Translations under genes and position numbers: made by a program | Shown: positions 1 to 64,000 of the stretch, in pieces | How the letters are laid out: every line of letters begins with the position of its first letter | Numbering within the stretch: position 1 is the stretch's first letter | Notes under the pieces: generated by a model | Seen by the model: the letters and a program-made list of their open reading frames with translations, nothing else | The model's database searches: none | Told to the model about the DNA's origin: nothing | Source of the DNA: Trichosporon coremiiforme | Taxonomy: Eukaryota; Basidiomycota; Tremellomycetes; Trichosporonales; Trichosporonaceae | NCBI GenBank assembly: GCA_039545355.1 | Contig: BCJJ01000004.1 | Location: forward strand, 1,816,801-1,880,800 | Reading direction: 5' to 3' | DNA length: 64,000 nucleotides

Positions 1-1146
1 GCCCGCGTAGCAGCGCGTGAGGCTCGCCGTGTCGTCTCAGCCCCTGTGAAGCCCGGCACCTTCCTCGATGGCAACTCTGTTCTGGGCTTGAGCTCAAGCT
101 TTGACTCGGGCCCGGACTCGAACTCGACCGCCAGCCTTCCTACGTCGGCATCGACCCCAGCCGTATTCGAGGCCGCCAGCATCCCCTCCATCCCCGTCAT
201 CTCCTCCGTTCCACCATCCCCCATCGATCCTGAAGCAGCTGAGTCAGCCCACGCCCCGGACGTCTCAACACAGGAGTCAGATCCCGCTCAGGCTCCTGCT
301 CCCCCTCCGTCCATCGGACAAGTCGTCGACCAGAAACAAGGAGGGCAGGACGACAAAGACAAGGAGAATGCTTGTGTGAACCCGCACGACGATCAACCCC
401 GCCGCCGTGCCACACCGAGATCTCCGAATGCAAACCACAAAAGCCCCTTATCACCGTCGACCACGACTAAGCCGTTGTCGCACTCGCGGTCCAAGGCGAA
501 CTTACGCCCCGACGCTACCACGTCTCCCCGCTCGGCTAAGTCGACACCCAAATTGAAGCCCTCCTCGACTGGGGGAACACACAGCTCGACCTCGGAGCGA
601 CTGCGCGAACGCGAGCCTCGTACCTCGGCGTCTCCTCAGAAGCACACAGCTAGTAGCTTGGCGAAGAGCAAGAGCCGCCCGCAGTCCCCGAACGAGCACC
701 ACACGCCGCACCCGCGCCCGCGCAGCAGTGTCGGCAGCTCCCGCAGTCCCCCTGTGACGTCGACGGCGCCGCGTCGCCCGCGCACGTCGACCGCGTCGAC
801 GACCTCTAACGACTCGACACCGCGCAGCACCAGCAGCACATCACGGCTGATGCAGGGTACTGCTGCGAGCCGCGCGCGCGCAGCGGCGACTCGAGCCGAG
901 TCGCACGGTACGCCGACCCGCGTGAAAGGGCGCACGTCGCACGACTCGCTCATCACCTCCCCGTCATCCGCCAGCAAATCGTTGAACCGCAAAGCGTCCC
1001 GCCCCTCCCTCGCTACCGCCGAGAAAGCGGTCGCGCGTGCCGAAAAGGCTGTGAAGCGCGCTGAGCGCGCGCTCGAGCGGTCAGGACACAGCGACTCGGG
1101 CCACGGCGTCGAGCACGAGCACGAGCCTGAGGTCTTGGCCGCGTAA
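1..1146 (+). CDS. 3' end of a Ser/Pro/Arg-rich disordered protein (5' truncated)
   Basis: The frame is open from base 1 to the TAA at 1144-1146, so the start lies outside the window; there is no ATG that looks like a real start. The about 381 visible residues are dominated by Ser, Thr, Pro, Arg and Lys, with an acidic patch near residues 110-125 and long basic Ser-rich stretches after it. The last 55 residues change character: a short Ala/Glu/Arg/Lys repeat (EKAVARAEKAVKRAERALER) should form a charged helix. No catalytic domain can be seen. Tails like this occur in cytoskeleton-linked and signalling proteins, but nothing identifies the family, so the function is unknown. Confidence is for it being a real coding 3' end. 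Confidence 0.72.
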   Translation, partial: ARVAAREARRVVSAPVKPGTFLDGNSVLGLSSSFDSGPDSNSTASLPTSASTPAVFEAASIPSIPVISSVPPSPIDPEAAESAHAPDVSTQESDPAQAPAPPPSIGQVVDQKQGGQDDKDKENACVNPHDDQPRRRATPRSPNANHKSPLSPSTTTKPLSHSRSKANLRPDATTSPRSAKSTPKLKPSSTGGTHSSTSERLREREPRTSASPQKHTASSLAKSKSRPQSPNEHHTPHPRPRSSVGSSRSPPVTSTAPRRPRTSTASTTSNDSTPRSTSSTSRLMQGTAASRARAAATRAESHGTPTRVKGRTSHDSLITSPSSASKSLNRKASRPSLATAEKAVARAEKAVKRAERALERSGHSDSGHGVEHEHEPEVLAA

Positions 1147-1166
1147 CACACCCCTGATTCATCGCT

Positions 1167-1213
1167 CCCTCTCTCTCTCTCTCTCCCTCTCTCTCTCTCC
1201 CTCTCTCTCTCTT
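1167..1213 (+). repeat. CT-rich microsatellite
   Basis: An almost pure pyrimidine tract of CT and CCCT units begins about 20 bp after the stop codon of the first gene. It lies in the likely 3' UTR or terminator region. Confidence 0.85.
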
Positions 1214-2376
1214 CTTGCTTTGCGAAACTTACATTGGGACTTTCTTGTGGAGACTTTATCGCTCATTAGATTCCGCTTGTCACCGCGGAGTAGCATGACC
1301 CGGGGGCGCAGGCGGCCGCGCGGCGAGCGGCCGAGACGAACGGCGAAGATAATGTGTAGCTCTGTGGTATAACTTGCATGTACGGTATGTCGGAGCGTCC
1401 CCCGAGGCGACTGATGTCAGCGGCAACTTGCTCACCATGCCGCAAGCTCTACCTAGCTCACAGCAGTTCTTTTCATCGCTAGCCGACAGCTCCCGCCCAC
1501 CCTCCCCAGTGTCAGCCGTCCATCTGTACCGATGAGCGTCGTGATATCACGAGAAACACTTAGCTTAACGCCGCCTCTGTCCGCACGCCACGGTCGTTTC
1601 TTGCCGTGTCGCCCGACGGTGAACGCAGCGGAAGAGAGCGGCCGAGATCCCTTACCAGTAGCGACCCCGGTTCTGGGACAGGATTACGAAACGCGATTTT
1701 CAAGCCCCGCCTGCCCCGCACCCCCGCAGGGGCGAGTACGTCAGCTCCAGAAGGCTGGTATCAGTCTGAATGAACGCTCGTTTGAGGTCTCAGACTGTCC
1801 GCAACCGTTATCTTCGATCTCCGCCACCGATCACCAGATCACCAGCGAAACATCGCCGACAGCCCAGTACGCCTCGGCCCTACGCGGCGCTCGCGGCCGA
1901 GTGGGAGAGTCTTGCACCACTCATACTGCCCTGGCAATGGATTGGCCACGATAGTCTCGTACTAACCGCTCGAGGCTGGCCTGCACGTTCGCTAAAGCTC
2001 CATTTAGCAGTGGCGAGGTCAACTTGGCTACCGTTGCTCCCCCGAGCCTTCGCCGAGCTCCCTCGCTGACGAAGCGACAGCTACGCCGACTGTGCAACGG
2101 ATTCAAGCATATCGGTGCTCGCAGCTCCTCACAGAGTCAGACTCTCCCGTCGGCGCAGCCTCGGCGGTGATCTCGCCGGTGAAAATTATGATTGACCGTT
2201 GTCTGGTTACTCACCACTCACCACAACTTCTTTCATTCGTGCTCTTCACCGACACTGTTCTTGTCTACGCTTCAGCAACTACCTGCTCGCTTTCACGCTC
2301 TCTACCCACTCTCTGCGTCATCTCTTGCTTTCATCTCACTCGAACACCTCGAGTCTCGACTCATCACTACCTCATC
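1214..2376. other. Intergenic, no gene seen
   Basis: Short open frames only (longest 140 codons, 1532-1954), with no start context, splice pattern or recognisable domain. The last 200 bp are pyrimidine-rich and probably hold the promoter and 5' UTR of the gene starting at 2377. Confidence 0.5.
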
Positions 2377-3113
2377 ATGTGGTCCTCGACTGTCGTTGTT
2401 CTCGCCACCGCCATCCCTCTTCGTAAGTTCTCATCTCGCTCGAGCTGACAAAAGACTTCGTCGTGCTCGTGCTCATCCTCGGTCGCCTTACCCGCACACT
2501 CCGCCGCATCGCGCACACCAAGCCCCGCCCTGGGCCCGAGGACCTCGAGTCCAAGCTACCCAACTCGCCGCAGTTCCTGGCCCCGACCGCCTCTCCCTGG
2601 CAAACGAGCCAGCCAGGTCCTGCGGAATGTACGTAAATGACGAGCATCCAACCTCGCACTCATCTTTTCGACCCTTCTCCAGATTTCTCCACATCACAAG
2701 TCAGGGGCCTCAGCCAAGAGGACAAGATCGAGCTCGGCGATCGCGTTGGAGTCGGTACGTCATCCCCCATCATCCTCTGCCAAGCCCTTCCGCTGATGGT
2801 GTCCCGTTGAGGCGGCTTCCTGATTCTTCTGGTCATATTTCGCTGTTGCCTCGGATGCAGAAAGGAGCTCGAGGATCTCGAGGGGCGACGGGCGCAAGTT
2901 AAGGTTCAGACTGAGGCTAGAGCTCGAGCGAGGGCTTACAGGAGAGGGGAGAAGCCAAGTGCGGTTGTACACTGGGCCGACAGTGGACATCGAGACGACC
3001 GGGCCGGCCATCAACACCATCATAGCGGCGACGATGCTGGCCACGGGCACCGTGGACACCGTGGAGGGTACGGGAGGGTACGGAGGGCATGCTGGTGGAG
3101 GTCACAGAGGTGA
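2377..3113 (+). CDS. Small membrane protein A of a tandem cluster (4 exons)
   Basis: Exons 2377-2422, 2455-2628, 2683-2754 and 2812-3113 join in phase; each intron has a GTAAG/GTACG donor and the first and last have CTGAC or CTGAT branch sites (the last intron is 57 bp). The product is 197 residues. An N-terminal hydrophobic stretch (residues about 5-27) is followed by a Pro-rich loop, a second hydrophobic stretch starting GFLILLVIF at about 99, a charged helix and a Gly/His-rich tail. Its last intron sits just before the second membrane segment, as in the neighbouring genes. The Gly/His-rich tail appears to change frame near 3072-3074: the adjacent frame continues as Gly/Tyr/His repeats to a stop at 3213. 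No known family is recognised; a plasma- or endo-membrane protein is inferred. Confidence 0.55.
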
Positions 3114-3213
3114 AGGTTACGACGGAGGAGGTGATGAGGTGGAGGTGGAGGCGGTCGCTAGCCCAACAGTACATCATAAACCTGAGGAAGGGTGCTGTGC
3201 GGGAATCTCATGA

Positions 3214-3780
3214 CTGTACATTGCTTAATGATCTTCGGCGGTCACAATCGAGGCAAGACATCTAGTGGTCATAGTTGCGCACGAGCGACTCACCTCCGCT
3301 TCAGCGATCGAGAGGTGGACAACCGCCACCTCCACTTTCCTCGACATTATGCGGGGTCTCACACATGCGATCCGCACAGTGGCGCCGCAGCATTGCGATA
3401 GAGCATGCATGGTCGAACTCCGCCCTCATCCGTGTGCACTCATTCGCCAGCTGTCAGCAGGCTCCATGTTTAGATCACAGACTTGGTGATCCGTTGTGAG
3501 TTCAGCCTGAACCGGTGAACTTCAGGCTCCTGTCCCTATTGGCAGCGGTAGGATGGCCGGCAACCTAATGACACCCTCGGCTATCAAAGGGATCTATCTT
3601 ATCTGCCTCAAACACACGACACAATCGATGCAGCGCAGGATAGGCTGGGAAGCTCCGTAGCGCCTGTCATGAGCTAAGGATAGGTGGTCGGGCGCGCTCA
3701 TGTAACGGAATCAGTCCGGTTGCACTAGAGCTTACTGCATCCCACTCCAACCACCCTATTCTGAACGCTTCCAAGCACCT
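3214..3780. other. Intergenic, no gene seen
   Basis: Mixed-frame short ORFs on both strands without splice context. It presumably contains the terminator of gene A and the promoter of gene B. Confidence 0.45.
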
Positions 3781-3791
3781 CCAGTCCAGCC

Positions 3792-4327
3792 AGTGAGTAT
3801 CTTCTCAAGCACAGAGAACTGACAAGCAGTGAGCTCCAACTCCACTCTGAACGACATCCTGCATTTTGTGCAAGAAGCTGCGAGGACGAAAGACGAGCAA
3901 GCACAGAAGATGGCTGTCGAAGAAGCGCAGCAAAAGCGTGAGAGCAAGAAGCTCCTCTGCATCGGTGAGTTCCCATTGGCTGCCGAAATGAGCTGACCCG
4001 ACCGTAGTCATAGGCCTCGTCGTCGCCGCTGCTTTGCGAGGCGCGAGGGTAGGGCATCTAGCGACTGCGAGGCGGCTCCGGAGTACAGCGAAACAGCTGA
4101 AAAGGTGGGTGGTTCGCCACCGCCATTCGCGAAGCGCAGCTCGGAGGTGCCACGCTCCCGCTTTGACCGCGTTGCCTCCGTTTTCTCCAGCGCCTCGAGT
4201 GAGGCGACATTATTGGCGGTGTCTGAAGCGCATTGCAGGCGCCTTCACATCTGACTGTCGTGCATGGCAGTCACGGTCGCAAGAGCGTTTCCGGGTGCGT
4301 GCAACGCACGCGCTCACAAAGGACTAG
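3792..4327 (+). CDS. Small membrane protein B; start codon split by an intron
   Basis: No ATG opens the coding exon. If the 37-bp intron 3793-3829 (GTGAGT donor, CTGAC branch, CAG) is removed, the A at 3792 joins TG at 3830 and makes ATG AGC, giving a protein that starts MSSNSTL. Exon 3830-3964 encodes a charged helix (about residues 10-40). A second intron (3965-4007, 43 bp) lies in phase 1 inside the membrane segment CIVIGLVVAAAL. The next exon stays open to 4327 (151 residues, Arg-rich tail). The alternative frame from about 4030 to 4254 has a more protein-like composition (Pro/Ser/Glu), so a frameshift is possible. The SNSTL motif and intron position link it to gene C. Function unknown. 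Confidence 0.45.
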
Positions 4328-5387
4328 GATAAGTAGTAAGCGGCGAAACTCTGTCACTATCAGCTCATAGCTCCGGATGTATCCATTGACAAGTAATATT
4401 GGCTCCGAAAAGTAGTTCAGATCTCAAGGCAATCCCGTCAATAATGTGCCCTCCGCCGAGCTCGTGTGCTGGGCCACATCAAGTGCCGAGCACGAACAGC
4501 CACGCTCAGCATGAAGCGGCTGCCGCGCGCAATCTCACGTGGGCGACAGGTCAGAGCGTAGTTACAGGACGTTGTATTGTAGATTGTGATATCAGGGCAT
4601 ATGAGGAATCGTAATGCCGGAAGTGGAGGTTGTTGCCACCGATGTCCTCACGTCAGACGAAACCATAAGCCGCCCGAGGCCGAGACCGAGACGCGTGCCC
4701 CTTGATCTAGAACCCCACATGAGCGGCGGACGCGCAGCCGCAGGCGCAGAACATGTCCACTGGCTGCAATTCGCAGCAGAGCTTAAGACTAGAGCGCGTG
4801 GACCAGCATCGGCAGAAATCTGCTGTATTATTCGAGTTCATCCAACCGGAGTGGCCACGGGGTGACACCCGTCGCGCTAGTGAAACTCAATCGTGAAACT
4901 CTAGAATTCAATCGGTGCGGTCGATGGCGTGGGGTGGACGGAGCCGGCGCCGTCGCCCGGTCGGCCCGTGTTGGGCAGGCGGCAGGCACATGGGGATGAT
5001 GCAATCGGCCGGACAACAGCGCAGTCACCATGACGGGAAACCGATCCCTCGTAGCGGTCCCGGAATGCTCGGTCGGTTTCTTGACGCGAGGGCAGAACTG
5101 GTAAACTCTCCGAAGTTTGCTCCATCACGCGTCCGCCAGCAGCGAGCAGCCGAGCGACTCGCCGCCGAGTATCGCACGAAACCAAACCGACCGATTGCTT
5201 AGAAATAGCATGTGAAGGGTGTGTTGTCATGTTGCTGCGCGGAGTCACGTTGGGCCACCGGATCACCGGACACGCTGTTAAACTCGCAAAACTCGTAGAC
5301 CTCCCGACCTCTCGTGGAAAGATACATAACGCGATGTCTGTGAGTCTGGAAGCATTCTCCCCAACCAGTGAAGCATTCAAACGTATC
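4328..5387. other. Intergenic, no gene seen
   Basis: About 1 kb with only short ORFs (up to 95 codons on + and 193 on -), none with a domain or convincing introns. The frame of gene C is open upstream to 5229, but the extra residues have no membrane or family character. Confidence 0.45.
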
Positions 5388-5944
5388 ATGAAGATGGCAC
5401 CGGTCAGCAACAGCACTCTCTGGGCCATCATCGGCGGTATCGGTGAGTGCTGCACCCCCCCAACTTGACCCTCTTCGATCAACCGGTACTAACCACAGTC
5501 GGCCCCGTGATCCTCTCCGTCCTGTTTTGCATCATGATCTCAGTCCACTCCGCCCGCCGGGAAGCACGCGATGCCGCCCGTCGCCTCTCCTCGGGCTGCG
5601 ATACCTCCGAATTCAAGATCAACCATCGCCGGCTCGAATTCCGGCGCATGGTGCGCGCACAGTATGGCGTCGGGGGAGTCGCGCGAGTCGAGAGCCGAAG
5701 CTCTGATGCACCCCCGACCTACGGTAGCAGTTGGGGAGACACGACACTCGAGTGTGGGGAGGGCGTCATGCCCCCTGCGCCTACGTATCAGCCGGGGAGT
5801 CGGCCGATGAGCATCGCGAGCGGGGAGAGTGTGGCGAGCCACAGCAGGAGGGGAAGTCATGATACGGTCGACAGTCTCGACAGTGTTCCTTCCGTGTATG
5901 CTGAGCCGGAAGGAACTCACGTGCCAGCTCCAGAGAGGAAATGA
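5388..5944 (+). CDS. Small single-pass membrane protein C (2 exons)
   Basis: Exons 5388-5442 and 5499-5944, intron 56 bp with GTGAGT donor, CTAAC branch and CAG; product 166 residues. A short N-terminal region MKMAPVSNSTL is followed by one strong hydrophobic segment (residues about 12-34, WAIIGGIVGPVILSVLFC), then a basic juxtamembrane helix (SARREARDAARR) and a Ser/Pro-rich tail with Tyr and acidic residues. The topology would be short outside, long tail in the cytosol. The intron falls in phase 1 at a Val codon in the membrane segment, exactly as in B and D. I chose the ATG at 5388 because it directly precedes the SNSTL motif shared with B. No known family recognised. Confidence 0.62.
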
Positions 5945-6319
5945 TCGAGACGAGTGTGGGAGTATCTTGTGTAGCGAGCTAGTGTAGACTATGATGACAG
6001 CCTTGACATAGCAGTCAAAAGGAGCCAAACGACGGGGTCTGTCGAACAGTGGGCTTTGTGCAGTGGTCGAGCGAGCCATGGCCGACGAACAGCTGCACAC
6101 TAGGCTAAGCTTTTGAACGTGTTCGAATTGCATCCACGAAGTGGGTCCAGTGAGCAGCCGCAGAACACATGGTGAACAGGCGCTAGACCATATTGGCGCA
6201 GGGTGGGGCGTGATGGCTGCACTGATCAGCGCCTCTTCAGCCTAGCGTCATATCTCTCGGCGATCCGTCTCCGTGGGCCAAGAGGACGCATATAACCCAC
6301 CCAAGAAGCACCCTTTGAC
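5945..6319. other. Intergenic between membrane-protein genes C and D
   Basis: No supported gene. The 375 bp should hold the 3' end of C and the promoter of D. Confidence 0.45.
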
Positions 6320-6619
6320 ATGCAAACACGACTCAACATGATGGACACCGGGGCGCTGTGTGGGCTCAATATTGTCTGCGGAGGTGAGTCATCTGTCTCG
6401 TTAGTGCTGACATCAGTAGCGGGTATTGCCCTCGCGCTGTGGCTCGTCTCGTGTGTCACTCGACTCATGCCACGACAGGAACAGCACCCTGAGAGACCGA
6501 GGCGAACTGGGAAGTTCTTCGTTCGAGACCGGACACTCGTACAGGAGGAGTGGTCGAAGCTCGAGTGCGGACTGAGAGTGCCGGAGCCTGCCCGAAGACC
6601 GAGGGGATATCGACCATAG
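6320..6619 (+). CDS. Small single-pass membrane protein D
   Basis: ATG at 6320, stop TAG at 6617. A 33-bp candidate intron (6384-6416; GTGAGT, CTGAC, CAG) is in phase 1 and divisible by three, so the protein is 88 residues if spliced and 99 if retained. The membrane segment reads CGVAGIALALWLVSCV after splicing, followed by a basic stretch and a short Arg/Glu tail. The intron lies at the same place in the membrane segment as in B and C (G, intron, then T-purine/pyrimidine, giving Val), which argues that the genes are diverged tandem copies. 33 bp is very short for an intron, hence the reserve. Confidence 0.5.
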   Translation: MQTRLNMMDTGALCGLNIVCGGESSVSLVLTSVAGIALALWLVSCVTRLMPRQEQHPERPRRTGKFFVRDRTLVQEEWSKLECGLRVPEPARRPRGYRP

Positions 6620-6643
6620 CCCCACATTCTTGGTATTCCGCTC

Positions 6644-6823
6644 ATGCAGTTCCTACAGGGCTATCCTCTCATACTGTTTGTCCGTATCTTGTTCGTTGCT
6701 TATCGTTTCGGTCATGTCTTAGCTATCCACATTGAGCTTGTGAGGTTGTGGGACCAGCCCCTGAACCACGGGTATCTCCAAACAGCTGATGCTCCGCATC
6801 GTTTGCCTACTTGCACTCAGTGA
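6644..6823 (+). CDS. Possible 59-residue membrane peptide
   Basis: An ATG ORF begins 24 bp after the stop of gene D and encodes 59 residues with one hydrophobic stretch (YPLILFVRILFVAYRF). It could be a fifth, tiny member of the cluster, part of the D transcript, or chance. It overlaps on the other strand a weak ORF downstream of the BTB-like gene. Confidence 0.2.
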   Translation: MQFLQGYPLILFVRILFVAYRFGHVLAIHIELVRLWDQPLNHGYLQTADAPHRLPTCTQ

Positions 6824-6974
6824 CAGAGCGTTACTTCCTGGCCGCCTCGTTCTGGTAGAAGCGAGGATGTCCCGGGGCGAGATACGTACCCCACCGGTTC
6901 CGCTGATGTTGAGGACCTCGGATAGGCGCCTCGAGAGGCGGACGTCGCGAACGGTCACTCGTGACCATAGCCCT

Positions 6975-7619
6975 CTAAGTTGGGCTCGGCGAAAGCGGCC
7001 GGAAAGGGTGTCTCACCCTTCTCTGCAGGGTCAGGAAGGCTTTCGCAAATGCCTTGCCTTCCTTAACCGGGTCCCATTGCTCAGCGGCCAGCTGCACCGC
7101 GAGGCGGTACGGCTTGGGCAGAAACCAGTACCAGCTCTGGGGATAAGTACGCTCAGCGCAGTCCTCGGGCAAGGCACGGAGAGCCCTCGCGAACAGAGAG
7201 TTCGCATTTCCGGAATCCATGAAAGACAGCCGGCGGTGCTCGACCAGGACGTTGTAGGCTGCACCGACGTCGTTCGCAGAGCACGCGATCATAAAGGCCG
7301 TTTCGGGATCAATACTGTCGGGTACGTGCTGCACCATAATTCGAAGAGCCGTGTAGAGCTGGACACCTCGGTCGCCCGCGCACTTGGTGAAAAAATGGAG
7401 CGTCTTGAACAAGCGCAGGGCAATCCTGTACCTCTCATCGTTGCAGATCGGGCCCTCCTCCCCATGGTCCCTGACAAGCTCGTGAAAGATGCCCGGCTTG
7501 ATCACGATACCGAAAGCGATGAGCATCACTTCAGAATCGGCCGGAAATGCTCTGTAATAGCCGTTCTGGTCGATCCCCCTTCCTTCGAATCGGTCGCTTT
7601 CGCCCTTGATGTCGATCAT
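6975..7619 (-). CDS. BTB/POZ-like protein
   Basis: An uninterrupted frame of 214 residues from ATG 7619 to 6975. The order of conserved features resembles the fungal BTB-domain proteins that are numerous in tremellomycetes: a short N-terminal strand region, a helix with FHELV around residue 45, a middle helix pair, then the pattern DPETAFMIACSANDVGAA followed by an aromatic Pro motif and LAVQLAAEQW. Such proteins usually act as adaptors for Cullin-3 or as dimerising regulators. The assignment rests on pattern, not on a diagnostic motif. The C-terminus may continue through an intron (donor GTGAGA near 6998), because the last 15 residues are Pro/Ser-rich and unlike the rest. Confidence 0.4.
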   Translation of the reverse strand: MIDIKGESDRFEGRGIDQNGYYRAFPADSEVMLIAFGIVIKPGIFHELVRDHGEEGPICNDERYRIALRLFKTLHFFTKCAGDRGVQLYTALRIMVQHVPDSIDPETAFMIACSANDVGAAYNVLVEHRRLSFMDSGNANSLFARALRALPEDCAERTYPQSWYWFLPKPYRLAVQLAAEQWDPVKEGKAFAKAFLTLQRRVRHPFRPLSPSPT

Positions 7620-8476
7620 GGTGTGGAGTGTGGTATAGGTGTGAGATTAGGGGTCAGTAGAGGTGTTGGCGATGGCGAGGAAAGTGAGTGGAAGTGAGAA
7701 ACGTGACAGCGAGAGCGGGGAAGACAGCGACGAGCGGGGTAAGAAGGTGAGCAGTGCGAGCTTTCTCGCACACGTGTATATGTAATCGCCGAAAGCAGCG
7801 GGTGTTCGAATCATGCGTATTCGCAGCAGCTCTAGCTTTTCAGAGTTGCTGAAAGTGCGTTGAAAGTCGTTGAAAGTGTGCGGATGGTCATGAAATGCCA
7901 TTTCGTCCGCTCGGATTCCATTTCAGAACCGCGGATTCCATTTCGTATCACCCGGACACGGGCGGACACCAGTGCGGAGTCCCCAGATCCGCGTCGACGC
8001 CTCTGACGTCCGTGGGGGACACTTTTGTGTCCGCACCTATCCGCAGCCACATACCGTGGGAGATCTGATGCGGGGGCATTTTCGGGACGTTCACTTAACG
8101 GGCGGGTGCGAGACCAAACTCCGGCAAGGTGTCGCCGGTGTGGAGAACTGAGGGGCCGTGAAAAGTCCAGCAGTCCCACCATGGCCGTCCGAGCGTCCAC
8201 GGTTTAGGTGAGAGAACAGAAGCAGAACAAAGAGAAGCGGCAAAGTCAGTCAGGAGAGGAGTGCAGCTGCAGCCACTTCGTAGTGTCCGGAGGTGGTCCT
8301 CCTGCTATGCATTGCTTGATTGCTTGCCTATTGATTTTACAGAGCCTCAACAACTTAGATGTTGTCTCGCGAAATCGTAGAGAGAAAAAGAGAAACGATG
8401 AGATGGAAAACTAAGGACAGTCCCTACACGAGTGACAGTGCACCCTTTTGTTTTTTGCTAGAAGACAGGGAGTCAC
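7620..8476. other. Intergenic with short local repeats
   Basis: No gene seen. It contains three close copies of a GTTGAAAGT-like word at about 7845-7880 and three of CCATTTC with flanking GGATT at about 7898-7945. The 3' part is the terminator side of ILV5. Confidence 0.5.
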
Positions 8477-9753
8477 TTAAAGGTCCTCCTTCTTGGCGTC
8501 GGGGCGGAGGCCACGGACGGTCTTGCCGGCGCGCCAGATCTCCTGGTTGTCGATCTCGTCGAGCTCCTTCTGGAGGTCCTCGCGGTAGGTCTTGCGCGAG
8601 TTGAACTCGAGCGAGCGGCGGGTCTCGGAGCCGTCACGGACCGACTTGTAGAGGGCCTCGAAGACGGGGAGGTTGGCCTCCTTGAACTTGGGGGCCCAGT
8701 CGAGGGCACCACGACGAGCGGTGGTGGAGCAGGCGTTGTACATGTAGTCCATGCCGTACTTGCCGATGAGGGGGAAGAGGGACTGGGTAGCCTCCTCGAC
8801 GGTCTCGTTGAAGGCCTCAGAGGGCGAGTGGCCGTTCTTGCGGAGAACCTCGTACTGGGCAAGGAACATACCCTGGATACCGCCCATGAGGACACCACGC
8901 TCTCCGTAGAGGTCAGAGTAGACCTCCTTCTCGAAGGTGGTCTCGTAAACGTAGCCGGATCCGATACCGATGGCGAGGGCGACGGCCTTCTCCTTGGCGT
9001 GACCGGTCACGTCCTGGTAGACGGCGATAGACGAGTTGATACCACGGCCCTCAAGGAAGAGGGTGCGGACAGTGCGGCCGGAGCCCTTGGGGGCGGCGAG
9101 GATGACGTCGACGTCCTTGGGGGGAACGACGTGGGTGTCGTCCTTGTAGACGACGGAGAAGCCGTGCGAGAAGTAGAGAGTCTTGCCCTTGGTGATGAGG
9201 GGGGCGATCTCGGGCCAGGTGGAGGACTGGGCAGCGTCGGAGAGGAGGTTCATGATGATGGTACCCTTGTTGATAGCCTCAGGGATGTCGAAGAGGGTCT
9301 CTCCGGGGACCCAGCCGTCCTCCTGGGCCTGCTTCCAGGACTCGCCGCCCTTGCGGACACCGATGATGACGTTGAGGCCGTTGTCACGGGCGTTGAGGGA
9401 CTGGCCGTGGCCCTGCGAGCCGTAGCCGATCATGGCGAGGGTGTCGTTCTTGAAGTAGTCCTGGAGACGCTCGACGGGCCAGTCGGCACGCTCGTAGACG
9501 TCCTCCTTGGTGCCGGCGAAGTCAAGGGTCTTGACACCGCGGGTGGCCTGGAGAGTCAGCTACTGAAGGATCGGGACAAGCTGCAGTGCGCGAACACGTG
9601 CTGGCTGACATCGAGAGAGATACTCACGCCCATGCGGGAGGCGGCAGCGACGGCAGCCTTGGGGGCCTGGCGGGCAAGGAGGGAGAAGGAGCGCGAAGCG
9701 CGGGGGACGTTGGCGCGGACAGCGGCGCGGAGGGCCTGAGTGCGGAGCGACAT
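8477..9753 (-). CDS. ILV5: Ketol-acid reductoisomerase, mitochondrial
   Basis: Two exons, 9628-9753 and 8477-9547, separated by an 80-bp intron; product 398 residues, the usual size for fungal ILV5. The first 42 residues are rich in Arg, Ala and Ser with no acidic residue, a mitochondrial targeting signal. The NADPH-binding Rossmann motif GYGSQGHGQ is at residues 83-91. The C-terminal knotted domain keeps the Mg-binding acidic helix region (GERGVLMGG, EEATQSLFPLIG). The enzyme converts acetolactate or acetohydroxybutyrate to the dihydroxy acids of the valine, leucine and isoleucine pathways in the mitochondrial matrix. Codons end strongly in C or G, typical of a highly expressed gene. It is divergent to RIB4, with 1.1 kb between them. 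Confidence 0.97.
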
Positions 9754-9862
9754 GGTGGTGGAGTGGAGTGGGAAGGATGGGTGATTCTGAGTTGAGAAAA
9801 AAAAGAGTTTGGCCTTTTATGTGTGCCGTGTGTACCGAAGTGGTTTCTTTCACCAGGTCACC

Positions 9863-9872
9863 CCGGTTACCG
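9863..9872. promoter_or_regulatory. Leu3-like palindrome CCGGTTACCG upstream of ILV5
   Basis: A near match to the CCGG-N2-CCGG half-site arrangement bound by the zinc-cluster activator Leu3, about 110 bp upstream of the ILV5 start. One of the eight fixed bases differs. Only its position makes it suggestive. Confidence 0.2.
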
Positions 9873-10882
9873 CAGAGTGCGCAGAGTGCGCAGCGTAGCT
9901 CTCTCGTTCGTCGAACCCGCTCAGCCGATTCGGTCACCCGTACAGGAGGAGCGACTCATTACGGTCGATTGATGCGTCGGACCAATGAGATCCGCCTGTG
10001 TGAGCGGGGTCTCCTCCTCGCTCAGGTTCGAGTGATTCTAGCCCGACCAGCCAGGCCGCACTTCGAGCCTGCACGTCGCGTTTCGACTCAGGCGCAGACC
10101 CCGCGGTCCAGCCAGACTCAGCCAGCCCAGCCAGGCTCACCCAATGCCAGTGCGCGGCAGCCCCAAGACGTGATCAGCCATCCATGTCGATTATCCCATA
10201 TTGCCCGGTGCTGGGCCCTGGACACGACACCGCATCACAGCACGCCAGCCCGCCAGCATGCCATGTCTACCAGGCCGATCATCCCAGCGGCCCAGTTCCA
10301 CACCACTTGGCAGCGGGGCAGCCAGCTCGGCCGTCTTCTTCTTCCGCCACCCCAGACCACGCAGACGACGCATGCATAGCACATGGCGCGAACCCGTAAA
10401 CTGACCCGCACGCACTGGCCCATCGATCTGGCCCTCTGCGCGATCATCAGATCCCTCGAGGCCATCATCGACTCCAGCGGAACTGCCCACATCTTGGCCC
10501 TCACAGGACTTCTTCACCAGGCCAAACCTGATCGGACATTTTGCACCGTCTATTCATCGGAAAAACAGGGTATTGTTAGCCGAGCACTTCTTGCGCGGTT
10601 CTACCGGGATACCGGGCGCTTAGGTGCCGCCGTAGTTTGACTCACTCACGAGCAGTCACGTGCTCTGACGTCTGTGCCTCATTTCGAACTGCCCTACATC
10701 CTGCTATACAGCCCACCCACATAGGCACGCGAGCACAGTTACCCACGGTGCCCTACACGTCACTGTCAGTCACCGGCGGTGCCATCCGCCCGAACACCGG
10801 GTTCACCGGTCCAGCAGCCAGTGACGAAACAGGTCCGGATCTACAATCTCACTCATACCACCCACCCACACTACGAACAACC
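9873..10882. other. ILV5-RIB4 divergent intergenic region
   Basis: About 1 kb without a supported gene. An open frame at 9768-10379 (+) is not protein-like. Short repeats of GCAGAGTGC occur at 9871-9893, and CCA/CAGCCAG words are frequent between 10040 and 10330. It should contain both promoters. Confidence 0.5.
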
Positions 10883-11822
<940 letters not shown>

Positions 11823-12047
11823 GCGTACTGGCAGGCAAGTAGATGCAAAGGGATATCTGAAGTTAAAAGGCAAACTAGCCAGAATCATAGACGTGATGTG
11901 ACTTCGTTTTTTCTACGCATGAACGTCTGCATGCAATCTAGTGGTGTATCAGTGTTACGGGGTACGGTATCAAAGTTGGGATTTTGGAACTGCAGCCAGG
12001 CTGAATCTATTCTATGAAGGAGGGTGAGGGTGTGAGGAAGAAGAGCT

Positions 12048-13251
12048 CTACTTCCTGTTCATCTTACGCTTGCGCGCGGCGGCGGCCTTGCCGCTCGCCT
12101 TCTTCCTGCTCCCTCCGTCCGTGTTGGAAGTTTCGCTCTCGCTCGCTCCGGGGGTGGAGTCAGGCGAGGCGGAGGCCTTGCCCGTCCTCTGCGCGCGGAG
12201 CTCGGCAGCGCGAGAACGGAGACGGCCAGCGTTCGAGGTGTCAACGTTGGATGCACCTGGTCCCGAGGGGACCTCGTCCGACACCTCTACGTCCTCTGCA
12301 GGGACGCGGATGTCCTCGACGACCTCCTCCTTGGGTCCGCCGGTAACCTTGTAGACGGCCTTGCGGACCAGGTTGGCCGGCCAGGTGCGGAGCAGAGACG
12401 GGGGTGTAGCGAGCTCGGAGAGGGGGTGCAGCGAGCCATCGTCGTGGGGCTGAGGGGTTAGCTTACACTCGGGGCATCCCGTAGCTGTTTGCAGATCACT
12501 GGCTGCATTGAGCTTGCCGGCGCACAACTCTTACCAGATAAACCCAGCCGTCCTCGACGACGAGCTCGAGGCTCTGGTTGCTTCCCTCGTAGAAGGGCAC
12601 GCGGACCTTGCGGTTCGAGCCGCGAGCCTGGCGCAGCGCCGCCTCAGTGAAATACTCGACCTTCTTAGAGTCGCGGGCGTAGTTCATGCGCATCACGACG
12701 TAGTGCATGAGCGCGGTGAAGAGCACGAGGAAGCAGACCACGAAGCCCATCCCAGGACGCCAGCGAGTGTAGGCATAGCCGAAGCCCTTCCACTTGGGCA
12801 CGCCGTTCTTGAGGAAGAACTGGGGTCAGCTGGAGAAAACGGTAGCGAAGCTGAGTATACTCACGTTGTAGCGGTCACGCCTCTCGCCGTCGCGGAGGAT
12901 ACCCGTGATGACACCGAGACGGGCGAACTTCTGCTGGATGCCGGGAACACCGGGGTTCTTGTCCGGATGCAGCTCGAGCGAGCGCTTGCGGTACGCCTTG
13001 GTGAGCTGGGCGGGGCTCGCATCCTTCTCGATACGAAGGTACGAGTAGAACGTGACGTCGTCGCCTGTCTGTCAGCTAGACATGTCTTTGGCCAGCGTAC
13101 CTTCCTCGGCCTTCAGGTCGTGCACGAGGTCGAAGATCTCGTAGTCCTCCTTCGTCCACCTGCACGTCAGCATCAAACACCTTGAGGAAGCTCACGCAAA
13201 GGCGCAGAGCGCGCAGAAAAGCGCGACAAAGAGCAGCTGGATGGACCGCAT
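12048..13251 (-). CDS. ERJ5: ER membrane J-protein (ERJ5-like)
   Basis: Five exons (13196-13251, 13101-13159, 12865-13064, 12535-12819, 12048-12449) give 333 residues. Residues 1-19 form a signal peptide. A J domain spans about 42-105 with the HPD motif at 71-73 (LELHPDKNPG), which stimulates Hsp70/Kar2 ATPase. One membrane segment follows at about 122-142 (GMGFVVCFLVLFTALMHYVV), then a cytosolic part ending in a Lys/Arg-rich tail (KAAAARKRKMNRK). This is the architecture of yeast Erj5, a type I ER J-protein needed for normal protein folding. Introns are 36-86 bp with CTGAC branch sites. It is divergent to the DUF866 gene (231 bp). Confidence 0.85.
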
Positions 13252-13482
13252 CGTCAGTGATGAGGAGGAAGACAATGCCGTTGCCGCAGAAGATTTCGAA
13301 ACACGCACGGCACGGCGGGCGGGACGCTACCGCAGGGAACGGACGTGGATCCGGCGCTTTCATTGTTTCAGGAACAAGCACCACGTGGACGACATTGCCC
13401 AAGCTCACAAACCTCACCACGGAGGAGCGTCATCGATTGTTTTAGCTGTACACCCAGTCCATCCTTCCGAAAGACAGGCAAC

Positions 13483-14133
13483 ATGGTCGTGAGTTGGCAG
13501 TAACGCAGCTCATACACCGGAGCTCCACAGCTGACTCCAGAAACTCATTGTCGAGATCGCGATGGAGCTCGAGAACATCGCGAGCCTCAAGCCCGGCCCG
13601 GACTACGAGTACTTCTTCAATGTGGGTCTTGCCTCTGGCACGTTTGAGAGCCAGCTGAACTTCCGTTATTTCGTCTGAGCTAACCCCAGGTGACCTGCAC
13701 CTCTTGTCGTGAGGAGCACCCGAAGGTCGTCTCTTTCAACCAGCAGGACGAGCACGAGCTGAGCGGCTCGCGAGGAAGTGCCAACTTTGTCTGGCGCTGC
13801 GGAAACTGCAAGGTAAGCCTGCATAATGAATACCGTAGCTAACACTAGCGTGAGCAGTCGTGCTCCTTCACGCCAGTGGGCAAGGACAAGTCGACTGCGC
13901 CTCTGCCCTACACCTCGGACTCGGCCGCGCTGCAGCCGTTCGTTGCGCTCGATTGCCGTGGACTCGAGGTGACCAACTTCCACTTCCGCGGAAAGTGGGT
14001 CGCTGAGACCGAGGGAGGACAGGAGATGGAGTGCGACTTTGACGAGGGTGAGGATCGCTGGGACGACTACGACGAGGACGGAGGCGTGCCCGTCAGTGTG
14101 TCTGAGATGCGGAGCGAGATCAAGCGCGGATGA
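13483..14133 (+). CDS. DUF866/CZIB-type zinc-binding protein
   Basis: Four exons: 13483-13488 (only ATG GTC), 13541-13621, 13690-13812, 13858-14133; 161 residues. Two CxxC pairs, CTSC and CGNC about 34 residues apart, are the zinc ligands of the CXXC-motif zinc-binding family (human CZIB/C1orf123, yeast YCR090C). Other family marks are SGSRGSANFVWRCGNCK, ALDCRGLEVTNFHFRGKW and the acidic WDDYDEDG near the C-terminus. The molecular role of the family is not established. The six-nucleotide first coding exon is needed to obtain an ATG in frame and is supported by GTGAGT and CTGACTCCAG. Confidence 0.9.
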
Positions 14134-14320
14134 GGTCGATGGTACATGCACATTTGTTACAGGTTCGGATACGATGATGAGGTTATGGTTAGACACGATT
14201 TAACAGAAATGAAGATGGGTTGGGTAGGGCAGTGTCCGGGGTTCTATTATAGTTTGAGATACGATGAGATTCACCAGGTGTCTCTGTCTCTCTGCTACCG
14301 GAACAGAGTTCAAGCGGTGT

Positions 14321-17300
14321 CTACGCGCCGAGCATGGCGCGCAGCTCCTTCTCCTCCTTAAAGCGCTCCTGCTTGGCGCGGATCTCGGCTCGGCGTTGGT
14401 TTACGTCGCTCCCGGGCGACTTGATCGCCGAGATGCCGCTCTCTCTCGTCCGTGTGCGTGCAGCGTATCCGTGCTTAGCGGGTGACTTGAGTGGCGATTT
14501 GGCGTTCATCGTAGCTCTCCGTGCGGGAGACATGGCGGCGCGGCTGCTGACAGCAGCACGAGCGGCGCTTGACCGCGGCACCAGGGGCCGGGGAGCACTG
14601 ATAGTGACTCCAGGGCCCAGAGGCGACTTGACAGCCGGAACGGATGACTTCGTGGCCGGCGACCCGAGGTGGAATCCCGCTCCCAGGGCGTTAGCCCGAG
14701 AGGTCGCCTCCCCGAATGGTGAGGAGACCGAGAAGGAACCGAACGAGGTCGTTGTCGGCGCAGAAGCGTTGATTTTCGAGGACGAAACGACCCTAGTGGA
14801 CTGGCGCAGGTTGGAAGTAGCCGGTGGCCGGACAGTGGCCTGCATGCGTGCTCTAGACGCTGCAGTCGGAGCAGTAAGCTTGCTGGTTGACGCCCCAAGG
14901 CGGCTGCGCATGCTGTCGGCGCTATCTTTCTTCTTGAGCGAGTCAGTGGCGCTGGCCTTGCGAACGGGGATAGAGCTGTTAGCCGGCGCCCCTGTCGGCC
15001 GCCCCTTTCCTATGCTGCTGGCCGCCCGCGAGCGCGGAGAGCTTCCCTTCGAAACGGAGCCTTTTGAGAGAGAGCGCGGTGAGCTGCTCTTGGAGAGAGC
15101 CCGCAGGTTGCTGGAAGACGCCTTGCGAGTGACGGTCTTGTTAAGGGAGTTGTCGCTCGCGATGCGGTCCAAGTTACGGCTCCTGAGGCTGCGGGAGAGA
15201 GAACCGGCGCTGGAGGCGGAAGACCTCGCAGAACCGATGCTGTGATCCTTGATGGGCTCCAGTCTCGACGGCGGAAGGTCACCGAAATCAGGGATCGGCT
15301 TGCGCGTCATGGAAGCACTCGACGAGAGCTTCTTCACCGGCGAACCCTTCAGCGGAGATCCCTTCAAGGGTGAGGCGCCAGACACAGCGGTGCCCTTGAT
15401 GCTGTCGATAGCAGTCTTCTTAGTGCAGCCGGCAAGCACATACTCGCCGTCGCTGGTGCAGAGGTCTGGAGAGCTGTAGGGAGTCTCGGCAGTCGTTGCG
15501 GCCAATGATGCTCGCTTCTGTCGCAGCAGGGCAAACTTGCGGGCACTCTCCGGCTTCAGGCTGGAACGCTTCCTCACGGGTGTCACGGCAGGGTTGGCAG
15601 GGCCCCCCCGAACCGACTCTCGAAGCTTGTTGAGCACTTTCGGAGCTGTCTTGGTCCGCTTGTTGGAAGCCTCGGCTGGGGCCTCCGTCGCCGCAGCCAT
15701 CTTACGCTTGCCTGCCTCGCCAGATTCGGCTGGCTCAGAAGACGCGGCGAGCTTAGTGCTTGAGGAGATGGATCGCATCTTAGCGAACTCCTTCTGATGA
15801 GCAGCGGCGAAACGGTCGGTGCCGTTGGTGCTGGTTCCCAGGCTGAGCCCGAACCCTGATCCGGTCCCCAGATTAGTGTTGGTGGAGACGAGTTTCGACA
15901 TCTCTGCCTTCCTGCCCTTCAGGAGTTCCGGGTTGAAAGTCGATCCTCCCAGCTTGGCCTGCATCTCGGCGAGGAGCTTGGCACCAGCGTCGCTGAACTG
16001 GTTGCCGGACACCTGCTGACCAGCTCCGAACACAAATTTCGACGGGGAGGCCACCATGGTCGCACCGATGATAGAGGGCGAGCCAACGAATGACTTCGAA
16101 GCTGTCACAGCTTTGGGGGCGGTCAGGTTGTCACCGTCGACGTCCATAGCGTCGGGGAACTGGGGAAATGTTGGGGATCCTGGAAAGGCACCCGGGACGC
16201 TCTTGTCGGACTTGGGCGTCATGCTGTTGACAAGAAAGGTCGGCAAAGCCGGGTACACCTTTGAAACCTTGGCGGCGGGCTCGAGGATGACGGGCGGACC
16301 CTTTGAAACAACACGCTTCTTGATCTGGGCGACGGAGTTGGGTCCAGTCAGAGGAAGTTCGTCGGCGTCCCAATTTTCTTCAGCGGCGTAGGGCGAGGTG
16401 ACAAGCCGAATCGTACTGGTCCTGTGGTGCGAAGGCGCCGATGACGTCGACACGGCGCGCCTCGTGCCCTGGGCGTTAGGGTCGGGGGTCGATCCGATCA
16501 GAACCTCTGAAGGCTCCTCGTCGGTGACTGTGGGGAAGGCCCTCTTCTTCGCCGGGGTCGTGGGCAGTGTCGCTGACTGGATCACCCGAGGCTTCTTGGT
16601 CGTAACTGTGGGGGACTTGAGGGTGGCAACAGAGCTGCCGGAGAAGGTGCGCTTGTGCAGGTGCTTGTGTGCTTGGGAGGCAGTTCGTCGGATTGATGAT
16701 GCGAGTGATCGGAAGCTGGACTTGTGTTGACGAGGAGGGGGAGGCTTTTCCTCAGTGTGGTCTTGTTGATCAACAAGTGTTGTTTGTTTGCAAGAAGTTT
16801 CAGGGAACTCACTGGAGGCAAACTCATTGAGGGCAGCTCCATTTGCCGCCGTCTTCCAAGAGGAGACGCTGGCTTTGCTGCCGGCGGTGCCGTTGCTGCT
16901 AGCCGAGTCGCCGGCAGCCTCGGTTTGTTTCTCCTCTTCGATCAGGCTGGCGTTGTGTTCGTCCAAGACTTCCCAGGTCTCGCTGTCTCGGGGAAGGCTG
17001 GCCGCCGACCCGTTAATCTTCAAGTCGTTAACAAGAGGAGTGAGACCAGCACTCGGTCTGGATGGTGTCTCGAAAGCATTCGGGGTTATCGCTGCGGCGT
17101 TGTTAAGGACACCCTTTGCGGAAGGTGTGAGTGTTTGGCCGACTACGGTTAGTTACCTCCACCACCTCCACTCGAATGCATCCGGCGAAGCGACTCACAG
17201 TCGTAAAGTCGCTGGGCCAACTCTGTGTTCTGCAATGTCAGCTGCGTGCCGAATGGGCCAACACCTTACCTTACCACTAGCCTTGAGGCCATACTTCTTT

Positions 17301-17432
17301 GACAGGCTAATGAGTTGCGGTCGGCGAAGGGAGGTGAGCGCCGCCGCACTGGTTGTCAGCACCGGGCCTTGCTGTTCAGGGGCATGCGAATGATACGTAC
17401 TTCCAAAGGATCTCGTGCTCGCTCTCGCTCAT
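14321..17432 (-). CDS. Large SAP-domain protein, mostly disordered
   Basis: Four exons (17401-17432, 17270-17348, 17199-17229, 14321-17142) give 987 residues. Residues about 12-47 form a SAP motif: AALTSLRRPQLISLSKKYGL, then KASGKNTELAQRLYD; this helix-loop-helix binds AT-rich or structured DNA and occurs in chromatin, DNA-repair and RNA-processing proteins. The SAP motif is split over three tiny exons. The rest is Ser/Lys/Pro-rich with repeated SPLKGSP-type sites (possible CDK sites), blocks of FG/GFG residues and a C-terminal charged helix (RRAEIRAKQERFKEEKELR). A nuclear, cell-cycle-regulated DNA-binding protein is inferred; no named orthologue is recognised. Its stop is 187 bp from that of the DUF866 gene. 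Confidence 0.8.
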
Positions 17433-18814
17433 GGTGAGCAGTGTTAAACCGCCGTCGTCTGGCTGGTTCAACAAGGGACTGGCTGGGGAGTTGAGTTAAT
17501 GAAGATTCAAGGAGCCGCTGGTCGTCGGCCTGTTGTTTGTCTCCCTTGCTTTGTTTATCTTTTCCCACCAAAGACAGTTCACATACGGCGTGGTCATTTG
17601 CTTCCGTCAGCACACCCACCACGTGTCAGCGGTGGCTGTTTACACCGCATAGTTTGAAGTAATTACGGTGGCTGCCTACTGTACCTGAATTGGCAGTCGC
17701 GATGCATTGACCTTGTTCTGGAGAGCGTCGGTCTAGAATTCACGTCGACGCCTTATTCAAACAGGCTGAATGGATTTGCACAAGCTCTGCTGCCATGTCC
17801 AATACGCTCCGTATTTTATGCTGGCGCCCCTTGCACGTTGTTCAGTGGGAGTGTGCCTTGCTTGAGGGAGTGATATCACTCGGGTCCCATGATCTCACCA
17901 ACGAAGGTGCAGTGGTCCTGATGCAGTTCACAGCTGCAGTGTCTTTTTCATCTCTCACACTCTCACTATATTATCAGCTTTTTGGCGGTCATACTCACTC
18001 ACGTTTACCTTATTGACGGAGCCACTTTTCCAACACCGTCCGCAAGAGCCTGCAAGCACCTTTGCTCCGGCAACTGGACTCAGATAAATACAGCCTCTCT
18101 CACTGACAACAGGCAGCCTGTGGGGTAGCACACTCACTCAAGTATGCTAACCAGCGTCTCACGTTTCAACCCATATGGTGACAGACCATCACAACTCTTT
18201 GAAGCAGCTTCTGACCATAACGAAAGCCGCGCCAAACGAAACGAGACGAAACATGGCTCGCGATAACGATAGTCCGTTTCAACCTGCAGCGGCCCCTCAT
18301 CCCTTACTCACCAATTCTGGGGTTCTTACGTGCGAGATCATCACCTGATCCAACGTGACAGCTCTATTGTCTGCAAACCCTGCTCCCGAAGCCGCAGGCA
18401 TCGACCCTCTCACAGTCGCCGGCGGTAACGTCTCATTCTCGGCACGGCGTTCCTCACCGCGACCGCACCTGTCGTCTGCACAGTTAAACGGGGGTAGCCC
18501 AATTCTCAGATATCCTGAGCCTTACTGGACTAAGGGAATTCGGAGTTGGTGACGGCGTGGAAGGGTGATGTGAGCCACAGCATAAGTGCGCAGGCACACG
18601 AGCTTTTGAATCAGGGGACGAAGCTTGGAAGAATTGATCCGTGACTGCATCCCCAGCAGTCGCATCAGGTTTGCAAGGTTTTGAGAATCCAGCAAGGGAG
18701 TTGATTGTCTCTACCAGAAGAGCACTGACCGAGCTGACGTCGTTTAGTCTTCTGATCGTTGCGCCGAACCTGGATGCCCTTCAGGACATTGACTAAGCTC
18801 AAGCGCAGAGACAG

Positions 18815-19117
18815 TTGACGATCACACTGAGGGATGACGACAACCCGAGTTCGCCGAGCTCTCCGCCTGAATCCTCCGACTTGGTCCAGTGGCTCTGGAG
18901 GCTTGGTACGTCGAGTTCCCAGCCTGTCCTCGAGACTACTCTTAACGAACATGGGACCTCATCGAGATCGCATACGTTTGCTCCTGAGGCACTGATGAGC
19001 TTTCTTAGCTTACTCCAGGCACACTCCAGGAGTGTCGGTAAAGCGAGCCTTCGGGCTACTCTCGCAAGAACATCGGGAGTTCTCGAGCGGTGGAACGTCC
19101 CGTGTCTCACTCTGTGA
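18815..19117 (+). other. Unassigned coding-like fragment
   Basis: An open frame of 100 codons with balanced composition (DDNPSSPSSPPESSDLVQWL near its start and a hydrophobic helix EALMSFLSLLQAH). There is no clear partner exon. The opposite strand is also open here (18799-19347), which weakens the case. Confidence 0.2.
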
Positions 19118-20220
19118 GACATTGGATACGCTGGATACACTCGTGGAGCTAACCTAGGAACAACTAACGACCTGACGTCCGTTGGCAAGTTCCCTTGTGC
19201 ATTCAGGCTGTGATGTGTCTGTGAACCGTCACACTGGCGACGAGCGGTGCGTTGCTGCACTAAGCGGCTCAGCTGCGCTCGTGCTCGCTTGGCGGGCGCA
19301 GTTGTGCAAACAACCTGAACCATCTGGAGTCTGAATGCACTCCACATGAATCGGCTCGGGCAAGCGGAGACCCTGCATTACGCTTGCATTACGTTTGCTG
19401 CGCCGAAACCGCCCACGCCTCCCATGCCGTCTGCGCCGCCGCCGGGATCAGTCGACCCGTGCGAGACGCTAGTTCACGGCTCCGTTACGGCTCCCGACAT
19501 GTTATGCAAGGTGTCGGTGGTACCATGAGGGACCACCAAGACAGCTCGTGTCATCACCAAATGGGCGAACCGACAGACACGTCTTCGGCCAGTAGGGTCG
19601 CTGCGTCGTGCGCTGGCGATCCTTCAGGACTCAGCCGCAACCCAGCGTTACTCTCTAGGGGCGAGAAGGGGCTTAGGCACCGCTAGTTGTGGCACTGTGG
19701 CGCGTGTCTCGGGAGCCCATGCAGTGCTTGGGCCGTCTGGCCATTACATGCGGAGTCGAACCCATCTGCATGGTGACGAAACGTCAATGCATACTGAGCT
19801 GCATGGCTTTTCCTGCGTGGCACTGAAATCCTGACTAAGTTAGAGGCCTACAATGGCAACATGTCCCGTTCGTAGGATATGCATCCCCGGATCCCATGAT
19901 ACGAAGCTGATTAGCAAACGCGACGTTTGCCTAAAACGGAATACATAGGATGAGGAACGTTATCAATTCGAGTTTAGTCGTATTCGTCACTAGGTCAAGG
20001 TTGCTTCTCTGTCTCGAGAGGTTCTAAGATTTCTAAGATTGGAAGAACGATGCGCTTCTCTGTCAGATGCATGTCGGGTTGGGGCGAATAGTAGATGCCG
20101 ATACGTCTTCTGAGCGCGGGGGGCTGCCATGGCTCTCTCAAGGTGGCAGTGGATGAAGGGGAGGGGTATTATCGCACGCTGCCGTCAATCTGCTCTCGTC
20201 TTGTCAACTGCAGATTCACA

Positions 20221-20478
20221 ATGTCCACGGGACAGCAACTGGCATTGTGAGTGGAAGCCCATCAGTGGACGATGTCGCCACGGTGTACGACTGTCTTGAG
20301 ATCAACACGGCCATTCTCACTAAAGCCGACAAGCAAGAATACCATCCAATCGAAACCATTATGGCAGGTTTGCGCGTGGTTCTTCTTTACCAGTCACAAG
20401 TCGAGGCTTTCCAAGTTGAAGGCTTCCAAGCGCGAAGATGCGGAGGTCTTCATGGACTGTTGTACCGGTGCTGAATGA
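20221..20478 (+). pseudogene. Unassigned coding-like fragment, possibly frameshifted
   Basis: After a possible acceptor (CAACTGCAG at 20208-20216), a frame reads IHNVHGTATGIVSGSPSVDD and continues with VYDCLEINTAIL and EYHPIETIMAG. The following residues look better in the next frame (KASKREDAEVFMDCC, stop 20478), which would need a one-base shift near 20370. Composition suggests former or current coding; no family recognised. Confidence 0.25.
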
Positions 20479-20514
20479 TCACGGTAGTGGGTTGGATGTC
20501 GTTGCCGTTGTCAA

Positions 20515-20912
20515 TCAACGGGTCACCGTTGAGGACGTGATTCCGTTGACAACTGCGTAGTTGAATTCAGGCTCGACCACCGCCCTCCAGATGAACAGAA
20601 GGTGAGATGAAGCCTTGTTTCTTTCTGCCCAAGATCTGAGAGACTCGACAAAGTCCCGACGACGGAGCCTTCGACGTACAACGTTGGTGGAAGGGTTAGG
20701 GTGTAGCCCGAGTAAGATCTGGGCTGGCAGGCGTTGAATGATGCCTGATATTGTTGAAAGATTGGAGAGCGCCGATGATCCCACGGGCTGATAGAGATCT
20801 CGCGCAATAGCTCAATGGAGTGAAAGAGAGTGTTCAGGCGGATAATTGAGCCTCTCAGGTCAGGTGCCAATTGATCCACAGTCTTGCGAGCCACCGTATC
20901 CAAAAACGGCAC
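20515..20912 (-). pseudogene. Unassigned coding-like fragment in two frames
   Basis: One minus-strand frame (20912 to about 20780) reads LAPDLRGSIIRLNTLFHSIE; another (about 20810 to 20515) reads ISGIIQRLPAQILLGLHPNP and ERNKASSHLLFIWRAVVEPE before its stop. Both look protein-like, and they overlap without an obvious intron, as in a frameshifted gene. No family recognised. Confidence 0.25.
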
Positions 20913-22790
20913 AATCCCATCGCAATTAGACCAGGTTATCTGCGGTGAGCTGAGGCAGACAGCAAACCTCGCCTTCGTGCGTTGCTTCGCGAGGTCGGGT
21001 CGGGGAGCTGGATATGGGACGCAATTGAGGACTGGCGTAAAGGTGAAGGGCGAGTAGCGGTGCTGGGGCCAGTCTCAACGACGCCTGATCTGATCTTGAT
21101 CATTCATTGATTTTTGAGGGTTCATCGTTCGATTTGCGATGTCGCCGTTGCTCAATTAGTTGACAATTCGATGAGGCTTTGGGGTAGTCAAAATCTGTCG
21201 CAAGAATGATGACCCGAGACCGGCGAATCCTTCCTTGCGGTGGTGCGGCATGCATTTCGATACCCGACGGTCGAACAAGTCTGGGATTACTGGAGTGAGC
21301 TCCTGCAAGCAAGTGCACCGTCCTTCTACTGGTCCGGGAGGGTCGGGCCGAAGTGGACGAGCCAGTGGCGACGGCAGAGGCGATCGTGATTCGATGAGGG
21401 GACGAGAAGCGAGGACTCGACATCGTGAAGGCGGATGGCTGCGGGTCATGTGCCTGTCCTTGTACAGATTCCATACCCGTAGACAGGCAGACTGCTTTAG
21501 GACGCACTTCTCATCAGTATCGCCCTTGAGACCTGCTCCGAGGCGGAAGAAAGGAAGGATCGCCACCCTGGTAGTTGACCGATGGCGCCTGTGGTAAGTT
21601 GGGAGTTAACTGTCGCATTCAGTTGGCTTCAATTCCGGTCTTCAAAGGGATGATTAGTGCTTTCAGCGACACAGGGATGTTCAAGTTGAAAGAAAACCAT
21701 GGGAGCGCTTAAGGTGTCAGCTGCAATCAAGATCTGATGACTTACACGCCACTGTCGCCACCGCAAAAGCAGATAGATCAAGGCATCCAGATCTGCGCCC
21801 CGATCTAGTGGCAAACAATCCGCCGTTGCTCAACTCAAACATCGAACTACGAGTGGGCAGGTAGGTTGAGGGGGATGGGGGAAGACGAAGTGTGCGATGC
21901 AGATGTGGAGTTGTGGCGGCTGCGTCCAGGTAACGAGTGACGGCGCCGGCTGATCCTCCCCCTGTCTCACATCTCAGGTACCGCCTGGCTGTGTTCCACC
22001 TGTCTTCACACTCTCTGCCCTCTCTAGGTTTCCTCCGACATTCCTCCTCGTGCAGCTGACGACCACCATGCATTCCTGTACCTCGTGCCAAGCGCTGAAT
22101 GTGGAATCCTGCCCTTGCGATCGAATCCCACCTGTTCTTGTTCGGCGATGGTCTCTGTCCATCTGACAGTACCGGAGGAGTCGGCACAGCTGATCGTGCG
22201 TGGCTGCTCCATCTCTGCTAAACTGTTAGATGCGCTCAATTGTACCTTGCGTTAGCTGAGCAGGTAATCGGGCCCTTGAGATTTTCCGGTGGTTATGCCG
22301 GCCGCTGATGTTTCAGCCATTTGACAGGTTGGCAGGCTTGTGGCGGCGAGGGAGGATCGCAGGTGCTCCACGACTAGGAGGTTCGTTGCGGAAACAGGCC
22401 CGGAGCACGCTCCATGAAGAATGACAAGGGGTCATGTGGCGGGGAAGAGCAGGCACGGGTAAGGGGCTGCTCTCCCTTTTCTTTTGGGCTGGTCACAGTG
22501 GGTCGCCGGACGGGGCATAGCGCAGCGGCTGAGGAGGAGCTGTAGACTTTCCTCAGCCTCTAACGTAGGCTGGAATTGTCGCTCACAGCTGTCATGGCGG
22601 TCCAACCGGACGCAGTGTACGGGGCAGAGAGTGGGAAAGGTGCTCGTACCCCACACGAGCAGTGAGCGCGTCCGGCGCTGGATATTCGGCAAAATACCTG
22701 GAGTTATCAGTGGGTTCAAGGAGAAGAGTTTTCGGTCCGTCCGCGCCAACAGTCAGCCATGTATCTAGGACGAGTTGGGGCATAATTTGG

Positions 22791-23040
22791 TCAGAGGTGA
22801 GTCGGATGGTCAAGAATGAAGATGAGGAATTGCTTGATATCCGCGAACCCATTATCGTTGGAGTCATTGTCTACCCGAAAGCTTTCAAAGTCCAGCATCG
22901 CCCCCTTAATCCGCTGCAAGCCGTTCCACCTAATTGGAACCACATGGTGCAAAGTGGGACCTCTCGACGAGCGGTCGCTGAGCTCAAAGTCCGTCTCCGG
23001 AAGCGACACGATGCCGTTTGAAGCCCGCTCGCTCCTTGAC
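22791..23040 (-). other. Unassigned coding-like exon, possibly BTB-like
   Basis: A minus-strand frame of about 80 codons after a possible acceptor (CTGACAG) includes HHVVPIRWNGLQRIKGAM and FADIKQFLIFILDHPTHL, then stops at 22791. The spacing recalls the first half of fungal BTB domains, but this is tentative, and the plus strand is open too (22662-23021). Confidence 0.25.
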
Positions 23041-26000
23041 AGCTGTCAGCCGGACCGAGAGAACTCGCTGACGTGATTTCAGATTCCAGCGGCGTTCTGG
23101 ACGGGGCATCTGCGGGGAGTGCGTGTCCCGTAGAGTGCGCCGAGTCCTAGATTATCCTGTTTGTTATCGGGGACGAGAGGTGAGACATTGTGCTGCTAGG
23201 CGCCGGGCGCTACTCCGAGACCTGAAGGTAGAGGTGGGATCAGCGTGAGCAGTCTGTCTGTCCTCGCACATGCTACAGCTTGTCAACCTCGTGCCATCAG
23301 GGTGACAGCTCTTGGAGGGTCGTATTCATTGTTCCCGTTAGCTTGGAACGTCACCATGGACGCTTGCAGGAGTGGGACAGAGCCCCTCCACGCAGTCGAT
23401 CACCACCTGGCCCGTCTCCTGTCAGCGCCAAAAAGTGGGTTCGCTCGGCGCTCTTGCAGGTCGCCAGCCGTTGAACCCTACGCGCAAGAGCCCTCACCCC
23501 CCGCCCCTGCAGGTTCCTTCCACTCCCTCTTCTCCACAGTTTCCGCAGGTCCCTCGTTTCCATCCCCTTCGATGTCTTGACATTCCGATCTGTGCGAGTC
23601 TTGGTCGCCGTCCAAGAGGTCAAGCAGATCTAGCAGATTCGGTCGGCTGCGTCGTCGGGTTCGTCGGGTCGTCTAAGTCGCCTGGGGTGCGCAGCGGCCG
23701 ACGCCTTCATTTAGCCTGAGCGCCACCGTAGGGTCTTCAAAGACCCAAGCACTAAGCCTCCTGATTCGACCCTTCTGTAGCATTTCAGGAAACGCAAGCC
23801 ACCGTACTGTTCGTTTATTGATGGTGGCGTCGCCACCTGTAGCCGCCGGAATCTGCTGTGTGCTGCGGTGTACAGCTGGCGGAGCACGTTTGGTGCGACT
23901 GTACGCCGCCGTGTTGGGGCAGAGGGAGTCGTTACGGGGTGTTTGGCGATGTCAAAGTGGTGTTGACGAAGTCTACGGTGACGAGTCCCGCGCCCCCTTT
24001 CCAGCTTTCTGATAACGCCGCCGCAGCTAGAACGTGCGCCGTACATCTGCTCAGATCTGGGAGGCGCGTAGGGCGATAGTGGGTTAGCGCGACAGGTATT
24101 GGTCCACTGGTTGCCAGTCCAAACGTGCTCCGTTCTCGGAGGCTGTTTCGGTCAGTCCTGGCCTGAAGCAGCACCTGTTAATGTCCGAGGCCAGGCGCAA
24201 GGCGAAGACATTGCTGGAGGGGGTCGTAGCGTCATTTTAGCTGCCTTTTGGAGCTCCGAGCTGTCCTGCTTTTAGTACTCAGCGGCCTTGTCGGCGAGTC
24301 AGAAGTCCACATTCCTTTGACCTCCCTCCGGTGCTGTGTGTCGCTGATGGGGTTCAGACCCTCGCTTTCGGCCGCCGTGAGGTGCTGACAGGCTCCGTTT
24401 CGCCTCCGTTCGTGCTGTTCGTCAGGAATCTCGATTCGTTGGGAAAGAGATAGTTGATCAAATGAGTAGGTTCGCCGTTGAAAACAATGTTTGAAGGTAA
24501 ATCCGCCGAGTAGATCGATGTTGCAGATCAGAGTTGAGCGTCATTGGTTACTCCGGGGACAGGTTGCATGACCGATACAGGAGTACGTACTACTCTGGTT
24601 GCATAGCTTGATGTGGCACAAGTCGGGATGATGCGCGAGCTCGACCAGGATAGGAGCGCAAGCGAAGGGTTGGGGGGTTGGGTGTGGGACCCAAATGGCT
24701 AAGGGGTTGTTTGTTAGGCCCATGCTTAACCATGGCCCAAGACTCGGTCGTGCCTGGCAACGACTCCAAAAGGACAGCGCTCACAATTGACGATCAGCTG
24801 TCACTCTGAGTTGATGCCACCCCCGCCGAACTGACAGCCGTAGCCGTGTGGGTGTGAACCTAGACTTACGTACTCCCCCCGTTGGATGCGAAGGGTCTGT
24901 TCCAGGACGCGCAAGGAGGAACAGCGCAGGATCACGCGAGAAACAGGAAAAAAACAGGCTCTGCGAGACGCGCTAAACCGGCCGAACGACCTCAACTGGT
25001 GATGCAGTTCACGCGCTACTTGATGCCCGCCGTAGTGCCTAGGTTTAGTTTACGTGGTGATTCCTGGGACAAGTCGCGGTCTCACATGTAGCCATTAGGG
25101 AAGGCGATCCAGTAGAAACCTACTTAAGCTGGGACTTGAGTAATAGCCTCGAGTGTACCTTGCGGTGCCAGCTCGCGTTGCTCGCGTCGTATCCTGCACC
25201 GGCCCTCTCGTCCTGTGCAATGTGACAGTGCTAGAACGAGTTGCACGAGTTTAAGAGCATGAGGGTTTGACTGTCTTGGACCTAGTCCAGCGACCTACAA
25301 TGTTGGAAAGGGACAGATTGAACCTACCCCCGCCCTTGCTTGGGATCCTTGGAGCTCATACTTCGCGCGTTCCGACACCTATCCACTGCTGAGACACCTC
25401 TGAGAGCGTGTAACCCAGTCGAGAGCTGCATTCCAACTGGCTTTTCCCACGAAATGCTTGCCGACGAGCGGCTCAAATCCACTCCACTGCACGCTGCAGC
25501 CCACCATTCCGCCACCAATGCATTGCCTGGCTCATACCTGGCTCCGACCAGGCTCGACTGCCGCCTAGCGGCAAGGCGCAGCGGGCGGAGCAAGCCAGAA
25601 CCCGAGGACGCCTTAAACTCCCGCCAGGCCTACTTTGGGTCGGGAGGGCCCCACATGTTACGTAGGAGCGTTCTGGTTTCTCTTGGGTGCAAGCCATCAG
25701 ACCCCGAGCGCGAGGCCAGTCCGGTCTTGTTTACGTGATATGCCGTTAACTCTGCGCTCTAAATTCAAGAAAACGTTGCTGACAGCCGGCGCTTCCGGTT
25801 TTGGACCTAGCGGACCTAGATTCGCCTGGGAGCACCTGGCCAAAGCTGACGGGGGGCATTGGGGACCTGACCGGACCTGAAAACCCTGAGCATTTTGGTT
25901 GAACCAAAGTAGGGGAGGCAGTATGGGTATGGGCTCGCCCACACTGGTTTGACAGGAGGAGGAGAGTACGCACTCGTTTGCGTCCGAGCGCGCAAGCACT

Positions 26001-26452
26001 CGAGATTCTCGGCGGCCACCTAAACGACCTGTAACATGTTGTACCAGCGACCAGTGTCCAGCAGGCGTTCTCGTGCTTGTGCGTTGGGCGAAGAAAATGC
26101 ATCGAGTTGAGTGATATCGAAATGCTTGGTAAAAAGGGTTAAAATTGAGGGGATCTAGCTAACAGATACAGTTGGTTGTTGTCGAAGCGTGGTGGTACAG
26201 CGAAGATCAAAGCTCGAATAGTACAAGGAGCGGCCTAACCGGGGCCCAAGAGTCTCTATTATGCTAGTCAGTGGATAACGTAGTCGCTCGAGAGTCGAGA
26301 AAAGTCCAGTGTCGTGTATTGTCCTGGCAGGAGGTCGGCCACAACCTCCCAGCGCTGCTTGGAGGTTCATTCGCCTCCCAGCACTCTTCAGAATGTTGTC
26401 GAAGGTATCGTGAAGCGCAAGGCTCAGTGATATCCGTTCCCGTTCTTTCTCC

Positions 26453-27411
26453 TCAGGCATGATCCAGATCCCAGTTTGCGTCCTGCAGATGAAGATCGAT
26501 TCCCAAGCCCGCGAAGTGTGTGGTCATTTCCGTTGTTGCTGCTGAGGTCAGTCTAGACTTCCCTATCTGTCCACTGGGACATGGTGCGAAAGCAGCCGTC
26601 CGGGTAGATGCTCACGAGGCGCGACAAATTGGTGAAGCGGTACGACGCGGAAGCCCCCGGTGTGATAGACATCCAGGTATGAGCCCACCGACCTGCTACA
26701 TGATCAGTACTATTCGATGGTCAACCACTTACGGCTGCTGGCGATCTGGATCCATTGAGACCCTCTGGAGCCAGAAGCGCAGTCTAAACTCTCCCGGGAC
26801 ACGGATTGAAAGGTCGGAAAAGAACGCGTAACAGCCCGTCAAGTTGGGATCGTTCACGGATGGTAGGAGGTGGGTCATCTGCACTCGCCCACCGTACAGG
26901 GTGCTGTGCGCAACCGTGTCATCCTCCCGTAGCCTGACTAGAGATGCGTCTTCTCCGTCAATAGTCTGCACGGAGACCATTACGACCAGCGTTGCCAACT
27001 CCTCTGGTGGTCTGAGCCCGTCAGTTACCCGCTCGTGGGTACCGGTAGTCCCTTGGAATCCACTCACGGCACGATGAACTGCTCTGTTTCCGGGTCCCAA
27101 CAGTCGATCTGCACGACCAAGAGCGGCATTAGTTGTATTCGAGCGAGCTCTTGAAACATGAACGCTGCTCCTGTATTCGGCTCCTGTATCGGCGTAACCC
27201 GCCAGCCACTGATAACGTCAGCACATCGGACGGCAGATGTGGGTCAGATCGCTCTCGTGATCGTCCGGCCCGGCCGATCAACTCACTATCGCTCCGACGG
27301 TTGTATCGTTGGCGGCAGCACGGGAGTCGGCGGGGATGACTGTGCTTGAGGTGATGTCGGCTCCTCTCCATACTGAGTCGGTAGTGCGCTTTCGCTGGCT
27401 TCCGCGTCCAT
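26453..27411 (-). CDS. Velvet-domain regulatory protein (5 exons)
   Basis: Exons 27287-27411, 27068-27208, 26733-27011, 26616-26692 and about 26453-26538 join in phase to 235 residues; introns have GTGAGT/GTAAGT donors and AG acceptors. After a Pro/Ser-rich start (MDAEASESALP), the velvet domain runs to near the end: VTPIQEPNTGAAF, the central hydrophobic strands (PLLVVQIDCWDP), the hallmark YAFFSDLSIRVPGEFRLRFW, and a C-terminal THFAGLGIDLHLQ that matches the family's closing helix and strand. Velvet proteins are fungal DNA-binding dimerising regulators of development and secondary metabolism. It is small, with no extra domain. Two acceptors three bases apart are possible for exons 4 and 5. 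It stands alone in a gene-poor region. Confidence 0.8.
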
Positions 27412-30400
27412 AGCCACTTGAGATCGTAAGGTAGCTGGCCTGGCTCCCCCCAGCGAAGGGGTCGATTGAGACTGGTGTTCCTGCTAACCGTGTCAATACG
27501 TGCGGAGAGCGATGGCAAGAATCAAGTTGCGGTGGAGAGGGGTTCAAGGATAAGGGTTGTATCCGACGGTGGGGTATCGAGATGGCCAAGAGAGGAATGT
27601 GGCTGTGGTATAAAACGTCTGAACACCAGAAGCAGTAAGAGTTGAAACCGCCAGGGCCGACATGAGGTAATCGGTGCGGAGTCTGCGAATGGTAGGAGGA
27701 GGAGCGAGAGTGATCGCGAGGAGGGGCTGATGCCGATGGGGCAATGAATGGATACAAGAGAACGAGATGGAGTGGAACGGGGGTGCTGGACGAGGCGAGG
27801 CCGGCGAGCGATGGTAGAGCCTAAACAACCGGGCGACCTAAACCCAAACCACACGAGACCGACCGACTCGGCAGAGACCGTCATTAAAGGGGGTGGCAAA
27901 ACAACTCCCACTCAGGCACCGCGTCACGTTTACAACTACTCCAGGCAGTAATACAGCAGCAGAGCGCAGAGCCAGCAGCATGGCAGCAGTCTGCGCGCAG
28001 ATACGCATGACGCTGCCGTACACTCTCCGGCACCGGGCCCTTCGCCGACGACCCGGGGCCAAGACCGCCTAAGGAAACGGGCCAGCCAGCCCACAACAAC
28101 CCAACACGGTCAGGACGCGGTCCCGGGACGGCGGTGCGGTCATCCAGGCGTGAGCGAGCGAGTGAGCGAGCGGAACGGAGAGTGCAGAGTGACGCAGCGG
28201 CCCAGAGTTGGCGCTGCATCTCGCACCCCCTTCAGCGTCATGAATCAGACAGAGACAACAGTCCACCAAATGGCAGGGGTAGGAAGCGTTAGGGTCGCAC
28301 CAGAGTAAGAGCAGAAGCGCCGTTTAGCAGCTGAAACCCACGAGAACGCTGGGAAGGGGGTGTATTGCAGGGTGGGTCGAGGGACGGAGAGCAGGGGCTC
28401 AAGAGCAGCACGGATTGTGTGCACACCGACATCCCAGTCTAGCCAGCCAGCCAGCCACTGCATCGCAGGGAGCTGACCAAGCATGGGCAAGGGAGTAAGG
28501 GTGGTGGGGATGCCCAGGTTCGGGAGGTCGGAGGTCCTGCAGGACATAGCGGGGCACTTGCATGCTATGCTATGAATTCTGCGGCCTGCAAGGTCCTGCG
28601 GTCCTGCTGTCCTGCGTACGTGACATAGGGAGCCGCAGGCGACCGTGTACCCTGAGTCGTGATGCATACACTCAGACCCGAAAATACGGGTAAGGTCTCT
28701 CCTATTTGCCCAAGACGCGCAATAGCGCTCGCGCTTGGACGTTCGGCGCAGAACCGACCCTGCTCTCCTTGCTCCCTTCAGCCAATGTCCATCAATCAGC
28801 TCCCTCTCCGCCGCGGCTGGCATCCCTACCATTCGGTCGGCGTCTCGTCACAGTCGACTAGCGCGACTCCACCTCCGTGGCTCATTCGCGCCGACGCCCA
28901 CATCGTTGCGAAATCGCCAGAGGTGGCACCGAGGCGCTCCCATTCATTCGAGCACCACCCCGTCCGCAATGCCTTCTTGCGGTTATTTCGCCGATCGCGC
29001 TTGCGCTTACAAGGCAAGCGAAGGCAAGCGCGACCCCGAAGATAGCCCGTGAGATGTGCTCATGTGGGGAGTCATAAAAGCCATCGTCTGCGCACGGTGC
29101 ATGGGAGATGGCGGAGTGCGTGACCAACTTGTCCGGACCAGGCCAGCAGAAGGGGATGGATGAGTGGAGGAAGGGGTAGGGGCTGGGCTGTATGCATGCG
29201 CCGCATATGCACTGAAGCACACAAGCAGCAAACCGAAACCCGTTCAGAGATATTCGTAGGTTTTGAGATTCCCGTACACCGACCGATCCTGATGAGAACG
29301 GGCAAGGACATGGGAGGCATGGGAGCAGAGTAAACGGGAGCATGGAGAGCAAAGGAACGGAGGCTTTGACAGACGAGGCCGAGACTGGGCTAGAGGGGGA
29401 AGGGAGGGGGTTGGACGAATGGTGGAAGGGGGCAAACGGACTGGACACGTACCTTTCCTTCACGGGATGACGCCGATGGGTTGAACGGCAGTGCGTAGTC
29501 TTTCTATTTGCCAAGTCGAAAGGTAATTGAGATGGTGCCGTGTTCGCTGCCGTTGGTGTGTAACGAAGTATCGCCTAGGGTGGCAATGGGCGAAGGAGAA
29601 TAACTTGTCGTGGCAACCGTATCGCTGTGCCTAGATGCTTTAGGTATGCCCTAAACTCAAAATGGCAACTATCCCTCTTCCCGGGTTGGGCAATGCGAGT
29701 GTTGGACGAGCGACGACAGGGGCAGATAGGGGTGACAGGGGAGTGTGAGAGATGCTTGGTGTTGTGGTTGCTGAGTGCGGTTTTTTGGTGTAAGAGATGA
29801 CGAAAGCGGTAGGAGGGATGCGTTCGAGAGGCAATTAATGTAATGAGCACGAGACTCTGGTAATGTGCCCGCCTCCTTCTCCTGCATACGCTTTTGCTGT
29901 AATATGACGCGATGCCGGTGATCCGCGGTATGTCCAAGGTTCTAGGTGCAGTATGTAGAAGTCGCAGACCAGCAGCGACCTCGAGTACCACAATAGATTG
30001 GCTGATGTCGGACGGATCGGGTAGTTCGAGTAATTATAACGAGAATATCGGAGCGCGGTGGAACAAAGGTGTCGGTGGAGTGGAAGAAGTCAAGTTGAAC
30101 AGCCTGCGAAAAGTCTCTCAAAGTCGGTCCGAGGCTCGAGTTCGAGATGTAAAGAGGGGTCCCACTCAAGACTGAATACGGTGAGCGCGCTTTTGTACAA
30201 TGATGTTTGTCGAAATTGAAGCAGGGCGAGCGCGCGCGCGCGCACAAAAGCTTGTTCCAGTTGCAAGTACGCTGGACGATCACTCGACGATGATCTGACT
30301 GTTGCGCCGGACGCCCAGAGGTGCCAGAGGGGGCTCTCTCTGTTCCTGCGCTCCGTACCCTTTCAGGTCCTCGAGTCCGGGACCCTATTACGACTCGACC

Positions 30401-33400
30401 CTGTCACCAGGTCTGCTAAGTCCCTGGACAGAACGATGGTGCCGCCGTGCCGCGCGTTGGCGTCAAGCCCGCCCTATGTGTCCTGTCTTCCTTGCGTCCT
30501 AGCCCTCAACGCCTTGACATGCGTGCTCAGCTCTGGTTCCTGACCTCCTTATCCCTCGTGCTGGACTTGAGTCGACTGCGGTGAGCGGATTATCGCACTG
30601 CCATCCTCTGTTCCTGCCGTTCCTTACTCCTCTGCCAGACCGCGAACATACATAACCCAGTAGCCCATCCTGTCTTTCCTCGTGCACATAAATTACCACC
30701 ACGCCATCTCTGCGCACCGACCCACCGACCCCACTCAAATCGATCTAAAGTCACCACTGGACACTCGATGACACGCCGTACACACGCTGACGGTCGGCTG
30801 ACGAGGCTGACAACATCCTGCGTCGGGCTTGCCCTCGATTCAAGCGCTGCCTAAGACATTGCCATGTTGGCTTGGTGGTGGCGCCGGGAACCCTGCCTGG
30901 AACCGTTTTCCATCGCCCATGGCTGACGCGGGCGGACTTTGGGCTGATATGGGACATGATGTGGCGCAGGCGCAGATATTGTGGGTTCCCTAGGTTAACC
31001 AACAAGAATGGGCGTAGGGATCTCGCCTGATGCCTGATGATTCCAGAGCTGTGCATGGGCCGAGCGCGTCAAGCTTCAGCCTTCCCCCAGATTGACCCTT
31101 CGGCATGCAGGAATGGTCAGGTATGCATTCACCTCGATGTGGCGTCATGGCTCCTGAACAGACGGAGAACACGGACTTCGAAGGTGAGACGGCCGACACA
31201 TACTTACCTGGTGGGAGAGCAGAGCCCGCTGACAACGGCCCGAGACTGAATGATGAAGGCATGGAGTCAACAGGCAAGGTTGTTCGGGGAACCATAAGGG
31301 GTGGGTGGGGTAGAGGTAACTCGTCGAGGGGATGAAGGCACAGAGGCTCGAAGGCTCCGACAAATGGCTCCAGCTCCAGTAGACCCGAAGGAACGCTGGT
31401 TCCTGAAGTCTGCACAATGCGGGCACGCTGTCGGTTATATAGAGTGATGCTGCCTGCCTGCAGAAGTTCTTTCGGTCTGCTCCCCTTGCTTTGAGGACGT
31501 TGCAGGTGTCACCTCGGGTCATGCAGGGTTTTTCGCCTTTCGCCAATTCACGGAGTACCAGGCATGAGAGCAGAGGGCGAGGGGAGCTGGAAGGGTGCAG
31601 TGGCCCGATCATTTGGACCCAATTGTATGAGTTTGGGCAGGGCCATTTACCCGAACGCCTTCCTCGATATCAACCCCTTCCGCTCATTCATCTCCGTTTC
31701 CACTACTGCTCACCATCCACCAGATGAACCGGCACCAGATCTCGTCAGCTAACAGGCAGCTGCGTGCTCCACTTCGTGGGTAGCGAATATGAGTGTTGCC
31801 ACCGGACTCTACCTATGGACCGAGCTTCCTGAAATCCTCGCGCCAGGACATGCAGGCTCCCGAATAGCGGAGTTGTTCCCGAAGCTCTTCCGCCCGTATC
31901 ACCTGCAATATCTCGGCCCTCGTAGACTCCAAGCAGCAGAACAAAGATAAGGTCAGCAGACCTTGCGGTACGAAGAGCTAGCCCCAGACCCCTCTGTGAC
32001 GCGGAAACTAAAGCTCTGGGCGGCAGTTCTAACTACACGCCTCGCTGACGCCGGAGAGGAATGTGCAACTTTTACCTAGGTGGGCCGGGGGCGCGGTACG
32101 CCTCGCCATGCCGCAGATGCTAGACAGCACTACGGAACTCATCCTGAAGACCTCATTTACATACAGGTGACTGCGCGCTGCGACGCGTTCATCTGATCTC
32201 ACTCTGCTCAAGGGAGCTGCTTCTAAACTCCTAAGAGGCTGCTGAGAGGCTGCCTCAGAACTCATATGTCTCACTTCCAAGCCCACCTAAGCCATGCCAT
32301 GTCCTCGCAGCGAGCGATCGGACACGCCTCGCCCATGGCGCATATCATGGCACCATGATACCACGCAAAGTGTGCAAAGCCAGTGAGATGGTCAAGATTG
32401 AGACAGCAATAGCACGCTCCACAGGACTCAACGCACGCCGAACCTGACCTGAGCGGAAGTGGGTCGAAATTGGGACTGACAAGGAAGGGACGAAGACGGG
32501 AGGTCTTGTATCCCTTGCTGAGCACTGCGGACCGTAGCTGATGCCAATGTCAGGCCGACAGCCTGCCCGTCCACGGGACATGACCGCCTGTGCCCCTCGT
32601 CGCCACTGTTGACTCGTCAGCCTGACAGATAGCTTGTTGCTTCCCGCATTCGCAGCAACCGCGGCACGCACTAGGTTCCAAAGCACCAACAAAGTTTTCA
32701 GTTGGGTGAGGCGTTCCGCCGGTCCGAGTCAAGTGTCGATCAGCATACCTCGCATGAATAATGTCCTTATTCGCCCTCTTGTTCTGCGGCCGGGCACCGG
32801 GAAACCTTCAGGATACCAGTTGTTCTGGACGCTAGGTTACGCCTTCGGGCGCAGCCCACGGGGAAGGGCCACGTCGGGGTACCGAGCATGAGGGCCGAAG
32901 GTGTGTGGGCAGGAAGCACAGCCAGAGGGAAGGCAGAAAAGCAGACGAAGAAGGGGCGACGGTGAAAAAGCAGAGGTCGTTGGTGACTGACTGGGCCACC
33001 GGCTGATTTTGAAATACAAAGTTAATGAACGCCACTGACGAACGTCGTCAATTGACCTCTATTCAAATCGTGATCACATCACAAAATGATACCAGGAGCT
33101 GGGAAAACAACCTAGCGCAGGTGCTCATGCTCCCGGGGCCTGCAGGACGTCTTCTCATCCTGGATCCGATGCGTATCCCTGGGCTCCAAGTCCAGATCTT
33201 TTGCTTCCATGAACTTGTTATCTCCGTTCTTTCTCTGGATAATTGTGCGATATCGGGGGAGCCTTCGTCGTGCTCGCGCGCTCACACGCGTGCATACTCG
33301 CCCAACTCTACGCTTTGCCTCTTGCGGTTCTCATGCAGCCCGACGGCCCGGTCAGCTCGGAACCATGACTCATACCGACACGGAGGTCATTTAGCTCCCC

Positions 33401-35422
33401 GGGTCCTTTAAGGTTCGCGCCACTAAGCCACTGGATCCCACTGAAACAGCCTTGGTCTACTGGGTCGGGCTTGTCTCGCCGAGCAGGCGTAGAAGCACCC
33501 AAAGCAACGGCGAAGCTCACTAGGTCGAACCCACACTTTGGCGGCGGCTCTTCACGACCCTCTGCAGCCTTTTGCTCCTGTGCTCGCCGAGAGCACGTCC
33601 ACATGGCCGAGTTATGCTTACTTTGCAATTCGCCGCGTGTAAGCCCCCTATTTGCAGTCACCAGTTCTGTGGACAGGGCGATGATGGGTGGCTTGGGAAC
33701 CTTGTGTTAACGAGTGGGACCACACCTGACCGTCGTCTCTACTCCGAGCGATGGAGATGCTCGGCGGTTGTTAGTTCTGCCGGTCCGGTCGTTGCGAGCT
33801 TCCGAGATATGGATGTTAACGCCAAAGTTTTCGAGGGCACGATCGCCGACGTCCCGTAGCCCGAGTACCTTGCAAAGACGTGATGAGCTTGCGGTGGATA
33901 TCCGCCGTTCATGCGGAGCTGTAACAAGTCAGCGCTATTAGCTCCCCTCGGTCCGGTCGCGGCCCGGGAAGTGTGGAATGCCTCGGGGTCGCGGACCGAA
34001 GAGCACCCTCTCACACCGTCGCGGTCAACGTATCCCGTGCCACCACGGCGGGGAGAAACTGGACCGCGTGTCTTCGACGGGGTGGGACAGGCGCGAGAAG
34101 AGGCGCAACAACAGAAGCGACAAACTATGCGGGTGACCATCACACTTCGATGATGGGCGAAGGGTTGGACATAGCTGATCAGTATTCATCACACATCACG
34201 ACTACACACTGGAAGTACAGAAATAAGTCGACGAGAGAAGAATTGTCGCTGACATTCAAAACGCGTGACCCACAGATCCCCAAGGGGAAGAGTCAAGCGA
34301 TCTGCAGTCGGCTGATGGTGTAGCCACCTAGTTTATCCCTCCGACGTAGAAAGCTAGCCGGAAGGAAGATAAAAGTGGCGGGCACAGGGCCCTAGATGAG
34401 ATAGCTCATCGGAGTACGTATGACCCATGGCATTTGCCTAGGGTCACATATTGCTGATCTAGGACCGGCAAGGTATGGTGAGACAACACGGCATGGCCGA
34501 GAGCTCAACAGACCTCCGAGTTTTCGATCAATCCCCGTATCGATCGAGCTGGCTCTGGGACAGGCCACTGTCGTCGAAGTTCTAGTTGCGAGGTCGAAAA
34601 GGCGTAGAACCTGTCATGAGTGTCACGCTCGTCAGTGAGCGTTGGGTGCGGGGGAAGGTATGCTTATGCATGGCAGGATATACCAGCACAAGTCAGCAAG
34701 CCAGGTCCCACCGTGCAGAGTCTCCCCACTGGCATTTCCTGCTAGCTCCAACGCGGAATGTCGGGTCTTGCTAGTGCCGTCGTCGCAGGGAAGGCGACTT
34801 TCGAGAGGGAAGTGCACAATGGCAGGTCGAAGGGTCGGAAGATGTCCGCCTCTCACTACAACTCGCCGTCCTGTGGAGGTACCCACGGCGTGTTCTGCGG
34901 AGCGCGGTTCAGTCTATCCTCACAACTTCGACCTGAACAACCAGCTGAAAGAGGTAACCAGTGAAAAAGGTGAGGAGTAAGATGTTAGAAGGAGAGAGGG
35001 GAGAGAAATCTCGCACGTTATATGAGTGCGCGCAGGCTTGGCGCTGGCCCAGGTTTCCTGGGTGCGAGAGCGCGAAGAAGTGCCGCGGATGCAAACGCTC
35101 GTGTTTCCCGGGATTAAACGGTCGGAAATTAACAACAAAATAATTGCTGCGTCCCAGCGTCATTTCGTCGCGTCAAGCTGCTCGTTACCACGCGGAAATA
35201 CTCCCGTGCGCGTCTGTGCGCTCGCCGCCACGCGTCTTGGATCCTAGATTGTGACGCGACGGACGGGTCCGCGCTCCCCGCAGGTGCGCCTGTGCCCAGT
35301 GCACACTGCCAGCGCTGCCAGCGCCCCAGCATCCAACTCGGCACACTGAGCACTCGCATCGATAACATTACTCGTTACCCCTTCCACCTCATAACTTTCT
35401 ACTCTTACTCAAATCTCTAGAC
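27412..35422. other. Gene-poor stretch between the velvet gene and tropomyosin
   Basis: About 8 kb. The first 500 bp are pyrimidine-rich on the minus strand and should hold the velvet promoter and 5' UTR. The rest has only short ORFs; the longest (28245-28832 and 28882-29514, both minus) are not protein-like. Small repeats are present: GAGCGAGCGAGTGAGCGAGCG at about 28150 and a GC dinucleotide run at 30230-30243. The last 150 bp form the tropomyosin promoter. I see no transposon genes. Confidence 0.5.
30230..30243 (+). repeat. GC dinucleotide run
   Basis: Seven consecutive alternating C/G pairs, a short potential Z-DNA tract in the gene-poor region. Confidence 0.8.
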
Positions 35423-36655
35423 ATGGTGAGTCCGACCTCTTCCTCGACGCAACAGGCGCTTTCCCCGTACCACAAGGATCACCGTGCGTGCTGCGCGCAG
35501 CACATCTCTTGTTCACACGATTCGGCTCATCGCATAGTCGTCTGATGGACGATTCGGGTGACCATTCTTTTGCCGCCAGCTCCTGCGGATGTGACAGTAG
35601 CTAACACTCCACAGGACAAGATCAAGGAGGTGAGCTCGACTCGGCAGGGCGGACACGACGGACAGCGCCGATGATGACGCGGCGTGCGTGGTGCTGGCAT
35701 ATCGACAACAACGATGCCAGCCGCCGCCGCTCCGTGCGCAAGGCGTGCTGTTCTGGGCGTTTACAGACAACTTCGACGGGTGGAGTGTCTCCCTAACATT
35801 CAGCGTTTCACCCTTCTGCAGCAGAAGATCGAGGCCGCTGAGGAGCGTGCTGAGGCTGCTGAGGCTGAGAACAAGAAGGCAAGTTGGTCCACGAGGTACG
35901 AGCTGACAGTGCAGTACCAGCAGACACTCCTTGAGCGTGACCAGGAGATCTCTTCGCTGCAGCACAAGCTCTCGCTTGCCGAGGAGGAGGCCGACAAGGC
36001 CGAGGAGAAGCTCAAGGAGCTCAAGGGCTCGGCCGAGGAGGGAGACACGCACAGGACCGCAAGCGAGAACTACCAGCGCAAGGTTCAGCTGCTCGAGGAG
36101 GAGCTCGACAAGGCCGAGAAGGACCTGAAGGAGACCACCGAGAAGCTGCGCCAGGTCGATGTCAAGGCCGAGCACTTTGAGCGCGCCTTCCAGCGCGCCG
36201 AGCAGGAGAGGGATGAGTGGGAGCGCAAGCACGGTGTGAGTACGCGCGGCCGGAACCCATGCACTGGCGCTCGTGCGCCCGCACACATCGCCCACACTGG
36301 TGGCGACACATGGCGCACTGCATTGCAATACGCATGCTGTAATCATCTCGGACTACGCCTACATCGCTGCACCGCACAGGGGCGGCGAGCGGGCAGGAGC
36401 CAGCGCGTGACTTGTTTATCACCCAGCGCGAAATAAGCTCCAGTGCCTCTCAATTACCGTTCACACACATTCCGCGATATAAGAGACAAACAACTGACCA
36501 TTTCACAGGAGGCCGTCGAGAAGTTCGAGCAGTCGAAGCGCGAGCTCGACGAGGTCGTCGCTCAGATGGAGAGCTTGGTGAGTCCTGCATTCGGCGGCGC
36601 AGCGTTTGCGTTACTCGTATAAATTCTCCGCGCCATTGCTAACATACCACAGTAA
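35423..36655 (+). CDS. Tropomyosin
   Basis: Six coding exons: 35423-35425 (ATG alone), 35615-35629, 35804-35878, 35915-36235, 36509-36577 and 36653-36655 (TAA alone), giving 161 residues, the length of fission-yeast Cdc8. It starts MDKIKE and keeps an unbroken heptad pattern to the end. The conserved block KVQLLEEELDKAEKDLKETT continues to KAEHFERAF, as in Cdc8. Tropomyosin coils along actin cables and the cytokinetic ring and controls formin and myosin activity. The exon 3 acceptor at 35803 was chosen because it alone gives the full heptad register. The 36-bp intron at 35879-35914 has a GC donor (GCAAGT). The last intron separates MESL from the stop codon. Confidence 0.92.
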
Positions 36656-36765
36656 ATCACGTAAGGCACTGTATTTGGTACAGGTCGCATGAATATTATG
36701 ACTCGATAGTTAATAGTCGTCTATCCCCCTCTACGAATCTGCTGCATTACAGTCCAGCTGCACTT

Positions 36766-38157
36766 TTAGTCGGCGCGGACGACACCGATGGCCTGGCGCG
36801 CGACCCAGCTCATCTGGTCGAGCCAATACGGGATGAGGTTGTACTCCTCTGGGAAACGTCAGCTAGCTCCAACAAACGCGCAGCTTACCTCCGGCGTACC
36901 AAACGACAAAGTGGTAAATGATCGCGAGCACGAGGAAGATGAGCGGGAACTTGAGCGCAGTCATGATGTCGCCCAGTCCGGGGGTCACTGTCTCGCCCGC
37001 GCGCCACTTAGCTAGGGACTCGGTGACACGCTGCTCCTCGAATAGGGAGGGGCGGACGTTGCGATCGATCCAGGCGTGAGAGGGGACGTGGCTGCTGTCA
37101 GCTTCACCTGCACGGGGCTGCAGCTGTCTGGGAAGAAAGGCTGCGAATAAGAGGCGAGGACTCACTAGATCGCAAGACTCGGCGTACGGTAGGCGCGCAT
37201 GCTCATCGCCATCGCGGCACGGGATAACGGACGCTCGTAGATCGCGATGTCTTCCGTCTTGCCATACGGGACTTCTTCGGCGCCGGTTTCGATCTCCTGC
37301 AGCAGTATCAGCTTTGGCCAGGGAAAATAAGCGAGCTGTCACTTCTCAGCCTTCCCTCGCGAAGAAGGAACCGGGAAGGAGAACTCGTCACACTCTTACT
37401 CACAGCAGCCTGGATGAAGTCCTCGTCACGCGACGTCTCCTCCGTCATCTCCTCGCCGACGGCGGCAAAGTCGGATCCGTCCTTGTAGATCATCTTGAGC
37501 CAGGGCTGGTTCGCGGTCGCGGCCGAGTAGAGCTGAAGGCTCGTGTCCGTGGACACGTAGACGATGGCGACGGACTGGATGTCAGCTTGTCTCACGACGC
37601 TCTGGAGTAGGTTCTTCGTCTTTCCTGTGAGACTCCCTTGGCCCCAGTCTTGTTGGCGTGCTCGACGATCACTCCGCAGCGACTAGGAAAACCTCATCCA
37701 CTGCGCATATGTGTGCGCGTATAACAGTATAACAGAGGTGTAGACCAGGGAAGACAGAGCGTGAATGAGAAGGATGACTCACCTTCTCGCGCAACACAAG
37801 ACTCGTCAGGTTCTGATGCAGCTTCTTCAGGTTCTCTGTTTCGTCAGCTTGCGGGGCGCTGTTCAGAACTCACGAGCTCCCTGGGCGCTGCCGGCGTAGA
37901 ACACAACGACTTCGACATCTCGCAGCGTCCTGTAGATGTCAGAAACAGGCTCGCCAAGCTCGTCCTCGAGACGAATACTGATGTCAGTTGCAATCACACT
38001 GGCGAGACAGCTCCTGGCCATGAGGGGGTTATCGGGCTGGACGTGAAGGGGGAGAGGGTGAAGGATGGCAGACATACCGGCGCAGCAACGGGTCGGGCGA
38101 GTTGTAAAGCCCCGCATTCCCCTTCAGGTCATCTGGAACGTGCACTCGGTCGCTCAT
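36766..38157 (-). CDS. Tail-anchored thioredoxin-like protein lacking a CxxC
   Basis: Seven exons (38078-38157, 37874-37977, 37783-37835, 37404-37574, 37166-37296, 36889-37091, 36766-36848) give 274 residues. Residues about 48-125 resemble the thioredoxin fold of nucleoredoxin/tryparedoxin proteins: EVVVFYAGSAQGA where the active site should be, then SVAIVYVSTD and QPWLKMIYKDGSDF. The two cysteines of the redox site are absent, so it is probably not an oxidoreductase. A later region has a charged helix, a membrane segment at about 228-245 (FPLIFLVLAIIYHFVVWY) and a short tail ending GVVRAD. A membrane-bound binding or scaffold role is inferred. It is convergent with tropomyosin (110 bp). Confidence 0.72.
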
Positions 38158-38505
38158 GCTGTATGTTGTCTCGTTGATCGTGAATGTGGTTGTTTGACAC
38201 AGCACTAACTTGCGCCCCGACTTTTGATGACATGACTTTCTGGTCTGACCTCCACCGGAACCATGACCAAGGGAGATGCGTACCCCGGCCCGGCGGGCGG
38301 CAGGGTTCGCCGGTGGCCGAAATCTCGCCACCCAGCGATCGCCGACGGTGGACGGGCATTGACCACTGCTGCATGATGTAATCATCACACGACCTTGCCA
38401 CATACATGCAAAACATCAAAAAAAGCGTAACGTCTCTCGATCTCAACAGCGATACTGTAATATGTCTGCTAGGACAGCACGTAGACTGACGTGAATACAA
38501 CCGTT
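38158..38505. other. Intergenic, MVP1 3' side and promoter of the thioredoxin-like gene
   Basis: 348 bp; no gene seen. Confidence 0.5.
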
Positions 38506-40548
38506 TTACTCCAACGGCATGCGCTCCAGATCCTCGCCGAGGCGGCCCCAGACGCCCTCCTCGTCGCTCGCGGCGCCCTTCGCTGCGCTCGTGACTGCCT
38601 TCCAGCCCAGGGTCGCGAACGCCGCCTGCCGCGAGTGCAGCACGACGCTGAGCTCGTGCCACATGCATGCGCGGATGAAGACGCGCCGCGCGAGCGCCGC
38701 CGCGATTGCTCCGTTGTCCTCATCAATGGCTGTATGTCAGCTAATGAACTCAGCGTGGCCAGCTTACCAGTAATGAGCTTGTCGACTTCCTGCTCGTAAC
38801 CTGGCTTCTGAGCACTGCGGAGCTGGGAGATCTTGGCCTGCCGCCCCTCGACTCGTTTCCGGAGGGCATCGACGTTGTCCCCCGATAACCGGTCATGACG
38901 GTAGAACAGGTCGCGGAAGGATAGGTACAGGTCGCGCTGCCGCTTGAGATCCTCGACCGACTTGGCGAGCGGAGACAGGTGGTTCTCGCGCTGCGCTGCG
39001 AGGCGCGTCCAGCTCGTCGACACCGACGCAAGCCCCCGGCTGATGCCCTGGCACAGGTCGCAGCACTTGCCCCCAGGCACGCAGCGGTGACAGGTCACGG
39101 GCACCTCTTCTGAGACGGTCTGCACCGAAAGTGACATGCGCGTTGCGTCAGAAGCAGCCTGGCTCTCGCGGATCAGTTCGCGTTCCGCCAGAGTCACCAT
39201 CTTCTGGTACGACGAAATCAGGGAAGGCAAGCGAGTTTTCAGCGCACTGATGTCAGCTCACAGTACAAGGAAGCATGAAGCTCACTCCAACTTCTCCTCC
39301 AGATCGCTGGGGATCGCCATCTCCTGTGCGGGGTTGAGTCGCTTGCTAGCCGACTCTTCCTCGGTGGAGACCTTCATGCGTTTTCGCCACGCCTCGAAGT
39401 TCGGCTCCGACATGAAGACATTGAGCGCGCCATCGTCCCGGATCACAGGGTGGTTAACCACAGCGTTCAGGAAGCGCTGCAGACCCTTTCTTCGCTGCTC
39501 GAGGAAGATCGCATCGGCTACTATCAGTTGGTCTGTGCTCTCAGCAGCGTGGTGAACACTCACGGTTTATGCGTTTCGGGGGAAGTGCGGGAAGAAGACG
39601 GAAGGGCTGCTCGTCAGCTTATCCACGCAGATACGATAGCTCACGTAACGCTTCAGCAGCGTGGTGTAGAGCCAGACAAAGTCCGAGTAGCGGCGGGTCA
39701 AGACGTCGCCTCGCTTGTTCGACTCGACTCGGTACTTCTGCAAGAACCAGCCTTCCCTCTCCGGGATGAGTGAGACGTCGACTGTCTCCAAGCGGTTGTA
39801 GAAGCCCTGCTCAGCATCGGCTTCAGGGTTCCAGCTGCTGCCGTTGCCGTTGCTGTTGCCGTTCCGGCCGTCAGTGGGGGTGCCGCTCCAGCTGGAGTGG
39901 GGCTTGGGCAGTGTCGCGCGGGGGCTTTCAAGACGGGGAAGTGGAAGGTCGGGCAGAGCTTTCTCCAGTTCTGAGAGCGATACCTCCGTTTCCGGCTCTG
40001 ACTGGGCCAGAGCAACTAAGGCAAGCACGCGGAAGAAGTCGGTGCGGTCCAAAGCCGACCCAGGAGCACCCAGCGCGACGATCTGGCGGGTTAGCGTTCA
40101 GTACTGCTAAAGGTACTCACCTTTTCGACAACGTGACCGCTCAGTTGGGCTGTTGCGAGCAACCGCTGAAGGGTGGACAGCGAGATCTCGCCGCTCAGAC
40201 TGGGGTCCAGCTGTCGCCAGAGAGCCAGATAAGCGGTGGGCGGGTCGTCTGATCAGGTCAGCTATCGCAAGTATGAGTTCCGAACTGCACTCACCTAGGA
40301 AGGCATCCAATGCCGGATGAGAGGACGCGACCCCAGCACTCGTGCTCGCGACTGGGGCGACGGGGAGGGATGGAGTAGACACACGTGATGGCGATTGCGT
40401 ACCGCTCCAAGGGTCGACGTCGTACCCCGGGGTCGCCAGAGGATCGGCGAACTGAGATTGCGACATGGAGGAAGCTCCATACACGCTGCCGCCCCGCGGC
40501 GTGTTGCTAGAAATCAGCTCGGACCTCGCACCTCTGCACTCACAACAT
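38506..40548 (-). CDS. MVP1: Sorting nexin MVP1 (SNX8-type)
   Basis: Eight exons (40544-40548, 40295-40506, 40121-40248, 39645-40082, 39564-39606, 39286-39517, 38768-39246, 38506-38729) give 586 residues. The first coding exon is 5 nt (ATG TT), joined to a Gly/Ser-rich start. An N-terminal EF-hand-like helical region lies at about 75-140. The PX domain (about 205-320) has RRYSDFVWLYTTLLKRY and the Pro-rich loop LPALPPKR, which bind phosphatidylinositol 3-phosphate. A C-terminal BAR-type coiled region follows. Mvp1 forms membrane tubules on endosomes and returns cargo such as Vps10 or Vps55 from the endosome to the Golgi, in parallel with retromer. A short Cys cluster (CHRC, CCDLC) in the BAR region is unusual. 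Confidence 0.88.
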
Positions 40549-40820
40549 GGTGGGAGATCAATAGAACTAGTGGAGGAGGTGTGACGGCCAGAACGATGAT
40601 GAAAGGCATCGATGACGCCAGGGCAGGGGCAGATGGCTGGTGGAGTTCAGTGCACAGTCCGTGTCTAACGAATGGCTCGGCGCTCTGGTGGCGGCGGCCC
40701 CGCACTGCCCCTTGAATTCAATGTGGGTCACTTGGGTGGGAAATGCATCTTCTCTTGCTACAATCATCCTCTGTTTTTCTTGCGCCCGATACACGCATCC
40801 TCTCATCTGCACATCGCCCC

Positions 40821-43800
40821 TCATGACATCTGCACGTCCCCGTCTCCGTTCGCGACTTCCCCGTTTATCGCCTTCGGTGCCATGGTGTTCACAAACGAAG
40901 GGAACCGCCCCTTGAGCTCGTCGTCCGCCTCGAATTTCGAGATCAGCTCGTCAAGGAGCGCCTTCTGTTCGTCGACGAGACCAGGATCCGGCGCTGCCCC
41001 TGGACCCAGACCCCTCGGCACGCGTTTTGTCTTGGGCTGGTTGACTGGGCGGGTTCCCTGGTAGGCAATCTCCTCCGCAAGGTACTGCGCGAGCTGGTCG
41101 GCGAGAGTGTCGTCGCTGGTGGCCACAGCCAAAATTGTGGAGCGCAGGAGACGGTGGAGCGTGTGAGCGGCGTACGGCAGGGGAGGGGTGGCATTATTGA
41201 CTCCGTTCGCTGAGGTTCCGATAAGGTGCGGTTGCATTGAAGCAGGCACGAACAGTGATCGGGGGGCAAACAGTGAAGGGACCAGGCCATTCACGAGAGC
41301 CACAGAAAGAGGGATCCCTTGCAGGTGAAGCGCGCAGATGAGCGCTACCACTTGCGTTATCGGATCCTCAACGTCTACGACGGAGGGGTATACAATGTCG
41401 GGAAGCAGAGCGTCCAGGACTCTCAGTGAGCCTTCAGCGCGCAGCGCCGCCTGCACGGCGTCCAGCAACCTGGATTCCCAACCTTGCGTCGCAATGTCGA
41501 TGTGGCGTACGGCCTGAATTTCAGACCGCAGAGTGGGCAGAGGGGAAAGGTACGGAGGGTCTGGGAGGAGTGCTGAGCCATCGGGTCCTCCGACAGCCTG
41601 CAGTCGGGCGCGAACAGCGATCGCGTCGAAGCCTGAGCTCTGGATGACTGGCTCAAGTCCACTGGTGGGCTCGAGCAAGCGGTTCATAGCGTGGGCGTTC
41701 GCGCGTAGTAAGGGCTCGGGGAATGCAGAGTCGAGCACCAGAGTCTGCAAGACATTGAGGTGCACACCTGAGAGCTGTCCCAGACGCTCGATCTCGGCGC
41801 ACAGCCAGCCAACCACGCTGCCCAAGCACCATGACAGCAGGGGCTGAGCAAAGTATGACAGGCCAGAGTGCAGAGTGTCGAGGTCAATCTGACCTGAAGA
41901 CGCAGCAACAATTGACTGCTGCACCAGCGTTGAAGCCAATCGACACAGACCTTGCGGCGACGTCTTCAACAGAATTTCGTCGTCGATACCGTCAGAGCCG
42001 AACAGCGCTTTCACCCAGCCGTTAAGATGACCCCGCTCGTCCTCAGTGAGGTCTTCGAGGTTAGAGACACGACGAGCATTCCAAAGCAGGTGGGGCAATG
42101 GAAGCTAGAGGTTAGTTCAGAATCGGGTCATTGAACTCACCTTGAACTGGGCGCACAACGTTTCTGCCAGCACCACACCCGCTCCAAACCGGATAAGACT
42201 GCTCTGCGGGTCTTCCTGCCGCACGGCGGCGTCCTCAACTCGATCCAGAAGGTTTTCAGTGATGATGTCGAGTAGAGAGGAGGGCGAGATGTAGGCGGCA
42301 ATCAGAACCATCAGAGACGGAGAACCAGCCAGTCGGACGAAGAGGTTGTCGGGCGCCGACTTCTGGGCGATGTCGGTGATGCACTACTGTCAGTTGTCAA
42401 CACAGGCCGTCAAACTCACAGTGGCAACCTCAGCGCCAAGTGAAGCTGTGGAAGATGTCGCGCCAGAGGCATATGTGATAAATGTCTCCAGGGCAGGAAG
42501 GTGGGAGGGCGACGTTGTAGCTAGCCGCTCCATCAGAGACTCGCAAGAGGAAGCGGGCTTGACCGGGCTTCCGATGAGCTCGGTAGCAGCCTCCTCTTCC
42601 AGCAGCCCCAAAGACACGTAACGGCGCACGGCGGTCGCCTCCAGTGACAGCAGCGACCAGCCGTCAGGCTGCACATAGCCTTCCTCGTCTGGTTCTGACT
42701 GCGAAAACTTGGCCGTGTAGATCGAGTTGACAGCCTGGAACCAGTTGGAAAGTTGCTGCGAGTGCGTCGTGATCACTCCTTGCAGCGCACCCTGCAGGTC
42801 GGCAGGGTACGGCCACTTCGGGTCTGCATTGTCCCGCCACCACCGCAGCATAACGGGAAGAGCCTCGGTGAAGAAGACGTATGGTCGGACAGCGGCACTC
42901 GGAGAATGTGACCAGGAGGTTAACACCCGGTCTGCGGCAGCGTCGAACAGCGCGATAATGAACGCTTGGGAGTCCGTCGTGAGCGCGCGGCCAAGCTGGA
43001 TAATATGCCGATGGTGAGGATGAGGTAACCGCGGGACCGAAGCGTATTCCGGATTCCGCTCCCAGGTGTGGGCTCTCGCGCCGTACTCGATGAGGAAGGC
43101 TGCCGCTTGTCGGAGCGGCATGGCAGACACAGGCATCTGTACTCCGACGCCCATCTGTCCCATCTGCATGCCGACGCCGACATCGCCCATCCCATTGCCG
43201 AACATCACGTCCGGAGCAGGAGCTTGTGGAAGCGGGAGGTCTGCCATGAGACCAGCCAGACACTCTCTAAGTGGCTTCGCGACGTCCTCGGGGAGGAGGG
43301 AGCTGATCTGCGCGGCCTCGAGACCAGCCTCAAATGGTGGGGCGGGGATGGGTGGGATCAGCGTTGTCAGCCTGGCGGCAAGCGCGTGTAGTGGGGCAGG
43401 TGCCGGAGCAGAAGCGCACTGTCGCAACAGCGGCAAGAGCAGAACTAAGGCGGGGACCTCTTCCGGTTCAGCTGAAGCACTCGTGCCGACGTCAGGAACA
43501 TCAGAGAGCACCACCGGGGACGGAAGCGTTTCGTTCAAACCGGTCGGGTTGGAGATGAGAGCAGTCGCGATGGACGCGAGCACCGGCGTCGATGGCTGGA
43601 CCTCGGAGCGATGCAGGTGGACCTGTAGCGCGACTGCAAACTCCCTGGCGGTGAATATCCCGTCTGCGAGAGCCTGTTGCAAGTATGTGACGAGGACCGA
43701 AGGTGAATGCGGCTTCACAAGGTGATGCAGAAGGGCGGCTGAAGTCAGCTATGTCAGACGAGGAGCAGCTCACCAGTGATGGTTCGAGTCGCAGTCTCGG

Positions 43801-43947
43801 GGTTATCCTGTTTTGATGCCCAGTCCGACACAAGCTTTGCCCACTGCTGTCAGCTACTGGGGAACTCCCTATCCAGCTCACCTTCTTGGACGGTAAGGCG
43901 CGGGATGCGGCCCGGCCGGTGATCTCGCGCGGGCCGAGTTCGGACAT
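40821..43947 (-). CDS. MED5: Mediator of RNA polymerase II subunit 5
   Basis: Five exons (43882-43947, 43774-43843, 42420-43738, 42141-42383, 40821-42104) give 993 residues. The best family block is in the last exon: SDGIDDEILLKTSPQGLC, then LHSGLSYFAQPLLSWCLGSV and VGWLCAEIERLG, typical of fungal Med5/Nut1. The protein is almost all helical, with a Met/Gly-rich stretch near residue 280 (GMGDVGVGMQMGQMGVG). Med5 belongs to the Mediator tail and passes signals from activators to RNA polymerase II. Start ATG at 43947 gives MSELGPREITG. It is 272 bp upstream of MVP1 on the same strand and divergent to VMA7 (317 bp). Confidence 0.88.
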
Positions 43948-44264
43948 GTTCGCAGCGATCTCGGGCGGTCTTCCGCCTTGGTATCCTTCACCGAATATCG
44001 AATAATCGGTATGAGTTGCTCCTCAGCAGCGTGTGCGCCGATCGCTGCTGTATGCTGGAGACGGAAAGGATGGTGTTGATGTCTCGAGGAAGAGCAACAA
44101 TACCGCCCCAGTCTGCCATGAACGCGATTGGGACGGAGATTCCGCGACCTCCACCCACACTCCAGGGTCACGGCCCGGCGAGCGTCACCCGCCGCTGCAC
44201 CTTACCTACGCCGGTCCCAACATCGCTGTTGCATCCCGTCCATTGATCAGATCGAATTAGCACA
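43948..44264. promoter_or_regulatory. MED5-VMA7 divergent promoter region
   Basis: 317 bp between two start codons in opposite directions, with no coding frame. It must carry both promoters; no specific site was recognised. Confidence 0.5.
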
Positions 44265-44853
44265 ATGAGCTCGACCTCGAACCCCAAGGGAAGGAACTTG
44301 ATCGCTGTTATCGGTGACGAGGTGAGCTGTTCAGGTACCGTGCTTCAAGCTGACCGCAGGACTCCGTCACCGGCCTCCTCCTCGCGGGTATCGGCAACGT
44401 GGATGACAAACAGGAGAAGAACTTCTTCATCGTCGACGGCAGTGCGTACTCGGAGCTCACATGGGAGTAGCCACAAAACTGAGGTGGCTTCCCCCAGGCA
44501 ATGTCTATGCCCTGGAGCTGAACACCTGTCACTGAGCAGCAGCTAACAGAGCAGAGACGCAGACGGGTGCTATCGAGGCGGCGTTCCAGGAGTACACCGA
44601 GGACAGGAAGGACATTGCCATCCTGTTGATTAACCAGCATGTGAGTGCGCGTGCGCAATCAGGAGCTGACCTCAGATCGCTGACCGGATACGCCCCACGG
44701 TGGACCGCTACCAGGCTGCCTTCCCCGCTCTGCTCGAGATCCCCTCCAAGGAGCACCCGTACGGTGAGTTGTCTGGTTCGTCGTCGTCAACTGACTCCAG
44801 ACCCGTCGAAGGACTCTGTCCTGAAGCGTGTACAGAAGCTGCGTGGCGACTAG
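44265..44853 (+). CDS. VMA7: V-type ATPase subunit F
   Basis: Five exons (44265-44321, 44360-44441, 44555-44640, 44676-44763, 44801-44853) give 121 residues, the normal length. Family blocks are [43 protein letters not shown] and [19 protein letters not shown]. Subunit F is part of the central rotor stalk of the V1 sector and helps couple ATP hydrolysis to proton pumping at the vacuole and other endomembranes. Introns are 35-113 bp. Its stop is only 63 bp from that of SPF27, so the 3' ends converge and transcripts may overlap. Confidence 0.96.
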
Positions 44854-44916
44854 AGCGTCCCAGGCGACATAAGTATTGTAAAGATGTACATAAATGCTCT
44901 ATTAGCTACAACATGC

Positions 44917-45683
44917 TCAGCCCTCGAGGGCCGCGACCTCGCTCTTGAGTTGCTCCTCCTTGCGGCGCAGCTGCGCAACCTCGCCCTCCATGGCCATGCA
45001 CGCCATCTCGAGCTGGACAGTGCTGGAGACCATGTCCTGCCACCGTCCCTCGAGGCGCGCGAGGTGCTCGCCAGCCTCCTCCTGCGCGACACGGCGGGCG
45101 CGGTTTACCTCCGTGACTTCCTCCTTCACGCGTGCAAGCGTTCCCTGCAGCTCGTCCAGCTGAGACTTGAGCTGGTAGTTGCGGACAAGCCATGCGTTCG
45201 GTCCGTACGACTGCATCACCCCGATGCTCTCGTTTCTTACGTCAGCTACGATGGCGGGGACCTAGCAGCTACTTACCGGAGGTCCATGTGTCCTTCAGAT
45301 ATCCGTCCGCGCTGTTCGGCCGCTATGAGCTCTTCCTCCGTCGCATCCTCGCTCACGGCCGGCGGCGCATAGCGTCCCGGGTCGATGCCGCGGATCGGCT
45401 CATTAGCGTAGTCCGCCAGCAGCTTCGAGAGCTCTTCGCTTTTCTGCCTGTCAGCTGGGCGACTAGTGTTCAGTTAGCTCACAGGAAAGACGTCGACGTC
45501 CCTGGGCAGCCGCACATCATCATCGGCGACCATCGGCGTCGCGGTGAGCTCGGCCTCGATCAGGGCCTGCGCCTTTTGCTTGATGGCTGCGCGTTAGCTT
45601 ACGAGGAATGGCCTTCAAAGCTTACCAGGATCCTCGACCTGCTTGTCTATGTAGGGCAGCGCATCGATAGCTGATCCCGACAT
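44917..45683 (-). CDS. Pre-mRNA-splicing factor SPF27 (BCAS2/Cwf7)
   Basis: Four exons (45626-45683, 45483-45586, 45277-45443, 44917-45235) give 215 residues. The N-terminus reads [19 protein letters not shown], the family's opening signature; later [20 protein letters not shown] matches the conserved middle of BCAS2, and the last 80 residues are a coiled coil. SPF27 is a core member of the Prp19/NTC complex that activates the spliceosome. This gene's own introns are short (39-41 bp). The third exon could start at either of two acceptors (GACAG or GGCAG); the second keeps the frame conserved. Confidence 0.9.
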
Positions 45684-46020
45684 GGTGGTGGTGGCGAATC
45701 AGCTGGCTATGCACACTGAAGTCCGAGTCGTCGGCGGCGAGAGATATGACAGCATCGAGCTCGCCCAGAAACAACAATGATCGATCGGCCTTACGGCGAT
45801 ATGGCCGTTGGCGTGCCTGGCACCATATCGCTCACTTGCGGTTATGACCGTGTATTGACCAGGGCCTGGCAGTGTTCAGTGTCCTAAGCAATTCGTCATC
45901 CTTCGATACTTTCTGCAGCCAGGCGCATCCACCATCCACCACCGAGATACCTTGCATCAGCCCGACAGCCGGACCTAGAACGTTAGACACTGAGCTCGAC
46001 CCCGATCCGATAGACGCACC
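45684..46020. promoter_or_regulatory. SPF27-RPD3 divergent promoter region
   Basis: 337 bp between opposite start codons; no gene and no recognised factor site. Confidence 0.5.
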
Positions 46021-48138
46021 ATGGCCGGACTCGTGGAGCCGATCATGGGCGAGTCGAAGAAGCGCGTCGTGAGTCACCCCCTAACCCAGCCCGTCACTTG
46101 CCGTGCTCGTGCTAACCGTCCCCAGTGCTACTTCTTCGACTCGGACATCGGGAACTATCACTATGGCCCGGGCCACCCGATGAAGCCGACGCGTATCCGC
46201 ATGTGCCACTCGCTCGTGATGAACTATGGGCTGTACAAGCAGATGGAGATCTTCCGCGCCAAGCCGGCGACGAAGCGCGAGATGTCCCAGTTCCATACGG
46301 ACGAGTACGTCGACTTTCTGCACCGCATCACGCCCGACAACGAGGCACAGTTTTCCAAGGAGCAGGTCAAGTACAACGTTGGCGACGACTGCCCCATCTT
46401 TGACGGCCTGTTCGAGTACTGCTCCATCTCGGCTGGCGGCTCTATGGAGGGCGCGGCTCGTCTGAGCAGGGACAAGTGCGACATTGCCGTCAACTGGGCC
46501 GGTGGATTGCATCACGCGAAGAAGGCTGAGGCGAGCGGATTCTGTTACGTCAATGGTGAGTGGTGAGATTGGCCGCGGAGTGAGGGACATTCGGACCTGT
46601 CGCTCGCGGCATCGCCGAGCCGTCTGCGCGCAGTCAAGCGCTGGCTGATTTTCTCTGATCGCGGTGCGAGTGGGCCCTTGATGGAGCTAGCTGGCAGGTC
46701 GTGGTAAAAGCTGACATCAGACATTGTGCTCGGCATTTTGGAGCTGCTGCGGTATCACCAGCGCGTTCTCTACGTCGACATCGACGTGCACCACGGCGAC
46801 GGAGTGGAGGAGGCCTTCTACACGACAGACCGTGTCATGACGTGCTCGTTCCACAAGTATGGCGAGTTCTTCCCCGGTACGGGCGACGTGCGGGACACGG
46901 GTATCGGCAAGGGGAAGGGGTACGCCGTGAACGTTCCCCTGCGGGATGGGATGAGCGACGCCAACTACGCCTCCATCTTCCAGCCGGTCATCACGCGCAT
47001 CATCGAGTGGTACAAGCCGGGCGCGATCGTGCTGCAGTGCGGCTCGGACTCGCTCTCCGGCGACCGGCTCGGAAGCTTCAACCTCTCCATGCGCGGCCAC
47101 GCCGCCTGCGTACAGTTCATCAAAGGCTTTGGCCTCCCGCTCCTCATGCTCGGCGGAGGAGGGTACACCGTCAAGTCGGTCTCGCGAACCTGGGCTTACG
47201 AGACAGGCCTGGCCGCCGGTGTCGAGCTCGGCAGCTCCATCCCCAACAACGAGTACTACGAGTACTACGGCCCGGACTACGAGCTCGACGTCAAGCCGAA
47301 CAACATGGCCGACCACAACACGCGCGAGTACCTCGACAAGGTGCGCGAGAGCGTCTTCGAAATGTTGCGTGACAAGGAGGCCGCGCCCTCTGTCCCGCTG
47401 CAGTCTATCCCGAAACTGGCCCATGACGACGAGGACGTGCTGGACGGAAACGAGAATGAGGACGACGAGGACCCCGATGAGCGCCGCCCCATGCGGCTCT
47501 GGGACCGGGAGAAGCAGAACGAAAACTCGCTCAGTGATTCCGAGGACGAAGGGCTCGGCGGGAGGCGGCACAGACAGAGTCACCGGGAGCGGTCTGAGCG
47601 CGCCGAACGTGCGTCGCGTGAAGGATCGAAGGGACGGAGACGATCGCGGTCCCCGCGTACGCCGGCCCAAGTTGCCGAGAAGTCCGAGAGGCCAGAGCGG
47701 GCAGTGGAGAAGGAGAAGAAGGACGAACCCCTGGCCGAGAAGAACAAGGAGACGGAACAGCTCGGCGTGCAGACCGAGACGACGTCGGCGGACATCAAGA
47801 AGTGGGCCGCCACGGTCGAGCAGGCCCGGGACGGGGATGTGGAGATGAAGGATGAGGAGACGGTCGATAAGCCCGAGACGCACGCCGAGAAGCCCGCTGA
47901 GAGTGCTGAGAAGCCTGCTGAGAGCAGCGAGAAGCCCGCCGATAAGCCCGCCGAGCCTGCCGCCCCTGCCGAGACCGCGGCCGAGGCCGAGCCGAAACTC
48001 GCCGAACCCGCCGAGCCGACAGCTGCGGAGGAGGAGAAGAAGGACGAGGCGGCCCCAGCCCCCGTCCCGACGGCGGAGGGCGAGAAGCTCGCCGAGGAGA
48101 AGAAGGACGAGTCCGAGCCGATGGACACGGATAAATAG
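46021..48138 (+). CDS. RPD3: Class I histone deacetylase, RPD3 type
   Basis: Three exons (46021-46068, 46126-46555, 46721-48138) give 631 residues. The deacetylase domain (about 18-385) is very well conserved: [20 protein letters not shown], the catalytic His pair in GGLHHAKK (about 145-146), the zinc/charge-relay site [17 protein letters not shown], and [13 protein letters not shown], which is closer to Rpd3 than to Hos2. It removes acetyl groups from histone H3/H4 tails in Rpd3L/Sin3-type complexes. The C-terminal 240 residues are charged and disordered, with Arg/Ser-rich then Glu/Lys/Pro/Ala repeats ([14 protein letters not shown]), longer than the yeast tail. Convergent with the kinase gene (527 bp). 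Confidence 0.95.
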
Positions 48139-48665
48139 ACTGTAGTAGTTTGTCTCTGATACCAGTATGGATTGTGATTTCTAGCCTCGTTGCTCCTGTG
48201 TGCGAAGTTCAGCGCTGTGTGTAAAGTTCAGTGAAATTAGCGATCAGTCCAAGTGCAACCACTGGCATATGTGATAGCGCTATGCATGCAACAAAATAGA
48301 GTAACTATACGAGTGTATTGCTTGTTGGCTGGTGGATACAAGTGTTCTGTTATTGTGCGCGGTGTACAAAATGGGCGTGTTGCTGTTGTTGTTGTTTGCC
48401 GAGTCTGAGTTGATTGGTTGTTGTAATTACAATGCTGAGGGTGACCGGGAACGTCTGCGGTCGTCTATGCAAGTTCGTGCGGTTGGTAAACAAAATGCCC
48501 AAAGTGAAGTGGTAGTGGGAGAAAAAATAGAGATCATGTCGGGGATCGCTGTCTTTCCGTGTCCTTAAGAAATGATGGTTTGCCGGTGGCTCGGTCGTCT
48601 CCCAGAGTCGGCACGACGTTCTGGGGAGAGAGAGGAAAGCCGGTTGAAGCCCGAGAAGGAACGCC
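48139..48665. other. Intergenic between convergent RPD3 and kinase genes
   Basis: AT-richer than its surroundings with a TTG/TGT repeat run at about 48379-48400. It holds two 3' UTRs; no gene seen. Confidence 0.5.
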
Positions 48666-50316
48666 TTACAGGGCAAAGTTGGATTCGTAGCTGTAGCCGA
48701 CGACCGCGGTGGGGACGTGGTACTCGCGCTCCGCGTAGCGGGTCTTGAACTTCTTGGGGGGCTGCGACAGCTTGATCGGCTTGGCGTTCGCGGTGCGGAA
48801 CGCGATCTGGGGCACGATCTGCGGACCGAACTGGGCGTCCAGCGGCGGTGTCGGCGGCAGCGAGCCCGAAGACGTCGAACAGCTGCGGCCGATCCCCGAT
48901 GGGATGAGGCCGGGAGTGCCGACCGACTGGGGCGAGTTCGGAGTGGTGGGCGTGACGGGCATCGAGTCGGAGCCGTAGGGGCACTGGACGTATGACCACG
49001 ATTGGAACTTGGCGCTGCCAGCAGCAGCCGCCTCCTCGGGGTAGGGCTGAGGCGATGACACGGGCGAGGGCAGAGGCGAGTGGCTCGGGGAAGAGTACGT
49101 TGATGGAGCGAACGAGGGCGCCGGGGAAGGGTAAGGTGAGACGAGCGCCATCGAGCGTGCCGGGCGGAGTGTGGTGTAGGTGCGGGTCCTGATGACCATG
49201 GCACGAAGCTCCTCCAGTGTGAGGCGTGTGGTCGGGTCCTGAGCGAAGAGCAGGGCGAGGATCGAGCTAGCCGACGAAGACAGAGGAAGGATGGCCTCGA
49301 GGATTGACGGGTCTTCGAGATAAGCGCGGAATGTGTCGTCCTCGGCACAGGCCTGACGCCATGGGTTTCGACCGCATGCGAGGTTGACGAGCACGACGCC
49401 GAGCGACCAGAGATCCGCCTGGATAGTCGAGTACGACTCGACGGGCTTGAAGAGGCCGCCCTGGCATTCGGGGGAAATGTAGAAGGTGGATCCACTGTGA
49501 GAAGAGTCAGCGTCTAATTGCTTGCGAAATGGCGTGCTGTGGAAAGGTGGTTTGCTCGGAACATGTCTTTGGTTCTTGGTCTCTGGGTCTCTGGGTTGGG
49601 AACCGGAGATTACCCAGAGACGAACCATCGGGGGTGCGAGTCCAAGGGATAGCCCGAAGGCACCCTCCCCGGACTGACCACGGTTACGGCAGATGCCGAT
49701 GGAGGGGACGATTAGGGTTCAATGAAGTCACCCAAAGTTAAGTCACTCACCATCCGTAATCACGCGACTGCTTCTCAGTCGTGGCGAGACCAAAGTCGGC
49801 GATCCAGACCTGCGTGCCATCGGCAGAGCAGAGGATGTTCTCGGGCTTGAGATCCCGGTGGTAGATCCCGAGACTGTGACAGTATGCGACGGCGTCGATG
49901 ATCTGGAGGAAGACCGACTGCACGAGCTTGTTGTCACCGACGTAGCGCTGCTTGTCCGTGATCATCGAAAACAGGTCGCCGCCGGGACAATAGTCCATGA
50001 TGACAAACGTGTACCTATCATTCTCAATGACCTTGTGCACGGACGCAACATTCGGGTGGGGGGAAGCAAGCTGGTGGAGGGCGACTTCCCGACGCTGGAA
50101 ATGCCGTTGTCGGTCGTCGAGTCCTCTTCGGCCGAGAACCTTGACGGCGACGTAGGGGGCGGTGTTGCAGGGCGAGGGTGTGGTGGACGACTTCGAGCAG
50201 TGGTCAATGGCAAGGTAGACGACGCCGTAGCCGCCGACGCCAAGGATCGAGACGAGCTCGTACCTTCCATTGTCCACGGACTGGCCGGCAAGGTGGCGAC
50301 ATGTCTCGTCAATCAT
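48666..50316 (-). CDS. Ser/Thr protein kinase, Ran1/Sks1/Vhs1-like
   Basis: Two exons (49751-50316, 48666-49494), intron 256 bp; 464 residues. All kinase landmarks are present: glycine loop GVGGYG at 26-31, VAVK with Lys about 59, HRDLKPEN at 153-160, DFG at 174-176, and the activation segment ending CGSTFYISPE. The overall style (GVYLAIDH-type lobe, CPGGDLFSMI, LGIYHRDLKPENI) matches fungal Ran1/Pat1, Sks1 and Vhs1 kinases, which link nutrient state to growth and meiosis. The C-terminal 170 residues are a Pro/Ser tail rich in SP and TP sites and end in a basic-aromatic stretch. The TG/T codon across the intron gives the Cys expected before GS. Confidence 0.92.
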
Positions 50317-53300
50317 TGTTGTTACTGTTACTGTGTCGGCTCGGAAGTCGGTATCAAGGGAGTGTCAGATGTCGGGGAATTAATCGTTCGTCCAGTTTCA
50401 GGTGAAGCTGGTTGACAATGGAAGTGAGAGTAGGGAGCTGGAACGGGAGAGGGGTAGGCAGCAAGCGGGTGTGAGCTGGGTAGGAAAGCTGCGGGCTGCA
50501 GGTGTGTGCAGGCAGATGAGAGATAGGGAGGGATGGGGAAGAAGGCGGGGGAAGTAGTGGGGTTTTGAACCAGTTCGTAACCCGGGTCGGTGCGGTCAGG
50601 TGCGGGTGTGCAAGTGCAGGTCGTCAAGTGCGCGGAGGTTGTCGCCGGTGTGTTTGTTCGCGCTCGAGCCGCTGTGGTCGACGAATCGAACGAATGGAGA
50701 ACAAGTCGGTGGGGACAGCCGTGAGGAACGGAGGACGAAGCGCTGGGCTGGTGTATTGTCCGGTGACGCGCGAGTACTCGTGCACCGGCGGGCGGTGTGC
50801 AGTGTGCGCGCGGTGTGAGGTGCGTGCACTGTTGTGCACTGTTGCCTTGCGTGTGTTCGTCGTTTTGCGGCTTGATCACGGGCCGCTGGGTGAGTGGTTG
50901 GGAGTGGTCTGTGTGTCTGGTTGGGGAGAAGGGAGGCCGGAGGTAAAGCAGGCGTCGTAGTCGTGTACAAGCGTCGTCACAGAGGAATGGGGGGGAGGCT
51001 GTGTATGGGTTGATTCGTAGCAGATGGTAGCGATACGGAGAGGAGAGTGGTGGTGGTTGTGGTGGTATCTAGCTCTGTTTGAGTGAGTGGGGAGCAAGGA
51101 GGTTCGGAGGTGGTGGTGTTATAAGTCTAAGTAATGTGGGAGGGATGGAATGGGGGTTATCAGGGCGGCGGGTGGGAGGGATGCAGCAGTGATCGTAGGT
51201 GATGAGCGGCTCAGGTGTCCATCTCGGGGTACGGGGGGGTGCTGCCGGTGCTGTCGCCAGGTGGCCAGGTGCTCAGATGTTCAGGACATCAGGAGATCGC
51301 GAAGGTCCCAAGGCCCAAGGGCCTACGGCCACGGCGGCCACGGATGGAGCAGGTGAATCAAAGTAACGCCGACAGGGGCAACCACGATCCTGTCGATTCC
51401 CTGGCAGCGTGTCGTGTCTGGAGCCCGATCCGCACGCAGCACGATGCGGATCGAGAATCGAGGCTGCTGTGTGGGTGCAAGTGTGAATGATGCGCCTTGC
51501 CCTGGTCGCCTGGGTGGCCCGCCGCCTGCAGGCTGATACCTGATCCGTGACTCCTGAGTCGCTTCAGTCGGCTTGGACATCGGTTCCTCGATCGGGGCAA
51601 GGAAGACTCCAAGTCTCCAGACGTGCGGCGTGCCGCGTGCGGCGTGCGGCTTGCGGCGTGTTGGGGCAGAGAGGCCCCAGTCGTCGGGGGCGCGTGTCTG
51701 TCGGCTCCATCTGATCCAGTGCAAGCTGCATGCGCACAGTGGCCAAGGCGCGCGCCACCCAACCACGCCCTGAAGCACTGCAGCACCAGTCCCAGACGTG
51801 CGGTGGGCCACGGGTGCCAGACGTGCGCCCTCGACGTCGCCTCTTCTTTCGCCCCCCCACTCTAGCTCTGCGGCCTGCGGCCTCCAGCTTCCTGGTGCAG
51901 GCCCTTCAGGTTCGAGCACGCCAGTGCTGAGCGGTGCCCAGCATGCCCAGCCTACTCAGCACGTCGGCACGTTCAGCGGCGCAGTCCTGGAGGCTTCGCG
52001 GCCTTCCTAGCCTTCCTTTACCTTCCTTTCGGGCCCTGGACCTGCATCCAGCCGGCCCTGAGGCTCCCTGAGGAGTCAATCATCGATCCTGCTCCAGCAC
52101 GCCCAGCGTCGGTCTGTGCTGCGGCTGCGGCTGCGCCAGCGCCCAGCCTTACGTTTAGGCTGGCTAGGCTGGACGGCGTGTGCATAAGCAACCTACCTCC
52201 TTTCATTCAGCCGAGTTCGTGTCGCCTTCTGCCTTGACCACCGGTGGCAAGGTGGCTTACACACCAGCTTGACCCAGCTTGTCCTGGCGCGCTGGTTTAA
52301 TTCTGGTAACCAGGGTTGAGGGCCGCCCTGCATTCCCTGTCCCAGAACCAAGCATTGAAATGCATTCGCTCTCCTTCCGTGCATGCTTGGCCCGCGGCAC
52401 ACCATAAGAGCACAACAGCACCATTCCCTTCTTGCCCTTCATGCCCTTCAAGCTCGCTATTGGGGCTCAATTATGTCTGTATGGCCCTGACCAGGCCTGA
52501 ACAGGAACTCATGGAACTCAACGGCCGGACCCTGTTAGACCCTGTGCAGATCTGAGACATTATTCATCATTCCCAATTTGACTTTTATCACTCGCGCGGC
52601 CGAGCTCTTGCAACAAACGACACTAAACAACGCCGTTGTCCCACTGATTCCTGTGTGGCCAGGTCTTTCAGGTCTTCCTACTGGCCACCGCCAGTCATTT
52701 GAAGGAACACGCAGGAATCCCACAAACGGTCAGAATGGGACAGAATGGGAAAAGGAAAGCGCTTCCGACGTTCCGGACCCGGGACCACACGCTGTTCCCT
52801 GGAACACTCGATTCAGAAGGCTGAGGCGCATGTGACCTTTGTGTGCCATCGTGAAATGAGCGAAAATGAGCGCAAGTACGTAGCCCCGCGTGCCCTTTCA
52901 ACCGCGTCTTGGCAGCGCGTCTCTGCGTCCACGGGCCAGCGGCAGCGAATCTGAGCACGCCGCCGCGAGAAATGCCGCATGGCGCAAGATGACAGAGGAC
53001 CGTGGGAGCCAAGAGGACATGAGGATCGAGGAACCAGGAGATCACGAAGGCCCGAATGCGCACCTGCAGGGCGCACGGCGAGCCGGAATCTTCCACCAAT
53101 GTACTAGCGCTGATCGGATGATCTCTCATCGAGTAGTGCGTCGTAAGTGCGCGTAGTGCGTACAAGTGCGTACAAGCGCGGGACTAGCGTCCCAATCATC
53201 GAGTGATTAGTGGACGCCAGCGTCCTCGTCCGTCGTGTCGCTTGGTCTTGTGTATTCACCGAACCATGTGTACGAGCTCTTGCTAGATTAGATCTCCTCG

Positions 53301-54370
53301 CTTGAGCGCATATCTGCACCCCCGCATGACCTTCGATCGTCAGGTATGCTCAGGTCAGAACGTTCCAGTACTCCTGTGCACTCCCGTATTCCGGTAGCTG
53401 CATTCGTGCCCAAGTGACATCCCCCTCATTCTATCGTTTACAGGAATTACAGGAATAGGAACGCAGGCAAAGTAGGAACGCAATGAACGTAGAGTGGGCA
53501 AGGGACAAAAGCGGCTGTCTACGCAGCGCCGCGGCGGGTGGCAAGGTACATCGCAAGGGCCAGGGGCCGCCGGTGATCGGCCTTTTCCTCTGCAGGCTGC
53601 AGGCTGCGGCTTGCTCGGGGACACTCGCGCTCGGACCACCCCGCCGAGCACGCCCAGCACGCCCAACACGCCCATGACGTCCAGCGAAGGTTAGAGTTTC
53701 GTCCTTGATCTGCATCCTCACGCGTGCTCTGCGATCAGCGATCCGTGCTGAACTGTCACCGCTGGGCCGCTGACGTGTGGGCGTAACGCCAGTACGCCAT
53801 GCAGGCTCGTGCGACCAAGAGTGCTGACGTGAGAGTTTGTCTGGTTCAGCCGTCCACACAGCCCGGCCCACACACGGTGAACGCCGAGGATCGGGAACGG
53901 CAGAACGTCAGCTACGCAAGCAGGAAGCTGAAGCCTTTCCCACTCCACCGCCCAGTGCACAGTGCACAGTGCGTGTGCCGGCGTCCGGCGTTCGGCGTTG
54001 TACGTTGTACGTTCTGTGTCAGCACGAAACAGGTCAGAAGCTCGCGCGAGCTCGCGTTACCCCACCTGCCCAACTTCGTATCCGGATCACTCTCAAGGCT
54101 GATACCTGGGCTTTTTGGCTGAGGAATGCAACCTGGACCAGAACTCGGGATCGAGCCCCATTGTATTGCAGGCAAACGTAGTCTCACAACTCAACAAGGT
54201 CTCGGATCATTGCCCATCTGACCATCTGACCGTCTGGGCTCCCATGGTTGGATCTGGCGAATCTGGGGGAGGATCTGGGGCCACAGCCTTGCGTGTCCTT
54301 CGTGTCCTTAGTCACCTTCGCTTGTGGCACCTACAGTGGGGGGAAAGACTGCGGGAGGCGCGTTTCAGCT

Positions 54371-54466
54371 CAGCTCCAAATGCTCCAATGCTCCATAGCT
54401 CCAGTGCTCCAGTACTCGGATGCAGCTCCAATGCACAGCTGCTACGCTCGGCTCCAATGCACAGTT
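54371..54466 (+). repeat. Imperfect GCTCCAATGC-type repeats
   Basis: Six or more copies of GCTCCA with variable ATG/GTG/GCA tails in less than 100 bp. Confidence 0.7.
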
Positions 54467-56727
54467 TCGTGGCTCTTGCCACGGAACAGCGATCGCTGCG
54501 TTTGAGCCATGGCTTGATCTGTGGGAAGTGTGGCTGCGACGATGTCGTTATCGGAACGTCAGAAGCGTCAACGAAGCGCTCAGAAGGGCTCAGAAGCTTG
54601 CTAGACGGGTCTCGGATCGGTGTTAGCTTGTGCGCTTGCTCGCTTGCGGGCTTGCGCGCCTGAGCGACTGCGGCCCATGTACCCATCACTTGCATCACTT
54701 GCTTCACGAAACCCATCACGAGACCCAGACCATGCCGCAGCAGAAGGTATGTCACATCAACTGGTGACTGCCCACTCGCAGGCCCGACGTGACGCGCAGT
54801 AGTGATGCGGGCATTTGTGTCGCCACACGAGCCACGCTCCAATCTGCGTGCTCGTCACACAGGACTCCGTCACTACAAACTTCATGCGGCTCAAACATGG
54901 CTGCATCTTGTTGCTCTTAGACATGGGCGATGCAACGGTGGAGCAGATGTAAAGGAGAGTACGCACTAACCCCCGTTCCTAATCCAAGGTTTGCCAGGCA
55001 GGCACACTCCGCTGGAATCCTTGAATCCGGGTGCCTCTGTTACTCGGCCAAGTGCGCGTTCCAGTAAATCCTGTCCTCCCTGCCCGCACACCGTAGCTGC
55101 CCGCAGAGCCATACATCACGATCACAAGACGCTTTTCCAACGGACCGCAATCGCACAGAAAGGTGGAACAATAACAACGACACTTCAGGTTGCATATCTT
55201 GCCCCACTCTTGCTCATGGATCTGCTGCGGGGAAGCACGAGCTGGAAAGGTGTGAGGTATAGAGGTGACATGCGAAGAGAAAGTATGCATGCCTTGAGCC
55301 ACTTGCGGACCCCCGACCCACGATAGCAGGTGGATAGGTCAGGTGAGTGGCTGCGCATAACGGAGTGGACCGGGGCGACTGGTGCAGGAGCATGCTGGGT
55401 GGGTTTGCGACTGTGCCTCGTTTCCGAGTGTGCGTGCAGCGCGTGCAGTTGGCGTATCTGTCGCCACCGACCCAGCTCCCTATCAGTCTATTCCGGGTCC
55501 CCCGCAGGGTCACAGATTGCAGATTGCAGATGGCACTGTGATAGCAAGCGCACAGTAGGCTGAAAGAGACCCATAGTAGGTCCGCGGGTGCGGGCTTCGC
55601 AGCGGATCAAGCGCATACTTTGCCCAGTGCCTCATGCCTCTGTCCATGTCTCACAGGCCAATTAGCACCCTCACGCCATAAGTACTCGTGTCTCAACGGC
55701 TATACTGGGCAGAGCGTGCGTAATGGAATCTGGCCATTATGGGCAAGTTGGGCAGCCTCAGGCAGGCGAGCAATCTTACCGGTGTGTGGAGGGAATCTAG
55801 ATGAAATCTGGAATCTGGGCCCAAAGAGTGCATTGAATTGCATGGCGTTGGCGGCGCTCTGGCTGGCTGTCCTGGCACTTGATATGTCGGACATTTTGCT
55901 GGCGGGTGCAGTTGCTGGCACTGCTGCGCTGTGCATGATGTGCTCTGCGCTGCTGTGCCGTGCTGTGCGTGTTGTGCGGTGGTATGATAGCGGTCGCAAT
56001 CAAAGTTGTGGGCGGCAATTGACTGGCGCTCGCCTGGCGCTTGCCTGGCGCTCTGCCACCTGCCCTCACGAGGGCATGCAATTGAAGCACTGGCACGCGG
56101 TGCCTTCACGCGGTGTCTCTGGCAGCCTGGACCGATGCGACGAAGCAGCCTTGGCAGCTTCACAGCTTCCTCCTGCCCGCCGTTGATGTCAGAGGGGTCG
56201 CCACTGCAGGCAAAGGCGTCTCGTGGTACCCTCGGGTCAAGTGATCATACCTTTGCCAGCCCAGGACAAGCCCTGCATAAGCCCTTGACGCCGGGATACC
56301 AGACTTCTGGGCGAGGGCCTGGTTGGCCACTGGTAGCCTGTCGGATGGGCTCGATGATCCCCCCTTAATGGGACCCTGACGCGCTCGGGTTGTTTGGCTC
56401 CAAGAGCTGAGAGGCGGTTGGCTGACGAGCATCGCATCAGCTTCATCTGGCTTGCCTGGCTGGTTTGGCTGACCTGAGCGCCAGCGCCAGCCTCACAGCA
56501 GTCGAGGCGCCACGCCGCCACAACCCTGGCATTGCTCCTTCGCCTCCGTCCTTCCTCCCTCGCGTCCCCCAACCCCTCCCCACCAGCCCACCGTCCTCCG
56601 TGTTTGCATGCTCCGAATGCGGGCCAGTCGGAGCTCGGGCGCTCGGACCGTGGGGTTGTCGCCCGCTTTCGTCATCCCCTTCGCCACCCTCTTGCCTCCC
56701 AGCGCCAGCAGGCGCCATGATGAGCAG

Positions 56728-56820
56728 CGGCGTCGCCGCCAGCCAGCCAAAGAAGCCAAACGCAGCCAAACTAGACGCCGCAAAGCCAAACGCAAAGCCA
56801 AAACGCAGCCAAAGCGCCGG
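56728..56820 (+). repeat. Imperfect GCCAAA-type repeats
   Basis: About nine copies of (A)GCCAAA with CGC or GAA spacers over 93 bp. Confidence 0.75.
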
Positions 56821-58373
56821 CATTCAGCACGAGCATCCGCATTCAGCACGAGTTACATGGTTCCTTCGCCACTGACAATCCCGTGTGGCTCGTCAGGCCA
56901 GTCAAGCCTATCGGGCGGCAAAAACATTCAGCACAAGCATCATCACGCCAGCACCGGTAGCGGCAGCCACAGCACAGACCGGCAATCAGCAAGGTCTCCG
57001 CGGCCACCAGAGCCAGCTCAGCACGCTCGTCACACCCCCATTCAGCAGAGGCATGATCGAGTTCACCGGCGGTAGACACAGAACTGTCTCGCATCCAGCA
57101 CGAGCTCCCGCCAACCCCCAACCCCGTGCTCAGCCGTGTCCAGCCGCCATCTTGCTCCAGGATACTTCCATGCGAGCCGTGCTAGCCGCCACTGCCATCA
57201 ACGTCAGCGGCGACGAAGGGTCCGACATGAAGCCTCGACATGAGCCTCGGTGCGCCGCATTCCCCCCGCCGCCCGCCGCGGACTCGGTTCATGGTGACCG
57301 CGTGGCGGCGCAAGCGGCTCGGCTGGAGGCTTAGTCGACGGCGTTCGTGGTCTTCACAGTGTCCACGGTGTTCACAAGCGGCTAGCTAGTGGTTTCACAC
57401 GAGTCTCACAAGTGCAGCGGGTGATCAAGCCGTGGCAGAAAGTGGCAGACAGCGACGGATTGTGAGAGATTGTGGGCACCAAGTCCAGGCTCGTCTGATT
57501 CCGGAATACCGGATCCACTTCGTGCTTGTCCGTGGCGTAAACTGACATTAAGAGCTGACGTCGACGGCTGACGAAACAGGTTTGACGGGGGACGCTGACC
57601 AACGTCCACCATCAAGTAAGCCACGCAGGATACGGACAAGGAAGGTTTGCGACATTTTGTTTATTTGCCTGGATGCACGGTCCCAACACCCCTAACACCC
57701 CCGATATGCCCAACATGAGCCAGTACCCCCGTAACCTTGTCCCATTTCATCCCTCAAGCCAACGGTTTCGCTTGCCCATCTGTTATTTCAGCCCGACGGA
57801 GCTTAGTAATGAGTGTCCCAACTGATGAGTTGGAGGGTTGGAGGGTTGGCTGTGAAACGTGGGAATTTGCTGGCGTGTCTGGCGGTTCTGGCTGTACTGT
57901 ACTCATGGGATGGATGGGCGTCAACGAGGTCCAGACATGGCCAGAAAGGCTGCTGAGGCTGCTATGGCTGCTGGGGCTGATGGCTGGGCTAGCGAATGCC
58001 TGACCATGCTGACCGACCACGCTGACCATACTGAGCAGTCTGGGGGATGAGGAATGCTGTGAGAGAAACCGAAGGCTGGACAAAAATACCCAAGTCCGCA
58101 ATGATAGAATACCCATGTCTCAAAAGCAAAATACACAATGGGCGGAATAGAAACAGACACATAGAATGGGCACAAAATGCTCAGAATGCCTCTTTCAATA
58201 AGACTGTGATTGAAATGAATGCAGACACTTGCCGCAACTTGCCGCAGCTGTGATCCTCCCCCGCTTGCTGCACGCTGTTAATCTCCGATATCGGTGAATG
58301 TGTCTTGGCATCTGGATATTCATCGGCTCTCGCCTTTCATGTCATGAAAACTCATCAAAAAAGTTGGGACGTC

Positions 58374-58437
58374 GTGGAGCAGTGAAGAAGTGAAGGAGTG
58401 AAGGAGCGAAAATGTGAATGAGTGAATGAGTGAACTG
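58374..58437 (+). repeat. Imperfect GTGAA-type repeats
   Basis: Seven copies of GTGAA separated by GA, GG or TGA spacers in 64 bp. Confidence 0.75.
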
Positions 58438-59640
58438 TCTTGATGAAGGGGGCCGTGCAAATCTTCATACCGTTTGGCATGTCACCATGCGGTCGCTGCA
58501 CGCGCTGCACGGCTCGAGCAGGGGACGGCGCACTCGCTAATGAAGCATACGCCGTACGCCGTTATTACGGGGCGCTGCCAAACGGTGCGTTGGCGTCCGG
58601 GAACGACGGTAGCATTCCTCCATGCCCTCAGTGGCACTCGTGAAGGCCGGTACCCTCTCCATACCCGAGTACGTTGTCGGGGCGTCTCTTGTGATCTCTC
58701 TCGAGACCTGAGTTTGCTCTCGGGGTGTTCTGCCAAAACTTCAGGCAAGCTCTTGACGGCGGTATCGCGCCGGCGGCACTACTGTACAGTACACTCCTCA
58801 TCATCCCTCAGGCAGCAGGCTTCTCGAGGGAAGGAGCGAAAAGGGATTGGGAGACGGGGACATCCGTTCGCACCTTTCCGCGGAGCGACCGGGGATCCCT
58901 GTTCATGAGCGCTCTTGATGGCCCCGGCTTTCATGGTGCTCACCGGCACTCACTCCTACCGCTCTCTGATCTCTAGGATGCCATTCCTCCGATACAGGCT
59001 ACAGGTGCGAAAGGGAGCACTGATCAAGGACTGGTGTTCGAGCACGCTGCATTTCAGCCGTCGTTGCAGAGTAATTGCGAGCTTCAGATGGAGAGCTTCA
59101 GATGCCCTTCAAATGGGCTTCAAAATGAGCTTCACATGGCAAAATTCCTTCCTCCGCTGCAACGCTTCAACGTCCAGGTCTTCCCTTTGCTGAGCTTTGT
59201 CGTTCATCTGAACCGTTGTGGCGAGCAACAACAAGCTATGCCCAGAGGCAATGTAGCTGCGCAGACCAGTCTTCGTCGGGTGTCATCTCTCAGTACGCGT
59301 ACCAGCGTAGGAAATGAGGAAGCTAGTCTCTTCCTCCTTCCCAATCAACCCGAGAGTTCGGGCGACATTGATCTCGTTTCAACTCGATGCCTGCAGTGAG
59401 GTTGGGTGGTTGTCCTGCCGTAAGTTTGTACTGCACCCGTCGCCCGATCCCTGGGCCCGTATCATTATCCATGCATTATGTCCCGTCGCTCTACAGTGTC
59501 GACACTGTCAGTGTATCTGGTGCGTCCGTGGCGCTGTCCTCCTCTCTCACTCCTCCTCTGCCCTCTCCACGCTCTACTCGGTGCTCGCTGCTCGCTACTC
59601 ACAGCTCGCCGCTATCGCGGCTCACCGCTCGCTCGCTCAG

Positions 59641-62600
59641 CTAAGCGGTGACGGGAAAGTGATACGTCACGTCACTCGCCTCCGTCTCGGCATCAATGTC
59701 GTCCAGTCTCCTATCATTCACCTCTGTCTGCGTCTTCTTCATCGGCGACCCCGGTCCCCCAGACCCCAGAGCTTTGCTAGCCGCCAGACTCTCCTTCCTC
59801 GGCGGCGGCTGGCTCTCGACATAGTGCGCCATCTGCCTTCCCCGGATCGCAAAGCCGCACTTCTCATAAAACGGCACCATGCGTTCCTGGCAGTCGAGGA
59901 TCACTTTATAGGCGCCCAGGTTGGCGGCCATTTCCCTCAGGCCGCGGACTAGCGTCTGCCCCAGGCCCCGGCCTTGCAGACGCTCGCTGACTATGATGTC
60001 CTCGATGTGCGCGCTGAGGCCGCCGCCGTGGCTGAACTTGCGCTCGAGCAGGAGCGTGCCGGACAGGACGAGCTCGTCCGTCGCCCGCTCGACGAGGACG
60101 AGGATGTAGTAGATCCCGCTCGCCTTGAGGCCGTTGAAGAGGTTGGCGTACGTCGAGGGCGCGAGGGCGGGAGACTGCGAGAGCGTGGACAGCAGGCTGA
60201 AGTGGGCGCGGAGGAAGTCGTCGCTCGCGAGGGGACGGAGGTGGTATTCCTTCGGAATGGCCGACTGCATGCTCTGCGGGATCAGGGCGGGGTCGAAGAG
60301 GAGACTGAGGGACTGATCGGGGGTGAGCTTGTCGATGGGCGGCTCGCTGTCGTCGCTCAAGTCGTCGCGCGGCGTGACGAGCACGAGCTTGGTGCGCGAA
60401 GTCCCTGGTCCCGTGTTGCGTTCCTTGGGAACTTCTTCTTCGCTCTCCTCCTCTGCGTCGTCGTAGCCATAGTCGTACTCGCCCGAGTGGTACGAGAGGG
60501 GCGTCGTCGCTGGCCCAAAGATCAGGTCGCAGTGCGTAATCATGTCCTCGAGCACAGAGTCGCGGTGCGTCTGCATCTGCATCAGCGCCTCACCGTTCTC
60601 GGGCGTCTTCTCCGGTCCAAAGAGCACGCTGTTGAAGACGACGGCGAGGTTGTGCGCGTCCATCTTGTTCTCCTCGGCGTGGTCCGCGACACGGGCCAGG
60701 TGCTCGATGATGGCGCGCAGCGTTGTCTGGTGGATCGGCGGCAGCCGCCGGAGTCGCGAGCGAATGACACTGAACTTGTTCTCGAGGTACGAGTCGCGGT
60801 CGGCCGTCATCTTGGCGCGCTCGGCGAGCGGGAGCGGAAATAACGGATCAGGTAATTCGCGCAGGTACTGCTTCAGCACGCCCGCGATGCTGTGCACATC
60901 GTACGTCGGCTTGAACTGGAAGTGCGCCTCGGTGCGCTCAATCTCCTGTACCATGTCGCGCACGGTCGCGACGCGCCCAGAGATACGGTAGATGCCCTCC
61001 GTCTCGAGACCGTAGGCGTCGATCCTAGCGATGCACTTCTCGACAATGAGCGGGGGACGGCCGTGGTCGCCGCCCTCGCCGCGCGCAAAGTCGTAGTCGG
61101 TCAGCGACACGCCAAAGATCAGACTCTGGCACGGTCCGACATGGTAGTTCTCGTACACGACCGGCTTGTTCTTCACGATCGGCGGGAGCCTGGACCGGAA
61201 CTGCATCCCGTCGTGCTCGAGGCTGATATGCTTGATCGCCGTGCCGACAACCTCGGTCGCCTGCGCGAGCGTCACAGCCGTCGCGTGCGCATGGGTGACG
61301 TAGTGCGCGAGCGCAGCGCGCAGGTTCATGTTGAGTTCCTCGTTCAGGTCCGTCAGGCTCTGGATCGCAGATGTCTGGAGCTTCTCTCGTCGCAGTCGCA
61401 GCGTCTCCGTGTGGAACACGCCCTTGCGGTACGCCTTGTCGGCCTCCTCTGCCTCGCGGCGCGCCTTGACGCTCTTCATGGCGCTGACGGGGTGTGAGCG
61501 CACGCTCCCTCTTCGCGGGATGTTGGACTCGGGCGGGGAAACGGCAACCTCGGGTCCACCCTTCTCGGGTGCGCCGTCGCGGTCGCCCGCCATCCGGTCC
61601 ATGAGTGACCTAAAGCCCTTCTTGCCGTGCGCCGCAATGTCGTTCATGATCTCCTTTGAGCGCGCATCGACGTCGCGCAGCGTCAACCCCGATGCTGAGC
61701 CCGATCGCGAGCGCCCACTCTGCTGGACACCCGAGAAGTGGATCGGTGTCTTACGGTCGGGGATCGTCGTCGCCGGCGATAAGGCTGAGGGGTGGTAGCC
61801 CTGCTGCTGCTGGGGCGCGAGGTGGATCGACGGAGCGGTGGAGTGGTAAGATGGCGAGGGCAGGCCGGACTGAGACGTCGGCGAGTTCGGGCTGGGAAAG
61901 TTGGGATCGTCAGAGTCGAGCGACCCGCTCGACCGCCGGCTGCGGCTGATGCTCGGCGCGCGCATCGAGTGCCCGTCCCGAATCGAAGCAGCTGCCGACA
62001 TGTACGGGTGCGGCTGCTTCTCGGGCAGCGCGGGGTTGGCTTCGCTGAGCAGCAGCTGCTGCTTCGCGACTGCGGCTTCCTGCTTCCGGATCTCCTCCAA
62101 TGCCTGTTCCTTGCTCCGGTACGTCTTCTCGAGCTTCGGCACCTTGGAGAAGACGTACGACTCGTACTGCTCCGTCGCCTCCTTCAGTCCTTCGCGGATG
62201 CGGTTTCGGATCCGCGTTTGCGTGTCACGGATCCCCGTCAACGGCGCGACCACCGTAGTCTGCAGTGCGTGCACAAACGCCTCTCGTGAGGCGATCTCGC
62301 GCTCTGTATAGTCGCGCACTTCGAACCATGCTTTCCGTGTCGTGGACGCGAACCGTCTGTTGCCGATGCTGGTATCAGTGCGTGGACCAAAGGTGGGTGA
62401 CGCGTTCAGCGTGCCTGAAGCGACGGCCGTTGCTGCTGTCACAAATGGCAGGCAGCTGTGCACCTCCGGCTGCGAGATATCGCGCGCAGCAGTCTTGCAA
62501 CTCACTCGTCGACCTGCGAGTCCGCTCCAATCTGCTTCGCGTGCAGTTTATTCAGCGCCTCGACGTAGCTCTGCTCGATCTTGATGCGCTCGTTGAAGTA

Positions 62601-63382
62601 GCTGATGTACGACTCGTCCTCGGCGAGTTTGCGCTGGGCTAGTCAGTCAGGTGCCTCTGCGAGGGTGTGGGTGGGTGTGCGTGGGTCAGTGTGAGTGAGG
62701 GGCGATGCTCGCGCCGAGCCGTGGGTTGGTTGAATCGGTGTCCTGTGGGTCATTGCCCGGCATGAGGAAATTAGGTGCGCTGAACCTTGACTGCGGTGAG
62801 GTCGTAGGCAAACAGTCCAGCAGCATGCAGGCATGCGCTGCGCGCGCTGCTATCGCGTATCTAAACTTAGACAGCCCGACCGCACACAGCTGTCTAGGCA
62901 GTCTGGGCTGCGGTCGAAAACGCCAAGTTGCGCAGCAGGCGCACTGTCATAGAATCTGGACACTGCGTGCGTAGCGAGTTGGAGCGAGTTGAGAGAAACG
63001 CGGGCAAGGGGGCGAAGCTGGGTCATAGCGTGGAGGCGAGCCGACTTGCTGCGAGCGTGGGAGCAGCGAGGCTGAGCTTATGCAGACGGGTGAGGGGGTG
63101 TTTGAGGTTGTCCGGGTGTCGGGGGTTGCTGTGGGATGTGATGGGCGGGATGACGGACGGCCGTCGTAGATGATAACAAGGGACGTCGGACAGAGTGCTT
63201 CGTGCGCACCGAGCCATGCCGAGGTCGAGTGGTCAGGCGACGAGCGAGCAGCGAGCAGCGCGGGGAAGCGAGCGAGGGGGGATAAGCGAGCTGCGGCTTA
63301 CCTTGAACTCCTTCAGGATGTCGGCATCCTGGTCTGCGCCTTTGCGCGGCTGCGCCAGTCCCGGTTCATAAGCGTACGCCAT
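59641..63382 (-). CDS. F-BAR / RhoGAP / glucosamine-6-phosphate N-acetyltransferase fusion
   Basis: Three exons (63302-63382, 62506-62633, 59641-62368) give 978 residues in one frame. The N-terminus is an F-BAR/FCH region (ILKEFKRKLAEDESYISYF, about 22-40) that binds curved membranes; it is interrupted by a long Ser/Pro-rich stretch and resumes at about 385-450. A RhoGAP domain follows at about 485-683, with the arginine finger in GIYRISGR and the NLAVVFNSVLFGP helix, as in Rgd1, which inactivates Rho GTPases. After an acidic linker comes a GNAT domain at about 750-915 matching Gna1: LLFDPALIPQ, HIEDIIVSERLQGRGLGQTL (acetyl-CoA loop) and ILDCQERMVPFYEKCGF. Gna1 makes N-acetylglucosamine-6-phosphate for UDP-GlcNAc, chitin and glycosylation. 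No stop, ATG-led restart or splice signal separates the two halves. The first intron is 668 bp. Confidence 0.88.
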
Positions 63383-64000
63383 AGCTTATGTGGGGGAGGC
63401 GGGCAGGCGTGCGATGCTAGCGAAGCGTGCTCGCTTGATCTCCGGTCGTTGGGGATGTGGAATGGGGGGAAGAGAAGGCCAGGTGCTGGGTGGGATTCGA
63501 GTTGGTGAGAAAGTCCGGGGAAGCAGTGCACGCCACCGGGCACTTGGTAGGGTTGACGGCTGGGCTTGGTTTCGGGTATGCCGTCGGGCCAACGTCGAGA
63601 GTGCGTGCGTGTCGAGTGTCGATGCAGATATGCAGAGTGGACAAAGACAAGATTGCGGATCTGGATCGGGGTACAAGTCGCGCTCGGCGGTCGGTGCTGA
63701 ATTGAATGTTGATGTTTGCGGGTGTGTGCCGGTAGATTGGTGGACGTATGGGATGGGTTGGACGGTCCAACTCAGGATCCAGGTCTTGCAATCGATGCAA
63801 CAGGACGCGAGATCGAATAGCTCCCTCGCGTGTACCCTCACTCCGTCTGGCAGTCAGGACGCGACGAGTGCACTAACTGGAATAGGTGACGCCGTGCACG
63901 CCGGCTGTGCAGTTGCGGAGCGGAGCTGGATGATAGTGAGAACGACAGCGAGGAATACATGCACAGGCCAGTTGATAGCGGTAACGCGTACGTACGTATG
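63383..64000. promoter_or_regulatory. Upstream region of the F-BAR/RhoGAP/GNA1 gene
   Basis: 618 bp to the window end, with no supported gene. Minus-strand ORFs (63386-63841, 63417-63800) are Thr/Pro/Ser-rich and typical of a pyrimidine-rich fungal 5' UTR. Confidence 0.45.

Follow-up and report, generated by a model that had tools for sequence, protein, structure and literature searches.

An F-BAR RhoGAP joined to a complete Gna1 acetyltransferase domain in one predicted polypeptide of Tremellales and Trichosporonales

An open reading frame on the minus strand of a 64,000-nucleotide stretch of Trichosporon coremiiforme DNA (contig BCJJ01000004.1, positions 1,816,801 to 1,880,800; hereafter the window) runs from a RhoGAP domain into a domain resembling Gna1, the glucosamine-6-phosphate N-acetyltransferase. 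This locus raises the questions of (i) whether the two domains belong to a single protein; (ii) where among the fungi this combination occurs and how it arose; and (iii) whether the joined Gna1 is kept as an enzyme and, if so, what its attachment to a Rho regulator might accomplish.

The gene is described by a GT-AG splice model with three exons on the minus strand, encoding 978 residues (Table 1), the two introns being 668 and 137 bp, both GT-AG; the length and the exon coordinates in the first-pass annotation of this DNA are those of the splice model. The frame at 59641-62505 (-) comprises 954 codons with no internal stop, and both a Pfam RhoGAP domain (PF00620, 142.9 bits; cut-off 24.5) and a Pfam GNAT domain were found in it, bearing out the claim that one uninterrupted exon holds RhoGAP and Gna1. 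The stop-free acidic spacer that had been put at about 70 residues measures 68, and the arginine finger and the FYEKCGF motif that had been named could both be located. The MAYAY start recurs in relatives, among them P0005, P0028 and P0008. As an addition to the first-pass annotation, we observed that the upstream exons supply an F-BAR (FCH) domain: PF00611 matches residues 24-98 of the spliced N-terminal half at 30.5 bits, the Pfam cut-off being 27.8. Judged from the sequence, the fusion is real, with one gene predicted to encode one protein in the order F-BAR, RhoGAP, acidic linker, complete Gna1 and tail.

Table 1. Features of the fused gene, in window coordinates
Feature	Position	Strand	Content	Basis
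Exon 1	63302..63382	-	start codon and residues 1-27 (MAYAY...KEFK)	GT-AG splice model
Exon 2	62506..62633	-	F-BAR (FCH) part	splice model; FCH match
Exon 3	59641..62368	-	F-BAR remainder, RhoGAP, linker, Gna1, C-terminal tail, stop codon	open frame; splice model
RhoGAP domain	60610..61053	-	residues 509-656	
Arginine finger R531	60985-60987	-		
Acidic disordered linker	60307..60510	-	residues 690-757, 68 residues	pLDDT; dN/dS
Complete Gna1 domain	59812..60306	-	residues 758-922	
HIED motif	59998-60009	-	within Gna1 domain	
FYEKCGF motif	59851-59871	-	residues 903-909, within Gna1 domain	
C-terminal tail	59644..59811	-	residues 923-978	
VTYHFP motif	59653-59670	-	within C-terminal tail	

A predicted single-chain model of the exon 3 product contains long helices (9-108 and 294-379), and its predicted fold agrees with RhoGAP and Gna1 structures; the N-terminal half gave no match in a sequence search against PDB chains to E 1. 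The arginine finger R531 sits in GIYRISG, and the pattern EGIYRx[SN]G occurs in 32 of the 33 fused proteins described below, the remaining one reading EGLYRISG. In sequence comparison, the RhoGAP of the window matches the Rgd1 structure 5my3 at 62.2 bits.

A second F-BAR RhoGAP pair was seen in the same genome (L029 on contig C19 and L030 on C18), with no Gna1 match there. Since the C19 RhoGAP is nearer to 5my3 by sequence (77.4 bits versus 62.2 for the window gene), the Rgd1 ortholog is not settled between the two pairs. For C. neoformans RGD1 (CNAG_05838), deletion is said in a table row of PMC5586382 to raise virulence; we did not equate this gene with the fusion, given the second F-BAR RhoGAP in the genome and a locus tag that nothing in our analysis ties to the fused protein.

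Matches to RhoGAP, FCH and gna1 in this genome (42.0 Mb, 134 contigs) often come as near-equal pairs across contigs (e.g., C4/C2, C1/C3, C18/C19 and C9/C10), and dS is about 0.5 for both gene pairs measured, a picture resembling that of a hybrid or duplicated genome. Elsewhere in the window, an open frame at 46726-48135 (+) matches histone deacetylase at 181 bits, and another at 40824-42098 (-) matches Mediator Med5 at 65 bits.

The homeolog of the fused gene, on contig C2, encodes 972 amino acids in the same fused architecture, with 96.6% amino-acid identity at a dS of 0.51. Between the two, dN/dS is 0.046 overall; among the parts measured separately, it rises from 0.027 in Gna1 through 0.035 in residues 508-689 (RhoGAP) and 0.075 in the linker to 0.126 in the tail. 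Within the linker, 47 synonymous sites hold 23.5 differences and 157 nonsynonymous sites hold 9.5 (Fisher test on rounded counts, p 5e-11), a pattern of purifying selection from which it follows that the linker is very likely translated in the same frame as its flanking domains. The linker is also predicted to be disordered, with pLDDT below 50 over model residues 622-678 (exon 3 model numbering). By eye, its GTSRTK stretch resembles a tail motif of RhoGAP relatives that lack Gna1, which would fit an insertion of gna1 within such a tail.

To determine how widely the architecture occurs, we searched a protein database with residues 480-954, scoring only the 7,992 candidates that shared most words. 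Both RhoGAP and GNAT Pfam domains are listed for 33 of the 101 proteins found, which answers the search for both domains in one protein model that the first-pass annotation had proposed; the remaining 68 list no GNAT domain. All 27 fused proteins with an assigned species belong to Tremellales or Trichosporonales; five of the species were looked up for this assignment, and the other named species we take to belong to the same two orders. Three of the 68, P0034 (C. gattii), P0035 and P0036, resemble the fused family but have models that end before Gna1. Among P0037-P0060 there are 22 named fungal proteins, presumably from Agaricomycetes for the most part, that are RhoGAPs without Gna1, and 17 of these list FCH. 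The tail pattern [VI][TS]Y.FP is seen in 22 of the 33 fused tails, whereas P0034-P0062 all lack it; by eye, several fused tails also contain a PAWAxEG stretch and a terminal EPERI/L.

A search of long proteins with the Gna1 stretch alone returned 19 matches, 18 of them fused proteins (out of the 33 already known) and one a model from Wallemia. The latter, P0222 of Wallemia ichthyophaga, was rejected as a second fusion: its place in the tree lies outside the fused clade, and its kexin-type protease, Gna1 and Mo25 parts are probably three neighboring genes merged in one model. No protein recognized as Filobasidiales or Cystofilobasidiales, fused or not, was among the matches listed (for the free form, the best 120 of 739). 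With 18 of the 33 known fusions recovered by the search for long proteins, confinement of the fusion to Tremellales and Trichosporonales is tentative. Among the individual models, P0008, from a record whose longest contig measures 5,874 bases and possibly from a transcript-derived contig, is unbroken from MAYAY through Gna1 to the terminal tail; P0001-P0003, P0012, P0035 and P0036 start inside exon 3 or run into intron positions.

A separate gna1 gene, which the first-pass annotation had suggested looking for, is present in the same genome in two homeologous copies (on C1 and C3; 183 and 184 residues, five short introns each), with a dN/dS of 0.077 between them. Fused and free genes lie on different contigs here, and relatives have the fusion as well, the free gene being a distinct second copy; separate neighboring genes in related species, which would have spoken for an error at this locus, were not what we found. 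With the C1 Gna1 as query (best 120 of 739 matches listed), fused and free forms were found together, by name matching, in at least 20 genomes, namely that of the window and 19 named ones; Tremellales sp. Uapishka_1 also carries both but was excluded from the 20-genome comparison on account of a model broken inside Gna1. As the free gene is retained, the fusion is not the sole Gna1 of these fungi. One-sided cases occur in both directions: C. oleaginosum has a fused match and no free match under that name among the matches listed, and the reverse holds for Apiotrichum, Papiliotrema and Dioszegia, for which a free Gna1 is listed and no fused protein named. Both kinds of case may reflect a limit of the search, and the missing fusions may alternatively reflect loss.

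A first tree, of 94 rows, groups all 32 fused Gna1 domains in a single clade (SH-aLRT 100) on a stem of 0.92 changes per column; free and fused Gna1 of Tremellomycetes together split from all other rows at 98, and the free sequence P0127 groups with the fused clade at 81. This tree was the only one into which P0222 was entered. A more careful tree of 82 rows again recovers the fused clade (100/100). In it the free Tremellomycete Gna1 sequences do not form one clade, but a tree forcing them into one is not rejected and scores better (p-AU 0.757). As the fused domains are one clade, these phylogenies indicate a single origin of the fusion within Tremellomycetes. Furthermore, since Tremellales and Trichosporonales both occur in the fused and in the free group, the duplication of gna1 and the fusion would, most simply, be older than the split of the two orders.

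The position of the genes suggests that the fused gene may have arisen by local gna1 duplication. In favor of this, the locus tags of fused and free genes are 37-59 apart in eight Kwoniella and Cryptococcus genomes, and fused and free genes lie on equal-sized contigs in six more (V. albida, V. pseudolonga, Kockovaella, Naematelia, Cryptotrichosporon and T. mesenterica). Against it stand the different contigs in the genome of the window, as well as contigs of unequal length in C. cavernicola, C. spelunceum, K. heveanensis and Tremellales sp. Uapishka_1, some of these being draft assemblies.

The C-terminal part of the frame is recognizably Gna1 rather than another GNAT, both in its fold and in its nearest sequence relation: its best match among solved structures, by sequence, is A. 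fumigatus Gna1 (2vez, E 3.3e-29), and the LLFDP N-terminal stretch, HIED, the acetyl-CoA loop, YK, LDC and FYEKCGF are all there. For an estimate of conservation, we compared 118 free fungal Gna1 sequences (89 from outside and 29 from inside Tremellomycetes, with P0133, P0183, P0219 and P0220 excluded) with 32 fused ones, that is, 30 database proteins together with the window's and its homeolog; P0012, P0027 and P0033, whose models break inside Gna1, were left out of trees and conservation alike. Of 38 columns conserved to at least 90% in free Gna1, 30 are conserved to at least 90% in the fused form as well, including H857, E859, D860, G869, G873, Y890, K891, C896, F903 and Y904. E859, D860, Y890, C896 and Y904 are present in 32/32 fused sequences and K891 in 31/32. 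D895, which aligns with E156 of human Gna1 (mutated to alanine in structure 3cxp), is likewise kept in 31/32, Gly replacing the Asp of the LDC motif in Kockovaella P0029.

Seven of the other eight columns are partly relaxed or hold similar residues, and in one an Asn is replaced outright: position 900 is Asn in 118/118 free sequences and in none of the 32 fused ones, which have Lys (25), Met (4) or Arg (3). The same Asn is absent from C. elegans Gna1 (Leu) and from a T. brucei acetyltransferase of the family (Ser), so its change need not abolish activity. Across the 20 genomes, mean pairwise identity is 0.639 for fused and 0.673 for free Gna1, and the fused and free Gna1 of the same species are on average 47% identical. 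Given this pattern of residues, the fused Gna1 is likely to be enzymatically active, and the breadth and strength of conservation point to a fused architecture that is functional.

Beyond the architecture, constraint, single origin and retained free gene that the sequence shows, we infer a role that involves the membrane, GAP activity and catalysis. The F-BAR part would dimerize and bring the protein to those regions of the plasma membrane where growth and division take place, and the RhoGAP part would switch off a Rho-family GTPase at those sites. The Gna1 part, flexibly leashed, would be an active glucosamine-6-phosphate N-acetyltransferase forming a second, membrane-held enzyme pool that acetylates GlcN-6-P near the machinery of wall synthesis, the free Gna1 serving the rest of the cell. 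Gna1 is described in PMC7324522 as an obligate homodimer with swapped elements and active sites using both chains; dimerization through F-BAR would therefore pair two Gna1 domains, and could favor their activity. According to the same source, A. fumigatus with GNA1 deleted is inviable unless GlcNAc is supplied. As an analogy for location, the fission-yeast F-BAR RhoGAP Rga7, found at tips and septum, is described as recruiting the glucan synthases Bgs4 and Ags1 (PMC12574955), and the fusion may likewise keep Gna1 at the places where wall synthases act. We give this whole explanation, an active, membrane-tethered second Gna1 at Rho-controlled sites of wall building, a probability of about 0.5.

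Several observations weigh against it. Asn 900 is lost in all 32 fused sequences, and Kockovaella P0029 lacks the Asp of the LDC motif as well. Three genera with a free Gna1 listed (Apiotrichum, Papiliotrema and Dioszegia) have no fused protein named among the matches, through loss or a limit of the search. GlcNAc-6-P is converted to UDP-GlcNAc by two further enzymes, and nothing in our analysis puts these later enzymes at the membrane. Gfa1, not Gna1, is called rate-limiting in PMC11907850, which, together with the presence of free Gna1, counts against a simple role in supply and makes the need for a local pool questionable. The earlier proposal that precursor supply is placed under a membrane regulator gains from the F-BAR domain and from the Rga7 analogy, but cannot extend to all of the supply, because a free Gna1 is kept, and sits uneasily with a rate-limiting Gfa1. 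Its choice of Rho1 as the target finds no backing in the nearest studied proteins, as Rga7 is named a Rho2 GAP (PMC12574955) and Rgd1 a GAP for Rho3, Rho4 and Cdc42 (PMC5922528).

A possible but unlikely alternative is that the Gna1 domain serves as a metabolite sensor: it would bind GlcN-6-P and acetyl-CoA, report the supply of one or the other to the RhoGAP in the same polypeptide, and tune it via the dimer or the leash, with catalysis secondary, so that wall-building signals track the hexosamine supply. A free enzyme is already there and a second catalyst not strictly required; ligand-binding residues would be kept for sensing as they would for catalysis; and the loss of Asn 900 (0/32 fused versus 118/118 free) could mean changed ligand handling. 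However, the predicted disorder of the linker does not favor direct allostery, and signature residues kept almost without exception are what catalysis would predict. If sensing is nonetheless what the domain does, wall-precursor metabolism and Rho signaling would be linked directly, and in both directions, in a single polypeptide, a link that would have become fixed, once gna1 had duplicated, in the ancestor shared by Tremellales and Trichosporonales.

We regard as similarly doubtful the proposal that Gna1 was kept mainly for its stable homodimer, which would strengthen the pairing of F-BAR domains or position the protein, with catalysis incidental. Free Gna1 would indeed cover the chemistry, but a domain kept for dimerization or tethering has no need to retain the pocket residues E859, D860, Y890 and Y904 in every fused sequence, and K891 in all but one.

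Two other readings are very improbable. If RhoGAP and Gna1 were expressed apart, through an internal promoter or as an annotation artefact, and the joined frame were incidental, one could understand that the Gna1 part opens with the LLFDP stretch, which lies near the N-terminus in the free enzyme, and that the C. gattii model P0034 stops before Gna1; the in-frame purifying selection on the linker codons, the identical domain order of the 33 fused database proteins and the single frame read by P0008 from MAYAY to the tail all argue otherwise, and the linker constraint, the 33 fused proteins and the one clade of fused domains together favor the single polypeptide that had been proposed. That the fused Gna1 is a drifting relic of a duplicate without function might account for the long stem of the fused clade and the lost invariant Asn, but is already contradicted by constraint, with a homeolog dN/dS of 0.027 and between-species identity near that of the free enzyme.

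Over a broad range of yeasts, Cryptococcus and the Trichosporonales among them, a central wall-precursor enzyme is thus physically attached to a Rho regulator of the membrane type and has been retained alongside a free copy. Deleting single domains or mutating single residues would put the coordination of wall signaling with precursor supply to the test. In some public records the fusion goes by 'glucosamine 6-phosphate N-acetyltransferase', after its Gna1 part; as a free Gna1 exists besides, work on Gna1 as a single-gene target in these fungi should count two.

Among the literature matches listed, the fusion appears in no title or abstract beginning, a scope that may overlook brief mentions elsewhere. 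Two known families are here combined in a new way, and sequence records of the combination already exist. Compared with the F-BAR RhoGAPs Rgd1 of S. cerevisiae and Rga7 of S. pombe, the fusion adds a whole Gna1 and a further tail after the RhoGAP domain. With Gna1/GNPNAT1 it shares the complete domain, from LLFDP through FYEKCGF, but the fused copy is C-terminal to a signaling protein rather than free, and has Lys, Arg or Met in place of an invariant Asn. The 22 named unfused F-BAR RhoGAPs of Basidiomycota are 46-52% identical to it over the aligned RhoGAP part, and many unfused Basidiomycota RhoGAPs have, by eye, a G-S/T-x-x-T stretch following RhoGAP that is similar to the opening of our linker; whereas these proteins end in a tail with no listed GNAT domain, the fusion carries Gna1.
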